DNA of 64,000 bases, from positions 3,596,001-3,660,000 of the forward strand of contig JACONQ010000002.1 in NCBI GenBank assembly GCA_014281115.1. Direction: 5' to 3'. The translations under genes were made by a program, and so were the position numbers. The notes under the pieces were generated by a model that was given only the letters and a program-made list of their open reading frames with translations, did not search any database and was not told the DNA's origin. Source of the stretch: Laburnicola sp. R22_1 (Eukaryota > Ascomycota > Dothideomycetes > Pleosporales > Didymosphaeriaceae). Below, piece after piece: positions 1-64,000 of this stretch; position 1 is the stretch's first letter, and every line of letters begins with the position of its first letter.

Positions 1-1253
1 GACAGCGAGCCCTCTGCGAGGACCCAACAGTTATACAGGCCTGGTTTGAGCTAGTAGCACGTATAAAGGCCACCTACGGTATCTACAACAAGGATACCTT
101 CAACTTCGACAAGACTGGCTTTCTAATAGGTAAAATATCCTCCCAGCTAGTCGTTACTGGCTCAGAGAGGCGTGGCCGGCCAAAAGCGATCCAGCCAGGC
201 AATCGTGAGTGGGTGACGGCGATCCACGGAATCAACGCTGCTGGGTGGGCAATCCCGCCCTTTATTATCTTCGCTGGCCAGTACCACCTCTCTGCCTAGT
301 ACAAGGGCGACGATATACCAGGTAACTGGGCTATTAGTCTTAGTAACAATAGCTAGACTACGAACGAGCTTAGTGTTGCCTAGCTACAGCATTTTATTAA
401 GCATATAGTAGAGCGTAGAGTGGGCGCGCGTTAGCTACTAATACTTAACAGCTATAAGAGTTATAACTTACTTAAATTCTAGAAGATCTGCAAGAAGAAC
501 AAGATCTACACTCTCTATATGCCGCCATATTTATTACACCTTCTGCAGCCGCTTAACGTTGGCTGTTTCTCGCCATTAAAGCGGGCGTACAGGCGCCAGG
601 TCAAGGGCCTAATATGCGACCACATCAACTATATAACTAAGCTTAAGTTCCTACTAGCCTTCTGCGCTGCCTACAACTAGTTATTTACAAAGGAGAATAT
701 CTACGCAAGCTTTTAAGGCGCTGGGCTAGTCCCACACAATCTAGAGGTGGTGATATTAAAGCTTAATGTGAAGCTTCGTACGCCGTCGCCAGCAGCCCTA
801 CTAGAGACCCTATAGGAGTCTGCAACACTAAGCAACGTGCGCAAGCTAGGCGCTTAGTTAACTCTAGTTTGTAAGCGAATCTAAAGGCATTAAGGATCCT
901 CTCCTATATTAGTTATCTAGTTGCTTAATTAGCTTACAAGAGGGGCTAAGAGAATGGCGCATTTAATAGTAATTATGCGCAATAAGATAGCTAGTCTACA
1001 AAGGGCAAATAAGGCAGCTATAACGCATAAACAGCGTAAAAAGAAGCGGATTTAGAAGCAAGGCACTCTATTAAAGGCAGAGGGAGAGGATATTATTGCT
1101 TAGAAGGCTGTTGAGCAGCAACTAGAGGGAGAAACGCGGTATAGCCAGGCGCGGTTAGGTGCGAGCCGGCAGGCTTCAGCGCGCTGCACGCGCTGCAGGG
1201 AGCCTGGGCACAACTCACGTACGTGCAAGAAGGCTTCTATAGATACTGCTTAA
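1..1253 (+). pseudogene. pogo/Fot-type DDE transposase, RIP-inactivated, 5' end missing
   Basis: The frame continues from the window start to TAA at 1251. It once encoded the enzyme that cuts and pastes the element. It opens in the linker before the DDE_1 domain, then shows NFDKTGF (first catalytic Asp block), LLILNSYKSYN (second block, normally DxxxSH, Asp now Asn), MPPYLLHLLQPLNVGCFSPL (third block, normally LQPLD, Asp now Asn) and a C-terminal CCHC zinc knuckle, CTRCREPGHNSRTC. The frame is broken by many TAG/TAA stops that read naturally as CAG, CAA or TGG before RIP. The same protein is encoded by the minus-strand element at 55.8-57.6 kb. It cannot be functional. Confidence 0.85.
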
Positions 1254-1330
1254 TTTAGGAAAGCTATTATATTAATAGAATTTTGATATATTGTTAAACT
1301 ACGTGGCTTTTTAAGTGTAGAAAGTTAGTA

Positions 1331-1374
1331 GGGTTAACGGCTCGCTTGTACTAACGGCACGCTTGTAAACACGT
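1331..1374. repeat. right terminal repeat of P1
   Basis: The segment carries two spaced blocks, GGCTCGCTTGTA and GGCACGCTTGTA, and ends ACACGT before TA. The same two-block organisation, with diverged sequence, is seen in the terminal repeats at 55.75 and 57.6 kb. The partner repeat is outside the window. Confidence 0.6.
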
Positions 1375-2135
1375 TAATATAAAATTTTCCTTTAAGTTAT
1401 AAAACTATAGTTTGTCTAAGTTTAAGTTTACTAGAGGATGTGTTTCTAGTCTAGAGGGAAACTCTTTTAGTAAGTAGAGAGGAGAAGACTAGTACTTCTT
1501 ATATTTAGTCTAGCTCCCTTCTTCTTTAGGAGGATTAAGCCTTTTAAGTAGAGCTTGTATTACTAGAGCTATAAATATTTAGAGCCTAATATTTCTATTT
1601 TTAAAAAACTTTCTTAAAAAGTTAAATTTTATAGAACTTAACCTAGTTATCTTTAGTATTAGTAGGCATATTCTCCTAGTATTACAAAAGGGCATTTACT
1701 CTTAAGTTAATAGTTTCCAGTCTATATTAGAATATTATATTATATTTACTAAAGGTATTAGCCTAGTGTATATACCTCTTATCTAATCTTCTAGACTTTA
1801 TAAAGTATATAAAATTCTTATAATTAGTATATATAAGTATATAGGGGACACCCTAAAGTATATTATACTACTTTTTAGTTGCTTTAATAATTATAAGTAT
1901 TTTCTTATTATAAATTATATAGTTTACCTTTATAGAAGTATATTTAGCAAAAATATAGGCAATTAGCCTAAGAACTTCTTTTACATTAAACTATAAGAGC
2001 TAGGCTCTAAAGGCCTAGCCTAAAAAGTTAGTCTCTAATACTTCTTCCTTTTTAGTATTAAAGTAGGCTAGTATAGACTTAGTATAGAATACTTTCTTTA
2101 GGTAGTTAAAGGCCTACTATTATTTCTACCCTTAT

Positions 2136-2413
2136 GTATGTTGTTAAATTAACTATCTAGCGGTAGAACGACAAAGGCTTTTATCTCAAATAATATAATA
2201 AAAAAAGCAGAGGCCCCTGCTTAGTAATTAAAAAGAGCGTAAAAAAGATGTAATCACAAAAAAAGCGCGTTCGAACTACTATCGAGGTGTTTGAGATTAG
2301 TCTTCGATTGAAATTAGGTGCGGTACATAGTAGTACATAATAACCTTCTATCTTAATCTACTTTAACCTCAAACTAAAAAAAAGGTTAAAAAAGGTGTTT
2401 GGCAAGCCGACCA
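2136..2413 (-). mobile_element. family G copy 1, internally deleted
   Basis: Both ends of family G are present (3' end at left, 5' end with GGCAAGCCGA at right), but about 0.85 kb of the middle is missing. It is flanked by a perfect 10-bp direct repeat CTACCCTTAT at 2126-2135 and 2414-2423, which marks a real insertion into the Gypsy remnant. Confidence 0.75.
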
Positions 2414-2424
2414 CTACCCTTATA

Positions 2425-3190
2425 AAAAAGAAGTTTTCTTTCTAGTTAACTATATTAATAGAAATACTACTTCTAAAAAGGTCTTTATAAACCTCTAGTA
2501 GAAGTTAGTAAACTCTAAAAAACGTTAAACACCCTTTATATTTATAAAAAGGGCCTAATTCTAAATAGCTTTAACCTTCTTTAGGTCTATACTAATTTTC
2601 TTTCTATACTTTATAATAAATCTAAGGTACTTAGTCTTAGTAATTATAAACTTATACTTCTTAATATCTAAGTATAGCCTTATTTTACCTAATTTCTTTA
2701 CTACCTATTATACTTTATTCTAATAGTCCCTTAAATATCTACTAGAAAATATAAGAATATTATCTGTAGAGGCAGAGTAGAAGTTATCAAAGTACTTTTT
2801 TAGAATGTAGTTAATATATTTCTAGAAGGTGCTTAGTATATTAGCTAGTTTATAAGAGACTACTAGCTACTTATACAATCTAAACTAGGTTTAGAAGGCT
2901 ATTTTCTATTTTTTTTCTTTTTACTATTTTTAATTTATAAAAGGCCTAAATTATATTTAATCCTATTAGCTACTTAGCCTTAGCAAGAAGTTATAATATC
3001 TCCCTAATAAGAAGAAGCGGGTAGCAGTCCTTCTTTAATAGAGTATTTAACACTCTATAGTCTATATAAAACTATAGACCTTCTCTAGGTTTTCTTATAA
3101 ATAATACTAGTCCTATAGCGCTAAACTTACTTATCTAAATAAAGCAATAGTTAAGGTATTTTATTAGTTTCTTACAAAGAACTAGCAATT
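2425..3190 (-). pseudogene. Ty3/Gypsy reverse transcriptase fragment
   Basis: In the minus-strand translation, two reverse transcriptase signatures appear in the right order. Near 3100 is a block reading FSAIGLVLFIRKPREGL then FYIDYRVLNTLLKKD and YPLLLIREIL, matching the Gypsy consensus of a VLFVRKKDG block followed by RFCVDYRALN and YPLPLIDE. Near 2650 is YLDIKKYKFIITKTKYLRFI, matching the block before the connection domain. Stops are TAG and TAA only. The family converts genomic RNA of the element to cDNA; this copy is dead. The strand and family call are firm, the ends are not. Confidence 0.7.
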
Positions 3191-5332
3191 CCTTTTTTAA
3201 TATATTATAGAGGGGGCTAAAGAGGATCTTTAGGGTCTTTCTATTCTTTATAATAAGGAGAATTAAGTAATTAATTCTAGGGCCTTATAACAGGGGAAGT
3301 TTATTAGCTTATTCTCTTAAGAAAACTTCTACTTAGTCTAGAAGCTACTTAAGAAGATAGCCTATTAGGTCTACCTTAGTCTTTAGGGCTAGGGCCTTTT
3401 AAATATTCTTAAATGAGGTAGTAAAAACTATTAGTTTATTTTTTTCTTTTATATTTCTTCTATTTAAGGATATAAATAATATAGTAGAGACTTTTTAACT
3501 AGGAGTAGAAGTTTATCTTCTCTACTTATCTCTAATTCTTATATAGGAGCACCCTATATATATAAACTGTTTTTCTAAAGCTACTAATATAGTGTTCTTC
3601 TTCTACTATAGTAATCTAAAAACTAATTTATAGTCTTCCTTTTCCCTATTAATATGAGCCTATATTATTTTAATATACCCCTTAATATCTGTCTCTATAT
3701 AAGCGGCTTTATAAACTAAGGAGGTTACTTCTTTAAATTCTATTACTTAATAAAGATTATTTAAACCAATATATTATGGATTAGCTTTTCTAGTAAACTT
3801 CTTAGATATAAAAGTAGTAGTTAAACACTTTAAATTAAGTATAGTATACGTAAAGGCAATATTATTAATAAAAGTATTTATAGTAATTAGTATTAATTCT
3901 AGCTATATCTTTTTATATATATTAAAGATCTCCTTTAGTTTCTTTATAGTCTACTTTCTCTTCTTCCTCTAATAACTTCTAGAGGAAAAAGCTAGTTTTC
4001 TAACTCTACTAAGCTATTAATATCCTTATTACTACTATTTATTTTCTAGGCCTTACTAGCCCTAGCTTATATTAGAGATATTATAGCTTAAAGGTAATAA
4101 CTCTAAATGCTATATTCCTTCTTACTATAGTAGAAGTATACTCCTTTTTATAGTGCTTCTCTAACTCCTCTTTAGCGACCTATTTAGCGCGCTTTTTAGT
4201 CTTTAAAGAGTTTACTTTAGTAGTTCTTATAGTACTAAAATATATAAGTTTCTAATTTATAATATTAGTAAACTTAGTAAAGAAGAAGGCGACTATATAA
4301 AAGAGCTTTAATGTTTTTGTATAGTAAATATTTTCTTTAATTATATTAACTCTATCTATAAATATTATAAAGTCTTAGTCTTTAAAAAAATTTAGTGTAA
4401 TTAGCCTATTCTATAAGTCTATATATAAGGCTTTCTAGTAAATATTCTTTAAGTTCTCCTAGTTATTTTTATTAGCCTTAGTAGCTAGGCGTATAAAGTT
4501 AGCATTAAACTTAGTTAGTAAGGTTTTACCCTATTAGCTAAGAAATAGCCTATTTTGTGCTTACTTCTTTACTAACTTATTATAAAAGCTTATATTTAAG
4601 AAACTCTAGAATTTGTCTTTAGAATAGATTCTTTTCTTTATAAAGGCTAGTGCACTATCTACTACCTTACCTATTAGCCTACTTATAATATAATTAACTA
4701 TGTTCCCTAGAAGAAGGCAATTTTTATAGATTTTAGCCTTTATTATATATTCCTAATATTAGTAATTTTAACAGCTTTTAGAGAACAACTCTAGGTTAGA
4801 GAGTTAGGGGCGCTAGCGCTCTAGTAGCGCTTTACTAGGCGCTAGTATTACTACTATTATTTAGAAAGGGACTAAGGGCATTGTCTCTACTCTAGCGCAG
4901 TACGCTAATTAGGCAAGTTAATTAGTAATTACTCTTAGTAAGGCCTAGAGCTATTTACTAGCGTTTTATTAAGCTACTTATATAACTTAGAGTTACTTTA
5001 AGCTAGTAAAATAGCTTATAATTTATATTAGTGCTTTTTAAAAGACGTCCTCTTTTATATTCTAGGCCTTCTTCCTCCTTTAGGAAGGTGCTTAAGGCCT
5101 TATTAACCTTTAGTCTTATATATACTAGTAAACTAGCTTAATCTTTTATATATACTTTATCTTATTATAACCTTCTATATATAGTTTCTTAGTAAGGTTA
5201 GTAATAATATCTATCTCTATAGCTTCTTACTATTAGAGTTTAGTAACTTATTGCGCTAGATAAGAAATAAGAATATTCTTCCTTCTATAGAAAGACTCTA
5301 GTATTCCCTCTATTATACTTATATTTGTTCTA

Positions 5333-6790
5333 TAGAGTTAAGAGATTTTAGTATCTAACTTAACTATGTGTTTATTTATAGGGTTAAGAAATTTTAGTAT
5401 TTAACTTAACTATGTGTTTATTTGTAGGGTTAAGAGATTTTAATATCTAATTATACTATATATTTATTTATATGGCGTTAAATTAACTATCTAGAAGTAG
5501 TATAATAAAGGCTTTTATCTTAAATACTATAATAAAAAAGCATAGCCTTCTACTTAGTAATTAAAAAAAGTGTAAAAAGGTAGTTATAAAAATACGCATT
5601 AAAACTGCTAAGTAAGCTTAGCGGTCTTAGCGTAGCGCTACTTTTATAAGTAAAATCTTTATAAAGAGGCTACTTAGAACTTTAGGGGAGGGATAAAATA
5701 GCTTTAGCGCTGCTACGCTATAGTTATTTATTCTTTCTTTGCTATTCTAAGTTGCAAACTACTATCTAGATTATTATAAATAATATAAGTTAATATATTA
5801 ATAGGTATATACTACTTTATAAGTAGGACAAGGGTAATATATACTAAATATATATTTATCGCTCTATTACTATATTATAGTTATTCTTACTAAATCTTCT
5901 ACCATCTCTCTATATATACCTCTACGCCTTACTATTTATTTAGATATTAATATTACTAAAAAGTATACGCTAAAGATTCGCACTGCTGCTACTAAGGTAA
6001 TAATACTAGAGTTCTTTTTTATCTATAAGATAATTATTTATAGGAGCTTAGTATACCTAACTATCTATAAGGCGATGCTTATATACTAGTTAGATTGGCA
6101 GCTTATCCAGTTTATAAAAACTAAGAAGACTATATTCTCATCCTAGTAGATAAAATTACTCCTTATTAGTAATAGAATCTAAAAAAGGAGGTAAAAGGTA
6201 GAAAATAAGATATTTATTAATAATCTCTAGTGTACTAAGAGCGTTATATAGATTTATAAGATTCTTCTAGCTATTATAGCTGCGTTAGCTTATTTGAGCA
6301 AGTATGCCGCATAAGTAGTGTATAAGTGCGGATAGTTAATAATACTAATAGTAATAATCTAGGTAGGCTTTATATAGTATAAGTAAATCTTACGTTAGGA
6401 CTAGGAGCTTATAGGTATTAGGGGGTGTAAGTAAGTTTAAACTATTATTATATTATTAGGTAGTATTTAAGATTAGTCTTTAATTAGAATTAGATGCCAT
6501 ATATAGTATATAATAACCTTCTATCTTAATCTACTTTAACCTTAAACTAAAAAAAAAGGTTAAAAAAGGTGTTCGGCAAGCCAACGCCTATTTATTTATA
6601 GGATTAAGAAATCTTAATATTTAACTTAACTACGTATTTATTTGTATGGTTAAGGAACCTTAATATCTAACTTAACTACGTATTTATTCTATAGGGTTAA
6701 GAAATCTTAGTATCTAACTTAACTATAAGTTTATTTATAGGATTAAGAGATCTTAATATCTAACTTAACTACGTATTTGTTTATAGGGTT
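5333..6790. repeat. 46-bp minisatellite split by family G copy 2
   Basis: About seven tandem units of 46 bp with core GGGTTAAGAGATCTTAGTAT followed by a CTAACTTAAC block: three before 5472 and four after 6589. Differences between units are mostly C/T and G/A. The array was intact before family G copy 2 entered it, because the insertion target duplication is itself part of the unit. Confidence 0.8.
5473..6588 (-). mobile_element. family G copy 2, near full length
   Basis: A 1116-bp copy whose sense strand is minus: the 5' end (GGCAAGCC side) is at the right and the 3' end (TGGCGTTAA side) at the left. The 12-bp sequence TATTTATTTATA flanks it on both sides (5461-5472 and 6589-6600). Its minus-strand frame contains the family's conserved protein blocks, for example SITNKE, YKLDKLP and LVYKHRLIDS, interrupted by TAG/TAA stops. 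Confidence 0.85.
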
Positions 6791-7024
6791 ATTTTTAGTA
6801 TATTAGAAAGATCTTATAAGCTCCCTAATTATAAGAGGTTAATTAAATTTAATATAAGGGACTTTAGACTAAGAGGTTAGAGTTCCCTAAGTAAACTTAT
6901 AAATTTAATAGAGTTTAATAGTAACTCTAGCTATAGACTTATATATACTTCTAGCTTAGTAGAAGTATAGACCTAGAACTCTAAGGCAGCAGGCTGAGTA
7001 ACTATAGAAGGGCGCTCAGCCTCT

Positions 7025-8480
7025 TACAACCTTAAGGTCTTACGTATTAATTAAATATATTATATAGTAAATAGATAAATAATTAATCTATATTTACTTA
7101 TAGATTTTATATTGTATATATATAAGAGACTATGTATGTGGCGTTAATTCTACCTAGGGGTAGGACGATAAAGGCTTTTATCTCAAATAACATAATAAAA
7201 AAAGTAGAGCCCCCTGCTTAGTAATTAAAAGGAGCGTGAAAAGGTAATTAGGTACAAAAAAAGCACGTTCAAACTGCTAAGCGAGCTTGGCGGTCTTGGC
7301 GCGAGGCTCCCATAGGCAAAATTTTTACAAAGAGGCCACTTAGAACTTTAGGGGATAAAACTTAGGCGCAGCTACGCTATAAGCTATCTCCTCTACTATT
7401 CTAATTATTGTAAATAATATAGGTTAATATGTTAATAGGTATATACTACTATACTTATAAGTAGGATAAGAGTAATATATACTAAATACACGTTTATTAC
7501 TCTATTACTATATTATTAAGGTTGTTCTAAATAAAGCCCCCACTATTACTCTATGCCCTACTATCTATCTAGGCATTAATGTTATTTCTAAAGAAGTACT
7601 CGCTGTTACTAAAGAGTACACGCCACAGTTTTGCGCTCCTACTACTAATATAGCTACACTAAAGTTCTATTCTATCTATAAGATGCTTGTTTAGTGTAAG
7701 AGATAGGTATACTTAACTATTTATAAGGCTATCCTTATATACTAGTTAGGCTGGCAGCTAGTCTAGTTTATAAAGAATAGTAGTACTATATTCGTACTCT
7801 AGTAAACGCAATTGCTCCTTATTAGTACTAGAATTCTCTAGTAGGGGACGCAAAAGGAGGATAATAAAGTCTTTGTTAATAAGCTCTAGTATAGTAAGAG
7901 CGTCGCATAGATCCGCAAGATCCTCCTAGCTATTATTGCTGTTAAGTTAGCTTATCTAAGCGAGTACGCTGCGTAAGCGGCGTGCGAGCACAGATAACTA
8001 ATAATAGTAGTAATAATAAGCTAGGTGTGCTGTGTATAGCATAAGTGAATCTTATATAAGTTAGAAGCTTATAAGGTATAGACAGAGTATAAGTAAGTTT
8101 AAACTATTGTTGCGTTATTAGGTAGTGTTTAAGGATAGTCTTTAATTAGAATTAGGTGCTATACATAGTATATAATAACCTTCTATCTTAATCTACTTTA
8201 ACCTCAAACTAAAAAAACAGGTTAAAAAAGGTATTTAGAAAGCCGATAATATGAAATTATATATTATATTATTACTTTAGTATCTAGTATATTTTATAAT
8301 TAACTATCTTTAGTAGAAGAAGCTAATTTATATATACTAATAAATAGTCCCTAGCCTAATCTATTTATCTTTAAGCTGCTTTACCTTTTTTAAGATGTTT
8401 TTAGCACACTTATAGCTTTTTCTTATAGTGTTATACTATATACTAAAAGGTCTACGATATTTTTCTTTCTAATACTAGTA
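7025..8480 (+). repeat. family F copy 1, 3' part, interrupted by family G copy 3
   Basis: The segments 7025-7137 and 8246-8480 together match the 3' part of family F as seen at 42.0-43.3 kb. They share CCTTAAGGTCTTACG early and ACTAAAAGGTCTAC followed by a TTTTTCTTTC tail at the end. Family G copy 3 lies between them. Confidence 0.7.
7138..8245 (-). mobile_element. family G copy 3, near full length
   Basis: A 1108-bp copy with the GTGGCGTTAA 3' end at the left and the AGCCGA 5' end at the right. It sits in a family F copy. The minus strand encodes the family protein with blocks LADLCDALTILELINKDF, NKEQLRLLEYEYS and HLIDRIEL. All internal stops are TAG or TAA. The target duplication is not clear here. 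Confidence 0.85.
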
Positions 8481-9860
8481 GTTTAGTAAAACTATTAGCT
8501 ATTACTATATAATATAAAAGTTTTTAAATTTTAATTTTTAAAAATAAAAAGGTATAGTTTATTTTAAAACTAGACTAGAATATATAAACTTAGTGCTTAA
8601 ATATTATTTTTAAAATCTAGCCTTTATGTGTCTAAGACACTAGAGTTAGTCTTAGTAATCTAAGTATTACTCTGTGTTTAATCTAGATGCCTCTTAGTAA
8701 GAAGAATATTAATCTTAATATACCCTAATACGTATAAGAAAAGTTATAATTAATTACAGTATTTAGATCGTGCTTACTAATCCAAATCATATCATCCTTA
8801 TATATTGCTTTAAGGTGTGTTATGCATAATTTGGCGGGAGCGCCTAGAAGCTTAGAAACCTTAAGCGTATGCTAATACATTAGCTGCAGATTATACAATA
8901 TACTTTTATTCATAATTTCTATTTTGTAGAGCTCTAATTTAATATATAGAATATAGTTATGTGTGGTTATATAATATAAATTACTTAGTCTCGCTATAAC
9001 CTAGTCTATTAATCATACTAAATTCACTATTAGTAGGTTAGTAGATTCAAATAGATGTGAGGGTTCTAAGCGCCTTCTTACTTATCGTCTAGTTATCTTA
9101 ATTATAGAGTATAAGACTAATAAATATTACTTATTGCAAACCCACTTTGGCACTAAGCGCTTTAGATAATCTTCTTAACGCTACTGCCAAACACACAAGC
9201 AATGACATTTACAAGTTAATCTAGAGAGTTAAATCCCTCTAGACTATCTTCTAAATAATACCTTAAGGTAGTTACCATGACTGTTGTCATATCTATAAAG
9301 AGAGGCTCCAGGATCGGTTTTTTGTCAGGGGGCTAATCTTCAACAACTCAGAATAAATTCAAAAATTTATTCGCGCGTAAAAAAAATTAATGGCGTGCAT
9401 ATGCGCTTTACTACAGGCGGTGGCCATAGGAAGGCAATTGACTAATATCTAGAACTCATTCTCACTAAGGCGCAACTTGTCTGTTTGACTAGAAGTGTGG
9501 ATATAAAGTCTAAGATAGTATCTTTCTGTGTAATCTGGTAGATAATCGTAGCCCACTAACACTTATCGCTAGCGCTCTACGTAAGGAGTAGTGCATGGTT
9601 CGGGTTGGCTATTAACAATGCTGTGGTTAAAAAACGTTCAATGTAAGTACAGTTTAGGAAATTAGAAAAGTAAATGTGCAATTATTTGGATTCTACTAAC
9701 TATTAAACAGTTTAACAAACAATTTAATATAAGAAGTTATAGACTATTCGGGCATTAGATAACTTCACTCCTCCATTCCTAGCGTAAGGTTTAGTGGCAG
9801 CTCTAGGATAGCCTTAGCGGCTGCACCACCACTTGCACTATCTACAACACATTTCTTAAA
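8481..9860. other. no gene recognised; partly RIP-spared stretch
   Basis: I find no coding frame, terminal repeat or RNA fold I can support. From about 8750 to 9850 CA and TG dinucleotides are clearly more frequent than in the flanks, so this part looks like lower-copy or more recently arrived DNA. It contains a palindrome-like AAATTTATT-CGCG segment near 9365. Confidence 0.4.
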
Positions 9861-9864
9861 CTAA

Positions 9865-10150
9865 TTTTTTAGGATTTTCTGCTATAAAACTAGCCTCTTA
9901 CCTCTCTAGGATAATTATATAGCTTTTGCAGCGTTTATAGCATCTTTTCCTTATTATTTTTAAGCCTTAAAGGCTATAGCTTCTATAGCCTTTGTAGTAT
10001 TATTCTTTTCTCTTGCCTTCTTAGCTAATTATTACACTACTTTTGCTTCTTTTACTATCTTCTTTTTATTAAAAATCTTTATTATGTAGAGATTCTAACT
10101 AAGATTAAGGCCATACTATATATAGAGAGAAGTAAAATAGAAGGCACTAA
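9865..10150 (-). pseudogene. pogo-type transposase C-terminal tail
   Basis: The minus-strand frame gives a Lys/Ala-rich tail ending in blocks such as EAIAFKA, DAINAAKAIQL and QRGKRLVLQQK. It resembles the basic alanine-rich C-terminus of fungal pogo transposases, which typically ends in a KGKR motif. Only this tail is present; the LTR element at 10.16 kb cuts it off. RIP stops are present. Confidence 0.45.
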
Positions 10151-10162
10151 AATCTAGTACCT

Positions 10163-10455
10163 AGTATATATAATAGTACTTGTTGGCCTACCTACTAAGC
10201 ACACCCTATTACATTTTTTTCACATCCTATTTTCCCTATTTGCGCCTTTTACCTTCTTAAACGCGCCTTTTTTAGTTAGTGTTAGCGTAGTAGTTAGTAT
10301 AGGCCTATACCCTATACTACTCTTTATATAAGAAAGGGCCCCCTATATTTCTTTCTTATTTACTATTTTAGAATAGTATTAATTTAATTAGCTCTTTTAA
10401 CTATTCTAGCTATTTCTAACAGGTTAGCCTTATATGGCTGTATACCGCTTTTATA
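10163..10455 (+). repeat. left LTR of element E
   Basis: It begins near TATATAATAGTACTTGTTGG and runs through CCTACTAAGCACACCC, a GGGCCCCCTATATTT segment and a TTAACTATTCTAGCTATTTC segment. It matches the right copy at 13.15 kb at most positions, with C/T and G/A differences. The exact 3' end is uncertain by about 15 bp. Confidence 0.75.
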
Positions 10456-10565
10456 TTATTCTAAAACTAATCTTTTTTATTTAGCTATAGATAGTAATAT
10501 AATATTTACTCCTTCCTTAAGATACTACCTATAGGTAGTTAAATTAGTAGAAGTTTTACTTTATT

Positions 10566-11220
10566 AGTTACTAGTTATACTAAGTAGTTATTATACTATC
10601 TAAGGTTTATAAAACTACTAACATAACTTCTTTGCCTACTATAAGTAAATAAGAGTATATTAGATTAGTTACTAGTTATACTATATAGTTATTATACTAT
10701 CTAAGGTCTATAAAACTACTAATATAACTTCTTTACCCACTATAAGTTAGTAAAAGTGTATTAGGTTAGTTACTAGTTATACTAGATAGTAGTTCTACGC
10801 TAAGGTTTATAAGACTACTAATATAACTTCTTTATCTACTATAAGTAGATAAGAATATATTAGGCTAGTTACTAGTTGTGCTAAGTAGTTATTATACTAC
10901 CTAAGGTCTGCGAGACTACTAATATAACTTCTTTATCTATTATAAGTAGGTAAGAGTATATTACGTTAGTTACTAGTTATACTAGATAGTTATTACACTA
11001 CCTAAGGTCTATAAAACTACTAATATAACTTCTCTGCCTACTATAAGTAGGTAAGGTGTATTTAGTTAGTTACTCGTTATACTACGTAGTTATTATATTA
11101 CCTAAAGTCTATAAAACTACTAATATAACTTTTTTACCTACTATAAGTAGGTAAGGGTGTATTAGGTTAGTTACTAGTTATGCTAGATAGTTATTATACT
11201 ACACTAAGATCTATATTAAA
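10566..11220. repeat. 101-bp minisatellite, about 6.5 units
   Basis: Each unit starts with AGTTACTAGTTATACTA and includes TATAAAACTACTAATATAAC and CTACTATAAGTAGGTAAG. Unit starts fall at 10566, 10667, 10768, 10867, 10968, 11068 and 11169, so the period is 99-101 bp. The array lies in the leader between the left LTR and the gag-like frame of element E. Confidence 0.9.
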
Positions 11221-11559
11221 AGGCCGCCCTAAATATTCCTAAATAATAATGAATAATAATAAGCAATAACTATGTTATTTTTAAAGACTAATTTGCCTAT
11301 AACACCTAACTAGCATTATACTATAAAGGCTAAAGGCACTAAGTGAGAAAAATTAGAATTAGGCTCTAGAGGCGCTATAGCGCTGCCTATAAAATTTTTA
11401 TATAAATAATACTTTTACCTTTTTTATAAAGCGCCTTATTTTGCTTACTACGCGCACTAGCTTATACTTATAAGATACCTAGACCTACTAAGTTTAGTTA
11501 TTTTACTACGCCTAACTATTAATCTTTTAGATATTTTTTTTATTATTTCTTACTATCTT

Positions 11560-12760
11560 TATAATAGACGCACCTAATAAACCGCTCTAATACTTAGAAA
11601 ACTTTAAAACTAGATTGCCCTAGGGCTAGCCTTACTAAGTAGCTTTATTTAGTTTGCCCTAATCTTCTACTACTTTATCTTACTAAGTAGCCTTATATAC
11701 TTTGTCCTAATCTTTTACTACTTTAGATTTTAGTTAAGCTTATATTTAAACTAGGATAGCACTAGTTGCAAGAATCTACTCCTTTTGCTAAGACTACTTT
11801 AGCTCTTATCTATTGTCTATTAAGTATTTAGCTAGGCAACTAATTACTAGACTATTAATATTGCCTAACTACCTTCTAGTTTAGCTTATTAATAGATTAT
11901 AGTTAAACGTTTTTATTATAACCCTACTTCTACCTTAAACTTACTAGTAGTTAGTCTTTAAATTTAATAACTCTATGCTATTATCCTCTAAGAGTTCTAA
12001 AATTAACGCATATTAGGCAACTCTAACTACTCTTTCTAATAATAGAGACTTTAAAGTAGAGCCTAAGCCTAATTACTTTAGCTAACTGCTTCTTGCTACT
12101 CTTCCCTAGCTATTACTAGAATAGCTAAATAAGCTAAAAGACGCCTAACTTAGTAAGGACTATAGCAATTATACTAGAGAAAAGGCGCTTAATAAAAATA
12201 ATTTTTATAAATTTAGTATTACTTACTATAATAATACCCTAGAAGATAATAACATTGCCTATTATAGCAATAAATTAGAAGATAAAGAGCCTGCTTATTA
12301 TAATAACCTATTTAATAATAACTCTAAATTTGCTAATCTAATTAACCCTGAGTCTAACTTTTTATAGAAAGGATACTTAGATAATAAATCTAATAGTAAA
12401 CTGCCTAATAAAGTCTCCTAGAATGCTAATAATTAAGAGCTGCCTTCTAGCTATTAGCCCTTACTCTAATCTACTAGTTACCTAACTTATTCTACTCCTA
12501 GGAGCACTCTAAGCTACTAAAATAAGTAGTCTAGTTTACTACTAATTAAGTAGCTTCTTAGCTAGCCTACTATATATAGGCACTTATTACTTTTAGCGCC
12601 TTTACTCCTAGCTATTCTCTCTCTAGCTAGCTTACTACTAATTTAGTAGCTACCTAGCTATTACGCGTGTAGGGTATCTTTTAGCACCCCTACTTTACTA
12701 CACTAATAGCCCCTATAGCTTTATAATCTACTCTGCCTTAATTAAAAACTATATAGTTAG
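11560..12760 (+). pseudogene. gag-like frame of element E
   Basis: One plus-strand frame stays open across most of this stretch, with stops only of the TAG/TAA type. Its translation is rich in Asn, Ser, Tyr and Leu, with blocks such as DYSNYTREKALNKNNFYKF, TLEDNNIAYYSN and FANLINPESNF. I recognise no domain and no zinc knuckle. A gag-like role is inferred only from its position between an LTR and a polypurine tract. RIP has broken it, and the start is not identifiable. Confidence 0.4.
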
Positions 12761-13147
12761 GTTAATATATTTTTTAAAATACTCTTCTATAGTACTAGAA
12801 AATCTTATATAATATAATTGCGCTAGCGCGTAATAAACTAACTAGAATTTTTTTAGCTAATTATATTTTTATATAGTCTTAGAGCTAAAGATGCGCTTTA
12901 TTAGTAAAACGCTAAATACTAAGGTATAGTTTCTAACTTAGCACTAATTTACTTTTAACTACTTTTCTTAATATCTCTACTAAATAGCACCTAAATTAAA
13001 AACTAAGACTATTACTAGAACTATAAGAGCCTATTACTTCTATTCTAGCCCTCTTTAGCTCTATAATAGTGCTAGGTATATTAAAAATCTGCTAAAACAT
13101 TCTATTTTTACGTACTTTCCTTCCTATTTTTAGGCCTTAAAAGGGGG

Positions 13148-13441
13148 GTTATATAATAGTACTTATTAGCCTCCCTACTAAGCACGCCCTATTACCTTTT
13201 TTTTACACTCTATTTTTTTTTGCGCCTTTTACCTTCTTAAAGGCGTCTTTTCTAGTTAGTATTAGTATAGTAGTTAGCGTAGGCCTATGCCCTACACTAC
13301 TCTTTATATAAAAAAGGGCCCCTTTTATTCCTTTTCTATTTACTATTGTAGAATAGTATTAATTTAACTAGCTCTTTTAACTATTCTAGCTATTCCTAAT
13401 AGGTTAGCCCTATAAGGTCGTGTACCGTCCTTATAGCACAT
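13148..13441 (+). repeat. right LTR of element E
   Basis: Direct repeat of 10163-10455. It is preceded by the purine run AAAAGGGGGG and ends near CTTATAGCACA. The two LTRs differ mainly by transitions, as expected from RIP acting on both. Confidence 0.75.
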
Positions 13442-13589
13442 TATAGTAGTAACAAAATATACACAAAATAATAATAATTTTATTATTAACTTTCTATATA
13501 GTAGTATTAGTAATAATAGTTAATAGATAGTCTACTATCTAGCATAACTAAGTTATATATTATCTCTGAACTAGTAGACTATTAGAGAG

Positions 13590-14160
13590 TTGCAGTGGAT
13601 CGCGGAGTCGCAGCCGCGGCTATCTTCTTTTTATATAATATTGCTGCCGCTTTTAGCTTCTTTACCTTTATTTTTAAGAGTTGTTCTACTTTAAATTCCT
13701 TTTATTTTATGCTTTTGCGCACGCGTGCTTCTCTTACCTTTTTTAGAGGCTAGAATACTATACTATTATAATATTCTTAATAGTATTAAAGGTCTAAAGG
13801 CTTGCTTTTTTTAATATTTGTTTTAGTCCTAAGAGTAGTATATAAGCCCGTATTTTTATAGTATAGTAGCTTATTCTAGACCTATAAGAAATAAAGTAAA
13901 TCGCCTAGCTTTTGCAACTTTTTTGCTACTAAATCCTTTATAGTAGTATTAAATAAATAATAGAGCTATCTCTAGCTACTCCTATCGCCCTTTATTTCTA
14001 ATATTAGGCTCTAATCTTACTCTAAAGCTATATTATTAAAGCGCTTTAGTATACTATTAGTATTAGCTAGCATAATACCTATTGCTTTAAAAGAACTTAG
14101 GATATTATTATATATAAAGAAGGTAACCTAGGCGGCGTAGAATAATACCTATTGCTTTAA
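13590..14160 (-). pseudogene. P4 transposase, C-terminal part
   Basis: The minus-strand frame contains blocks typical of the C-terminal tail of fungal pogo transposases: LYYKNTGLYTTLRTKT, KKSKPLDL, VFQPLKKVREARVR and LKIKVKKLKAAAILYKKKI. The family tail normally carries a FxSPxxVREAR motif followed by a Lys/Glu/Ala-rich helix, which matches. Stops are TAG/TAA. A 20-bp stretch at 14142-14161 repeats 14074-14093. The frame resumes on the far side of Copia1. Confidence 0.6.
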
Positions 14161-14164
14161 GGGC

Positions 14165-14223
14165 TGTTTTATCTCTCTCCTGCCACTTATAATAGTTGTT
14201 CGGATTACCTATCTAATCTAACA
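14165..14223 (-). repeat. 3' LTR of Copia1 (59 bp)
   Basis: On the minus strand it starts TGTTAGATTAGATAGG and ends GATAAAACA. It is preceded by the purine-rich GAGGGGGTG at 14224-14235, a polypurine tract directly abutting TGTTAG as in other Copia elements. It differs from the other LTR only at transition sites. Confidence 0.75.
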
Positions 14224-14239
14224 CACCCCCTCAGCTCGG

Positions 14240-17200
14240 CGACCTCGTCTTAAGCTGTTTACTATTTATTCTTAGGTAATCCAGAATGTCTTAGTATCTA
14301 CTATTCTCTCTAAGGCTTTAATCTTTTGTGTTATCGCATCTATTTCTCCTTGCTCTATAATTATGCGGTCCTTTACGTTTGCCAGTCCTACTTAACTTAG
14401 GAACTGGGGCCAGGTTCTAATAGGAAGGGTCTTAGTAAATCTATTAGCGATTATATTGCTTGAGGAGGCATATATTACTCTAATTAACTTCCTTTTTGCC
14501 TTCTGTTGTAGCTAGTGATTGTGGATATCCATATATTAGAGCTTGGTTATTAGCTAAGAGATCTCCTTGTTAATTAGCCGAATTGTCTGCTTGTTATCGC
14601 ACTAAATAGTAATTACTAGGTCTTCTAGTGTTACTTAAAGTTTGTTAAGCAGCATCTGCGTAAACATAGCTTCCTTAGCTACTTAGAATAGTGCTAGGAG
14701 CTCTGCCTTAGTTATTAAAGTGGTAACCGTGTTCTGCTTATTGGCTTGCCAGGCAATAAGACCGCCAAATAGTTTAATTACGTACCCTTAGAAACTCTTT
14801 CTATCTATTGTGTTGTCTATAAACAATACGTTGCTAGCTATAATAAGACTATTGTCTCTTCTAAACTCTAGGGCGTATATTTGTGTAGAGTGTAGGTATA
14901 AGAGGATGTGGTTAGTTGCTTATTAATGTGTTAGGCTTGGATTAATAAGGAAGTGGGCAAGTTATAAAATAGCGAATATAATATTAGGGCGTGTATTTAC
15001 CGCTATAAAGAGTAGGGAGCTACTTTTGCGTTAGTATAGGTTAATCTCTCTATGTGTTGCGAGGTCTATGTGGCTAGTAAGCTCTATTCGAGCCATTGGG
15101 GTATTGTGGCGAAGGTTATAATTAGTTGCGAGTTAGACAATTTTGTTAATATACGCGGCTTGCGATAGCTATATCTTCTGTTAGGTTTAGTCTCTTATTA
15201 CCTCTATTCTAAGGAACTATCCTAAATCCCCTCCTCCTGTTAGGCTGTATTTCTTCTAGAGATCCTTTACGACCTGGTCTGCTAGTATACAGTTTCGTGG
15301 GTAATACGCGAGAATAATATTATTAACGTAGAAGAAGATAAACACCCCTTTTTATACTATGCAACATAGTTTGTGTGGAACTATAGAGAAACCAAGCTCT
15401 GTAAGGTAGGTGGTGAAGTCTCTTTGCCATAGTAAGGGTGAGATCCGCAGGCCATACAGCGCCTTTTGAAGCTGAAGTATCGTGCCTAGACGTGCATACC
15501 CGCGTGGCATTTGTATGTAGATAACACGATTAATTAATGTATGTACGAAAGCGTTGGTCACGTTGTACTGCTTTAGCTCTAGGTTAAACTAAGCAGCAAT
15601 AGCTATTAGCATCCTAAACGATCTTCCTGCGAGTGTGGCGGCATAGGTCTCTTGGGCGATAATATTATTCTGTTAATCGCCTTAGATAACTAGTCTTGCC
15701 TTACACTTCTGAAAGTGGTAGTGCTAATTAAGCTTATAGGTGTATACCCACATTAAATCTAGTATCTAGATCTCTTCTTGTCTTACCTAAATAGTAGGCA
15801 CCTTAGTTTATAACTTTGTTTGTTTATAATTATTAAGGTGTTCTTTCTTAGCTTTCTTAAAGAGTATGTAGAGTGGGTGCGTAGGCTTAAGCCCGTTTAG
15901 AGGAGGTGCTGGTAACAGTTTGCTATAATAAGGCTAATAGCCTTTTATTATTATGCGTTTAATGCTTATATTACCTAGTTTCTTCCCCTCTACTTTATAA
16001 ACGTGACCTGCTTTAGTACTAGCTATAAAGGCTGCGGCCCATAGTGCAGTGGCTTTTGCTTTACTAGGTAAGAAACTAAGTAGAGATTAGAGTCTATCTA
16101 GATTGTGAGAGAGGGGCAACTAGGGATTAACTAGCTTTCCTTCCTCTTTACGCAGGAGGGCTCTCTTAATAGGCTATATTCCTCTAGGGCGAGGCAGGGC
16201 TAGATCTAGCTCCTAATTATCTCTAGCGCTGGGTAGTGAGTTAGGGCACTGCTCGTATCTATCTAAGCTTATTAGTTGCGCCAATAAGGCTGCTAGTAGT
16301 GGTGTACTTAGCAGCGTCGGGTAGGGTATAACCTTCCTCCCGCGCTCGTCGTACTGGGGTGTCCCCACTTGCTTAGAAGGAGAGTCGTCCGTCGCTTTAT
16401 CCTTATAGAACCTACTTATAGCATTATTCTGTTGTAATAGTAAAGGCAGTAGCTCTATTATTCTAATCTAAGTTGCAATTTCTTTAAGGGTACTGTGTAT
16501 AAGATTGTCTATAATGTGTTTTATATCTTTATTAAAGATGCTATCTTTGTTAAACACTATGTCGCGGGTGCTAATAACCTTGCCTATTAACAGTATCCAT
16601 ATCCTAAAGATGTTTGAGGAAACGTAACCTACTAAGTATCCAATCTATGCCTTTAGGTTAAGTCTTTATAGACGTCCTTTGCCACGCTTTATATTATTCA
16701 TTATAGCAAAGGCCTTGCAACTATATGCTTATAGATAGGATTAGTTTGGTTTGCGTAGGGACGTGACTATTTTATTTTAAAAGGCGATAGCGGTAAAGAA
16801 CGCTTTATAGGGTGTCTTCTAGCAATTCGAATACTTAGGTATTTAATTGTATAGGTATACGGCGGTTTAAGTCACTTTAGGCCATACTTCTCATAGTAGA
16901 TTTGCGTTAAGGCGCATTGCACAAGCTTTCTTTTTTACTATACCCCCTAAGCATTTAGCTCCGCTGTTTTGGGCTTGGGTATTAGGTGCTAAGGGCTCGA
17001 CTGCTATACCTTGCTCGTCTCTCCACCTCTAGGCTTCGGCTAAGCGAAATGTCTTATTATTAGTCTTAATAACTTTAACCATAATCCTAAATTAGTTCTT
17101 TATAAATGTAATAAATGTTTAGAGAGTTTTAATAATTAATCTGGCAGGTTAGTTGTCTTTAAAATAGAAATTTCATAGCATACTAGTAACTCTGCACATA

Positions 17201-19191
17201 ATTAGCATTTGGCTCTTCTCCTTTATGTTACTCCCTTCTTTATAATTATGAAAGTCTAGGGCTATTCGCTCTCCTAGACTTTCTAGGATTGTTTAGGGGG
17301 TTCTTCTTATTTGTCGCTTAGACTTTAATCTTCCATATACGTCGCACTTAACGGTAGAAATGCTAATAATCTTCACCCCCTTAGAGTAATACACGAGGTG
17401 CTTAAGTGCCTAAGGTCCTAGGTGTCCCAGTTGTTTATACCAAATCTTACCGCTTGCTTATTATCGCGGCTTAATTGTGCGTGCTTTTGTTGTTACAAAG
17501 GTTAATTTTGGCTTAGAGACATTGTTGTACTCAACAACCCATTGTCTGTATTATTCTTTAAGGAGCGCAACAGCACTATCGTCGTACCGGCGTAGTATAG
17601 TAGGGTTTAACTTAGTATCCCACCATAGGCCTTGTTGTTAGAGTACTCTAAATAAGACAAGGTTATAGTGTAGGTCTAAGCAGAAGGCCACATCTCTAAG
17701 GTAAAGGCGGCGTGTTAAGCCTATAGTCTTTACTCTTATATATAGTGAGCTATATGCTATAATCTATACGCGTAAGTTCCCTGCCTATAAGAAATCTCCT
17801 AGTGTGGGTAGCTAAGTGTTTGTAAATTGTCTAATATTATTTGCTATATAGCACGTTGTTCCTAAGTTAAGGATAAAGGATTGTTTAAGTAGGTACCTTA
17901 ACTGTTTTGTTATAAAAGAGGCGGCGGCTATTATAATATTAACCTCTCCAATTTGCCTTCTATGTAGTCACTCTTCTATAGAAGCTTCTATTGTTAGAGT
18001 CGCTAAGTGCGACTTCTTAAGAGCTGGGGTCTTTAATTGTAGCCTTTTCGCTAAGTGTATTTCCTTCTAAAGTTTAGTATTATTGCTAATTCTTTCTTAA
18101 GCCATTCTCTTAATGCTGTCTTAGGCTCTCTAATTTAGAGGTGCTGTCTTTAGCATTGCATACTAATATTTATTAAGATTATATAGTCTATTACAAGCCT
18201 TACACTTCTGCATTATATAGTTAATTGTATTACTATCGCGATAACTACGCTTTTAACATTGGTTACAACCTCTTCTGCGAGTTAGTTTGGTATTAGCATT
18301 ATTATTAGCTTCTTCTCTAGCAAGGGTTAGTCCTCCAGCTGCGAAGGCTGCTCTGGACGATTTGCTCTTAGCTAAGTATAGTAGGTTAGCTTGTTTTCTA
18401 AATTATAGGAACATGTTAGTGGCCATTACCATAGAATCTAGGAGGCTGTTTTCCATAAATAAGATTGTCCATCCTTAGAAATTCTTTGCTATAGCTTTTA
18501 CGAAGTTGTTCTTAATAAATTAATTGTTTAGGTAGTTGAGTACACTAGTCGCTTTAGCTTCTATAACTGCGTGGTTCACTTTAGTAAGCTAGGTGTCCTA
18601 ATAGGCTATTGTCCTTATTAGTTTAAGGGCTACTTAGTATCGTTTCCTTGCTTTGTTAAGCTCGTCCTCTAATCTCACGCCTATAGTAGTGGCGAGTTTG
18701 ATTATCCAGCTTTAATATAGTTGGGACGGCTTGTAGCAGTTGGTAAATAGGTATAAGGATACTATTATCCAAATAAAGTTAGTAACCTAAGAGAAGTGGG
18801 TTTGTTCTTATTAATATTTCTAATTAAGGACCTTATATTCTTTAAAAATAGACTTAAAGTCGTCTACGTCTTCTTTGTATAAGGTCTTGCCGGCGTTTAA
18901 GACGTCGAATAGTCAAGCTGGTACAAATAGGGGTATCACTGCGTGCTACCCGTAATTCGCTTAGTATTGGGTTTGATGTTAGTTTATCGCCGCTGTAGCT
19001 GCTTAATAGCTAACTATTAAGGGCCTAATTAGGGCGATAGGTTCGGCGAGTGGCTAGGCCATCTGTTTGGGGTTAATCTTTAACCAGACGTTTAACAACA
19101 CACACTTCGACTCCAGTTGTACGATCCACTTGATCCACTAGGTATAGTCCATAAGGATTACTATGGAGTCGCGATTTGGGGTAGTTAACAT
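14240..19191 (-). pseudogene. Copia gag-pol polyprotein, RIP-inactivated
   Basis: The minus-strand frame starts near ATG 19191 and gives the Copia domain order. Gag lies at about 19191-18260. A damaged zinc knuckle (CNQC then KRSYRDSN) lies near 18250. A protease block FILNLGTTCYIANNIRQF lies near 17870, where the normal DSG reads NLG. Integrase follows. Reverse transcriptase has TNAFVHTL, LQKALYGLRISPLLW and the catalytic FYVNNI near 15320, where YVDD has become YVNN. RNase H has GGLIAWQANKQNTVTT and KAELLALF near 14690. Both catalytic Asp to Asn changes are G to A transitions of the RIP type. A 69-codon open piece survives at 15352-15561. Confidence 0.9.
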
Positions 19192-19457
19192 CTTAATGGA
19201 TTTTGATTATTCTATGCAACGTCGCGTTGTTTCGGCTCGAGTTATATCGGCGTTCTAGTTGTTCTAGTGTTTAAGGTAGAGGCAGTAAGACTCTTAATTA
19301 TTAGATTAAAGGGTTTATTAATGAATAAAGTCCATATCTTAATAATGCGTAATGTTGGTTGTTGTTGTTCTTAAGGGTGTTCTCCCTCTAGAGATCTGCT
19401 TGTGCGCTATTTTGGTTCTTGGCTAATCCTCTATACTATTCCTATTTGGGTAGGGGC

Positions 19458-19516
19458 TGTTTTATCTCTCTCCTGCCACTCACGATAGTTGTTCGGATCA
19501 CCTATCCAATCTAATA
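19458..19516 (-). repeat. 5' LTR of Copia1 (59 bp)
   Basis: Direct repeat of 14165-14223. On the minus strand it is followed by GCCCCTACCCAAATAGG, the position of the primer binding site, but I cannot match that to a particular tRNA. Confidence 0.7.
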
Positions 19517-20340
19517 ATAGGGATAAGGTTTTAGCTATAGTAAAGATAGTGTAAAAGTTCTATAGAGTACGTAGTTAAAGTACCTTAAATATTACTATAT
19601 CTAATAGCTAAAGGCTATAAGTTAAATAGGGAAGAAAGATAATAAGAAGTATCTTATTAGTATTATAATAATTAATAAAATCTATTATAAGGTAATAGCT
19701 TTGCTGCGTTTTCTTCTTTATGCTTTAATTACATACCTATTTAAGCTAGGCTAAACTAAGATTATTATTTGTCTATCTAAAGAATAATATAGCTAAGAAA
19801 GGTTAGTATTTTCCTACTTCTCTATTCTTTACCTAGCTACTTTAAAATGCTCCTTTTTCTTTATAGATAAGTGCTAGCTCTAAGGCAGTTTTATTAGCGT
19901 AAATATAAGCTAAAAGTATTATCTATTCTCTTAAGCTATTTTAAAGCTCTGCTATAACCTTTTTATACTCCTAAAGTTGTTTAGAAAAGATATATTTTAA
20001 GTAGAAAGTAATACTAATAAGAAAGATCTTTTTATCTATATTATAGGTGTGGCGCGCTTTAACCTTATACTATTATATTTTCTAATAAAGTAAATTAAAA
20101 TATAAGCTATATCTTTCCTTAAAGTTAGTCTAGTAGTAATTTTAATTAATTCTAGTAGTCTATTTAGATATAAGATAGTTATAATTCTGTTCTAAAAATT
20201 ATAAAGCCTAGCTCTTACTTATAGCCTTCTTAACTATACTACTTATAAAATTTTATATTATTTCTCTTATAAGTAGTAAATCTTACTTTATTAAATTGTT
20301 AATATATTATATAAGCTCTTTTTTTATTATAGGCTAAAGT
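19517..20340 (-). pseudogene. P4 transposase, N-terminal and DDE part
   Basis: The minus-strand frame shows the third DDE block of pogo transposases as IIFLPYLTYSL then LLDIVIFKVL near 19600 (consensus LPPHTTHLLQPLD then VGVFGPLK). Upstream is a Lys/Arg-rich DNA-binding region with blocks such as LYLNRLLELIKI and IKKKEHFKVAR. Many TAG/TAA stops interrupt it. The frame continues into 13590-14160 after the Copia1 insertion. Confidence 0.55.
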
Positions 20341-20350
20341 GTTATTATTG

Positions 20351-20640
20351 CTATAATTTAGCTGCACGCAATGCGCATAACCCCTAGTGTCTTTGCGCTA
20401 ATGTTGCGTAACTAACTTTAAACTATGTAGTAACTTTTCTATATAAAATAAATACGCCTTCTTTGCGCAATTGAATTGCTTTAACTATAGCTTAAATTAG
20501 GTCTATATTAGTAGAGTTATCGCGTGTTAAAAGTGGGTAAAGGAGTTGTGCTGTGATGCGGGGTGGCTGATTACGCGACGTGGCTCGTTACGCGCACAGG
20601 CACGGTAAGCTAGCCCATATACTTCCTGCGCACCCCACCA
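20351..20640. other. boundary between RIPed DNA and the GC-normal island
   Basis: Composition changes sharply near 20530: AT-rich sequence gives way to CA/TG-containing sequence starting about GCGTGTTAAAAGTGGG. I see no gene. The segment GCGGGGTGGC near 20560 and GCACCCCACC near 20630 are roughly inverted and could be part of a transposon end or leader of the gene at 20690. Confidence 0.4.
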
Positions 20641-20689
20641 ACGTCGCGATTACAGTCTTTGAAGCTCGATATCACCACTACCACCCATA

Positions 20690-21118
20690 ATGGATGCCCG
20701 CGAGACTGCAATACAATCTGTTATTGCTGATCTTGAATCTGGAGTTTTTTCAAGCCAGCGAAAAGCTTCTAGAGCGTACGGCATCTCAGAATCGACGCTG
20801 CGCGCACGACGCGCTGGTCACCACCAAGCCTACGCGATGGCTCACCAGCACCAGCAGCGGTTGACTCCGGAGCAAGAGGAGTTTCTTGCTGATTGGATTA
20901 TTGATGAGGATACCGGCGCTCAGCCTCCATCTTATGGCCGTGTTCGTGAGATGGTACTCCGGATCCTGCGCATGAATGGCGATCACCAGCCTCTCGGCCG
21001 TCTCTGGGCCACAAATTTCCTCCGTCGCAAACATCCTCCGTCGCAATCTACGTGTTGTGAAGGAGGTAAGAGGGTACGCAGACAGTTGAAGTGCGTTGTT
21101 GCCCATAAGGAGAGCTGA
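20690..21118 (+). CDS. pogo-type N-terminal DNA-binding domain, truncated but un-RIPed
   Basis: A 142-codon open frame. Residues 5-45 form a psq-type helix-turn-helix (VIADLESGVFSSQRKASRAY, then GISESTLRARRAG). Residues 57-113 form a CENP-B/Tc5-type helix-turn-helix (LTPEQEEFLADWI, then PPSYGRVREMVLRIL and LWATNFLRRKHP). In full pogo transposases a DDE_1 nuclease domain follows; here homology stops near residue 114 (about 21034), and the last 28 codons look like read-through into unrelated DNA. A direct repeat CCTCCGTCGCAA marks the break. There are no internal stops and codon use is normal. It could bind DNA without transposing, or be a simple relic. The start is the first ATG before the psq domain. 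Confidence 0.6.
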   Translation: MDARETAIQSVIADLESGVFSSQRKASRAYGISESTLRARRAGHHQAYAMAHQHQQRLTPEQEEFLADWIIDEDTGAQPPSYGRVREMVLRILRMNGDHQPLGRLWATNFLRRKHPPSQSTCCEGGKRVRRQLKCVVAHKES

Positions 21119-21615
21119 ACAAGAACGGTAGATTCTTTGCCGTCAGGGGTCTTGGTCTCGATGGAGATGCATATTGGCCAGAGGCGAACGCGTTCGTAGG
21201 TAGTGTGGCTGATGCTGGTGATGCTGGTGATGCTGTTTCTCGTATCTGCAAGCACTTGGTTGATGGCGATGAGGATGAAGTCAACGAGTTTAGATTCGGC
21301 ATTAATGTCGCGGACCTCGGGAACAAGTTTGGCGTCCAATCGTACCGCAGTAACGTTTTCTTGCTGGATGCCAGGAAGGTTTTTGGTTACCTGGCGCAAC
21401 ATCACAGCAGAGAAGGTAAGGAAGAGTAAGTCAGACCAGTAGAAATTCAAACGCAGCCTTTAGAATCTTAGCCAGCCTATAAGTCATATTACGGATCTGG
21501 CAGAATGGGTGCAGGGCGTGGCCAGCCACGATGGAAATCCAAAGGCTCCCAGTCGTCGCCCCTGCGCGCGCTATGAATGCGCTCCAAGCTGAACTGGGAC
21601 GAAGCCGTGGCATCG
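21030..21615 (-). pseudogene. fungal PD-(D/E)XK nuclease-like protein, C-terminal fragment
   Basis: The minus-strand frame open at 20983-21450 reads WSDLLFLTFSAVMLRQV, NVTAVRLDAKLVPEV, ESKLVDFILIA, then ISHTTYERVRLWPICISIET, K, and VLVQLSLWATTHFNCLRTLL. These follow the order of the fungal PD-(D/E)XK nuclease-like family (PDDEXK_12 type): an N-T-A block, the SK-VD block with the acidic residue, the H-T-Y-E-R block and the ET-K motif, then a Q-L-W-HF helix. About 25 upstream residues (HPFCQIRNMTYRLAKILKAA) sit in another frame, so there is a frameshift near 21450. The N-terminal half is missing and the 3' end meets the convergent pogo fragment near 21034. Function of the family is not established. 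Confidence 0.6.
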
Positions 21616-21694
21616 TTTCTCTGCCGCCTTTGCAACGTTGGAGTGGACGTCAGAGACAGGAGGCCGAAGTTGGGAATGTCAACATGGTGTCCGA

Positions 21695-22474
21695 TCAACG
21701 AGAGTCGTTGGAGCAGGTACAGGCTGGATGCTGAAGGAATAAGAGCAGCTGGTTTAAGACGTAGAACTCGAGTTTTAACTTGATGCTGTAGACGACGGTC
21801 TTGTAGGTCGTCTGGATATCAAAGTTGTCGGTGAATTGGGTGACGAGAAGACTGGCGTCCAGTGCGACAACGAGGATGTTGACAAGAATCAGGTGCCGAA
21901 TCATTTTTTTCCCTTGCGGCTCCCTGAATTCGAGAACGTGGTTGAGAGTGCGGGAGGCCTCCCAGATATAAATACCGGCAATAATGAACTCCTGGATGGA
22001 GAAGCCGACGAGTTGGATCATTTCGTAGATTTTGAAGACGTTGGTGAGTGAGTTGAAGGAGCGAACATTGATGGCGAGATACAATGCCGACACAGGTAGA
22101 TGGAGGACGATGAAGTTGGTGACGATCATGATTAGCACGCAGCGCGTCTTTTTCCGGTCGCTAAGCAGATGTAGTCGCGAGTAAAGCACAACGGCCTGGC
22201 CGGTCACCATGGCCCACCAACCCAGGACAACAGCGAAAGACATGGCCACGTTCGACGTCAGGCCGAACATGCGTACCAGCACAGCGGTCGCATGGACGGG
22301 GATGCCGATGCATGCGACAAGCATGCTCCAGAAATACAGCCCTTTGCGGTGTTTGAACTGATCGAAGATGAAGAAGAGGATTTCGATCGAGTTAGAGACG
22401 GACAAGCCAAAAAAGGCAGCTATCGTCATCGCCCTAGGCAATGATAGATGTACGGGCCCTGATTCGCCCGCCAT
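21695..22474 (-). CDS. seven-helix integral membrane protein, DUF7703-type
   Basis: A 259-residue protein from ATG 22474 (an in-frame ATG at 22543 would add 23 residues). Seven hydrophobic segments are evident, beginning TIAAFFGLSVSNSIEILFFI, then FWSMLVACIGIPVHATAVLV, SFAVVLGWWAMVTGQAVVLY, LIMIVTNFIVLHLPVSALYL, IQLVGFSIQEFIIAGIYIWE, LILVNILVVALDASLLV and VVYSIKLKLEFYVLNQLLLF. The GLYFWS, GWWAMVTGQ, VLYSRLHL, GFSIQEFIIAG-YIWE and KLKLEF motifs are those I associate with the fungal DUF7703 family, whose role is unknown. The plasma or an internal membrane is likely. It ends eight residues after the last helix, and a longer open tail exists in another frame at 21489-21745, so the C-terminus may be truncated or frameshifted. 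The gene is free of RIP stops. Confidence 0.75.
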   Translation of the reverse strand: MAGESGPVHLSLPRAMTIAAFFGLSVSNSIEILFFIFDQFKHRKGLYFWSMLVACIGIPVHATAVLVRMFGLTSNVAMSFAVVLGWWAMVTGQAVVLYSRLHLLSDRKKTRCVLIMIVTNFIVLHLPVSALYLAINVRSFNSLTNVFKIYEMIQLVGFSIQEFIIAGIYIWEASRTLNHVLEFREPQGKKMIRHLILVNILVVALDASLLVTQFTDNFDIQTTYKTVVYSIKLKLEFYVLNQLLLFLQHPACTCSNDSR

Positions 22475-23365
22475 AGTGTCGGGGTTGAGTAGCAACGGCC
22501 GGGGGACTGAACAGAAAAACACGGCAGGCGAGAGAGCAGTCATATAGTTTAATAAGTTAGGCCTAGCGAAAGGCGATAGGTATGCACTGCTTATACGAGA
22601 AGCTTAGCTGGAACATAATTTAAAGGCACCTTTGCCAAAATTTGAGATAGAGTTATGTGCAAGCCGGCATTATGGAAGCTCTGCGAGGTTTCTACAACGT
22701 CTCTTCCTGCAGCAGCGTGCGAGAAATAGTGGACGATGATCGATGGTCAGATGGCCAAAACCCAGGAGCCCGGGAAGTCCCGTCAAGCTGCGCTGCAGGC
22801 TCCGGATCGTCCGTCCATCCAGTAAGGCTGGAGATGGTGACGAGGAAGTTTGTGGCTTAAGGTCTGATGATTGGGCACGGAGAGAGTTTTCTTTACACGA
22901 GTCAACAGATCGCTGACCACTTCCCCGCGCCGCTCTGGCCACAATTTTACCACCCATAAAATTGCCAATAACTGACTTTGCCCCCATTCATTCACACTCC
23001 ATCGGAACTATCATATCAAAAGAGCTACAGCGCTAGCCCTGGCATATTCTGGTCGTTCTGCTGCCGAACTCGACTGGCTGAATGGCTAGTCGCAGGCCGC
23101 GTTTGATTTCGCGATTAGGTTTCAGCCGCAGCAGGCACAAGAGTCTTGGATATTGTCCAAAGCAGGAGGCAGCTCACCTGATAGTGCTTTTAGCGTCGCC
23201 CAATACTGCCCCACAATGACTTAGCCTACCTTACTAAAACAGGTAGTATAATTTTTTTAGTATTAGCTTAGGTTACCTTTCTCTCTTTTAAACTTATTCT
23301 AAATATTTTATTAAGTTATATTAAACCTATTTAAAAATAGACCCTATATATAATCTAATACTATA
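22475..23365. other. upstream flank of the membrane protein gene and right edge of the island
   Basis: Sequence to about 23220 has normal composition and presumably includes the promoter of the minus-strand gene. Open frames here (for example 22670-22987 on the minus strand) overlap others and show no family signature, so I do not call them. After 23220 RIP-type AT-rich DNA resumes abruptly. Confidence 0.5.
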
Positions 23366-23373
23366 GCCTAAAC

Positions 23374-23560
23374 TAGGCTGGCAAATAGGTATAGGTTGGA
23401 TTGAGGTTAGGTTCTATTACGTAAGACCCTAACCCCAACCCAACCTCTACCTATAGATTTTGCGCTAGTAATAGGTATAGGTTAGGTTAGGGTTATATAG
23501 GCTATAGGTTAGATTAGAGTTATATAAACTAGATTATATTAGATCTAACTAGTTATATTT
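23374..23560. repeat. left terminal and subterminal repeats of hAT1
   Basis: After the terminal TAGGCTGGCAAATAGG the sequence has iterated GGTATAGGTTAGGTTAGGGT and ACGTAAGACCCTAACC units on both orientations. Iterated subterminal motifs of this sort are usual transposase binding sites in hAT elements. They resemble the units at 35.44 and 38.1 kb. Confidence 0.65.
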
Positions 23561-23599
23561 TTTATTAGCTATATATAATTTTTATAATAAATTACTATA

Positions 23600-25560
23600 A
23601 AAAATACTCTTATTATTATAGTAGCAATTATTATATTTACTTATTAAAGTAAAAGTATAGCTTTAGTGTTAAATATATATATTAAATCTAACTAAGTGTC
23701 TAGCTATTTTAAACCTAACTAAGCGTCTTACTATTTATCTAGTATCTATATACTTCTTATAGTACCTATCTACTAGCTATATATTCTTAGCCTATATAGT
23801 AACTTATTTTATATAAATAGCATTACTATTAATATTTAGAAGTATTAGTATTTATTTTATAGTAGGAGTAGAGTGGTATAAAGAAATACCTTTAAATATT
23901 CTAAGTAAAAAAGCCTCTATTACCTCTTAGAGAGCAGCTAGCATAGTAGACTAGAAGCATAGATATTTCTTATTATTATTTTACACTATTTCCTTAATAA
24001 GGTAGCAGAATAGCCTTTTTCTAATAAGGAGCTTAATGCTCTTTTAGTACGTTTTAATTTCTCTAAGCATAATAGCTATATATTATTAGAATATATATAT
24101 ATATAATAAATAGCTATAATAATAATATACTACTTAGCTTCTAGTAGTACTTCCTCTTTAGTATAGTAGGTAGTGTTTTACAAGGCGCCTTTTGCGTAGC
24201 CTTAATAGCTGGTAGCTTTTTCTTTTTTACTTAAGATTTGCTAGTAACTAGTTTAGAGTATTTAGCTAGCTTAGTGCGTACTATTATCTTAGAAATTAAG
24301 GTTGTATAGTAGTTAAGGCTATAGAGTATTAAAAAAGTAGCTAGAAGGGTAGTAAGATAAAGTAGCTAAGTAGGTAGTAAGGTAAATAAAATGAATACAC
24401 TAGTGTTATTAGCGCCTTGCTTATGCGTATAGGCCCCTATAGCTACTTTTATAATAATAATAATAATAATATTTTTATTATCTTTATAATATTAACTATA
24501 GTTATTACGCACTATTATTACACTCTATACTATAGTATTTATTAAGGAAAAGTCTTCTAATATCCTAAAGGGCCTCCTAAGTAGTAGCCTATAAATACTA
24601 GCAAATTTCAAGCGTAATAAGTAGGAGGGTCTTACTAAGGTATTTAGTAATTATAGTCTTTTATTACACTATATACTAATATAAATAGGGCTTTATATTT
24701 AGAAATAAAAAGATTAGCACTATTCTTTTATATTATAAATAAGGTGGCTTTTAGAAAGGTTATTCTACTAACTATAAAGTACTATTTAAAGGTGCACTTA
24801 GTAATAGCGCCTATACTATTATATAGAGGTTTTGCAATGCACTCTATAGTAAAGAAGAAAACGTATTAAACTTTACTAAATTAGCTAATTAAGCTGCATA
24901 ATATTAGCTTAAAAGAAGCTTTATAATAATAAAAACTACTAACTACTCTCTAAAGTACAACAGTATTAATAGCTTATATAAAAAGAAGAAGAACTTATAT
25001 AGTTTTGCTTTAAGAATTAAAAAAGTAGTATATTATTATATTCTATTATTATATATTAGTTAATTAATAAGGAATAGACAACTCGTTAAAGGCGAAACTA
25101 ATAGCTATATATAAGAAGTAGAATAAGATTAAGAATAAAGTTAATTTAAGGGCCTACTAAGCAGCCCTAGCTAAGCATAGGATTGCTGCTAGTAAGGGGA
25201 AAGGCCCTTCTATACTATAGAGTTGCATAGGTAAATAAATCTTTAGTTATAGTAGTGTATATAAAAAGCTCTTACGCGATATATATAAGGTAGGCCTAAA
25301 AAAGCTTAAGACTAATAGCTTTAAGAGTAAAGCTAATAAGAAAGAGTAGGAGGACTTCTATAATAGTATAGGCAATATTGGTCTAACTGCTAAGGAGCTA
25401 GTAATAGTTATTAATAAGAAATAGTTATAAATTTATTATACTTATTTATTATATATCTTTACAAATAATTATTAGTTAATATCAGCCTAGTTCTTTTGCT
25501 AACCTTATTAACTATAGTAAGAATAGTATACTTAATAGTAATAAAGCGTATATTAAGGGA
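23600..25560. other. interior of hAT1, no gene assigned
   Basis: AT-rich RIPed DNA. A plus-strand frame at 25085-25450 translates into Lys-rich blocks (LRAYQAALAKHRIAASKGKG, LTAKELVIVINKKQ) and may be coding, but I recognise no family. An (ATA)n run lies at about 24451-24472. Nothing else can be supported. Confidence 0.35.
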
Positions 25561-25842
25561 AATAATAATAAAGAGTGTAAAGAGGAAATTAAGAATAACA
25601 GGGAGAAGCTTAAGACTTATTTCTAGGAGCTGCTAGACAGGTACAACTCTAATATTATAGATAAGGATAGAGACTTTAAGGGTTTCTTAGACTTTAGGGG
25701 CTTAGGTACTAAGGAGAGTTTAGATACTAAGGAGGGTTTAGATAGTAAGGGGGGCTTAGATACTAAGGGGGTTTTAGATAATAAGGGGGTTTTAGACAAT
25801 AAGAAAGGCTTAGATGCTAAGGGAATTTTAGATAATAATTAG
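25560..25842 (+). pseudogene. coding-type fragment with a hexapeptide repeat
   Basis: An open stretch reads KECKEEIKNNREKLKTYF, then ELLDRYNSNIIDKDRDFKGF, followed by tandem hexapeptides LGTKES, LDTKEG, LDSKGG, LDTKGV, LDNKGV, LDNKKG, LDAKGI and a final LDNN before TAG. The 18-bp units at 25702-25839 keep frame exactly, so they expanded while the region was coding. The protein family is unknown. It lies inside hAT1, upstream of the transposase. Confidence 0.45.
25702..25839 (+). repeat. 18-bp coding minisatellite
   Basis: About 7.7 units of TTAGATACTAAGGGGGTT-type sequence. Third positions and some first positions vary while L-D-x-K is kept in nearly all units. Confidence 0.8.
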
Positions 25843-26599
25843 CGCGTAGGATAAGATAAGCTAAAGTTGTAGTTTTGCTATAGCTAATTATTATAGCTAA
25901 TAATTATATACTAGTTACTAAGGATGCCGCCTATAGTAGTATAGTAATAAGCTAATTACTACCTAAAACTAACTTTGTAATAAAGGGCTATATACTAGTT
26001 TAAATCTAAAACTAACTTATTATTAGTATACTATACGCTGCACACTATTTTTAGCTAATCTTAATATTAGTTAAATATTACTATAGTTAATATTATGGAA
26101 TTTAGTTTATCCTATCCTCTTCTTAAACTACTATTCTCTCTAATAACTATTTAACTGGTTATTATATTTTTATTATACTAATATTTTTAAGTGCTATATT
26201 AAGTGCTATACCTACTCTAAGAATTAACATATAGCCCTATATTAATAAACTAGTTGCTTTACTACTGGATACTCTTTTTAGATATAGAATTCTAGCCCTA
26301 TAGACTAATAGATTAGAAAATAAGATAATTTGTCTTATCTAATGTCCCCCTTTAGACTTTTAAGAGTTAGAGATAGAGAAAAGATATTTGCTATATAGGA
26401 TATATAGTTGTCTAATACTTAATAGGCTAAAAATAAATAAACTTATAACTTATACTAGAACTCTTACCTTTATATAGGTATTATCTAGACTATATTTTAG
26501 GAGGACGTAGAGTACCCCTTTAGTTATCTATATGTATTTTATCTTAACTATAGCTATATACTATAATATCTAAGCGTTAACTTTGTTAGTACATAGCTA

Positions 26600-28090
26600 A
26601 TTAGTACTAAGCACTTTATTAACTATATAAGGTCCTAAGTATATATATAGTAGAATAAGCCTATTTATAAAAGGACTTTTACTCCTTAGTATAAAAAAAA
26701 GTAGATAGCTATTTTATATCTTATATACACTTTATAGGTGTGTAAAACTAAACTTATATAGGTAGTAATTAATAATAACTAGTTTTTCTAAATAGTAGAG
26801 CAACTATCCTTTTAACGCTGTGTTTGTTTTCTTAGGCCTAACGCTGTAATAACTAGCTAATATAGGTTCTACTAGATATTTCTAAATAAATTTAACGCTG
26901 CTAAGGCAGCTATTCTTAGCGATATTAGTAGGGTAACTAAACTCTCTATCTTGCTTAATGCGTAGTCTGCAGCTAATTATCTTAGCTTTCTAGCTATTAA
27001 TAGTTACTATATTAATAACACTTAGTAGTTTAAGGAGAAGCTACTTAACTTTATACTAATATATAGCAGCTATACTAGAGTATTAATAGTATTTGAGGTA
27101 CTATAGGTCCTTAAAGATATAGGAATTGCGTAGAAGCTTTTAGCAATTATATATAATAATACTAGTTATAATAGTACCCTAGCTTAGAGCGTCTAGCATA
27201 AACTATTAGAGGAGAATATTACCTAGAACTAAAAAGAGAATATAATTCTATATGTTGCTTATATTATTAACTTTGTAGTTTAAAATATTATCTATTACCT
27301 TAACTTGTTAGCGTCTATTAATCTTAGCTTTAGAGAGACGCTATAGCGGCAATATATAAATAAAATCTAGGCGTAAATATCTATTCTAAATTTCCTTTAT
27401 AAGGTACGTTAGCTATTATTATAAAAAGTTATTATAGAAAGTTATTATAAACTAACTAGCGTGTAGCTTTATACTATTTGCATTGCAATTAAGTAGTTAC
27501 TATAGTAATTTAAGTAATTTCTTATAATATAGAGTAATATACTATTAAAGAAGCAATTATTTATACTTTCAAATATCTAAATAAGATATAACTTTATGTA
27601 TAATATATGCGAATGCGTACTAAAGCTTTAGGCAAATATTAATATATAGTTAGAGAAGGAGATTATAATAAAGATAATTAGGAGATTAAACGCTTCTACT
27701 TATAGCGATACTATAGAGGCAGACTTTAAAGATCTTAAGAAACTTTAACTATTAGCCCTAGAATAGTTGTATTTTAAGTTAATTACTTCTATACTCTAAA
27801 AGTTTAAGGAGGCTATAAACTTCCTAAGTAAGAACTAGAAACCCTAGATTTTATATATCTAGCTTATGTATAACTAGCTCTTTAATTTTCTAAATAAGAT
27901 AAATAATAAGCTTATTAAAGAGTTAAATAATATTAGATAGCTAGAAGCTATATAGGCTATAGCTAAGATAGGATAAGAGAAATTGTGTAAGTATTACTTA
28001 AGAATAGGTAGGAAGAAGGGTTTCTTATTTAATTATATAATAATATTAGATCTTTTGCAAAAGCTTATAGTGTATAAGGTATATTAAATA
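26600..28090 (+). pseudogene. hAT transposase, RIP-inactivated
   Basis: The plus-strand frame shows hAT family landmarks in order. LSFLAINSYYINNT then FKEKLLNF is the block normally reading FLAITAHYID-WKL-SKLLDF. EVLQVLKDIGIAQKLLAII then YNNTSYN is the block with the second catalytic Asp, normally TDNASNN and here Asn. VAYIINFVVQNI corresponds to C-AHVINLVVQ. Further down are INNKLIKELNNI, EKLCKYYLRI and NYIIILDLLQKL. Q symbols replaced by TAG/TAA stops are frequent. The first Asp block and the C-terminal dimerisation region are not clear. It would have mobilised hAT1; now dead. Confidence 0.7.
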
Positions 28091-28094
28091 GCAA

Positions 28095-28260
28095 GTAGAG
28101 GGGCGTATCGTGGTGGGTACGGGCGTAAGGCGGTCTAAGTATAGCAGAAGTCTAAATAGTAAATCTACGCTATGGTAGGAGACTATAAGCGAGAATTTTA
28201 GTCTAGAAATAAGCAAAAACTTAGACTCCTTAGCGAGTTTGAATCTCGCCCTCTCCCCCT
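28095..28260 (+). ncRNA. tRNA-like relic or tRNA-derived repeat
   Basis: GCGAG-TTTGAAT-CTCGC (28233-28249) is a perfect T-arm with a B-box-like loop. GTCTAAGT (28133-28140) pairs exactly with ACTTAGAC (28219-28226) in the place of an anticodon stem, with 78 nt between that could hold an intron or insertion. GTAGAGG (28095-28101) pairs at 6 of 7 positions with CCTCTCC (28250-28256). The D-arm region (GGGTACGGGCGTAAGGCGG) is about five bases too long. CA and TG are not depleted, unlike the flanks. It could be a decayed tRNA or the head of a SINE. Confidence 0.35.
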
Positions 28261-29541
28261 CTAGTTTTTAAATACCAAAAAATCAATCTTTGTAGATAAG
28301 AAGAAAAGTAGCCTAAATAAGCTAGTGTCTCTAATAATTGAGAAATTTCTAACTATTTGAGCTAGTCTTAACTAAATTACTAGATTAAACTTATAGGACG
28401 GGAAAGCTAATAGTAAGTACCTCTAATAATTAAGAAATCTTTAACTAGTTACTAGTCTTAATAAGTTATGAGGATTTAAACTTATAGGATAAGAAAGTTA
28501 ATTAAGACATATTACTATCTTCTAATTTAGGAAAAACTTTGTTGGAAATTTTAATTTATGCTTTAGATAGACAATAGACCACTAGTGTTGGTTTTCTCTT
28601 AACCCCCTTTAAAGGGCTTTTTTTACTAGGGGAAAGTGCCTCTTATCTATCTATACAATTTGCCTATGGCTATATTTACTTTACAGAAAATTTAGAAGTA
28701 ATAGAAACGTTAATAATAGTATAAGGTATTATAATTATAGCTATTTATTATAGTTATATACTAATAGTTATATAGAATAAAATATAAAAAATCTAGACTA
28801 AGTATATATACTACTAATAGTTCCTATAGTACCTTAATTACTATAATAGCCTAATAGCTAGAAATTCTACTTTAGTCTTAAATACTAATCTAAAATAGTT
28901 GTAAGATAGTAAATAGTTTTAAAAGCCTTCTTTACTACCTAGTTTATAGTCTAGTAGCCTTTCTACCTCTAGCTAAAGTTTAGCTACGCTAGATATTAAT
29001 TATAACTTAGGCCTAACTTAGATAAAAAGAGAAATATACCTAAGTATGCCTATAGTTAAAAAGGATAATAGGTTTAATATACTAGTATAGTAGAAAGTTT
29101 ATTAAATATCTTATCTCTAACTTACGTAGATTATAAAGAATATTCTAGTAGTATAGATTTTATAGGTAGATATATTAGAAAAGTTTTTCTGCTTAACTAT
29201 ACAAAGAATACGTAGATATGCGTAGACTTACGTATTTGTGCACATTTTGCATAAGTAATTTACTAGTATAAAAATACTTAGAGATATATAAATATACGCA
29301 GACTTGCGTAGATATACACAAATAGCCTAAGTAATTTTTTTAAAGCTTTATAACTTATTTACTAGTAAAGCTATAATTTTAATGTTTTAATAGATTTATA
29401 GAGAGAATACTAGTCTTTAATTATTTAATTTAAAAATACTATTTTTATTACGTAATTAGTTAGTAATTAATAAAAAACTCGTTATGTTTCTAGTCATTAT
29501 ATATATTACGTAATATTATTATATAAAAAATAGTACTAATA

Positions 29542-29606
29542 ACGTATCCTATTAGCGAGCGGGTCAGATTAGCGAGCGGGTCAGATTAGCGAGCGGGTTA
29601 GTTTTT
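29542..29606. repeat. left terminal inverted repeat of P2
   Basis: Contains three direct GCGAGCGGGT units spaced 17 bp apart, ending GGTTAGTTTTT. The inverted counterpart at 31354-31402 has two units. Confidence 0.85.
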
Positions 29607-29638
29607 GCCAAGACCACAATACCTCACAATAACTTATT

Positions 29639-31327
29639 ATGTCTTAACAACGCAACGCGTTATTATCTAATAAAGAACGCAGAATTAAGCTTGCCCTTTA
29701 GGCCTATTAGAATAAACAATATTTAAGCCTATAACGTGCCGCTAACGCGTATAACGTTCTAAAAACTATAGTAACCTGCCAATACAACGGAATCGCTACC
29801 CAAGCAGATAACCGCGCTAATATGGCGAAGCTTACTACAACCAAAGAGAAGACGCTTATCTAATACATACTCAACCTAGACTCGCGAGGATTTGCACCCT
29901 AGCTAGATAAGGTGGAGGATATGGCTAATAAACTGCTGGCTGCGCGGCACAGAGACCCTGTAGGTAAATGCTAGGCTTAACGCTTTGTAAAGCGTGTACC
30001 TGAGCTCAAAATGGCCTTTAATTGAGCGAAGGACCGACAGAGGATACAATAGGAGGATCCAGAGGTGATAAACGCGTGGTTTCGGCTTATAGAGGAGACA
30101 AAAGCCAAGTATAGAGTGCAGGATTAAGACGTCCATAACTTCGATAAGACTGGCTTCTAGATAGGAGTTATTGGCTCAATAAAGGTTGTGACAGGCTCAG
30201 AGAGACGTTCTTAACCTAATCTTGTCCAGCCAGGCGACCGCGAGTGGGTTACAGTGATCTAGAGCATTTGCGCTGCTAGGTATACTGCCCCACCCTTTAT
30301 TATCTACAAAGGGTAAGTCCACATCTTAGCGTGGTATAAGGAGACTAGTATCCCCCGCAATTGGAAGCTTTTAGTCTCCGAGACTGGCTAGACTAACAAC
30401 GAGCTTAGAGTCGCGTAGTTAAAGCACTTTAACGCGTATACAAGACCGCGTATAGTGGGGTTATAGAGGTTACTTATTCTAGACGGCCATAAGAGCCACT
30501 AATCCTAAGATTTTAAGGATTACTGTCTGGAACAGAGGATCCTAACCCTCTGTATGCCAGCGCACTCATCTCACATCCTGCAGCCGCTTAATGTGGTCTG
30601 TTTCGCGCCACTAAAGCTAAAGTACCCCTAGCGCGTGCGAGACTTAGCGCGCTAACGCGTCTTTTATATTAATAAAGAGGGCTTCCTACTAGCCTTTTGC
30701 AACGCGTTTTTTAATGTATTTATACTAGAGAATTATAAGAAAGCCTTTAAGGCCTCTGGGCTTGTTTCTTTAGACGCGTTGGTGGTAGTAGATCGCCTTA
30801 ACGTGCGACCTCCACCAGAACTACCTATACTAAATAAGCCCTAGCAATTAAAAACACTAAAAAACGCTATTAAACTCTCGTTACAGGCTAAGCTAGTAAT
30901 AGAATCTATTAAGAAATTACTAACTACTATTACTATAAGGCTCGCATAGCTTATAAAGGGCGCTAAAAGTCTAGCTCACTAAGGTGTACTTATGATAGGC
31001 CAACTCGCTAAGCTTTAGAAGCAGATAGAGCTGCTTACTAAGCAAAAATCGCGTAAAAGAAAGTATCTCCAGCATAGTAGAGTACTTAACTTTGGCTAGG
31101 GAGCAGATTTAGTGACTAGAAGTCCCTCTGTTAGGGCGAAATCGTCTAAAAGGGCGCGGAGTGAAGGTAACGCTAAGAGAGGCCCCTTAACACAACGCCG
31201 CCGCGACAACTATAGGGGAACTAGGCATAACGCGAGAATCTGCCAGAAGGCTAAAGAGTTATCTTTTAGCTTAGATATTATCCTTAGTAAACTGTCTTTA
31301 GATAGTGTTAATAGTAATTTAAATTAA
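29639..31327 (+). pseudogene. pogo/Fot-type DDE transposase of P2
   Basis: One frame from ATG 29639 to TAA 31325, about 560 codons, the usual length. It has an N-terminal psq helix-turn-helix, then a CENP-B-type domain (TTTKEKTLI, ILNLDSRGFAP, VEDMANKLLAARHRDPVG). The DDE_1 blocks are HNFDKTGF, RLLILDGHKSH and HSSHILQPLNVVCFAPL. The tail includes RNA-binding-like basic residues and a decayed zinc knuckle (DNYRGTRHNARICQ, with Cys changed to Tyr). First and second Asp survive; the third is Asn. The stops are TAG/TAA at former Gln or Trp codons. A 71-codon open piece survives at 31112-31327. Confidence 0.9.
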
Positions 31328-31353
31328 AGTTTGCAGTACTATAGTGTTATTAA

Positions 31354-31402
31354 AAAAAACTAACCCGCTCGCTAATCTAACTCGCTCGCTAATAGGATAC
31401 GT
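31354..31402. repeat. right terminal inverted repeat of P2
   Basis: Reads AAAACTAACCCGCTCGCT inward to outward and ends AATAGGATACGT before TA. It has one fewer internal unit than the left end. Confidence 0.85.
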
Positions 31403-32486
31403 TAAATTATTATATAAATTTTTAAAAAGTTATAATAATAATAAAGTAGTTTAAAGGTTATTAAAGGTTAAACTTTTTAAAATAGTGTCCTTTGCTAAGC
31501 CACTAATTTTCGCCTAATCTAATTCTTTTAAATAATTATAAAACTATATTTTTCTATTTTTAAAACTACAAAATCTAGAATTTAGGGTTAGATAGAAGTT
31601 CTATGTAATACACTAGTAATTAGTACTATTATATTAACTAATAATTACTATCTAGTAAGAGACTTTAATTTTATACTTTAAAAATCTTTTTTTAAAAGCT
31701 TATTAAGCAGCTTACTAAGTAGCTTACTAAGCTTTTTTTAAATTTTACCTAATTAAAGAGCTTTATTTACTTATTAATTAGCATTTTATAGGTAGTATAG
31801 GCACCTAGAGTACCCTAGCTACTCTAGCTACTCTAAGTTTACTGGCGGCATAGGTACGCATCCTTACGTAACCTTGCGCATACGCACACTAAGAAAAATG
31901 CAGTATTACTAGTGCGCTCTAAGCGTATTTAGTGCGTAGGCGTGCGCAGGCGTGCTTAGAGTTGCTTAGGTGCCCTAGGTGCTTATACTCGCTTAATACT
32001 TTTCCTAATATATTAAGCGTATTTTTAATACTAGTAGGATATAATTAGAGATTAAAGGCATAGTCTTACTGCTTAAACAATTTAAAAGGTTATAATAGTT
32101 AAGTTTATAATAGCTAATAAGTAATCTATAAAGGTATTAGATCCTAATATAGAGGAGGATAATTTAGGAGATATAGCGCTATTAGATAAGAAAAATTATT
32201 TATATAAGCTACTAGCTAATAAAAAGACTATTAAAACTATATAAGGTTCTAAGGTTTTAAATAGCAAGCTACTAAATTCTTCTTACTAGAGGCAGCTACT
32301 ATAAAAGTAGTTAAGACCTTAGCACTACTATAGTGTTAGTAATAATAAGACATAATAAATATATATGTTAATAGCAAAATAGTGTTAATTTTACTTTTAC
32401 TTAGATCTCTTTTATTATATACCTTTAGAAAGTAACTAAAGTTACTAATCTTATTACTATTAATTTTATATAATATAAGTTACGCA

Positions 32487-32684
32487 ATCCTAATAGGTAC
32501 CCTAATCTAATCTATACCTAGAAGTCTATATAATCTAACTTAACCTATACCTAGGGTCTATGCAACCTAACCTAATCTATACCTAGGGTCTATATAACTC
32601 TAACCTAATCTATACCTAGGGTCTATGCGACTCTAACCCAATTCTATATCTAAGCTAGGTACCTTGAATCCATTTACTAGTCTA
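32487..32684. repeat. right terminal and subterminal repeats of hAT1
   Basis: Four imperfect units built on CTAATCTATACCTAGGGTCT, spaced 30-35 bp, then the terminal CATTTACTAGTCTA. They mirror the left end units in inverted orientation. Confidence 0.65.
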
Positions 32685-32692
32685 GTCTAAAC

Positions 32693-34239
32693 TATTAAAT
32701 ACGCCCTATAATTTAATATAGAAGCTAGGTGCAGACCTATATATCAACTTAGATTATAATCTAGAACCTAATAATAATGTTAAGTAGCTAGCTAATATAT
32801 ATTTATTATATAAATACTTACACCTTTTATATAAGAAAGCTTTAATAAGAAGCTAAGTTCTATATTATATATATAAGAGATAATCTATACTTGTCTATTA
32901 TTAATGTACTCTAAAATATATAAAGGGGAATTGCGTATAATATAAATATGGCACAGCTAGTAGGTAGTGTATACTCTACTAAAGAATAGATACTAAACTA
33001 GACGTTATTAGTAAGTGCTTAAATATATTTAGATTATGTTTAGAATATATTCATAATATATTTAAGATTTAATATTTAAAGAGAAAGACGTACCCTACTA
33101 GTAAAGCTATCTTATCCTTTCTTAATAGTATAGTATAGAAATTAAAGTATATATATATATAGGTATAAAGTACTATAAATACTTTTAGAATAGACTATAA
33201 AGGTAGTTATACACTAAGGTAACTCTGGCGCTTTATAAAGATATTTAGCAAACTTAAAAGGCTATTATAGTAGTAAAAAAATAAAGAGTAAAAAGCTATA
33301 GCTTATTATATAAGTGTATAGTAAAGGTTTATATGAAAGAATTACTATAACCTATAAAGAGCAATATGTGCACTATATTTAAAGCGCCTATAGTAGATAT
33401 AAATAGATTCTAAATAGATTCTAAATATTTTTAGAATATATTTAAACTAAAGTACTAGTAAATATAGGAAATAATAGATATTTACTTCTAGGTAGTTAGC
33501 TATTAGAGCTTGACTAGATACTATATAGAAAACTACTTCTATTAGAAGGTATCTAAAAAGGCGGATACAGAGTACTTATAGAAGCTATTTAATAATAGCC
33601 TACTACCTCTATTATAGTTTTATAATATAGTAGAGCCTTAAAGCGCCTATTTAAAAATCTATAGTATATTTTCTAAATATATTCTTAATATTTTCTAAAT
33701 ATATTCTTAATATTTTCTAAATATATTCTTAATATATTGTAAATATATTTAGGGGGTTAACTATACTTAGAGTTAAGAATAGCTACTTAAGAAAAAGTGT
33801 AATATAGAGATTTATATTCTAGTTCTAAATAATCTCATAATATTGCTATATTATATTTAATATAATATAGATTATATCTATATATTCTACTACTACTATA
33901 TAGTATATTATCTAGTTAGCTAGAAAATATCTATAAAGTCCTCTACTTAATATTAACGCCTACACTAACGCAATATAAGTTTATTTAAATATTTTTAGAA
34001 TATTTTTAGAATATCTTTCTAATGTATTTAGCTAAGTTTCTTAACTCGTCCTAGTTAAAGACTTTCTTCTAATTATATAGTATTACATATCTTAAAGAGC
34101 TTAATACTATATTTATATATAAAAATAGAAGTTAGCAAATTATTAAGTATAAAAAGCTAGCTACTTCTCTATATAAATTTAGTATAAGTAGTGTAATATA
34201 TAAGTAGTATATAAGATACCTTTGAAATCCTACTTTAGT
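32693..34239 (+). other. unassigned AT-rich DNA with intron-like segments
   Basis: No transposon domain is readable. Two segments have the form of short fungal introns: 33011-33066 (GTAAGT to TTTAAG) and 33979-34031 (GTTTAT, TTCTAAT, TTTAG). A 22-bp repeat TTCTAAATATATTCTTAATA occurs three times at 33672-33740. Coding sequence around these segments cannot be traced through the damage. Confidence 0.4.
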
Positions 34240-34250
34240 ATATTTCTTTA

Positions 34251-35402
34251 TCGGCTTACCGAACACCTTGTTGACCTTTTTTTTAGTTTAAGGTTAAAGT
34301 AGGTTGAGATGAAAGGTTATTATGTACTATGTACAGCACCTAATTCTAATTAAAAACCAACCTTAAATATCTAACAACGCAACAATAGTTTAAACTTTAA
34401 ACTTACTCGCACCTTGCCTACACCCTATAAGCTTCTAACCTATACAAGGTTCACTTACAGCGTACACAGCACACCTAGCTTATTATCACTACTATTATTA
34501 GTTATCTATGCTCGCGCGCTAAATAAGCCAACTTTATAGCAATAATAACTAGGAGAATCTTGCAGATTTACGCGACGCTCTTGCCACACTAGAGCTTATT
34601 AACAAAGATCTTATTATCTTCCTTTTATATCCCCTACTAGATTCTATTACTAATAAGAAGCAATTATATCTACTAGAGTAGAAATTTAATCTTGCAGTCC
34701 TTTGCAAACTAGATAAGCTGCCAACCTAACTAGTATACTAGAACTGCCTTATAGATAGTTAATTATACCTGCCTCTCGCGCTAGATAAGCATCTAATAGA
34801 TAGAGTAGAACTCTAGCGTAGTTACTTTAATAGCCTCTTTAATAGTAATAGTGCAAATCTTTAGTGTATACTTTTTAGCGATAGCAAGTACTTCTTTAGG
34901 AGCGATATTAATGCCTAGATAGATAGTAGAGCATAAAGAGATAGTAATAGGAGGAGATTTATTAAGAATAACCTTAATACGGTAATAAAGCAATAGTGTA
35001 TCTAGTATATATTACTCTTATTCTACTACTATAAGCACAGTAGTATATACCTATTAATATAGTAAATGCTAAATATTAACTTATATTGTTTATAATAATC
35101 TAAATAGCGGTTTACAATAGTTAGGATAGTAAAGAATAGATAAAACTTATAGCTTAACTATGCTAAACCTTTTATCCCTTCTTTAAAGTTCTAACTATAG
35201 CCTCTTTATAAATTAACTTTGCATGTAGAAGCTATGCGTGCTAAGACTACTAAGCTCGCTTAGTAGTTTAAACGCACTTTTTTTTGTAATTACCTTTTTA
35301 CGCTCTTTTTAATTACTAAGTAGGGGGCTCTACTTTTTTTGTTATATTATTTAAGATAAAAGCCTTTATCGTGTTACCCCTAGGTATTTAATTTAACGCC
35401 AC
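34251..35402 (+). mobile_element. family G copy 4, full length, best preserved
   Basis: A 1152-bp copy from TCGGCTTACCGAACACC to TAACGCCAC, flanked by a perfect 11-bp direct repeat ATATTTCTTTA (34240-34250 and 35403-35413). There are no terminal inverted repeats and no LTRs. Near the 3' end a short hairpin-like GGGGGCTCTACTTTTTTT precedes the last 85 bp. Partial copies in the window that have target duplications all keep this 3' end, as expected of a reverse-transcribed, 5'-truncating element. Confidence 0.9.
34508..35065 (+). pseudogene. family G conserved ORF, function unknown
   Basis: From ATG 34508 one frame runs about 186 codons with about a dozen stops, all TAG or TAA. Blocks include LADLRDALATLELINKDL, FLLYPLLDSITNKKQLYLL, LAVLCKLDKLP, LVYQNCLIDS, LALDKHLIDRVEL, ILFSDSKYFFRSDINA and DSRA. 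Corresponding blocks occur at the same order and spacing in copies 2, 3 and 7, including the highly diverged copy 7 (LVYQDRLI, INNLINRVVLQ), so selection once kept this protein. It is mostly helical and charged, with no reverse transcriptase, nuclease, zinc finger or membrane signature that I recognise. Confidence 0.6.
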
Positions 35403-35769
35403 ATATTTCTTTAAATATATTCTTAACTTATTTCTAATAGCTAGGCTAGTAAATAGGTTTGGGGCACCCAGGTTAAGTATAGAGTTAGGTTGGGGTCGTA
35501 TAGACTATGGGTATAGGTTGGGTTAGGTCGCACACACCTTTAGTTAGGTTAGGTTAATTATATAAGATCTTAAACCTAACCTAATTTAACCTAACCTAAT
35601 TATATAAGACTCTAGTCTAATTATATAAAATTCTAGCTTAATTTAACTTAGTTTAATATTATTTAAAATATATTTTTAAATAATTATAACAGCTATTTAT
35701 TACAGACCAAATAGATATCCTAGAAATAGATTAGGGTTAAGATCTTACGTAAGTAGAGTTAGATTGGAG

Positions 35770-35830
35770 GGGAATTGATAGGGGGACCACCACTTTTACT
35801 AGTGGCACCACCCTGACTAAGCGTCACCAT
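35770..35830. repeat. left terminal inverted repeat of the MULE
   Basis: Begins GGGAATTGATAGGGGGACC and ends GCGTCACCAT. It is identical to the reverse complement of 37921-37981. The transposase ATG at 35829 lies at its inner edge. Confidence 0.95.
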
Positions 35831-37934
35831 GACTAAGCCGCCGACTCCGCATAGCACCCTAGCAACGACTGTTTATGTTCCTGTCACTGCACACTCCACT
35901 AGAAATAACACTATTATAGAACCTTCTTCTGAATCCACTTATCCTAACCAAGAAGCACTTATTTCTTCTGTGCGACAATTCGCTCTTAATTATGGCTATG
36001 TTCTTACAATTCGACGCTCAACCGCGAACAAGAATGTGGTATTAGGCTGCGATCATGGTAGGAAATACCACGACCGGATTAATGCACCTAACAGTTCCAA
36101 GCGTAGAAAGACCTTAACACAATAGATTAGCTGTCCTTTTCAGCTTTACGGTGCACGCCGCAGTAATAGAACTTAGGATCTTAAGGTGAGAAACCCGCAA
36201 CATACATATAGGGCTAACGATTTAGTAGTACATCCGCACGCGCGAAAATTCACGGCCGAACAAAGGGCAGAGATTGCTTAACTATCTAGACTTAATGTTA
36301 AACCGCAAGCTATTAAAGCTATTCTACAAGATAAGAACCTTTCTGCGCTTTTTACTCGCCGCAACATCTACAACATACATATGGCCAAGCGTATTAAGCA
36401 ATTAGAAGGGAGATTACTAGTGGAACACCTTATAGATCGACTTCTAAAAGAAGGAAACTAGGAATATAGACTATAGTGTGATAGTAGTAGACATATAACA
36501 TTTCTTATATTCGCGCATAAGAGGTTAATTAAGTTTGCTAACAAATATAATAGGGTCTTCCTCCTTAACTGCACTTACAAGACAAACTAATACCGTATGC
36601 CTTTGCTCCATATTATTAGTGTTGCTCTAACAAATGCTAGCTTCTTAATTGTATTTTGCTTTATGCAGGACAAACAAGCTAAAAGCTACCTATAGGCTCT
36701 ACGCTCTTTCCTTTCGCTTCTTAAGCTGCCTATTAAACCTCCTATACTGTGTACAGACTAAGATGCTGCACTTCTATCCGCAATTAGCGATGAAGTTCCT
36801 TAGTTTCCGCATCTTCTTTGTGTATAGCACATTTATAAGAATGTCTAAGCAAATTGTAAGAAGGAATTCTTAACTAATAAGGAATACAACAACTTCTTTG
36901 GTCGCTGGATTAAGATTTGTACCGCACATACAGAGGGGCTCTATAAATAAGCTAAAAGCGAGATGGAGGCGTTTCTTGTAGACAAGCAGCATGTGTTCCG
37001 CTACTTGAATAAGATATAGCTTGTACATTAAGAGAAATTTGTGGTGGCATAGTTCTAATAGTGGCTACATCTAGGAAATGCTGTAACCTTATAAGTAGAG
37101 GGAGCGCATGCCGCTGTAAAGCACTAGATCACTAATTCTACAGCTAATATCTTGTTAGTATTTAAGCTTGTAGAGAAGAGTGTTAAAGGGCAGCTTAATG
37201 CTCTTACTGCGGCACTTGCTCAGGACCGCATTTTTATTCCTGTATTCCCCAGTAAGACACTTTTTATTAACATCATTCGCAGGGTCTTAAGGCACGCTAT
37301 TGTTCTCCTAGTTTAGCAGCATAACAAAGTTAAACAGGCTATAGGAACAACTCCATTAGCCTAATGTACAAACGTTTTTAGCAGAACAATGGGATTGCCC
37401 TGCTCCCATCAAATTTTAGATATATTGGAGTCGAAATCGGCTATCGAGCTTGAGGAAATACACCCTTTCTGGCGGATTAAGGAGTCTTCTCTTCTATATA
37501 GGTACTAAATCTCTCCATATTCCATTACATATTCTAATATTCTATTTCGTTTAGGCTAATCCTGGAACCTCGTCTCCTAACATCTACAAAGCAGCGCTGT
37601 TCGCCCTTTCCAACCTCTTAAGGCAAAGCTGAGAAGAGGAGTCCTTTATTATTTGAGGTTGGAGAAGCTAAGGCATTAGAAGGACTATTATGGGGGAGTG
37701 GCTTGCCACAAGGATACAAGAAAAGGCCTCCAACCTGTTCCAATTGCCATATAGAAGGTCATACAAGGACTCAGTGCCCCGTGGGGCGTGGGTAGAGTTG
37801 TTGATTTAATCAGTTAATCTATAGAATTCCATTTTAAATGTATCTAGCAACTGCGCCTCTGCACATTAATCCTCTATTTGCGTTGTTAGGAGCGCGATGT
37901 TGTGCGTCGGCGGCTTAGAGATGGTGACGCTTAG
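35829..37934 (+). pseudogene. MULE transposase, RIP-inactivated
   Basis: A single frame of about 700 codons from ATG 35829 to TAG 37932, no frameshift, with TAG/TAA stops only (a TAG at 37887 could be the original end). The N-terminal region (LISSVRQFALNYGYVLTIRR, VVLGCDHGRKYHDR) is a FAR1-like zinc-binding domain. The MULE core follows: RVFLLNCTYKTN (first Asp, now Asn), MPLLHIISVALTNASFLIVF, LCTD with DAALLSAISDEVP (second Asp kept), FPHLLCV with HIYKNV, and VEGAHAAVKHQITNSTANIL. CSHQILDIL fits a SWIM-type C-H motif. It belongs to the same broad group as the Fusarium Hop element. The first 98 codons are still open. Confidence 0.9.
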
Positions 37935-37981
37935 TCAGGGTGGTGCCACTAGTAAAAGTGGTGGTCCCCCTATCAATTCCC
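37921..37981. repeat. right terminal inverted repeat of the MULE
   Basis: Reverse complement of 35770-35830 over all 61 bases. No transition differences are seen between the two ends. Confidence 0.95.
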
Positions 37982-38319
37982 AGATTGGAGTTAGAGTCTT
38001 ACGTAAGTAGGGTTAGATTGGGATTAAGATCTTACGTAAGTAGGGTTAGGTTAAGATTAGGGTCTTACATAATCTAACCTAACCCTAACCTAACCTATAC
38101 TTATTTGCCAGCCTACTAACAGCTTTAGGCGTATATACGTAGAATTATAATCTCTATCTCTAGTAATTATATTATTTGCTTCTATAACTAGTAGGCAAAG
38201 ATCCTCTTTAGCTAGATAATATTTTAGATAGATATATTATATAAGAGGCTTAAAAAGGACTAGTCTAAAATTATACTTACTATATTTTATAAACTATATA
38301 ATAAAAGTGTCTATACACT

Positions 38320-38640
38320 ATATAGGCAAGGGCACCTAAGGGTATTAAGCTTTTAATATTACTGTATAATAGCATTATATAGTGATTATATAATGTCTGT
38401 ACGCTACGGCCTATATGCTATAAGATCTTCTTCTTTCTATTTATACTCCTTCTAGATATAAGCAATCATTACTAAAGTTAGTTCTATTATATTATTTTCT
38501 TTTATATATAATTATCCTATATACCCTCCATACGTACTAGTATAAAGTATTAGATATTAATGTCTATATAGCTAGGTATAGAGCCTTTATACTTGCTAGT
38601 ATAGAGAATTAGATATTAATATCTATATAGCTAGCTATCC
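38320..38640 (+). repeat. family H copy 1
   Basis: It shares GGCAAGGGCACCTAAGG and a run of TAGATATTAATATCTATATA with the inverted copy at 51985-52270. It ends in two tandem units of about 55 bp built on ACTAGTATAAAGTATTAGAT. No coding potential or terminal repeats are seen. Confidence 0.65.
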
Positions 38641-41062
38641 AGTTTCTATTTAATAAAAAGTATAAATTCTCTCTAAATGGTTTATAAATAAGTTCCTAAC
38701 ATATTAAAGTTATTATACTTAGTAGAATTATTACTAATACTAAATTGCTAGAGGTGTATAAAAATAGTCTATTAGAGTTCTTTATACAATCTAATAAGTA
38801 AGTAAGCAAGCTATTGTAGTAGATATATATATATATATAATATAGGGTTTAATAGTGTTATAGTTAATATAAATATAAAGCAAATATAAGGTAAGTGGTT
38901 TAAATACATTTATAATATATTCCTAATATATTTAAGGGTTTAGCAAGATGCTTAGCGAACTAGATTCTAATAAAAGACACTTGCACTAGCAGCTTTAGTT
39001 CTATATACACTTCTATTAGGTACACTTCTATTATAGTATTAATAAGGCTGTACTAGAAGTACCCTACATTAAAGACTTAGATTAAGGTTAAATAAGTGCT
39101 CTTTTGTTTATAATAACAAAGGCAGAGTATATAGTGTTCTATAATCATCTTAATTATATATTACTCTATTTAAATATTCTATAAATAATTTCTAAATATA
39201 TTTAAAGAGCATAGATTAGAAAAGGTATAGAACTAGGCAAAATATAAAAGATATTCTATTATTGTAGCTAGTCTATTGCAAGTCGCAAGTTACATACTAG
39301 ACAATACGTAAAATAATTTAGTATTATATTTAAATACTACTAAGTAGGCTAGGAATAAGAGTTACTATATAGGCAAGTAGTAACTACTTCTAGAGGCCAT
39401 TTTAAAGTATATATATCTTTAAATATATTAAGAATATATTACTAATATATCTAAGTGTAATATAGATAGACCTTTAGAATATTATAGAATATTTATCCTA
39501 AAAGAAGTATAGTGTTTATTATACCTTTTAAATACCTTTATTAATAAACTAGTAGTTCTTTATAAATACTTAGCCTAAGGCTAATAAGAGAGTAAGGAAA
39601 AGTAAAGATATGCAAATATATTACAAATATGTTTTTAATATGTTTAGAGTAATAGTAAAAGGAGAAGATTCATGCTAACACATCTATTAAAGATAAGGTA
39701 CTATACTAGTTAGATTCTTTTAGATATATTACTTCTAAGCAAGTAATGCATATACTATCTATATTATCTAGAGGCAGATTAGTATTATAAACTCTATCTA
39801 TCTTAAGATCCTTACTACTTTAGTCCTCTCTAGCACTAGGGTAAGAAAGTTTACTAATTTATTTAAGTGTATTATAGTCTCTATAGTAATAGGTAGTACT
39901 ATTAAGTTAAAATATATAGGTTAATTATAAGAGAATATAGCTAAAGTAAGATAAACTTAACCTAGAAAAGTAGAAGGTGAAGTTTAAAAGGGTAAGAAAA
40001 GAGAAATAGCTATAGCTTATATAGTAGCAGCTTTAATTTAAAAGGGATTAGTTTTAGTTTAAAAAGAGAAGGAGTAGTAATCCTAGGGTCTATAACTATA
40101 TTTAGGATATATTTACTATAGAATCTAAATTTATTCTAAATTTATTCTAAATATATTCTAAATATATTCTAAATATATTCTAAATATATTCTAAATATAT
40201 TCTAAATATATTCTAAATATATTCTACATATAATCTAAATATTATTATTTAATGTTAGCAAGGCAAGTTAGCTAGTTATTCACCCTTACAGTTATTTACT
40301 ATCACTAGGGCATGTTAGTAGGTTAGCGTATAGGCTAGTTTAATTAGCACTAAAGGTTTAGTAAATACTAATATTAATATAATATAAATAAATTCTAAGT
40401 ATTTTTAAGCAATAATATTATTATTCTATATGCCAGCTATGTCTACACTACCTACACATACTCACACACTTATATAATAGCACCCTACCTCTTAAACTTT
40501 ATACGCTAGCTTAAATAAATCTAGAATATATTTTAAATATATTCTTAACAGGTTTAGCTACTATATAAGAGATATAAGGAGGAGGAGTTTATTCTTAACA
40601 GTATAGAACTCTTTAAGATAATAAATAGCAAGACTATTATAAACTTTAACCCTTTTTGTTAACACTACCTTAAAGCGCTTTTCTGTGTATACAACAGCAG
40701 GAGGAATATCTGCTATTATTGTAATATTGTTATTAGAAACCCCTTAGTCGCAAAAAAAAACCTATTATAAAATTTAGAAAGGTGTGTTATAGATAGCTAT
40801 TAGTACTTTCTAGGGTACTATATAATATAAGCTATACTTAAAAATCTTATAAATATATCGCTAATATAATTAAGGCAAAATATAATATATATAGGATGGT
40901 AAAGACGCATCTAGAAAACATATATAGTGTTTAGGTAATAGAGGCTATATATCTTATTATATAAGTTCTAAATATTAGTAGGCCATTTTAAAGATATAAA
41001 TACTTTAGTACCCTACGCAGCTAGACTATTATTATAATTAAAGATATAAATATATTTTCATT
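38641..41062 (+). other. unassigned AT-rich DNA with intron-like segments
   Basis: I see no transposon signature. Intron-shaped segments occur at 38891-38936 (GTAAGT to TTTAAG) and 39407-39455 (GTATAT, ACTAAT, CTAAG). Between 40640 and 40770 a frame with NFNPFCQHYLKALFCVYNS and NICYYCNIVIRNP looks coding but matches no family I know. Confidence 0.4.
40126..40235. repeat. 11-bp tandem repeat
   Basis: About nine to ten units of TTCTAAATATA. The same word is scattered singly through 33-48 kb. Confidence 0.85.
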
Positions 41063-41075
41063 ATATTCTTAATAT

Positions 41076-41201
41076 GTGGCGTTAAATTAACTACCTAGGA
41101 GTAGTACAACAAAGGCTTTCATCTTAAATAACATGACAAAAAAAGCAGAGCCCCCTGCTTAGTAATCATAAAGAGCGTGAATAAGGTAATAACAAACAAA
41201 G
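41076..41201 (-). mobile_element. family G copy 5, 5'-truncated
   Basis: Only the last 126 bp of the element remain (GTGGCGTTAA end at the left). It is flanked by a perfect 13-bp duplication ATATTCTTAATAT (41063-41075 and 41202-41214), so the truncation happened at insertion. Confidence 0.85.
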
Positions 41202-41358
41202 ATATTCTTAATATACTAAAGCTAATATAGTTTAAAATAGTACAAAACTATTATAGCCTACTATAATACTATTACTGCAGCAAAGGCTAGAAAGGTATAC
41301 TTCTATAACAATTTAAATAAACTAAAGCTAATAGATAAATAGGAGGGCGAAGAGGATA

Positions 41359-41428
41359 AGCCTAAGCCTAAGCCTAAGCCTAAGCCTAAGCCTAAGTCTA
41401 AGTCTAAGTCTAAGTCTAAGTCTAAGGG
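41359..41428 (+). repeat. 6-bp coding-type repeat, CCTAAG then TCTAAG
   Basis: About twelve hexamers: first CCTAAG units, then TCTAAG units. In frame they give Pro-Lys then Ser-Lys repeats, following a Glu/Asp-rich stretch (KQEGEEDK reading with a stop as Gln). An intron-like segment (41433-41490) begins just after. This suggests a basic protein tail. Confidence 0.7.
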
Positions 41429-41746
41429 TAAGGTTAGTTTAAACACATCCTAAAGCTATTTTAAATATATTTAAGCTAACATATTAATAGGCGAATACTA
41501 CTAGGGCTTAATCTAAGGGCAAGAAAAGATTAAATATATTACAAATATATTTTAAATATATTTAAACTAATATATATAGGATAATAATAAGGTAAGCTCC
41601 TCTGCCCTATTAACTTTATCTAAGTTAATAAGTACCTATAATGACGTCTTAGACTTATATTTAGACAACTTTAGGCTAAGAGATATAAGTAATATTAATT
41701 TAATTATATTATAGATATATTTATAATATAATTAGAATATTAGGAA

Positions 41747-44312
41747 GAGAAACATTATTGACCTTTTAGTATACAGTATAATACTATAAGAAAAAGCTAT
41801 AGGTATACTAAAAACATATTAAAAACAGGTAAAGTAGTAAAATAGGTTAAGCTAGAAACTATTTGTTAGCACGTGCAATCTAGCCTCTTTTACTAATAAG
41901 GTAGTTAATTACAGTATACTATAGTCTATAGATACTAAGGTTAAAGTTAAAGATAAGAATATAGTATAGCCTATATATAAAGTATAAAAATCTGCAACTA
42001 GATTAAGTATTTATCTACCCTTATATATAGAGTATTCCCCTCCTAGGCAGAAGTATAAACTGCCTCTACTTATTAGTTTTTAAGTAGCCCTACTGCATTT
42101 AATTACTACGTTTTTTTATTGCGTTACTAGCGCCTATATAATATTACGTAATATTATATGCATACTAAGTCCTAGGACTAGAGTGCGTTAAAGTTTTTCT
42201 AATATCTTCTCTAGCTTCTAAGACAACTAACCCTATAATAATAACACTCTAACTTACTTGCCTACCTACTACGTTACTAAATAATTATCACTACCTTATA
42301 ACCTTTTACTATATTACTAGATAATTAACTACTTAGAATCTCTACTCTACTCTACTACTATAATGTATAATAAATTGCACACGCGCACTCCCTACTTCTA
42401 ATACTTAATAATACTTAACTATCCTCTACTAATAATTTATTAATCTATTAATTTCTAGTATACTTTTCTAGCGTTAGCATTACTCTACCTATCTCCTATA
42501 AAAATCCTATAGTATAAGCGTGTACCTATATATGCCTAACACCTTTTATAGCTATTTTATATAGATCTTACTTTAATAATTACGCTATAGCTTCTTTAGA
42601 TTATATAGCCATATTTTATTCTTTTAGAGCCTTTTATAATCTTTATCTATCTTTTCCTATTACCTTTAAAAATTTATCTAGTAACTCTTATTAATATAGT
42701 TAAGTATAAGGCTGCTAAACTAGTAAAGAGTAAGCTATAAGTTAAATTCTATATATATAGTTCTTGTATAGTTATTAAGGTAGTAAAACACTAACAAACT
42801 AGCTAAGGCAATTTATTTACTATACTACTTATATCCTACTACTATATAGTTAGTAATATTAGGTGTTTAACGTTTATAATACTAATTCTAGCTAACTCTA
42901 TTATTATTATTATCTTTTTTATTATACATATATAGATATATAACTGCCTACCTAGTAGTAATAGCATTACTAGGGCAAGGAATAGCTATACTAGATTATA
43001 ACCTTAAGGTCTTACGCGACAATATACTTTATATATAAAAGTAGATAAATACTTAATATATCTAGTTATAGATTTTTATACTTTATACGCAGGCTGTGTT
43101 ACTTTCGTATCTTTAACTTTAACTTTAGTATCTATAAACTATAGTATACTATAATTAAGTACCTTATTAGTATAAGGGGCCGATTTGCACGTGCTCACAA
43201 ACAGTCCCTAGTCTAACCTATTTTATACCTTTACCTTTTTTAATGTGTTTTTAGCACACCTATAGCTTTCCCTTATAGCGTTATACTATACACTAAAAGG
43301 TCTACAATATTTTTCTTCCTAATATATATAGTATATTATTACATACAACCTTAAGATTATAATCTAATACGCATAGCTATTCCTTACCTTAATAATACTA
43401 TTACTACTAGGTAGGCAGTTACACGTTTATATATATATAATAAAAAGACAACAACAATAATAATAAAACTAGCTAGAATTAGTATTATAAAAGTTAAACG
43501 CCTAATATTACTAACAATATAGTAGTAGAATATAAGTAGTGTAGTAAATAAATTATCTTAGCTAGTTTATTAGAGTCGTACTATCTTAATAAGTATATAG
43601 AAACCACATATATAGAATTTAAGTTATAGCTTAGTCTTTACTAGCTTAGCTACCTTATACTTAGCTATATTAATAAGGGTACTAGATATATTTTTAAAGG
43701 TAATAGGAGAGGATAGATAAATGTTATAAGAGGCTCTAAAAGAATAAAATAAGACTATACAACCTAAAGAAGCTATAGAATAATTATTAGAGTAGAATCT
43801 ATATAGAAGAGCTATTAGAGGTGTTAGGTATATATAGGTACACGCTTATACTATAGGATTTCTATAGGAGATAAATAAAGTAAGGCTAATACTAAAGAAG
43901 TATACTAGAGGTTAATAGGTTAATAGGTTGTTAATAGAGGATAGTAGAATGCTATTTAGTATTAGAAGTAAGAAGCACGCGCGCAATTTATTATATATTA
44001 TAATAGTAGAGCAAAGTGTAAGTTCTAAATTGTTAATTATCTAGTAATAGGGTAGTACAAAGTTTAAAAGTAGGTATTAATTATCTAGTAACATAGTGGT
44101 TGGTAAGTAAGTTAGGGTATTATTATTATAGGGTTAGTTATCTTAGAAGCTAGGGGAGACATTAGAAAAACTTTAACGTACTCTAGTTCTGAGGCTTAGC
44201 ACGTATATAATATTATATAACATTATATAGACGCTAGTAACGCAATAAAAAACGTAGTAGGGCCACTAAAAAACTAATAAGTGAAGGCAGTTTATACTCC
44301 TGCCCAGGAGGG
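41747..44312 (-). repeat. family F copy 2, split by an inverted copy of itself
   Basis: The 41747-42030 segment (starting ATTAGGAAGAGAAACATT) and the 43330-44312 segment (ending near CTCCTGCCCAGGAGG) together form one minus-strand family F copy. A plus-strand copy occupies the gap. The sequence ATATATAG occurs on both sides of the inserted copy and may be its target duplication. Confidence 0.7.
42035..43325 (+). repeat. family F copy 3, full length
   Basis: About 1.29 kb, from CTCCTAGGCAGAAG to TTTTTCTTCCTAAT. Both ends are shared with the copies at 53.4-54.7 kb. I find no long frame, LTR or inverted terminus. Its start and end share a short TT(C)CTCTTCC(T)A-like word in direct orientation. 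It could be a solo LTR of an unseen element or a non-autonomous repeat. Confidence 0.65.
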
Positions 44313-47300
44313 TTATTTAGAATATATTTAACTAATATTTGCTTAGAAGCCTAAGAATAGTGGCGTAGATCCTAACTACTAAATATTAAATATCTAGGAA
44401 GACCCTCTCTACTAATAATTTATATTTAGTATAAGGAGCTAGCTGCGTAACTAGTAAGTTTAAATATATTTAGAATATATTTAGAATATAGTTAACTAAC
44501 TATACTATAGCGCTTTAATAAGGATTTAGAGTAAGCTCTTAGAAGACTAGTAGGTACACTATAGGTTAAGCTAGTTATATAGTTTAAGCACAAAAACTTT
44601 ATAGAAAAATTTAACTTTTATCTATATAAGCATTTTTAGAATATAATATAATTATATTTATTTAGATTTAGCAAAACGTATAAGAAATAATTTTTACACT
44701 AGCCTATAAAGGGGATAACTGCAAAGTTCTCATCTTATAAGAATCTATTCTTGCCCTATTTATATTCTCTTAACTTATCTATTTTCTATTTAAAATAGAT
44801 TTCTAATAAATAATATACTCTACTTAAATATATTCTAAATATATTTCTAATTATTGTGGAAATTGTATAAGTGCTTACTTTTTGCCATAGTTATAAGCTC
44901 TATTTCTACTTATATTAGCCTAAGCAGCGTCCTAGTGGATTGCTAGAAAGGTAAGGTTCTATTATAGGCATAGGCTTAAGAACGCCCTATATACTAAGGA
45001 TAAAATAGTGCTATAGAATTGCACCCTTTTTTAGTGCTAGTAGACTAGGCATAATAGAGTATAAAGAATTTAGCAAAATAGTAAGACACTACTCTTCTTT
45101 AATTTCTTTAGCTTTAGTCTTAAGAAACTAAAAGGTATGTTATAACAATTATATAATCGCTTACTTTTTATTACATTAATATATTTACACAGCCTTTCTA
45201 TTAGCAATATATTAATCTTAGACACTTCTCTAGGATCGCACTACAATTCTTTAAAAAAGAAAAAGTAAAAGAATATTATATCTACCTTAGTAAGATATAC
45301 TATTATACACTTATCTTTAAAGAAGATATTAAGCTTTATAAGGTAAGTCTTCTTAAATATATTTATAATATTTTTAAGATATATTCTAAATATGTTTAGT
45401 ATTAGTATAAAAACTATAATCTTCTATACAAACTATATAAAGAGAAACTACTAAGACTATCCTATTATATACTAAAAGTCTAAATAATCTAGTATTTTCT
45501 ATAAGGTGCTAAGCGCTATTCTATAGTTACTCGGCCTACTACCTTAGAGTTCTAGGTCTGTGCTCCTGCTAAGCCAGGGATATATATAAGGTTATAGCTA
45601 GAGTTACTATTAAACTCTATTAAATTTATAAGTTTACATAGGTAACGTCAACCTCTTAGTTTAAAGCCCCTAATATTTTCTATACTTAAACTATAATTAC
45701 CTAGTATTAAATAGTTATAGAAATATATTCTACACATATTTAGAATAAGTTTAAAGAGAATAATATAAAAGAGAAGGTTCTAGATAGAATTTAAGAGTTA
45801 GATAGTATTGGCAATAAGAATATAAGTAAGGCAGTTAAAAAGATAAGCAATAAGAAAAATATAATAGGAAAGAAGATAGCCTTAAGCTAGATAATATAAA
45901 CAAAGATAATAAAAAGGTTAGTAATAAGTAGATAAATAAAATAGCAGATTTACTTATACTATTAGATATACCTATCTATAGGTTAACTAATAAGAAAAAG
46001 AGGTAGGTAAAGGGTAAGATAAGCTGTGTAAATATATTTAGAATATAGCTAGAGTATATTACTAATATTTTTAGCCTAATCTAAAATTTTATAGGGATCT
46101 ACTTATGGCCTCTATATATCTATTAGCATACTCTCTTTATAATACAAGGAACTTAATACTTTATATATTATAGGGTTAGTATAAACGATACTAGTATTTT
46201 AGATTCTAGTTAGTTAAATAGGTTTAAAATATATTAGGAATATTTTCTACAAATTTATAATATTAGTTTCTAGGTTTCTCTTAAGTAAAAACCTATTAAA
46301 AACTAAACTATCTAAGCAACTGCCTATAGGCAGCTATAACACTATTAGTATATAAACTATAATTATATTAATAGTATATTTAACTTACTAAACTATTTAC
46401 TCTTTACTATCTGGCTCTAGTAATAATAGCGTAACTTAGAAGCGGCAGTTCACATTGAGAGTAGACTAATTATTCTATTATAATATTAGCTAGTAAATAT
46501 ATTAGGAATATATTTAACTCTATATCTAAAAGAGCGTTTTCTCTACGTAAGTTACTATCTAAGTTTTATATATTACTATTCTATTATATTATTAGTATAA
46601 TACTTCTAGAATATATTCTAAAAGCATTTAAAACGTGATTAAACTTATAAAGAGACGTTCTAGTCTAACTAGGGCGAAGCCTCTACAGTGCTTATTATTA
46701 TCTTCCTTATCTTTATAGTTACTATTATTGCTATTACAATTTTAATTATACTATTAACTTAGATAACTTTTAAAAAGATTCTTAATATATTTAAACTTAT
46801 AGAAGCCGCAGTTCTAGCACTCCTACCTTACTTAATCTCCCCCTTGGTACTTTTATCCTTACTACTAGGCTTAGGCCTATTAGATAGTCCCTATTAAAAT
46901 AGGTTAGCACTTAAACTAGTTATAATTATATTATAAATGTGTTTAAACTAACGCTACTAGGGCTATTATTCTCTCTACAATTATTATTCTTATTCTTATT
47001 CTTATCTTTATTACCTTAGAAGAAAGTTAGTAAATATATTTAGAAACTATTTATATAAAAACATATTAAGGATTAGCTTAAATATATCTTATTAGTACAC
47101 TCTCTAGCTAAATAAATGTGTTTAAACTAACGCTACTAGGGCTATTATTCTCTCTACAATTATTATTCTTATTCTTATTCTTATCTTTATTATCTTAGAA
47201 GAAAGTTAGTAAATATATTTAGAAACTATTTATATAAAAACATATTAAGGATTAGCTTAAATATATCTTATTAGTACACTCTCTAGCTAAATATTATTTA

Positions 47301-48256
47301 TAACGCATTATTACCTATTTCTAAAAATCTATAATAATTAGTATATATTCTGTTAAACAAGTTTAAATAATATTTAGAACTTATTTAAATATCCTCTACT
47401 AGGCAAGAAGGTATTAAGCACTAGAGTTACTAGTGTTACTAGCCTACAATACCTAGACATAGTATACTTATTAGATATAGGTAGAAAAGGCCCTATAGAA
47501 CCTATATAAACGCTAAATATATTAGTAATAGATTTTAAACAAATACTAAATACAATTAAACGTATATTAGAAAGGTCTTATAGACTCTAACTAAGTATAT
47601 TATAGTAGTTCTTTATAAACCTAATAATAATAGCGCTATTTATATGTGTTAGAAATAGCCTAATACTAAAAGGCAGACTATTTAGATCTAGGTAGCGATA
47701 GTATAGTGTCTAAATATATTAGCTATATATTTATTATATATTTAGGCTCTATTTAGAATATATCCTTAATATATTTAGAATATAGTCTAAATATATTTAG
47801 GCAACTTATAAAGCTTTTAATTTAGATAAAAGTAGAGTAGTAGTAAGATAGCATATTACTAATTATGTGTATAAGAGTATTAGCAGCAACTTTATATATT
47901 ATTACCTAGTATTCATATTAACCTATTTATAATATATTTATATATATTATATTTATATTATATTTATATTATATTTATACTAAAATTTGCTACTACCCTA
48001 TTGTAGTTTAGCTTTACTAGCCACATCTACTACTATGCTAGCCTAGACTGCACTATTAGCTAAGCCTAAAAGCACTATTAGGTAAGCTGCCTATACTATC
48101 CAAAGCGATTCTTTTAGTTTTAATATTTACGTTCACATGCTTAAAGATACCTAGGAAAACGGGTGGGAACCTTAGCAAGTAGGCGACTTATTCCTAAACA
48201 AATTTAATAGCGCTACACAAACCTAGTGCAATAGAAACTTTCGCTAGTATAGACTA
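44313..48256 (+). other. unassigned AT-rich DNA with intron-like segments
   Basis: Intron-shaped segments lie at 44454-44510, 45343-45399, 46028-46074 and 46919-46960, each with a GT donor, mostly a CTAAT/CTAAC-like branch sequence and a TAG end. The stretch before 45343 reads EKVKEYYIYLSKIYYYTLIF in an open frame. A 179-bp tandem duplication is at 46935-47292. No known gene family is recognised, and decay prevents joining the pieces. Confidence 0.4.
46935..47292. repeat. 179-bp tandem duplication
   Basis: The units 46935-47113 and 47114-47292 are identical apart from what appears to be a single C/T difference (TTACC versus TTATC). Each carries a TTATTCTTATTCTTATTC run. The near-identity shows that it arose after most of the RIP damage. 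Confidence 0.9.
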
Positions 48257-49392
48257 CTATCCCTAAAGTTTTACTAATATTTCTCCCCCTAGCTTTTAAA
48301 ATAATAACTTATAATAATAACACCCTAACTTACTTATATATCTACTACTTTACTAGATAATTAGCTCTAACTTTTAACCTTTTACTATAGTACTAGATAA
48401 TAAACAACCTACTATATATACGCTCTACTATTACTATTACTATAATATATAATAAATTACGCGCGCCCTCTCTACTCCTAATACTAAATAGCACCCTACT
48501 ATTCTTTACTAATAATAACTTATTAACCTCTATTATACTATTCTAGCCTTACTCTACCTATCTCTTATAAAAATTCTATAGGACTATTATATACCTATAT
48601 ATACCCTACACCTTTAGTAACTATTTATTGTATATTTCTTTATACTAGTAAAACTATAAGTAGTTTATAATATGTCTAACTTTTTACTTCTAAATCTAAC
48701 TAAATCATGCCTCTTACTTTCTAAAAGCGCTCTAGTAACGCCTATTACTAATATAGCTAAGTAAGAAGAGAGAGAGCTATAAGTTAAAATTAATAGTCTC
48801 TAAAGTATCTAAGTATTATCTAATACAATAAGACAAACTAGCTATAGTAATCTCTTTATTGTATAACTTATACTATACTGCTATATATTCTCTAAGGATA
48901 GCAGACGTCTAATCTTTGTAATACCTATTCTATATATATATCCATTATTAGCGTTTTGGTTCTACTCCTTATTATTATACGTCTTATTATTCTACTTATT
49001 ATATATATATAGGCGTGTAACTACCTACTCTATAAAAAGCACATTATTAGGTTAAGGAATAGCTATGCTAGATTATAATCTTAAAGTCTTACATAATAAT
49101 TAAATAGATTATATAGTAGATTGATAAACACTTAATCTAATTATAGATTTTATACTGTATAGGCAACTACATATGATATTATTATTAACTTTAGTACCTA
49201 TAAACTATAAACTATAGTATAGCTTATAATTAACTCTATAAGAAGCTAGCTAATTTGTATATGCTTATAAATAGTCCTTAAATAGCTAAATCTATCTTAC
49301 TACTTTACTTTATTTTAAAGCGTTTTTCTAGCACCTTTATAGCTTTCTATAATAGCGTTATACTATGTACTAAGAGTGCGCGAAGTCTTCTT
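48257..49392 (+). repeat. family F copy 4, 5'-shortened
   Basis: It matches copy 3 from about 200 bp inside the start, beginning CTAAAGTTTTACTAATAT. It ends GTGCGCGAAGTCTTCTTTTAG, an ending shared with the copy at 61.3-62.5 kb but different from copies 3 and 5, so two subfamilies exist. At 48960-48985 it has only a few ATT units where the 61.7-kb copy has about 100. Confidence 0.65.
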
Positions 49393-49399
49393 TTAGATA

Positions 49400-49768
49400 G
49401 TAACTAAATTCAAGAGGAAAGATAAAAGGTAGAAAATAAGGTGTTTATTAATAAGCTCTAGTATAATAAGAGCATTGCATAGATCTGTAAGATTTTCTTA
49501 GCTATTATTGCTATTAAGTTAGTCTAGCGCGCAAGCATAGATAACTAATAATAGTAGTAGTAATAAGCTAGGTATGCTATAAAGAGCGTAAGTAAGCCTT
49601 GTATAGGTTAGGAGCTTATAGAGTGTGGGGTTATTAAGGTGTTTAAGGTTAGTCTTTAATTAGAATTAGGTGCGATATATAGTAGTATATATAACCTTCT
49701 ATGTTAATCTACTCTAATCTCAAACTAAAAAAAGGTTAAAAAAGGTGTTTGGCAAGCTAACGACTTAT
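49400..49768 (-). mobile_element. family G copy 6, 5' part only
   Basis: It ends at the right with GGTGTTTGGCAAGC, the 5' end of the element read on the minus strand, and matches copies 2 and 3 for about 370 bp. The 3' part is absent at the junction with family F copy 4. Confidence 0.75.
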
Positions 49769-49774
49769 ATATTA

Positions 49775-50790
49775 TAAGAATAATAAGTCTACTGCTTATA
49801 AGCTTCTTAATATTATAAAAGAAGTGTATAAGATTAAGGACTAAGGTAAAGTTAAGTAGTTTTATAGGATTAGGGTAATCTGCAATAGAGAGACTTACAC
49901 AATCTCTTTAATCTATAATATATATATTAATAAGATTGCTAAGCGCTTTAAACTTATAGATATAGAAAGTTTTTAGAGACTTCTATATAGTAGAGCTACT
50001 AAAGAATAATAAGAAAGCTATAAAGTAGAATATTAAGTGCTACTAAGAGTATATTAGATTATTTCTTTATACTGCTATTATAATTAGACCTATTATAGTA
50101 TTTGCTATTTTATATCTCTTCTAGTTCTTAATTAATTTATGTTAAAAGCACTTTAAAGCGATTTATTAGCTATTTGTCTACTTATATAGAATAAGGCACT
50201 AGGTAATTAAGTATAGAGGAAACACTAATAAAGAGCTTACTATCTATAAGAACGTATTTTTTATAAATAATTTTAAATTGTTGAGATTTGTGTATAGATA
50301 TATTATTATGCTCTTTAGAGGAGCTATTATATAGAGAGCAGCGTATGAAATAATAGTAATAATCTTAATAACTAAAGCTAAGCTGCTTACACTTAAGTAT
50401 ATAGCAAAAAGTCTATATCGCTTAAACGCTTATTTAAAGAGATTACCTTATAGGTAAATAGCGCGTGGACGATCTTTTATAATAACTAGTAGATAATTAG
50501 ACTTATAGTAGGAGAAAATATAAGAATAGCTACTTAGCTGTGCTATATAGATATTTAAAATATATAGCTATACTAGGAGCACGCTAAAAGCTCTTTTAAG
50601 TTGCTCTACCTTTTTACTAGTAAGGTAATTGCTAATAGGCTTATAAAGTACCTATTAAAGTATAAGTTTTTAAAGTTTAAGAAGCAGCTTAGATTAGTTA
50701 ATAAGCATATTAAGATTATAGGAGAAGATATTATAAAGAGTATAGGAGTATAAAAAGTAAGAGAGTAAAGATTTAGTATTATTTATAGGA
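49775..50790 (+). pseudogene. Ty1/Copia reverse transcriptase end and RNase H fragment (Copia2)
   Basis: The plus-strand frame has the Copia block between reverse transcriptase and RNase H: TRPIIVFAILYLF then FLINLC, corresponding to the family's RPDIAFAV-RLSRF block. KHFKAIY then LFVYLYRIRH matches the HHKAADRVLLYLNRT helix. KNVFFINNFKLLRFVYRYII follows, then LITKAKLLTLKYIAKSLYRL, matching STTEAELLALAQAAKE. Stops are of TAG/TAA type. It begins at the end of family G copy 6. LTRs are not found. Confidence 0.65.
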
Positions 50791-50969
50791 AGAACACCTC
50801 CCTCTATTAGGATAAAAGAAAACCTAGACAACTAAAAGGTTAATAAGCTTACTAAGCAACTACTTAACGCGCTAGCAATACACTAAAATAGCTATATTAA
50901 TAAGCTTATTTCCTTACTACTACTACTATAGCTACTACTACTACTACTACTTTTATACTCTAGTATAAA

Positions 50970-51870
50970 TGTGTAGGTCGCATTGTTTATCTAGTGTTAA
51001 TTACCCTTTTTAAGTCCATTTTTTTAATTTAAGCCTGCGTAGGTTGGGATAAAAAGGCCGCTCTAGTCTAGCGTCTAAAAATATAGTCTACTTCTAGTCT
51101 TTACTATACAATAATAGTTTATAAACTACACACTTACTTCTTATTATTTATAAGCGCTTTAATAGCTATTAAAGTTACTTAAAGTATGTATAGAAAACTA
51201 ACTCTTACTATATTATTACTATTAGCAGTAATTGCGTTTTATTTATACGCTATTACGTAGCACACTTATATAACACGCTTACTATTTAATACTATAACTA
51301 TAAGAATCTAGTGTATTTATGCGATACTCTTCTCTCCTAGCAACCTATTAATAAACACCTTTATTTTCTCTTTTCTCTTGCCCTTAATTTTGCCCTCTAT
51401 TACTACCTTTCTAACTAGTAGTAATATAAGAAACTATAGTAAGAACTCTATATATCTATTATTACGCCTATAGTTACTAATCTATTACTAGCCTAACTAG
51501 TATACTAGGACCGCCTTATATAGGCTAAGGTATACCTTCTTCTACTTTAACCTATTAATAATCTTATAAATAGAGTAGTACTCTAGTATAGACCTAGTAA
51601 TATTAGTAAGTAAATAGATTTTTAGAATGTACTTGTAGGCAGTGTTAACAGCAGTATTAGTAATAGCACTAGAGTCTAAAAAGATAGTAGGAAATAAAGT
51701 AATAGTAGAAGTCTCCTTAAGGTTAACTTTATTATAGAGATAGAGCGTTAATATACTTATAGTGTGTAAGCTTCTACCGAGTATATATCTTATAATAGTA
51801 TAAACGTACTAATATAATAGCTATTACTAGTAATCTTTAGAAATAATAGTAAAAGAAATAATAGTTATAG
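50970..51870 (+). mobile_element. family G copy 7, strongly diverged
   Basis: The order of landmarks is that of copy 4: a TTTTTTAATTTAAGCC leader, then the protein blocks LVYQDRLI, VYLLLL and INNLINRVVLQ. Nucleotide similarity is low, and I see neither terminus cleanly. This copy shows that the family and its ORF are old. Confidence 0.55.
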
Positions 51871-51984
51871 CATTATACTAGTTCTAGCGCTAGCGCTATT
51901 ATTTTATTTTCTTCCCTAACTCTAAACTAGTATAGACCCCTGCTTAGTAATTAGAAATAATAATATAATACTTATTAAACAGGC

Positions 51985-52270
51985 TCTGCAGCTAGCTATA
52001 TAGATATTAATATCTAATACTCTATACTAGTAAGTGTAGAAGAGAGTATATATAATAATTATACAAGAAAAGAAAATAATATAATAGAAACAAGTTAGTA
52101 TTAATTACTTATCTCTAGAAAAGGTATAAATAGAAAGACGACAATTCTATAATATATAGAGTATAGAGTATAGGCATTATATAATCCCTATATAATACTA
52201 TTATATAATAATATTAAAACCTTAATGCCTTTAGGTGCCCTTGCCTATATAGTGTATAGATACTAGCAAC
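51985..52270 (-). repeat. family H copy 2
   Basis: Inverted copy of 38320-38640, ending with GGTGCCCTTGCCTATATAGTG. The central part is diverged. No coding potential. Confidence 0.6.
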
Positions 52271-53446
52271 TTTTTATTTTAATGTTGCTATTAGTAGTTC
52301 TCTCTTCCTTTATATAAAGTGTTTATATGCTAATATTTACTTTTTCTATTTATTATTCCCCTATTTATACGCCTTCTACACTAGCTAGTCTACTTAAGTT
52401 AGTAGAAAGATTCTATTAAGTAACTATTTATTATACTTTACTACTATTTATTAAAGGTCCAATTAGGCTTATTAGTAGTAAAGTAGTAGTCTAGCTAATA
52501 GCAGTTAAATATAAGATTATATAGTTAATAATATAATCATAGTAATAATATATTATTTAAATTAAGTTTTTTTACTTAGCTTATTTTTTATATAATAGGT
52601 AGACCTATTTATTATATCTATTTAGATAGTAATATTAGGCAATTATGCAATATTAGATAAGGAAAAGATAAATACTAATAAGGAGTAGAAATTAAGGCTC
52701 TAAATAGAAGAGAGAGGCATATAAAGTTGACTTTTCCTCTTTATTTTTCTCTTTTTTATCCTCTTAAATATCTTTTATTATATGTTTCTTCTCTCTAGTA
52801 CTTTTCTCTTTTATTTTTATTAAGCTAATCTCCTATTTTTACATAGTGCTAACCGATACCTTTTAGTATATATTATTTTATCTATATATAGTGCTAACCT
52901 ACTATAAATAATAGCACTTATACTAACTAATAACTAAATTAACTTTCTTAGCTTTAATTTTATTATATATAATCTTCAAGATATAAGAATATATATTTCT
53001 TTCTGTACTAGTTTCTATATAAACTATATATTCTTTTAAAATATGTCTATTACTATGAGTTTCCCTATTTTTATAGGTTTACTTTTATATAAATACTAAC
53101 TGCAAAATAGAAATAGAAACTTAGTATTATATATATACTTTTATAAAATTATAATATTATTCTTCTAGCTAATATAAACCTATATCTATAGACTACTATG
53201 GTTATTTAGCGTAAAGAATATTTCTATACACTATTAGTCTAGTTATATAGTTACTTTAGGGGCATTTTATACGCCTACTACTATAGTAGTATAACTAGGC
53301 CTAGGTCCTTTACTAAGTACCCCATACTAGTAGGCTTTTAGATAAGATTATATAGTTTTTATATATAGTTAAACTATAGTACTAGGTATAATTATTGTAT
53401 AGGATAAGGCTAAGGTAATAAGGTAAATAATACTAAACATTATCTA
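52271..53446. other. no gene recognised
   Basis: AT-rich RIPed DNA with pyrimidine-rich TTTTCCTCTTTATTTTTC near 52730. I see no frame, repeat end or RNA that I can support. Confidence 0.4.
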
Positions 53447-54745
53447 TTAGGAAGAGAAACATTGCAGACCTTTTAGTATATAGTATAACGCTATAAGGGA
53501 AAGCTATAGATATACGAAAAACGCATTAAAAAAGATAAAGCTTAAAAATAGGTTAGGCTAGAAAATATTAGTTAGCATATACAAATTAGCCCCTTGTACT
53601 AATAAAGTAGTTAATCCTATAGTCTATAGATACTAAAATTAAAAATAATAATATAGTTGCTTATACACAAAGTATAAAAATCTATAACTAGAGATTATAT
53701 TTATCTATTTATTTATATATATATTTATATAACTAATTATTATATAAGATCTTAAAGTTATAATTTATAATAGCCTTCCCTTAACCTAACTATACACTTT
53801 CTATAGGATACGTAGTTACACGCCTATATATATATAATAAGGATAATAAGTAAAACTATACTAATAAGTCTAACCCTAAGACGTATAATCTAGATACTAA
53901 TAATAGGTATATATAGGATAGGTATTACAAAGATTAGACGTCTACTATTCTTAAAGAGCGTATAGTAGTATAGTATAAGTTATATAGTAAATAGATTACT
54001 ATAGCTAGTTTATCTTATTATAGTGTTTAGTAATATCTAGATGCTTTAGGGACTATAAATTTTAACTTATAGCTATCTCTCTACTAGTTTAGCTATCTAG
54101 TTTTTAGCTACATTAAGAATAGTTATTACTAGAGCGCTTTTAGTAAGTAAGAGATAAGGTTTAATTAGATTTAGGAGCAACGTAGTAGCAAAAGGTATAC
54201 AAGAAACGTTAAGCATAATATAGAATAGCTAGCAATTTGCTATAAGAAAGAAATATATAAAAAATAGTTACTAAAAGTATAAGGTATATATAGGTACGCG
54301 CTTATTCTATAGAATTTTTATAGGTAATAGGTAGAGTAAGGGTAGCAAAGTATTAGAGTGCTATTTAGTATTAGAAGTAGAAAACACGCGCGCAATTTAT
54401 TATATATTATAGTAGTAGTAAAGTGTGTATCTAAAAGTTCTAAGTAGTAAATTATCTAGTAACGCAGTAAAAGATTATAAGATAGTGTTAATTATCTAGT
54501 AATTTAGTAGGCAGACAGGGTGTTATTATTCTAAGTTGTCTTAGAAGCTAGGAGAGACATTAGAAAAACTTTAACGCGTCCTAGTCCTAGGACTTAATAC
54601 TCGCACGTAATATTATATAATATTATATAGGCACTAGTAATATAATAAAAAAAAGCAGTAATTAAACGTAGTCGGGCTACTTAAAAACTAAATAAGTAGA
54701 GACAGTTTATAACTCTTGCCTAGGAGAGAAATATTATCTATTAAT
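53447..54745 (-). repeat. family F copy 5, full length
   Basis: About 1.3 kb on the minus strand, from AGGAAGAGAAACATTGCAG at left to TTGCCTAGGAGAG at right, colinear with copy 3 throughout. Confidence 0.7.
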
Positions 54746-54799
54746 ACTAAAATAAAAAAACTCTTTTTAAATAAATACATATTATAACTCTTGGTCTCC

Positions 54800-55716
54800 T
54801 ATATAAATAATAAAAAGAAAAACGCATATTTTTAAGTAATATATATAAAATATAAAATAAATATATTATATAAAAGAATAAATAAATAATAAGGAAACAG
54901 ATTTATATAAAGGCTAGGAAGAGCTTATATAGGTAGGCTTAAGGCGATCTATTAATAGTTTAATAATAATTAATAAGGTATTACTAGAGATTAAGGACTC
55001 TAGAGCCTAGTTTAGAGTCTTCTTTATATAGGTATTAGTAGCATTATTTTTTCTATTAATCTATCTAATTTTAAAGATCTTATCGTGCTTATATAATTTA
55101 AAAGATTATATAATACTAATTATAAGATGCTTCTTATTTATAGTTTCTAGTTATATAAGGTAGTTATAAAAAGACTTTAAATCTATATAAATAACTATAG
55201 AAATTAGTAGTAGACTAAGTATATATATAATATTCTAAAGGGTTATGCTAATAGTAATAATATTATTAAAGCCTTCTACTATACTACATAGCTTGCTAGC
55301 AAGAACGCCTCTTATTACTTTCTTACACTTAGTTAAATTCTAGTATATAATATTAGCTAGGATAATAAAGTTATTACTATTATCTATATAATACTTAGTA
55401 CTTAAAGTAATTAGTAATTCTAGCTATAAGCTTAGATCCTTATTATTAGCAAATAAGCTATTAGTAAAGATAAATAGCTTTATAAAATAAAGATCTAATA
55501 CTATAAAAGTAAGACTATACTTACTATTAACTGCCAAGCTCGCTTAGCAGTTCGAATGCGCTTTTTTTGTAATTACTACCTTTTTTACGCTCTTCTTAAT
55601 TACTAAGCAGGGGGCTCTGCTTTTTTTTGTCATGTTAGTTAAGATAAAAGCCTTTGTCATGCTATCTCTAGATAGTTAATATAACGCCACATACTTACTA
55701 TTATTAATTTACTATT
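54800..55716 (-). pseudogene. Ty1/Copia RNase H C-terminal fragment (Copia3)
   Basis: The minus-strand frame reads LQLELLITLSTKYYIDNSNN when TAG is read as Gln, then VIRGVLASKLCSIVEGFNNI, ISITLQNIIYI, NKKHLIISII and YKHDKIFKIRQINRKNNATN. These follow the RNase H end of fungal Copia polyproteins (blocks VRSVLASELYAMV-GFN, KRLMIDIM-LRQSY and RWI-GKDNPADA). Family G copy 8 interrupts its upstream end. It may belong to the same element as the fragment at 62.5-63.9 kb. Confidence 0.65.
55530..55690 (+). mobile_element. family G copy 8, 5'-truncated
   Basis: The last 161 bp of the element, from ACTGCCAAGCTCGC to AACGCCAC, between perfect 13-bp duplications ATACTTACTATTA (55517-55529 and 55691-55703). 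It is inserted in Copia3. Confidence 0.9.
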
Positions 55717-55753
55717 AGATTTATATGTCTAATACGTTAATATCTTTAACCTA

Positions 55754-55799
55754 GATTATAAGCGAGTCGCCCTTACAAGCGAGTCGTCCACCTTATTAA
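55754..55799. repeat. left terminal inverted repeat of P3
   Basis: GATTATAAGCGAGTCGCCC to CCACCTTATTAA; exact reverse complement of 57551-57596. Confidence 0.95.
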
Positions 55800-55870
55800 C
55801 TCTCTTAGCCTTTTATAGCCTGTACATCCACAACGCAATAAAATAATATTAATATAAGAGCTATCCTAGT

Positions 55871-57520
55871 TTAAGTAGTATCTACAGTAAGCTTTTCACA
55901 CGTTTGTAAGTTATGGCCAGTCTCTCTATAGCAACCGCAGCGCGCTAAGGCCTGCCGGCTCGTACCTGATCGCGCCTTGCCTTGACGCGTTTCTCTCTTA
56001 AGTTGCTGCTCAACAGCCCTTTGAGTAATAATATCCTCTCCCTCTGCCTTTAATAGGGTGCCTTGCTTCTAGATTCGCTTCTTTTTACGATTCTTGCACG
56101 TTGCGGCGGCCTTATTTGCTCTCTTAAGGCTTAAGATTCGCTTGCGCATAAGCGCCATTTAATATCTTGCTTTAGAAGAGCCTCTTTCTAGCTAATTAAG
56201 CCTCTTAATAATAGAAGCAGGTGACAAGCTCTTATGCGCGCGAATTCGCTCGCAAATTAACGTTGATTGAGCCTCTAGTTTGCGCACATTACTAGGTGTT
56301 TTAGCCTCCTACACAGCCTCTAGTAGGGTTGCTAGCGATAGCGTCCTTAGCTTAATATTAAGCTTTAAGATCACTATCTCTAGATTGTGTAGGCCTAGGC
56401 TAGCGCCCTAAAAGCTTACGCAGATATTCTCCTTTGTAATTAACTAGTTATAGGCGGCGCGAAAGGCAGGTAGGAACTTAAGCTTAGTGATATGGTTGAT
56501 ATGGTTGCGTATTAGGCTCGACACTTAGCACCCGTACGTTCGCTTTAATGGCGAGAAACAGCCAACGTCTAGCAGCTGCAGGAGGTGCGACGAATGTGGC
56601 GGCATACAGAGAGTATAGATATTGTTATCCTTGCAGATTTCTTAGAATTTAAGCAACTTGTGGCTCTTATAGCTGTTAAGTATAAGCAGCTGGCGCGCGC
56701 CTACCCTATGTGCTGCTATATGCTTAATAAAGTACTATAGCTAGGCAATATTAAGCTTATTAGTAGTCTAACTATTATCGCTAAGCCTAATAGTCCAGTC
56801 GCCTAGTATATTCTCGCCCTTATACTAGGCAGAGAGGTAATACTGGCCAGCAAAAATAACAAAGGGCGAGATTGTCCACCTAGCAGCGTTAATTCTATAG
56901 ATTACTGTAACCCATTCGTAATTTCCTAGCTAGATTGCTTTTGGCCAGCTACGTCTCTCTAATTCTGTGACAACTAGCTGGGAGGATATCTTGCCCATTA
57001 GAAAGCCAGTCTCGTTAAAGTTAAAGATGTCCTTATTGTGGATACCATAGGTGGCCTTCGTACGCGCCATAAGGTTAAACCAGCGTTGTATAGCTTCTAG
57101 ATCCTCGCAGAGCGCTCTCTGGTGGTCGTACGGTCGATTAAACCGCGTAGTAAGGCTGTCTGTTCGCTTAACAAAGTTTCTAGGCAACTGTTAACCAACC
57201 TGGCCACTGCCGCGCTCAGCGAGCAACTTATCCGCCATATTCCGCACAGCTTCTAGAGTAGGCGCAAACTCTCGCGAATCTAGATTAAGTATATACTTAA
57301 TAATCGCCTCCTCTTCTAGCTTGGTAAGCTTTCTTAAGTTGGGCTGGTAATTGCGTTGCGTAGGCTTCCCAGCGCGTCGGTCGCGCAGCGTTAATTAGGG
57401 GACATTATAAGCCCGTACAGCCTCTCGTACAGTCTAAATTTGGTTCTAATTAATAGCTAGGATAGCAAGGTAGATATCTGCTTTGTTGCAGGGCAATTAA
57501 GTAGAAGTTAGTTAAGCCAT
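55871..57520 (-). pseudogene. pogo/Fot-type DDE transposase of P3
   Basis: The frame runs from ATG 57520 to TAA 55871, about 550 codons. Domains in order: psq helix-turn-helix (YLAILAIN, TVREAVRAYNVP); CENP-B-type domain (LTKLEEEAIIKYILNLDSRE, then VRNMADKLLAERGSG, NFVKRTDS); DDE_1 with IFNFNETGF (first Asp now Asn), LLILNSYKSH (second Asp now Asn) and HSSHLLQLLDVGCFSPLK (third Asp kept); C-terminal zinc knuckle CGCYRETGHNLQTC, in which one Cys is now Tyr. The 85-codon stretch 56930-57187 remains open. Stops are mostly TAG/TAA. P3 is less damaged than P1. Confidence 0.9.
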
Positions 57521-57550
57521 TATAGTTTGTAGGTGACGCGTTATAGAAAG

Positions 57551-57596
57551 TTAATAAGGTGGACGACTCGCTTGTAAGGGCGACTCGCTTATAATC
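57551..57596. repeat. right terminal inverted repeat of P3
   Basis: TTAATAAGGTGGACGACTCG to CTCGCTTATAATC followed by TA; exact reverse complement of the left repeat. Confidence 0.95.
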
Positions 57597-57599
57597 TAG

Positions 57600-58033
57600 G
57601 TATAAAAGTAATATAGTCTAAGTAGTAATAAATAAACTAAATATAACTTTTGGTTAGTATATAAATATTAGAAAGAGAAATATTGTAGACCTTTTAGTAT
57701 ATAAAGTATATAAATATAATATAGGCGCCTTTTGCACGCTAGTCTATATATCTCTAAGTAGTATTCTTATTTTTAAAATTAATTATATGAAGGCCCTTTG
57801 CTTAATCTTTTTATATTAGGACTATAATATTATATATAAGCTAAAATCTTTTATTATTAAACTTAATAGGTTAGTCCTTCGTAAGAATAGTCTTATCCTT
57901 TATATAAAAGGTTACTTTCTTTAGCTCTTCTTTTTCTTTTTATATAAAGTTCTTATTAATAATACTAAGGATATTATCTATCTAAAGGCTAGTAATCTTA
58001 AAAGTATATTTTTCTTTATTAGTAATACGTAGA
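57600..58033. other. no gene; small family F end fragment
   Basis: A 45-bp piece at about 57660-57705 (TTAGAAAGAGAAATATTGTAG) is the 3' end of a minus-strand family F copy. The rest is AT-rich with no feature that I can support. Confidence 0.4.
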
Positions 58034-58165
58034 TATAAGTTTTCTTCTAGGCAAGAGTTATAAACTATCTCTACTTATTTGGTTTTTAAATAGCCCTACT
58101 GCATTTAATTACTACGTTTTTTTATTACGTTACTAGCGCCTACGTAATATTATACAGTAGGATAA
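58034..58165 (+). repeat. family F 5'-end fragment
   Basis: It matches the first 130 bp of copy 3, from TCTAGGCAAGAGTTATAAAC to ACGTTACTAGCGCC. The rest is missing. Confidence 0.6.
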
Positions 58166-58606
58166 CACAAAAAAAGCGTCTAGTAAAAGGATATCTTATT
58201 AAAGGTTATATAACTAAGTGAGTTTTAATACTATGTAAATAAAAGGTATACGGTTTTAAAGACGATATATAGGGGATTAAGACTAGATAATAGTTACGTG
58301 CTTACTAAGCAGGGTCCTTAAGGCATCTATCTCTAAACTTAGTGTTTTTAAAAAGACAATATTTAAGGCGTTATGACTTTTTTATTTAGTATGCTACTAG
58401 GCTAATGTTTTTACTAGCTATTCTAGGCCTAGTGTGGATTACGTATGCAAAATTTCGGAGTACTTATATAACTTAATTAAGAAATTATTTAAGGTTAAAA
58501 AATTACGTGATGTTAAAAGATAATTAAATCACGTGATTTATTACTAACATTATAGTATAATATAATAGCTTTTGTCTAGTAAATTTTCTCTTTTGAATTT
58601 CCTCGA
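58166..58606. other. 5' flank of the Tc1/mariner fragment
   Basis: Moderately AT-rich with more CA/TG than the neighbours. It includes TTACGTGATG and AATCACGTGATT near 58500-58540, which form an imperfect inverted pair and may be part of the element leader or terminal repeat. No gene is seen. Confidence 0.35.
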
Positions 58607-59489
58607 ATGGAGCCAAAATTGTCAAAACTCGAAAGTTAAGTTTCTTTACTTAAAAAAGCAAATACTTCTAATTCTACTATTACTACTACCCTTAATAAGC
58701 CTCTACAATCTATTAAGACTGCTATTAGACGTATTAATAAGAAAAATAAGGGAGATAACTTATTAAAAGGCATAAAACAAGGGAGAGTAACTAAGGTTAC
58801 TTCTAGGGAGAAAGGAGTTATTAAAAGAGATTTAACTAAAAGTTCTAAGACAAATAAGAGGCTATTAGAAGAGAATAGTTTTGGCTTTACTAAGAGGATG
58901 TTACAGAGAGTTTTAAAAGGAGAAGACTATTCTTTTAACGTCTCTAAGAAAAAGGCCTATTTAACTAAAGAAAGAGCTAAAAGAAGAGAAATCTAGGCTA
59001 AAGAGATAGTTAAGGAGCTAGAAAATATTAACTTTGCTAAAGTTATATTTTCTGACGAGTCTACTATCCAAAGGGGGCATGGTAATAGGCGAGAATATAT
59101 AAGAAAAAGGGGAAAATCGAAAATTGGGCCTGAACAGCGCAAAAACCGAACAACTAGTAAGTTATTAATTTTTTTTAAATTCTAGAATTATAGAGCCCTT
59201 TTGTCTCTATAATTAGGCTATTTTACCTTTTTTATATCTTTTTTTTAAGCTAGTACTAATTCACTGAAAGCGCGAGATATTTCTATCTTAGCCTGGGGCT
59301 GTATTTGGATAGGAGGACGTTCTAAACTAGTGTTTTTAAGGGACCCTATTAAAACTAGGACCTTTAATAACACTAGATATATACAGGAGTGTTTAAATTC
59401 TGTCTTAAAACCTCTTTTAAACAGAGGTAAGTAAAGTACCCCTTTTTCTTCTTTTTTCTTTTTTTTTTAATAATATATTCTATTAGTAG
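58607..59489 (+). pseudogene. Tc1/mariner transposase with introns, lightly RIPed, 3' truncated
   Basis: ATG 58607. Exon 1 (58607-59156, 183 codons plus one base) has an N-terminal helix-turn-helix (LNKPLQSIKTAIRRI), a second DNA-binding region (GRVTKVTSREKGVIKRDLT, FGFTKRMLQRVLKGEDYSFN, KKKAYLTKERAKRRE) and the first catalytic Asp block KVIFSDESTIQRGHG. A 114-bp intron (59157-59270, GTAAGT, branch TACTAAT, end AAG) is phase 1 and joins in frame to exon 2 (59271-59426), which reads ISILAWGCIWIGGRSKLVFL and YIQECLNSVLKPLLNRG. A second GTAAGT follows with a candidate TAG acceptor at 59489, but the last catalytic block (normally DNAxxH) is not found. Only two stops (TAA at codon 11 and one TAG) interrupt exon 1. 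Confidence 0.8.
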
Positions 59490-59940
59490 CCCGAATAGTT
59501 TTTCTTAGCAACTTCGAGGACCCTTATAACTCATTATAGAACATCACTAACGTTACTTTATAGTGACTTATAATAACCTACTATAACTTATAATATACTA
59601 AGTTACTATTTAATCTACTTTTTACGTCGTGCGGCCTCTTTGCGCGGCTGCAATAGTCGCGCAAAGCTAAGGAGTCTTTCTTAGCAGTACGAACTTACAA
59701 TACGACTTTCTATAATATATAATATATTATCTACTATACTATATATAGGCAATATATAGTATACTTATTATAATTTGCAGTAAGGTATACTATATCTTAA
59801 GTAGTACTTTATTTAATTTTTAGTTACTAAGTGCAAACTATTGTAAAATAAAGTTAACCTATTTTTTTGGCCTTATAGTAACCTATAATAAAATCACTCT
59901 AATTTACTATTAACACTATCTAAAAATAAGCCGCTAAGGA
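59490..59940. other. no gene; contains a GC-rich hairpin
   Basis: Downstream of the truncated Tc1/mariner gene. Apart from the hairpin at 59638-59666 I see only AT-rich DNA. Confidence 0.4.
59638..59666. other. perfect 9-bp stem hairpin
   Basis: CTTTGCGCG and CGCGCAAAG are separated by 11 bases. It is GC-rich inside AT-rich DNA and keeps TG and CA in its loop and stem. It could be a terminus of a small element. Confidence 0.5.
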
Positions 59941-59944
59941 TAAC

Positions 59945-61318
59945 ATCTAACTCCTCCTCTATCTCTTTATCTATCTAACAGGTTCTTGCATTATGCCTAG
60001 GCTCTCCGCACCTCCCATAGCGGCGTTGTGTTAAGGGACCTGCCTCTTCCTCACCACTACCTCGCGACCTTTTCGACAACTTCACCCTAATAAAAGGGCT
60101 TTCTACTCCCAAATCTACTCCCTAAGCAAAGCCTAGCATTCTACTTTTCTAAATGCGCTTTCTTTTACGCGTTTTTCGCTTTGTTAGAACTTTAATTTGC
60201 TTCTTAAGTTCCTTAATACGGGTCTCTTAAAGTACACTATAGTAGAGCATAAGTTTAGCACCTTTTATAAGCTATAAGTAGCTTAATTTAGCATTAGGTA
60301 GAGACTAAATAAAAGAGTTACGTACGGGCTTTGACTAGGATCTAAACTTAAGGGTATTACTTAGGGTCCTGGCTTGCTATAGTGTATTTAGTAGGGTACC
60401 CTAAGGTGGAGTGTGAATACGCATATTAAGGCGATTTACTACTACTAACGCATCTAAAGAAATACGCCTAGAGACCTTAAAGGCTTTCTTATAGTTTTCT
60501 AGTATAAATATATTAAAAAACGCATTGTAAAAGGCTAGTAGGAAGCCCTCTTTATTAATATAAAAGACATATTGGTACGCTAAGTCCGGCATGCGCTAGG
60601 AGTACTTTAGCTTTAGTAGCGCGAAACAGACTATATTAAGCGGCTAGAGAATATAAGATAAGTGCGCTAGTATATAAAGTGTTATAATCTTCTATTCTAA
60701 GCAATAATCCTTAAAATCCTAGGAGTAGTAGCTCTTATAGCCGTCTAGAATAAGTAACCTCTATAACCCTACTATGCGCGGTGTTGTATACGCGTCAAAG
60801 TACTTTAACTACGCGACTCTAAGCTCACTATTAGTCTAGCCAGTCTTAGAGACTAAGAGCTTCTAATCGCGAGGGATACTAGTCTCCTTATACCACGCTA
60901 AGATGTAGACTCGCCCTTTGTAGATAATAAAGGGTGGAGCAGTATACCTAGTAGCGCAAATACTCTAAATTACTATAACGCACTTGCGGTTGCCTAGCTA
61001 AACAAGCGTAGGTTAAGAACGTTTTTCTAAACTAGTTACAACCTTTATTAAGCTAATAACTTCTATCTAGAAGCTTATCTTATTAAAGTTATAGATATCT
61101 TTATCCTGCACTCTATACTTGGCTTTTGTATCCTCTACTAGCTAAAACCACGCGTTTATAACCTCTAGATCTTCCTATTATAACCTCTATTAGTCCTTCG
61201 CTTAATTAAAAGCTATTTTAGGCTTAGGTACGCGCTTTACAAAGCGCTAAGCTTAGTATTATCCTATAGGGTCTCTATACCGCGCAGCTAGCAGTTTGTT
61301 GGCTATATTTTCTTTCTT
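59945..61318 (-). pseudogene. pogo/Fot-type transposase P5, 5' truncated, P2 subfamily
   Basis: The minus-strand frame corresponds to P2 from about residue 85 onward: GKKENIANKLLAARYRDPIG at the upstream edge, a DDE_1 region, then YVFYINKEGFLLAFYNAFFN and FILENYKKAFKVSRRISLDA in the open piece 60401-60592. P2 reads the same with few changes. The tail near 60020 has the decayed zinc-knuckle region. Family F copy 8 cuts the N-terminal part at about 61320. No terminal repeat is identified. Heavy RIP. Confidence 0.8.
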
Positions 61319-61321
61319 ACC

Positions 61322-62455
<1,134 letters not shown>

Positions 62456-62456
62456 A

Positions 62457-63872
62457 AGTTATATAATAAAGTTTTTATACTAAGCTTTTCTTTATAGTAG
62501 TTATAGTAGGTTTTAAACTAGTAAAGATCTAATTTAGCTATACTATAGAGTAGTTATATAATATAGAAGATTATATTTTATAAAAAGTTTATATATAGTT
62601 TCTTAAGTAGTCTAGTATAAAGTATATAGTTTAGTTTATTAGTTGACTAAATATAGGCCTAAGTAATATTTTATAGTTTAAAATATATTTTATATATTAT
62701 CTAAAGGCTTACCCCTAATATAAGAAGTAGGCGCTAGCTTATTTTTTAGATAGTTTGTAGTTAGATAAGAATTTTATTATTCTCCTTATTAAAGTAGCTA
62801 GTAAACGCAAAATAGAATTTCTTATATAGTTAAGTAGTCTTGCCCTTCACTTCTTATGTAAGGTAGAGGTTAAAGATTCTGCTCTTATACTTAGATAGAT
62901 TAAAAAAGAATCTTAAATATACTATTAGTAATAAAAGTGTCTATCTCTATATATCGTAACTTTTTAAAAGGTGCTCTAGGTGTTATAATTACACTTTCTA
63001 TATAAAGCTTTAGAGATAGTTTCTAATTACTTATCTCTTTTTAAAAAAGGAATATAGTATTCTTTTTAGGTAGCCTCTTTTTCTTTGCTCCAGAAGATCC
63101 CTTTATATAAGGGTAATATTATTTACTTTATATAATAGTAGAAAAGTATAATCTTTTTATAATAGTATAGCTTAACTTATATATAGAAAAACTTTACTAG
63201 ACTATTTTCTAGGTTAATAACTATATTTTTATTCTTAATATCTTTAATTCTATATAGGCCTATTTATTTACCCTTCTCTTTCTAAACTATAACCTTAAAT
63301 TTAAGTAAAAGCTTAAGGGCTTTATACACTACTAATAGACTATTATAGGTATTTAGTATATAATTAATAATAGTCTTATCTCTTTTCTTCTATATTATCT
63401 TTATTACCTTTTGTGTAGTTTTTGTATATAAAATAATATTAGGTAATAAAAAAGAATTTATATTAATTTTAGAATATGTACTAAAGAGTAGTAGTAAAGG
63501 TATAAGGCTATCTAGGCCTATAATATTATTAATGATTTTAATAGCTATTTAAAAATATTCTTCTTATTTATATAACTTTCTAGTTTAGGCTTAAGAATAT
63601 TAAAAGCTTTATAGAGAGGTGTGTAAAAATACTTAATCTTTTCTATTACCTAATATACTTATATAGGCATCTACCTATAGATTACGCTAATAATCTTTAT
63701 GTAGTTCCTAAACTTATCTAATATAAAGTTTATACCTAGGTTATATATAATATAGTTAGGTAGACCTTAGTAGATATTAATCTAGTATCTATAAAGGGCT
63801 TCCTACGTATCTTATACAGATAATAATTTTAAAAAGATTATAGCTTAAAATAATATATTTATATTTATACTA
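62457..63872 (-). pseudogene. Ty1/Copia integrase end and reverse transcriptase start (Copia4)
   Basis: The minus-strand frame shows, from high to low coordinate: IIGLDSLIPLLLLFSTYSKI (fungal Copia block GLVPTLLVFGAYPRM); NTYNSLLVVYKALKLLLKFK with YRIKDIKNKNIVINLENSLV and KF (integrase tail ending GPTKFR); FFNLSKYKSRIFNLYL then EVKGKTTQLYKKFYFA (reverse transcriptase opening, R-V-EVKGK-T-YEKSRLV); AYIQSTNKLNYILYTRLLKK when TAG is read as Gln (ITQAYTQS-LNR-IYA-LPK); FKTYYNYYKEKLSIKTLLYN. Stops are TAG/TAA. Family F copy 8 abuts the downstream end and family G copy 9 the upstream end. Confidence 0.75.
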
Positions 63873-63975
63873 CACGCTCTTTTTAGTTACTAAGTAGGGG
63901 CTCTGGTTTTTTTTGTTATGTTATTTAAGATAATGGCCTTTGTTGTTCTACCCCTAGGTAGATAATTTAACAACA
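63873..63975 (+). mobile_element. family G copy 9, 5'-truncated
   Basis: The last 103 bp of the element (CACGCTCTTTTTAGTTAC to TTTAACAACA), flanked by a perfect 13-bp duplication TATATTTATACTA (63860-63872 and 63976-63988). Confidence 0.9.
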
Positions 63976-64000
63976 TATATTTATACTATATAGTGCGTTT

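Follow-up and report, generated by a model that had tools for sequence, protein, structure and literature searches.

What is the repeat at 34251-35402 of this stretch, how has it been copied, and did it ever carry a protein? The stretch, hereafter the window, is 64,000 nucleotides from Laburnicola sp. R22_1 (GCA_014281115.1, contig JACONQ010000002.1:3596001-3660000), which has a genome of 63.9 Mb in 26 contigs. The repeat is one copy of an element of about 1.1 kb, here called G, that is very abundant in this genome. A first-pass annotation had counted at least nine copies in the 64 kb, and nine were recovered with BLAST, with 34251-35402 as the query, and with an nhmmer profile built from 39 G copies with all window copies left out, the profile matching all nine (E 0 to 4e-23); the same profile found zero matches in the reversed window. 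The copy that had been placed at 50970 is indeed G, with a profile match spanning 51003-51919. The copies in the window, and the parts of copy 4, are as follows.

2141-2410, minus strand: copy 1, a mini-G found as two pieces, with the 5' end joined to the 3' end and the ORF deleted; 10-bp target duplication
5473-6582, minus strand: copy 2, full-length, by BLAST and profile; 12-bp target duplication
7138-8246, minus strand: copy 3, full-length, by BLAST and profile; no target duplication found by script
34251-35402, plus strand: copy 4 (locus L001), full-length at about 1.15 kb, by BLAST and profile; 11-bp target duplication
34523-35023, plus strand: ORF of copy 4, a frame backed by indels and periodicity and interrupted by stops
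35311-35402, plus strand: 3' tail of copy 4, about 92 nt, common to full, deleted and truncated copies
41076-41200, minus strand: copy 5, a solo 125-bp 3' piece starting from the T tract; 13-bp target duplication
49390-49757, minus strand: copy 6, only the 5' part, by BLAST and profile
51003-51919, plus strand: copy 7, highly diverged, matching profile positions 15-904
55530-55690, plus strand: copy 8, 5'-truncated, by BLAST and profile; 13-bp target duplication
63873-63973, plus strand: copy 9, 5'-truncated, by BLAST and profile; 13-bp target duplication, by eye

Across the genome there are at least 63 matches to full G (40 scored of 2,382 candidates). Searching the 64 Mb for a 28-nt tail pattern, with up to three mismatches allowed, gave at least 1,736 places, compared with 0 for the reversed pattern; both counts are lower bounds.

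We examined how these copies are joined to their flanks. The duplications previously read for six window copies were all found again, five of them by script (10 bp for copy 1, 12 for copy 2, 11 for copy 4 and 13 for copies 5 and 8) and the 13 bp of copy 9 by eye, this copy being too close to the window end for the script. Among 77 G copies in the genome that reached the 3' end and had both flanks available, copies cut by a locus end having been dropped, 49 had a duplication scoring at least 10, as did 0.7% of shuffled flank pairs, and 15 had none. The duplications of the 51 copies scoring at least 9 were 9-18 bp long, with a median of 12 bp. They began with ATA in 33 cases, a trinucleotide that makes up 5.7% of those in the window, and with TAT in 12, and the preceding base was T in 73%, giving a nick site of T|ATA. 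Between the element and its duplication lay no bases (19 copies), AC (8) or ACAC (7) in 34 of the 51, and other inserts in the remaining 17. The 3' end itself is constant, being GCCAC or a variant plus (AC)0-2, and G has no genomic poly(A) end. A shared GCCAC end was earlier ascribed to copies 5, 8 and 9; copy 9, like copy 1, ends in ACAACA instead. At the other extremity, 20 of the 27 copies that retain the 5' end have extra bases there, the last of which is G in 16 of the 20; this base is compatible with reverse-transcriptase addition of a cap and may alternatively be the element's own first base.

G is thus a target-primed non-LTR retroposon, as the first-pass annotation had proposed, because its duplications vary in length, its insertions share the T|ATA nick and it ends in a short variable 3' repeat. 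A constant 3' end is combined with 5' truncation, and self-BLAST confirmed that terminal direct or inverted repeats, LTRs included, are absent. We regard it as extremely improbable that G is instead a DNA transposon or an LTR-derived element making duplications of about 12 bp. Only the missing reverse transcriptase speaks for such an origin, against which stand the graded 5' truncation behind a fixed 3' end, the lack of terminal repeats, duplications ranging from 9 to 18 bp, a short 3' repeat of varying length and a nick motif on one side of the insertion.

Inside copy 4, in its 3' body, lies an imperfect palindrome at 35117-35198, with a 73% self-match on the opposite strand; similar palindromes occur in L008 and L010.

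What, then, supplies the machinery? The reverse transcriptase and endonuclease of an autonomous LINE are absent from G: the ORF has no Pfam match, and the rest of the 1.15 kb would be too short for a reverse transcriptase. Nor does G have the Pol III head of a classical SINE (tRNA, 5S or 7SL), since ARAGORN found none in the window and Rfam (E<=1) none inside the element at three loci. We consider it likely that G, as a non-autonomous non-LTR retroposon, depends for its copying on a LINE that acts in trans and recognises its ~90-nt 3' tail. A LINE sharing the last 100 bp, which the first-pass annotation suggested looking for, did not appear in a small search of nine LINE-type loci, forming about six groups and taken from ~22 that visual inspection picked out of 150 scored (662 candidates in all); only three of these nine loci had an identifiable LINE 3' end. 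One LINE family (L067, L068 and L069) ends in (CTA)n, unlike the (AC)n end of G. A larger parent element, raised earlier as a possibility, was likewise not seen in this small search. As candidates for a non-LINE parent, 30 loci with a ~480-bp reverse-transcriptase match, which we take to be LTR-type, contained no G. Copies consisting of the 5' part alone were followed by another repeat or by sequences that did not match one another, and we rejected them as traces of a longer parent. We also rejected the tail hairpins as a conserved fold, since their covariation equals that of shuffles and their folding energies are ordinary.

We then considered the reading frame, for which the first-pass annotation had given about 186 codons and which we place at ~170 codons. 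Relative to copy 4, the indels longer than 1 bp within the ORF were all multiples of three (14 of 14), as were 11 of 39 elsewhere (Fisher, 1.9e-6); with 1-bp indels added the fractions were 14/21 and 11/64 (4.4e-5). A second comparison used L085, the least RIP-damaged G copy found (TpA/ApT 1.22, index 1.01). Among 34 copies with an ORF length unlike that of L085, the difference was divisible by three in 28; for length differences in the 3' flank this held in 9 of 33, and in the tail in 2 of 11; the 5' flank, with only 11 usable copies and 3/6 changes that are multiples of three, is unfit as a control. In a larger alignment the ORF also shows a 4-bp gap, present in two copies, and, in single copies, events of 5 and 29 bp. 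L085 itself has a coding-like periodicity at 246-756 (chi2 33.6, 0/3,000 shuffles; halves p 0.0003 and 0.012), which is missing from the regions flanking its ORF (p 0.58 and 0.26). Because the multiple-of-three length changes and the periodicity are confined to the ORF, we conclude, from sequence patterns of this kind, that it was probably once coding and translated.

A frame arising by accident of composition in a non-coding, SINE-like retroposon would account for several other observations, namely the stops in every copy examined, transversions that are indifferent to codon position and the lack of any protein relative found. We nevertheless think such an origin improbable, given that the length changes in threes and the coding-type periodicity, the latter in the least damaged copy, fall in one and the same interval, and that only the first of ~11 variable sites has a triplet-repeat look. 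The frame does not look random, as the first-pass annotation had allowed it might.

That the ORF probably once coded does not mean that any copy is intact. A RIP signature is present in 26 G copies, including copy 4, and two further window copies, with TpA/ApT of 1.68-2.03 and a (CpA+TpG)/(ApC+GpT) index of 0.18-0.55, and nearly all full copies examined are RIP-damaged. All 150 listed genome matches of the frame (150 scored of 745 candidates) contain stops, and L085 has four. One of these lies at codon 164, where 40 of 43 copies have a stop and none has a RIP-explainable sense codon. At each of the other three, one or two further copies have a sense codon, and sense codons opposite L085 stops are no commoner than is usual for such sites (30/77).

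The first-pass annotation had called the frame conserved and proposed a dN/dS-type test. In no frame of the G copies did we detect a synonymous excess or purifying selection, and transversions were not in excess at third positions when tested by codon position (31/23/24 on internal branches). The two main subfamilies, which comprise 6 and 21 copies and were separated after a first clustering threshold had given a single group and was lowered, differ by 25 fixed transversions among 510 ORF sites, as against 3 among the other 578 (p 3e-6). By codon position the 25 are split 8/7/10; several of them form clusters, and the end of the frame, where the alignment is weaker, accounts for four. Other subfamily pairs mostly go in the same direction, with pair 4-7 showing no excess over the 3' part, so that the ORF often diverges faster than its flanks. 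Judged on these alignments, the length of the frame is kept and its amino acids are not conserved; these copies do not discriminate between a relaxed, a diversifying and a recombining history. One reading, which we offer tentatively and think unlikely, is that a LINE mobilised G as a retroposon and that the ORF, while staying in frame, diversified into a fast-changing orphan protein family between conserved ends in a RIP-competent fungus.

Protein searches found no relatives of the L085 ORF or of a 14-copy alignment at E<=10 (272 and 7,992 candidates). Pfam gave no match for the L085 ORF, zinc knuckle included, and among 14 ORF members a single match in one member, at chance level (E 0.13); the best PDB hit had E 0.43. 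These results bear on whether G is a HAL1-type deletion derivative of an autonomous LINE, a special case of trans-copying in which the 5' UTR, ORF1 and 3' tail were kept without ORF2 and the orphan ORF is the ORF1 of the LINE. Full G has a 5' end, one ORF and a tail, which is the layout of HAL1, and internally deleted G copies exist. We hold this origin possible but less than probable, in view of an ORF without zinc knuckle or other Pfam domain, of a frame search in which the 150 scored of 745 candidates were G copies only, those checked having no reverse transcriptase nearby, and of flanks at 29 G loci without a LINE protein match. The only LINE-protein match in the window, at 13696-14064 on the minus strand, is weak (5.6e-5, 31%, with a protein from L063) and lies away from G; it is perhaps a decayed LINE.

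G also occurs in shorter forms. Forty truncated copies, each of at most 320 bp, retain the tail and start anywhere from 825 to 1025 (L085 coordinates). Their starts cluster at a T8 tract, within one 15-nt stretch, to an extent that depends on the sample: 15 of 18 copies chosen for their likeness to a 125-bp copy, one of these being nested, 7 of 15 short copies taken without picking, and 1 of 7 picked by a sister tail variant (L091-L098). Truncation points common to all copies, which the first-pass annotation had named as a warning sign, are therefore present in part, in the 7 of 15 unpicked copies, with the rest scattered. We interpret the cluster as a site where reverse transcription stops, the rival being a second RNA start; the RNA fold upstream of the T tract is not unusual in stability. 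Taken further, a start of that kind would make the ~125-bp solo pieces a separate short retroposon and G a composite that acquired such a 3' end. The starts that fall in one 15-nt stretch in the three samples would suit this proposal, which we judge decidedly improbable: other short copies start elsewhere between 825 and 1025, the T tracts would stop Pol III, no Rfam or tRNA match was found, and a reverse-transcriptase stop explains the cluster equally well.

We make no claim that RIP spares short copies, because the unpicked ones come close to full copies in their degree of change (0.476 vs 0.584); those picked by likeness are little changed, with TA at 14% of sites.

Copy 1 represents a further form, mini-G, which is internally deleted rather than truncated and in which the first ~125 bp are joined to the last ~140 bp to give an ORF-less element of ~270 bp with its own 10-bp duplication. 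Five further loci match it across both halves. The three of these that were inspected have a near-identical junction beside a short direct repeat (AGTTTAAAC in RIP-changed copies), and copy 1 lacks several bases at this junction. Both a single mini-G family and repeated deletion at the same direct repeat are possible. An ORF-less form of G has spread in either case, and the ORF is therefore dispensable in cis.

Under trans-copying by a LINE, a plausible sequence of events would begin with a capped Pol II transcript of G, expected to start with TCGGCTTG. An APE-type LINE endonuclease would nick the bottom strand (5'-TAT/AA), and reverse transcription would be primed on the GCCAC(AC)n end of the G RNA. 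The ORF protein, not needed in cis, could act in trans as an ORF1p-like helper or be a passenger that changes fast, and RIP would then damage nearly all full copies. A helper ORF is plausible because a Pol II-driven Alu transcript required ORF1p (PMC2666806).

A non-autonomous retroposon that keeps a protein had been called unusual. Two precedents are described, HAL1 in mammals and Eg-R1 in a fungus (PMC5753468, PMC6022598). By analogy, G appears to work like these and like the EKA genes, as one kind with precedents; we claim no membership. HAL1 (half-L1) is described as a non-autonomous LINE-type retroposon encoding only ORF1p and no reverse transcriptase (PMC5753468). G resembles it in having a frame that was probably once coding and no reverse transcriptase, but the HAL1 protein is recognisably L1 ORF1p, whereas the G ORF has no relative and G no parent LINE that we found. 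Eg-R1/BG_Non-LTR of barley powdery mildew is a SINE-like element with >3,000 insertions, no genomic poly(A) and internal T stretches that encodes a peptide and for which Pol II transcription is thought likely (PMC6022598). G is likewise fungal and SINE-like, with internal T stretches and no genomic poly(A). By description rather than by sequence comparison, the Eg-R1 peptide is at most 74 aa and the G frame ~170 codons; G is RIP-damaged, whereas the Eg-R1 host lacks RIP. EKA genes of powdery mildew are presented as fast-evolving, multicopy derivatives of LINE ORF1 with positive selection reported (PMC4641428); they have in common with G many copies of a fast-evolving ORF and LINE-type copying, but derive from known LINEs, whereas for G a LINE origin is only a possibility and no function is implied.

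Stringent-type SINE/LINE pairs have a conserved 3' tail and a short 3' repeat as the likely recognition signal (PMC3747384). G has both features and differs in having no partner LINE found, tail hairpins without covariation and no tRNA, 5S or 7SL head. In Aspergillus fumigatus the AfuSINE families have target duplications of 4-14 bp (PMC5063351); G too is fungal and makes target duplications, but it lacks the relationship to tRNA and 5S rRNA that these families have. Among titles and abstract openings, with Repbase and subscription papers outside the scope, we found no description of G.

G offers a natural non-autonomous retroposon that carried an in-frame, unrecognisable protein in a repeat-mutating fungus. 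The nested series of full G, ORF-less mini-G and solo tails shows which parts are sufficient for copying, and lets one ask whether the orphan ORF is a trans helper or a diversifying passenger.

Several neighbouring features were also recorded. One G copy contains a foreign repeat of ~108 bp (L012:2562-2669) flanked by a 13-bp duplication of G; its relatives lie beside window position 49390 and in L021, and form a second short retroposon-like family with similar duplications. Adjoining copy 4, at 35440-35800, is a palindromic repeat rich in GGTTAGG/CCTAACC, and a similar one lies next to a G tail in L095. On the minus strand, 21695-22543 is an intact gene for a DUF7703 membrane protein, the product of which is most like those of Paraphaeosphaeria and relatives, as would suit a Pleosporales host near Didymosphaeriaceae.
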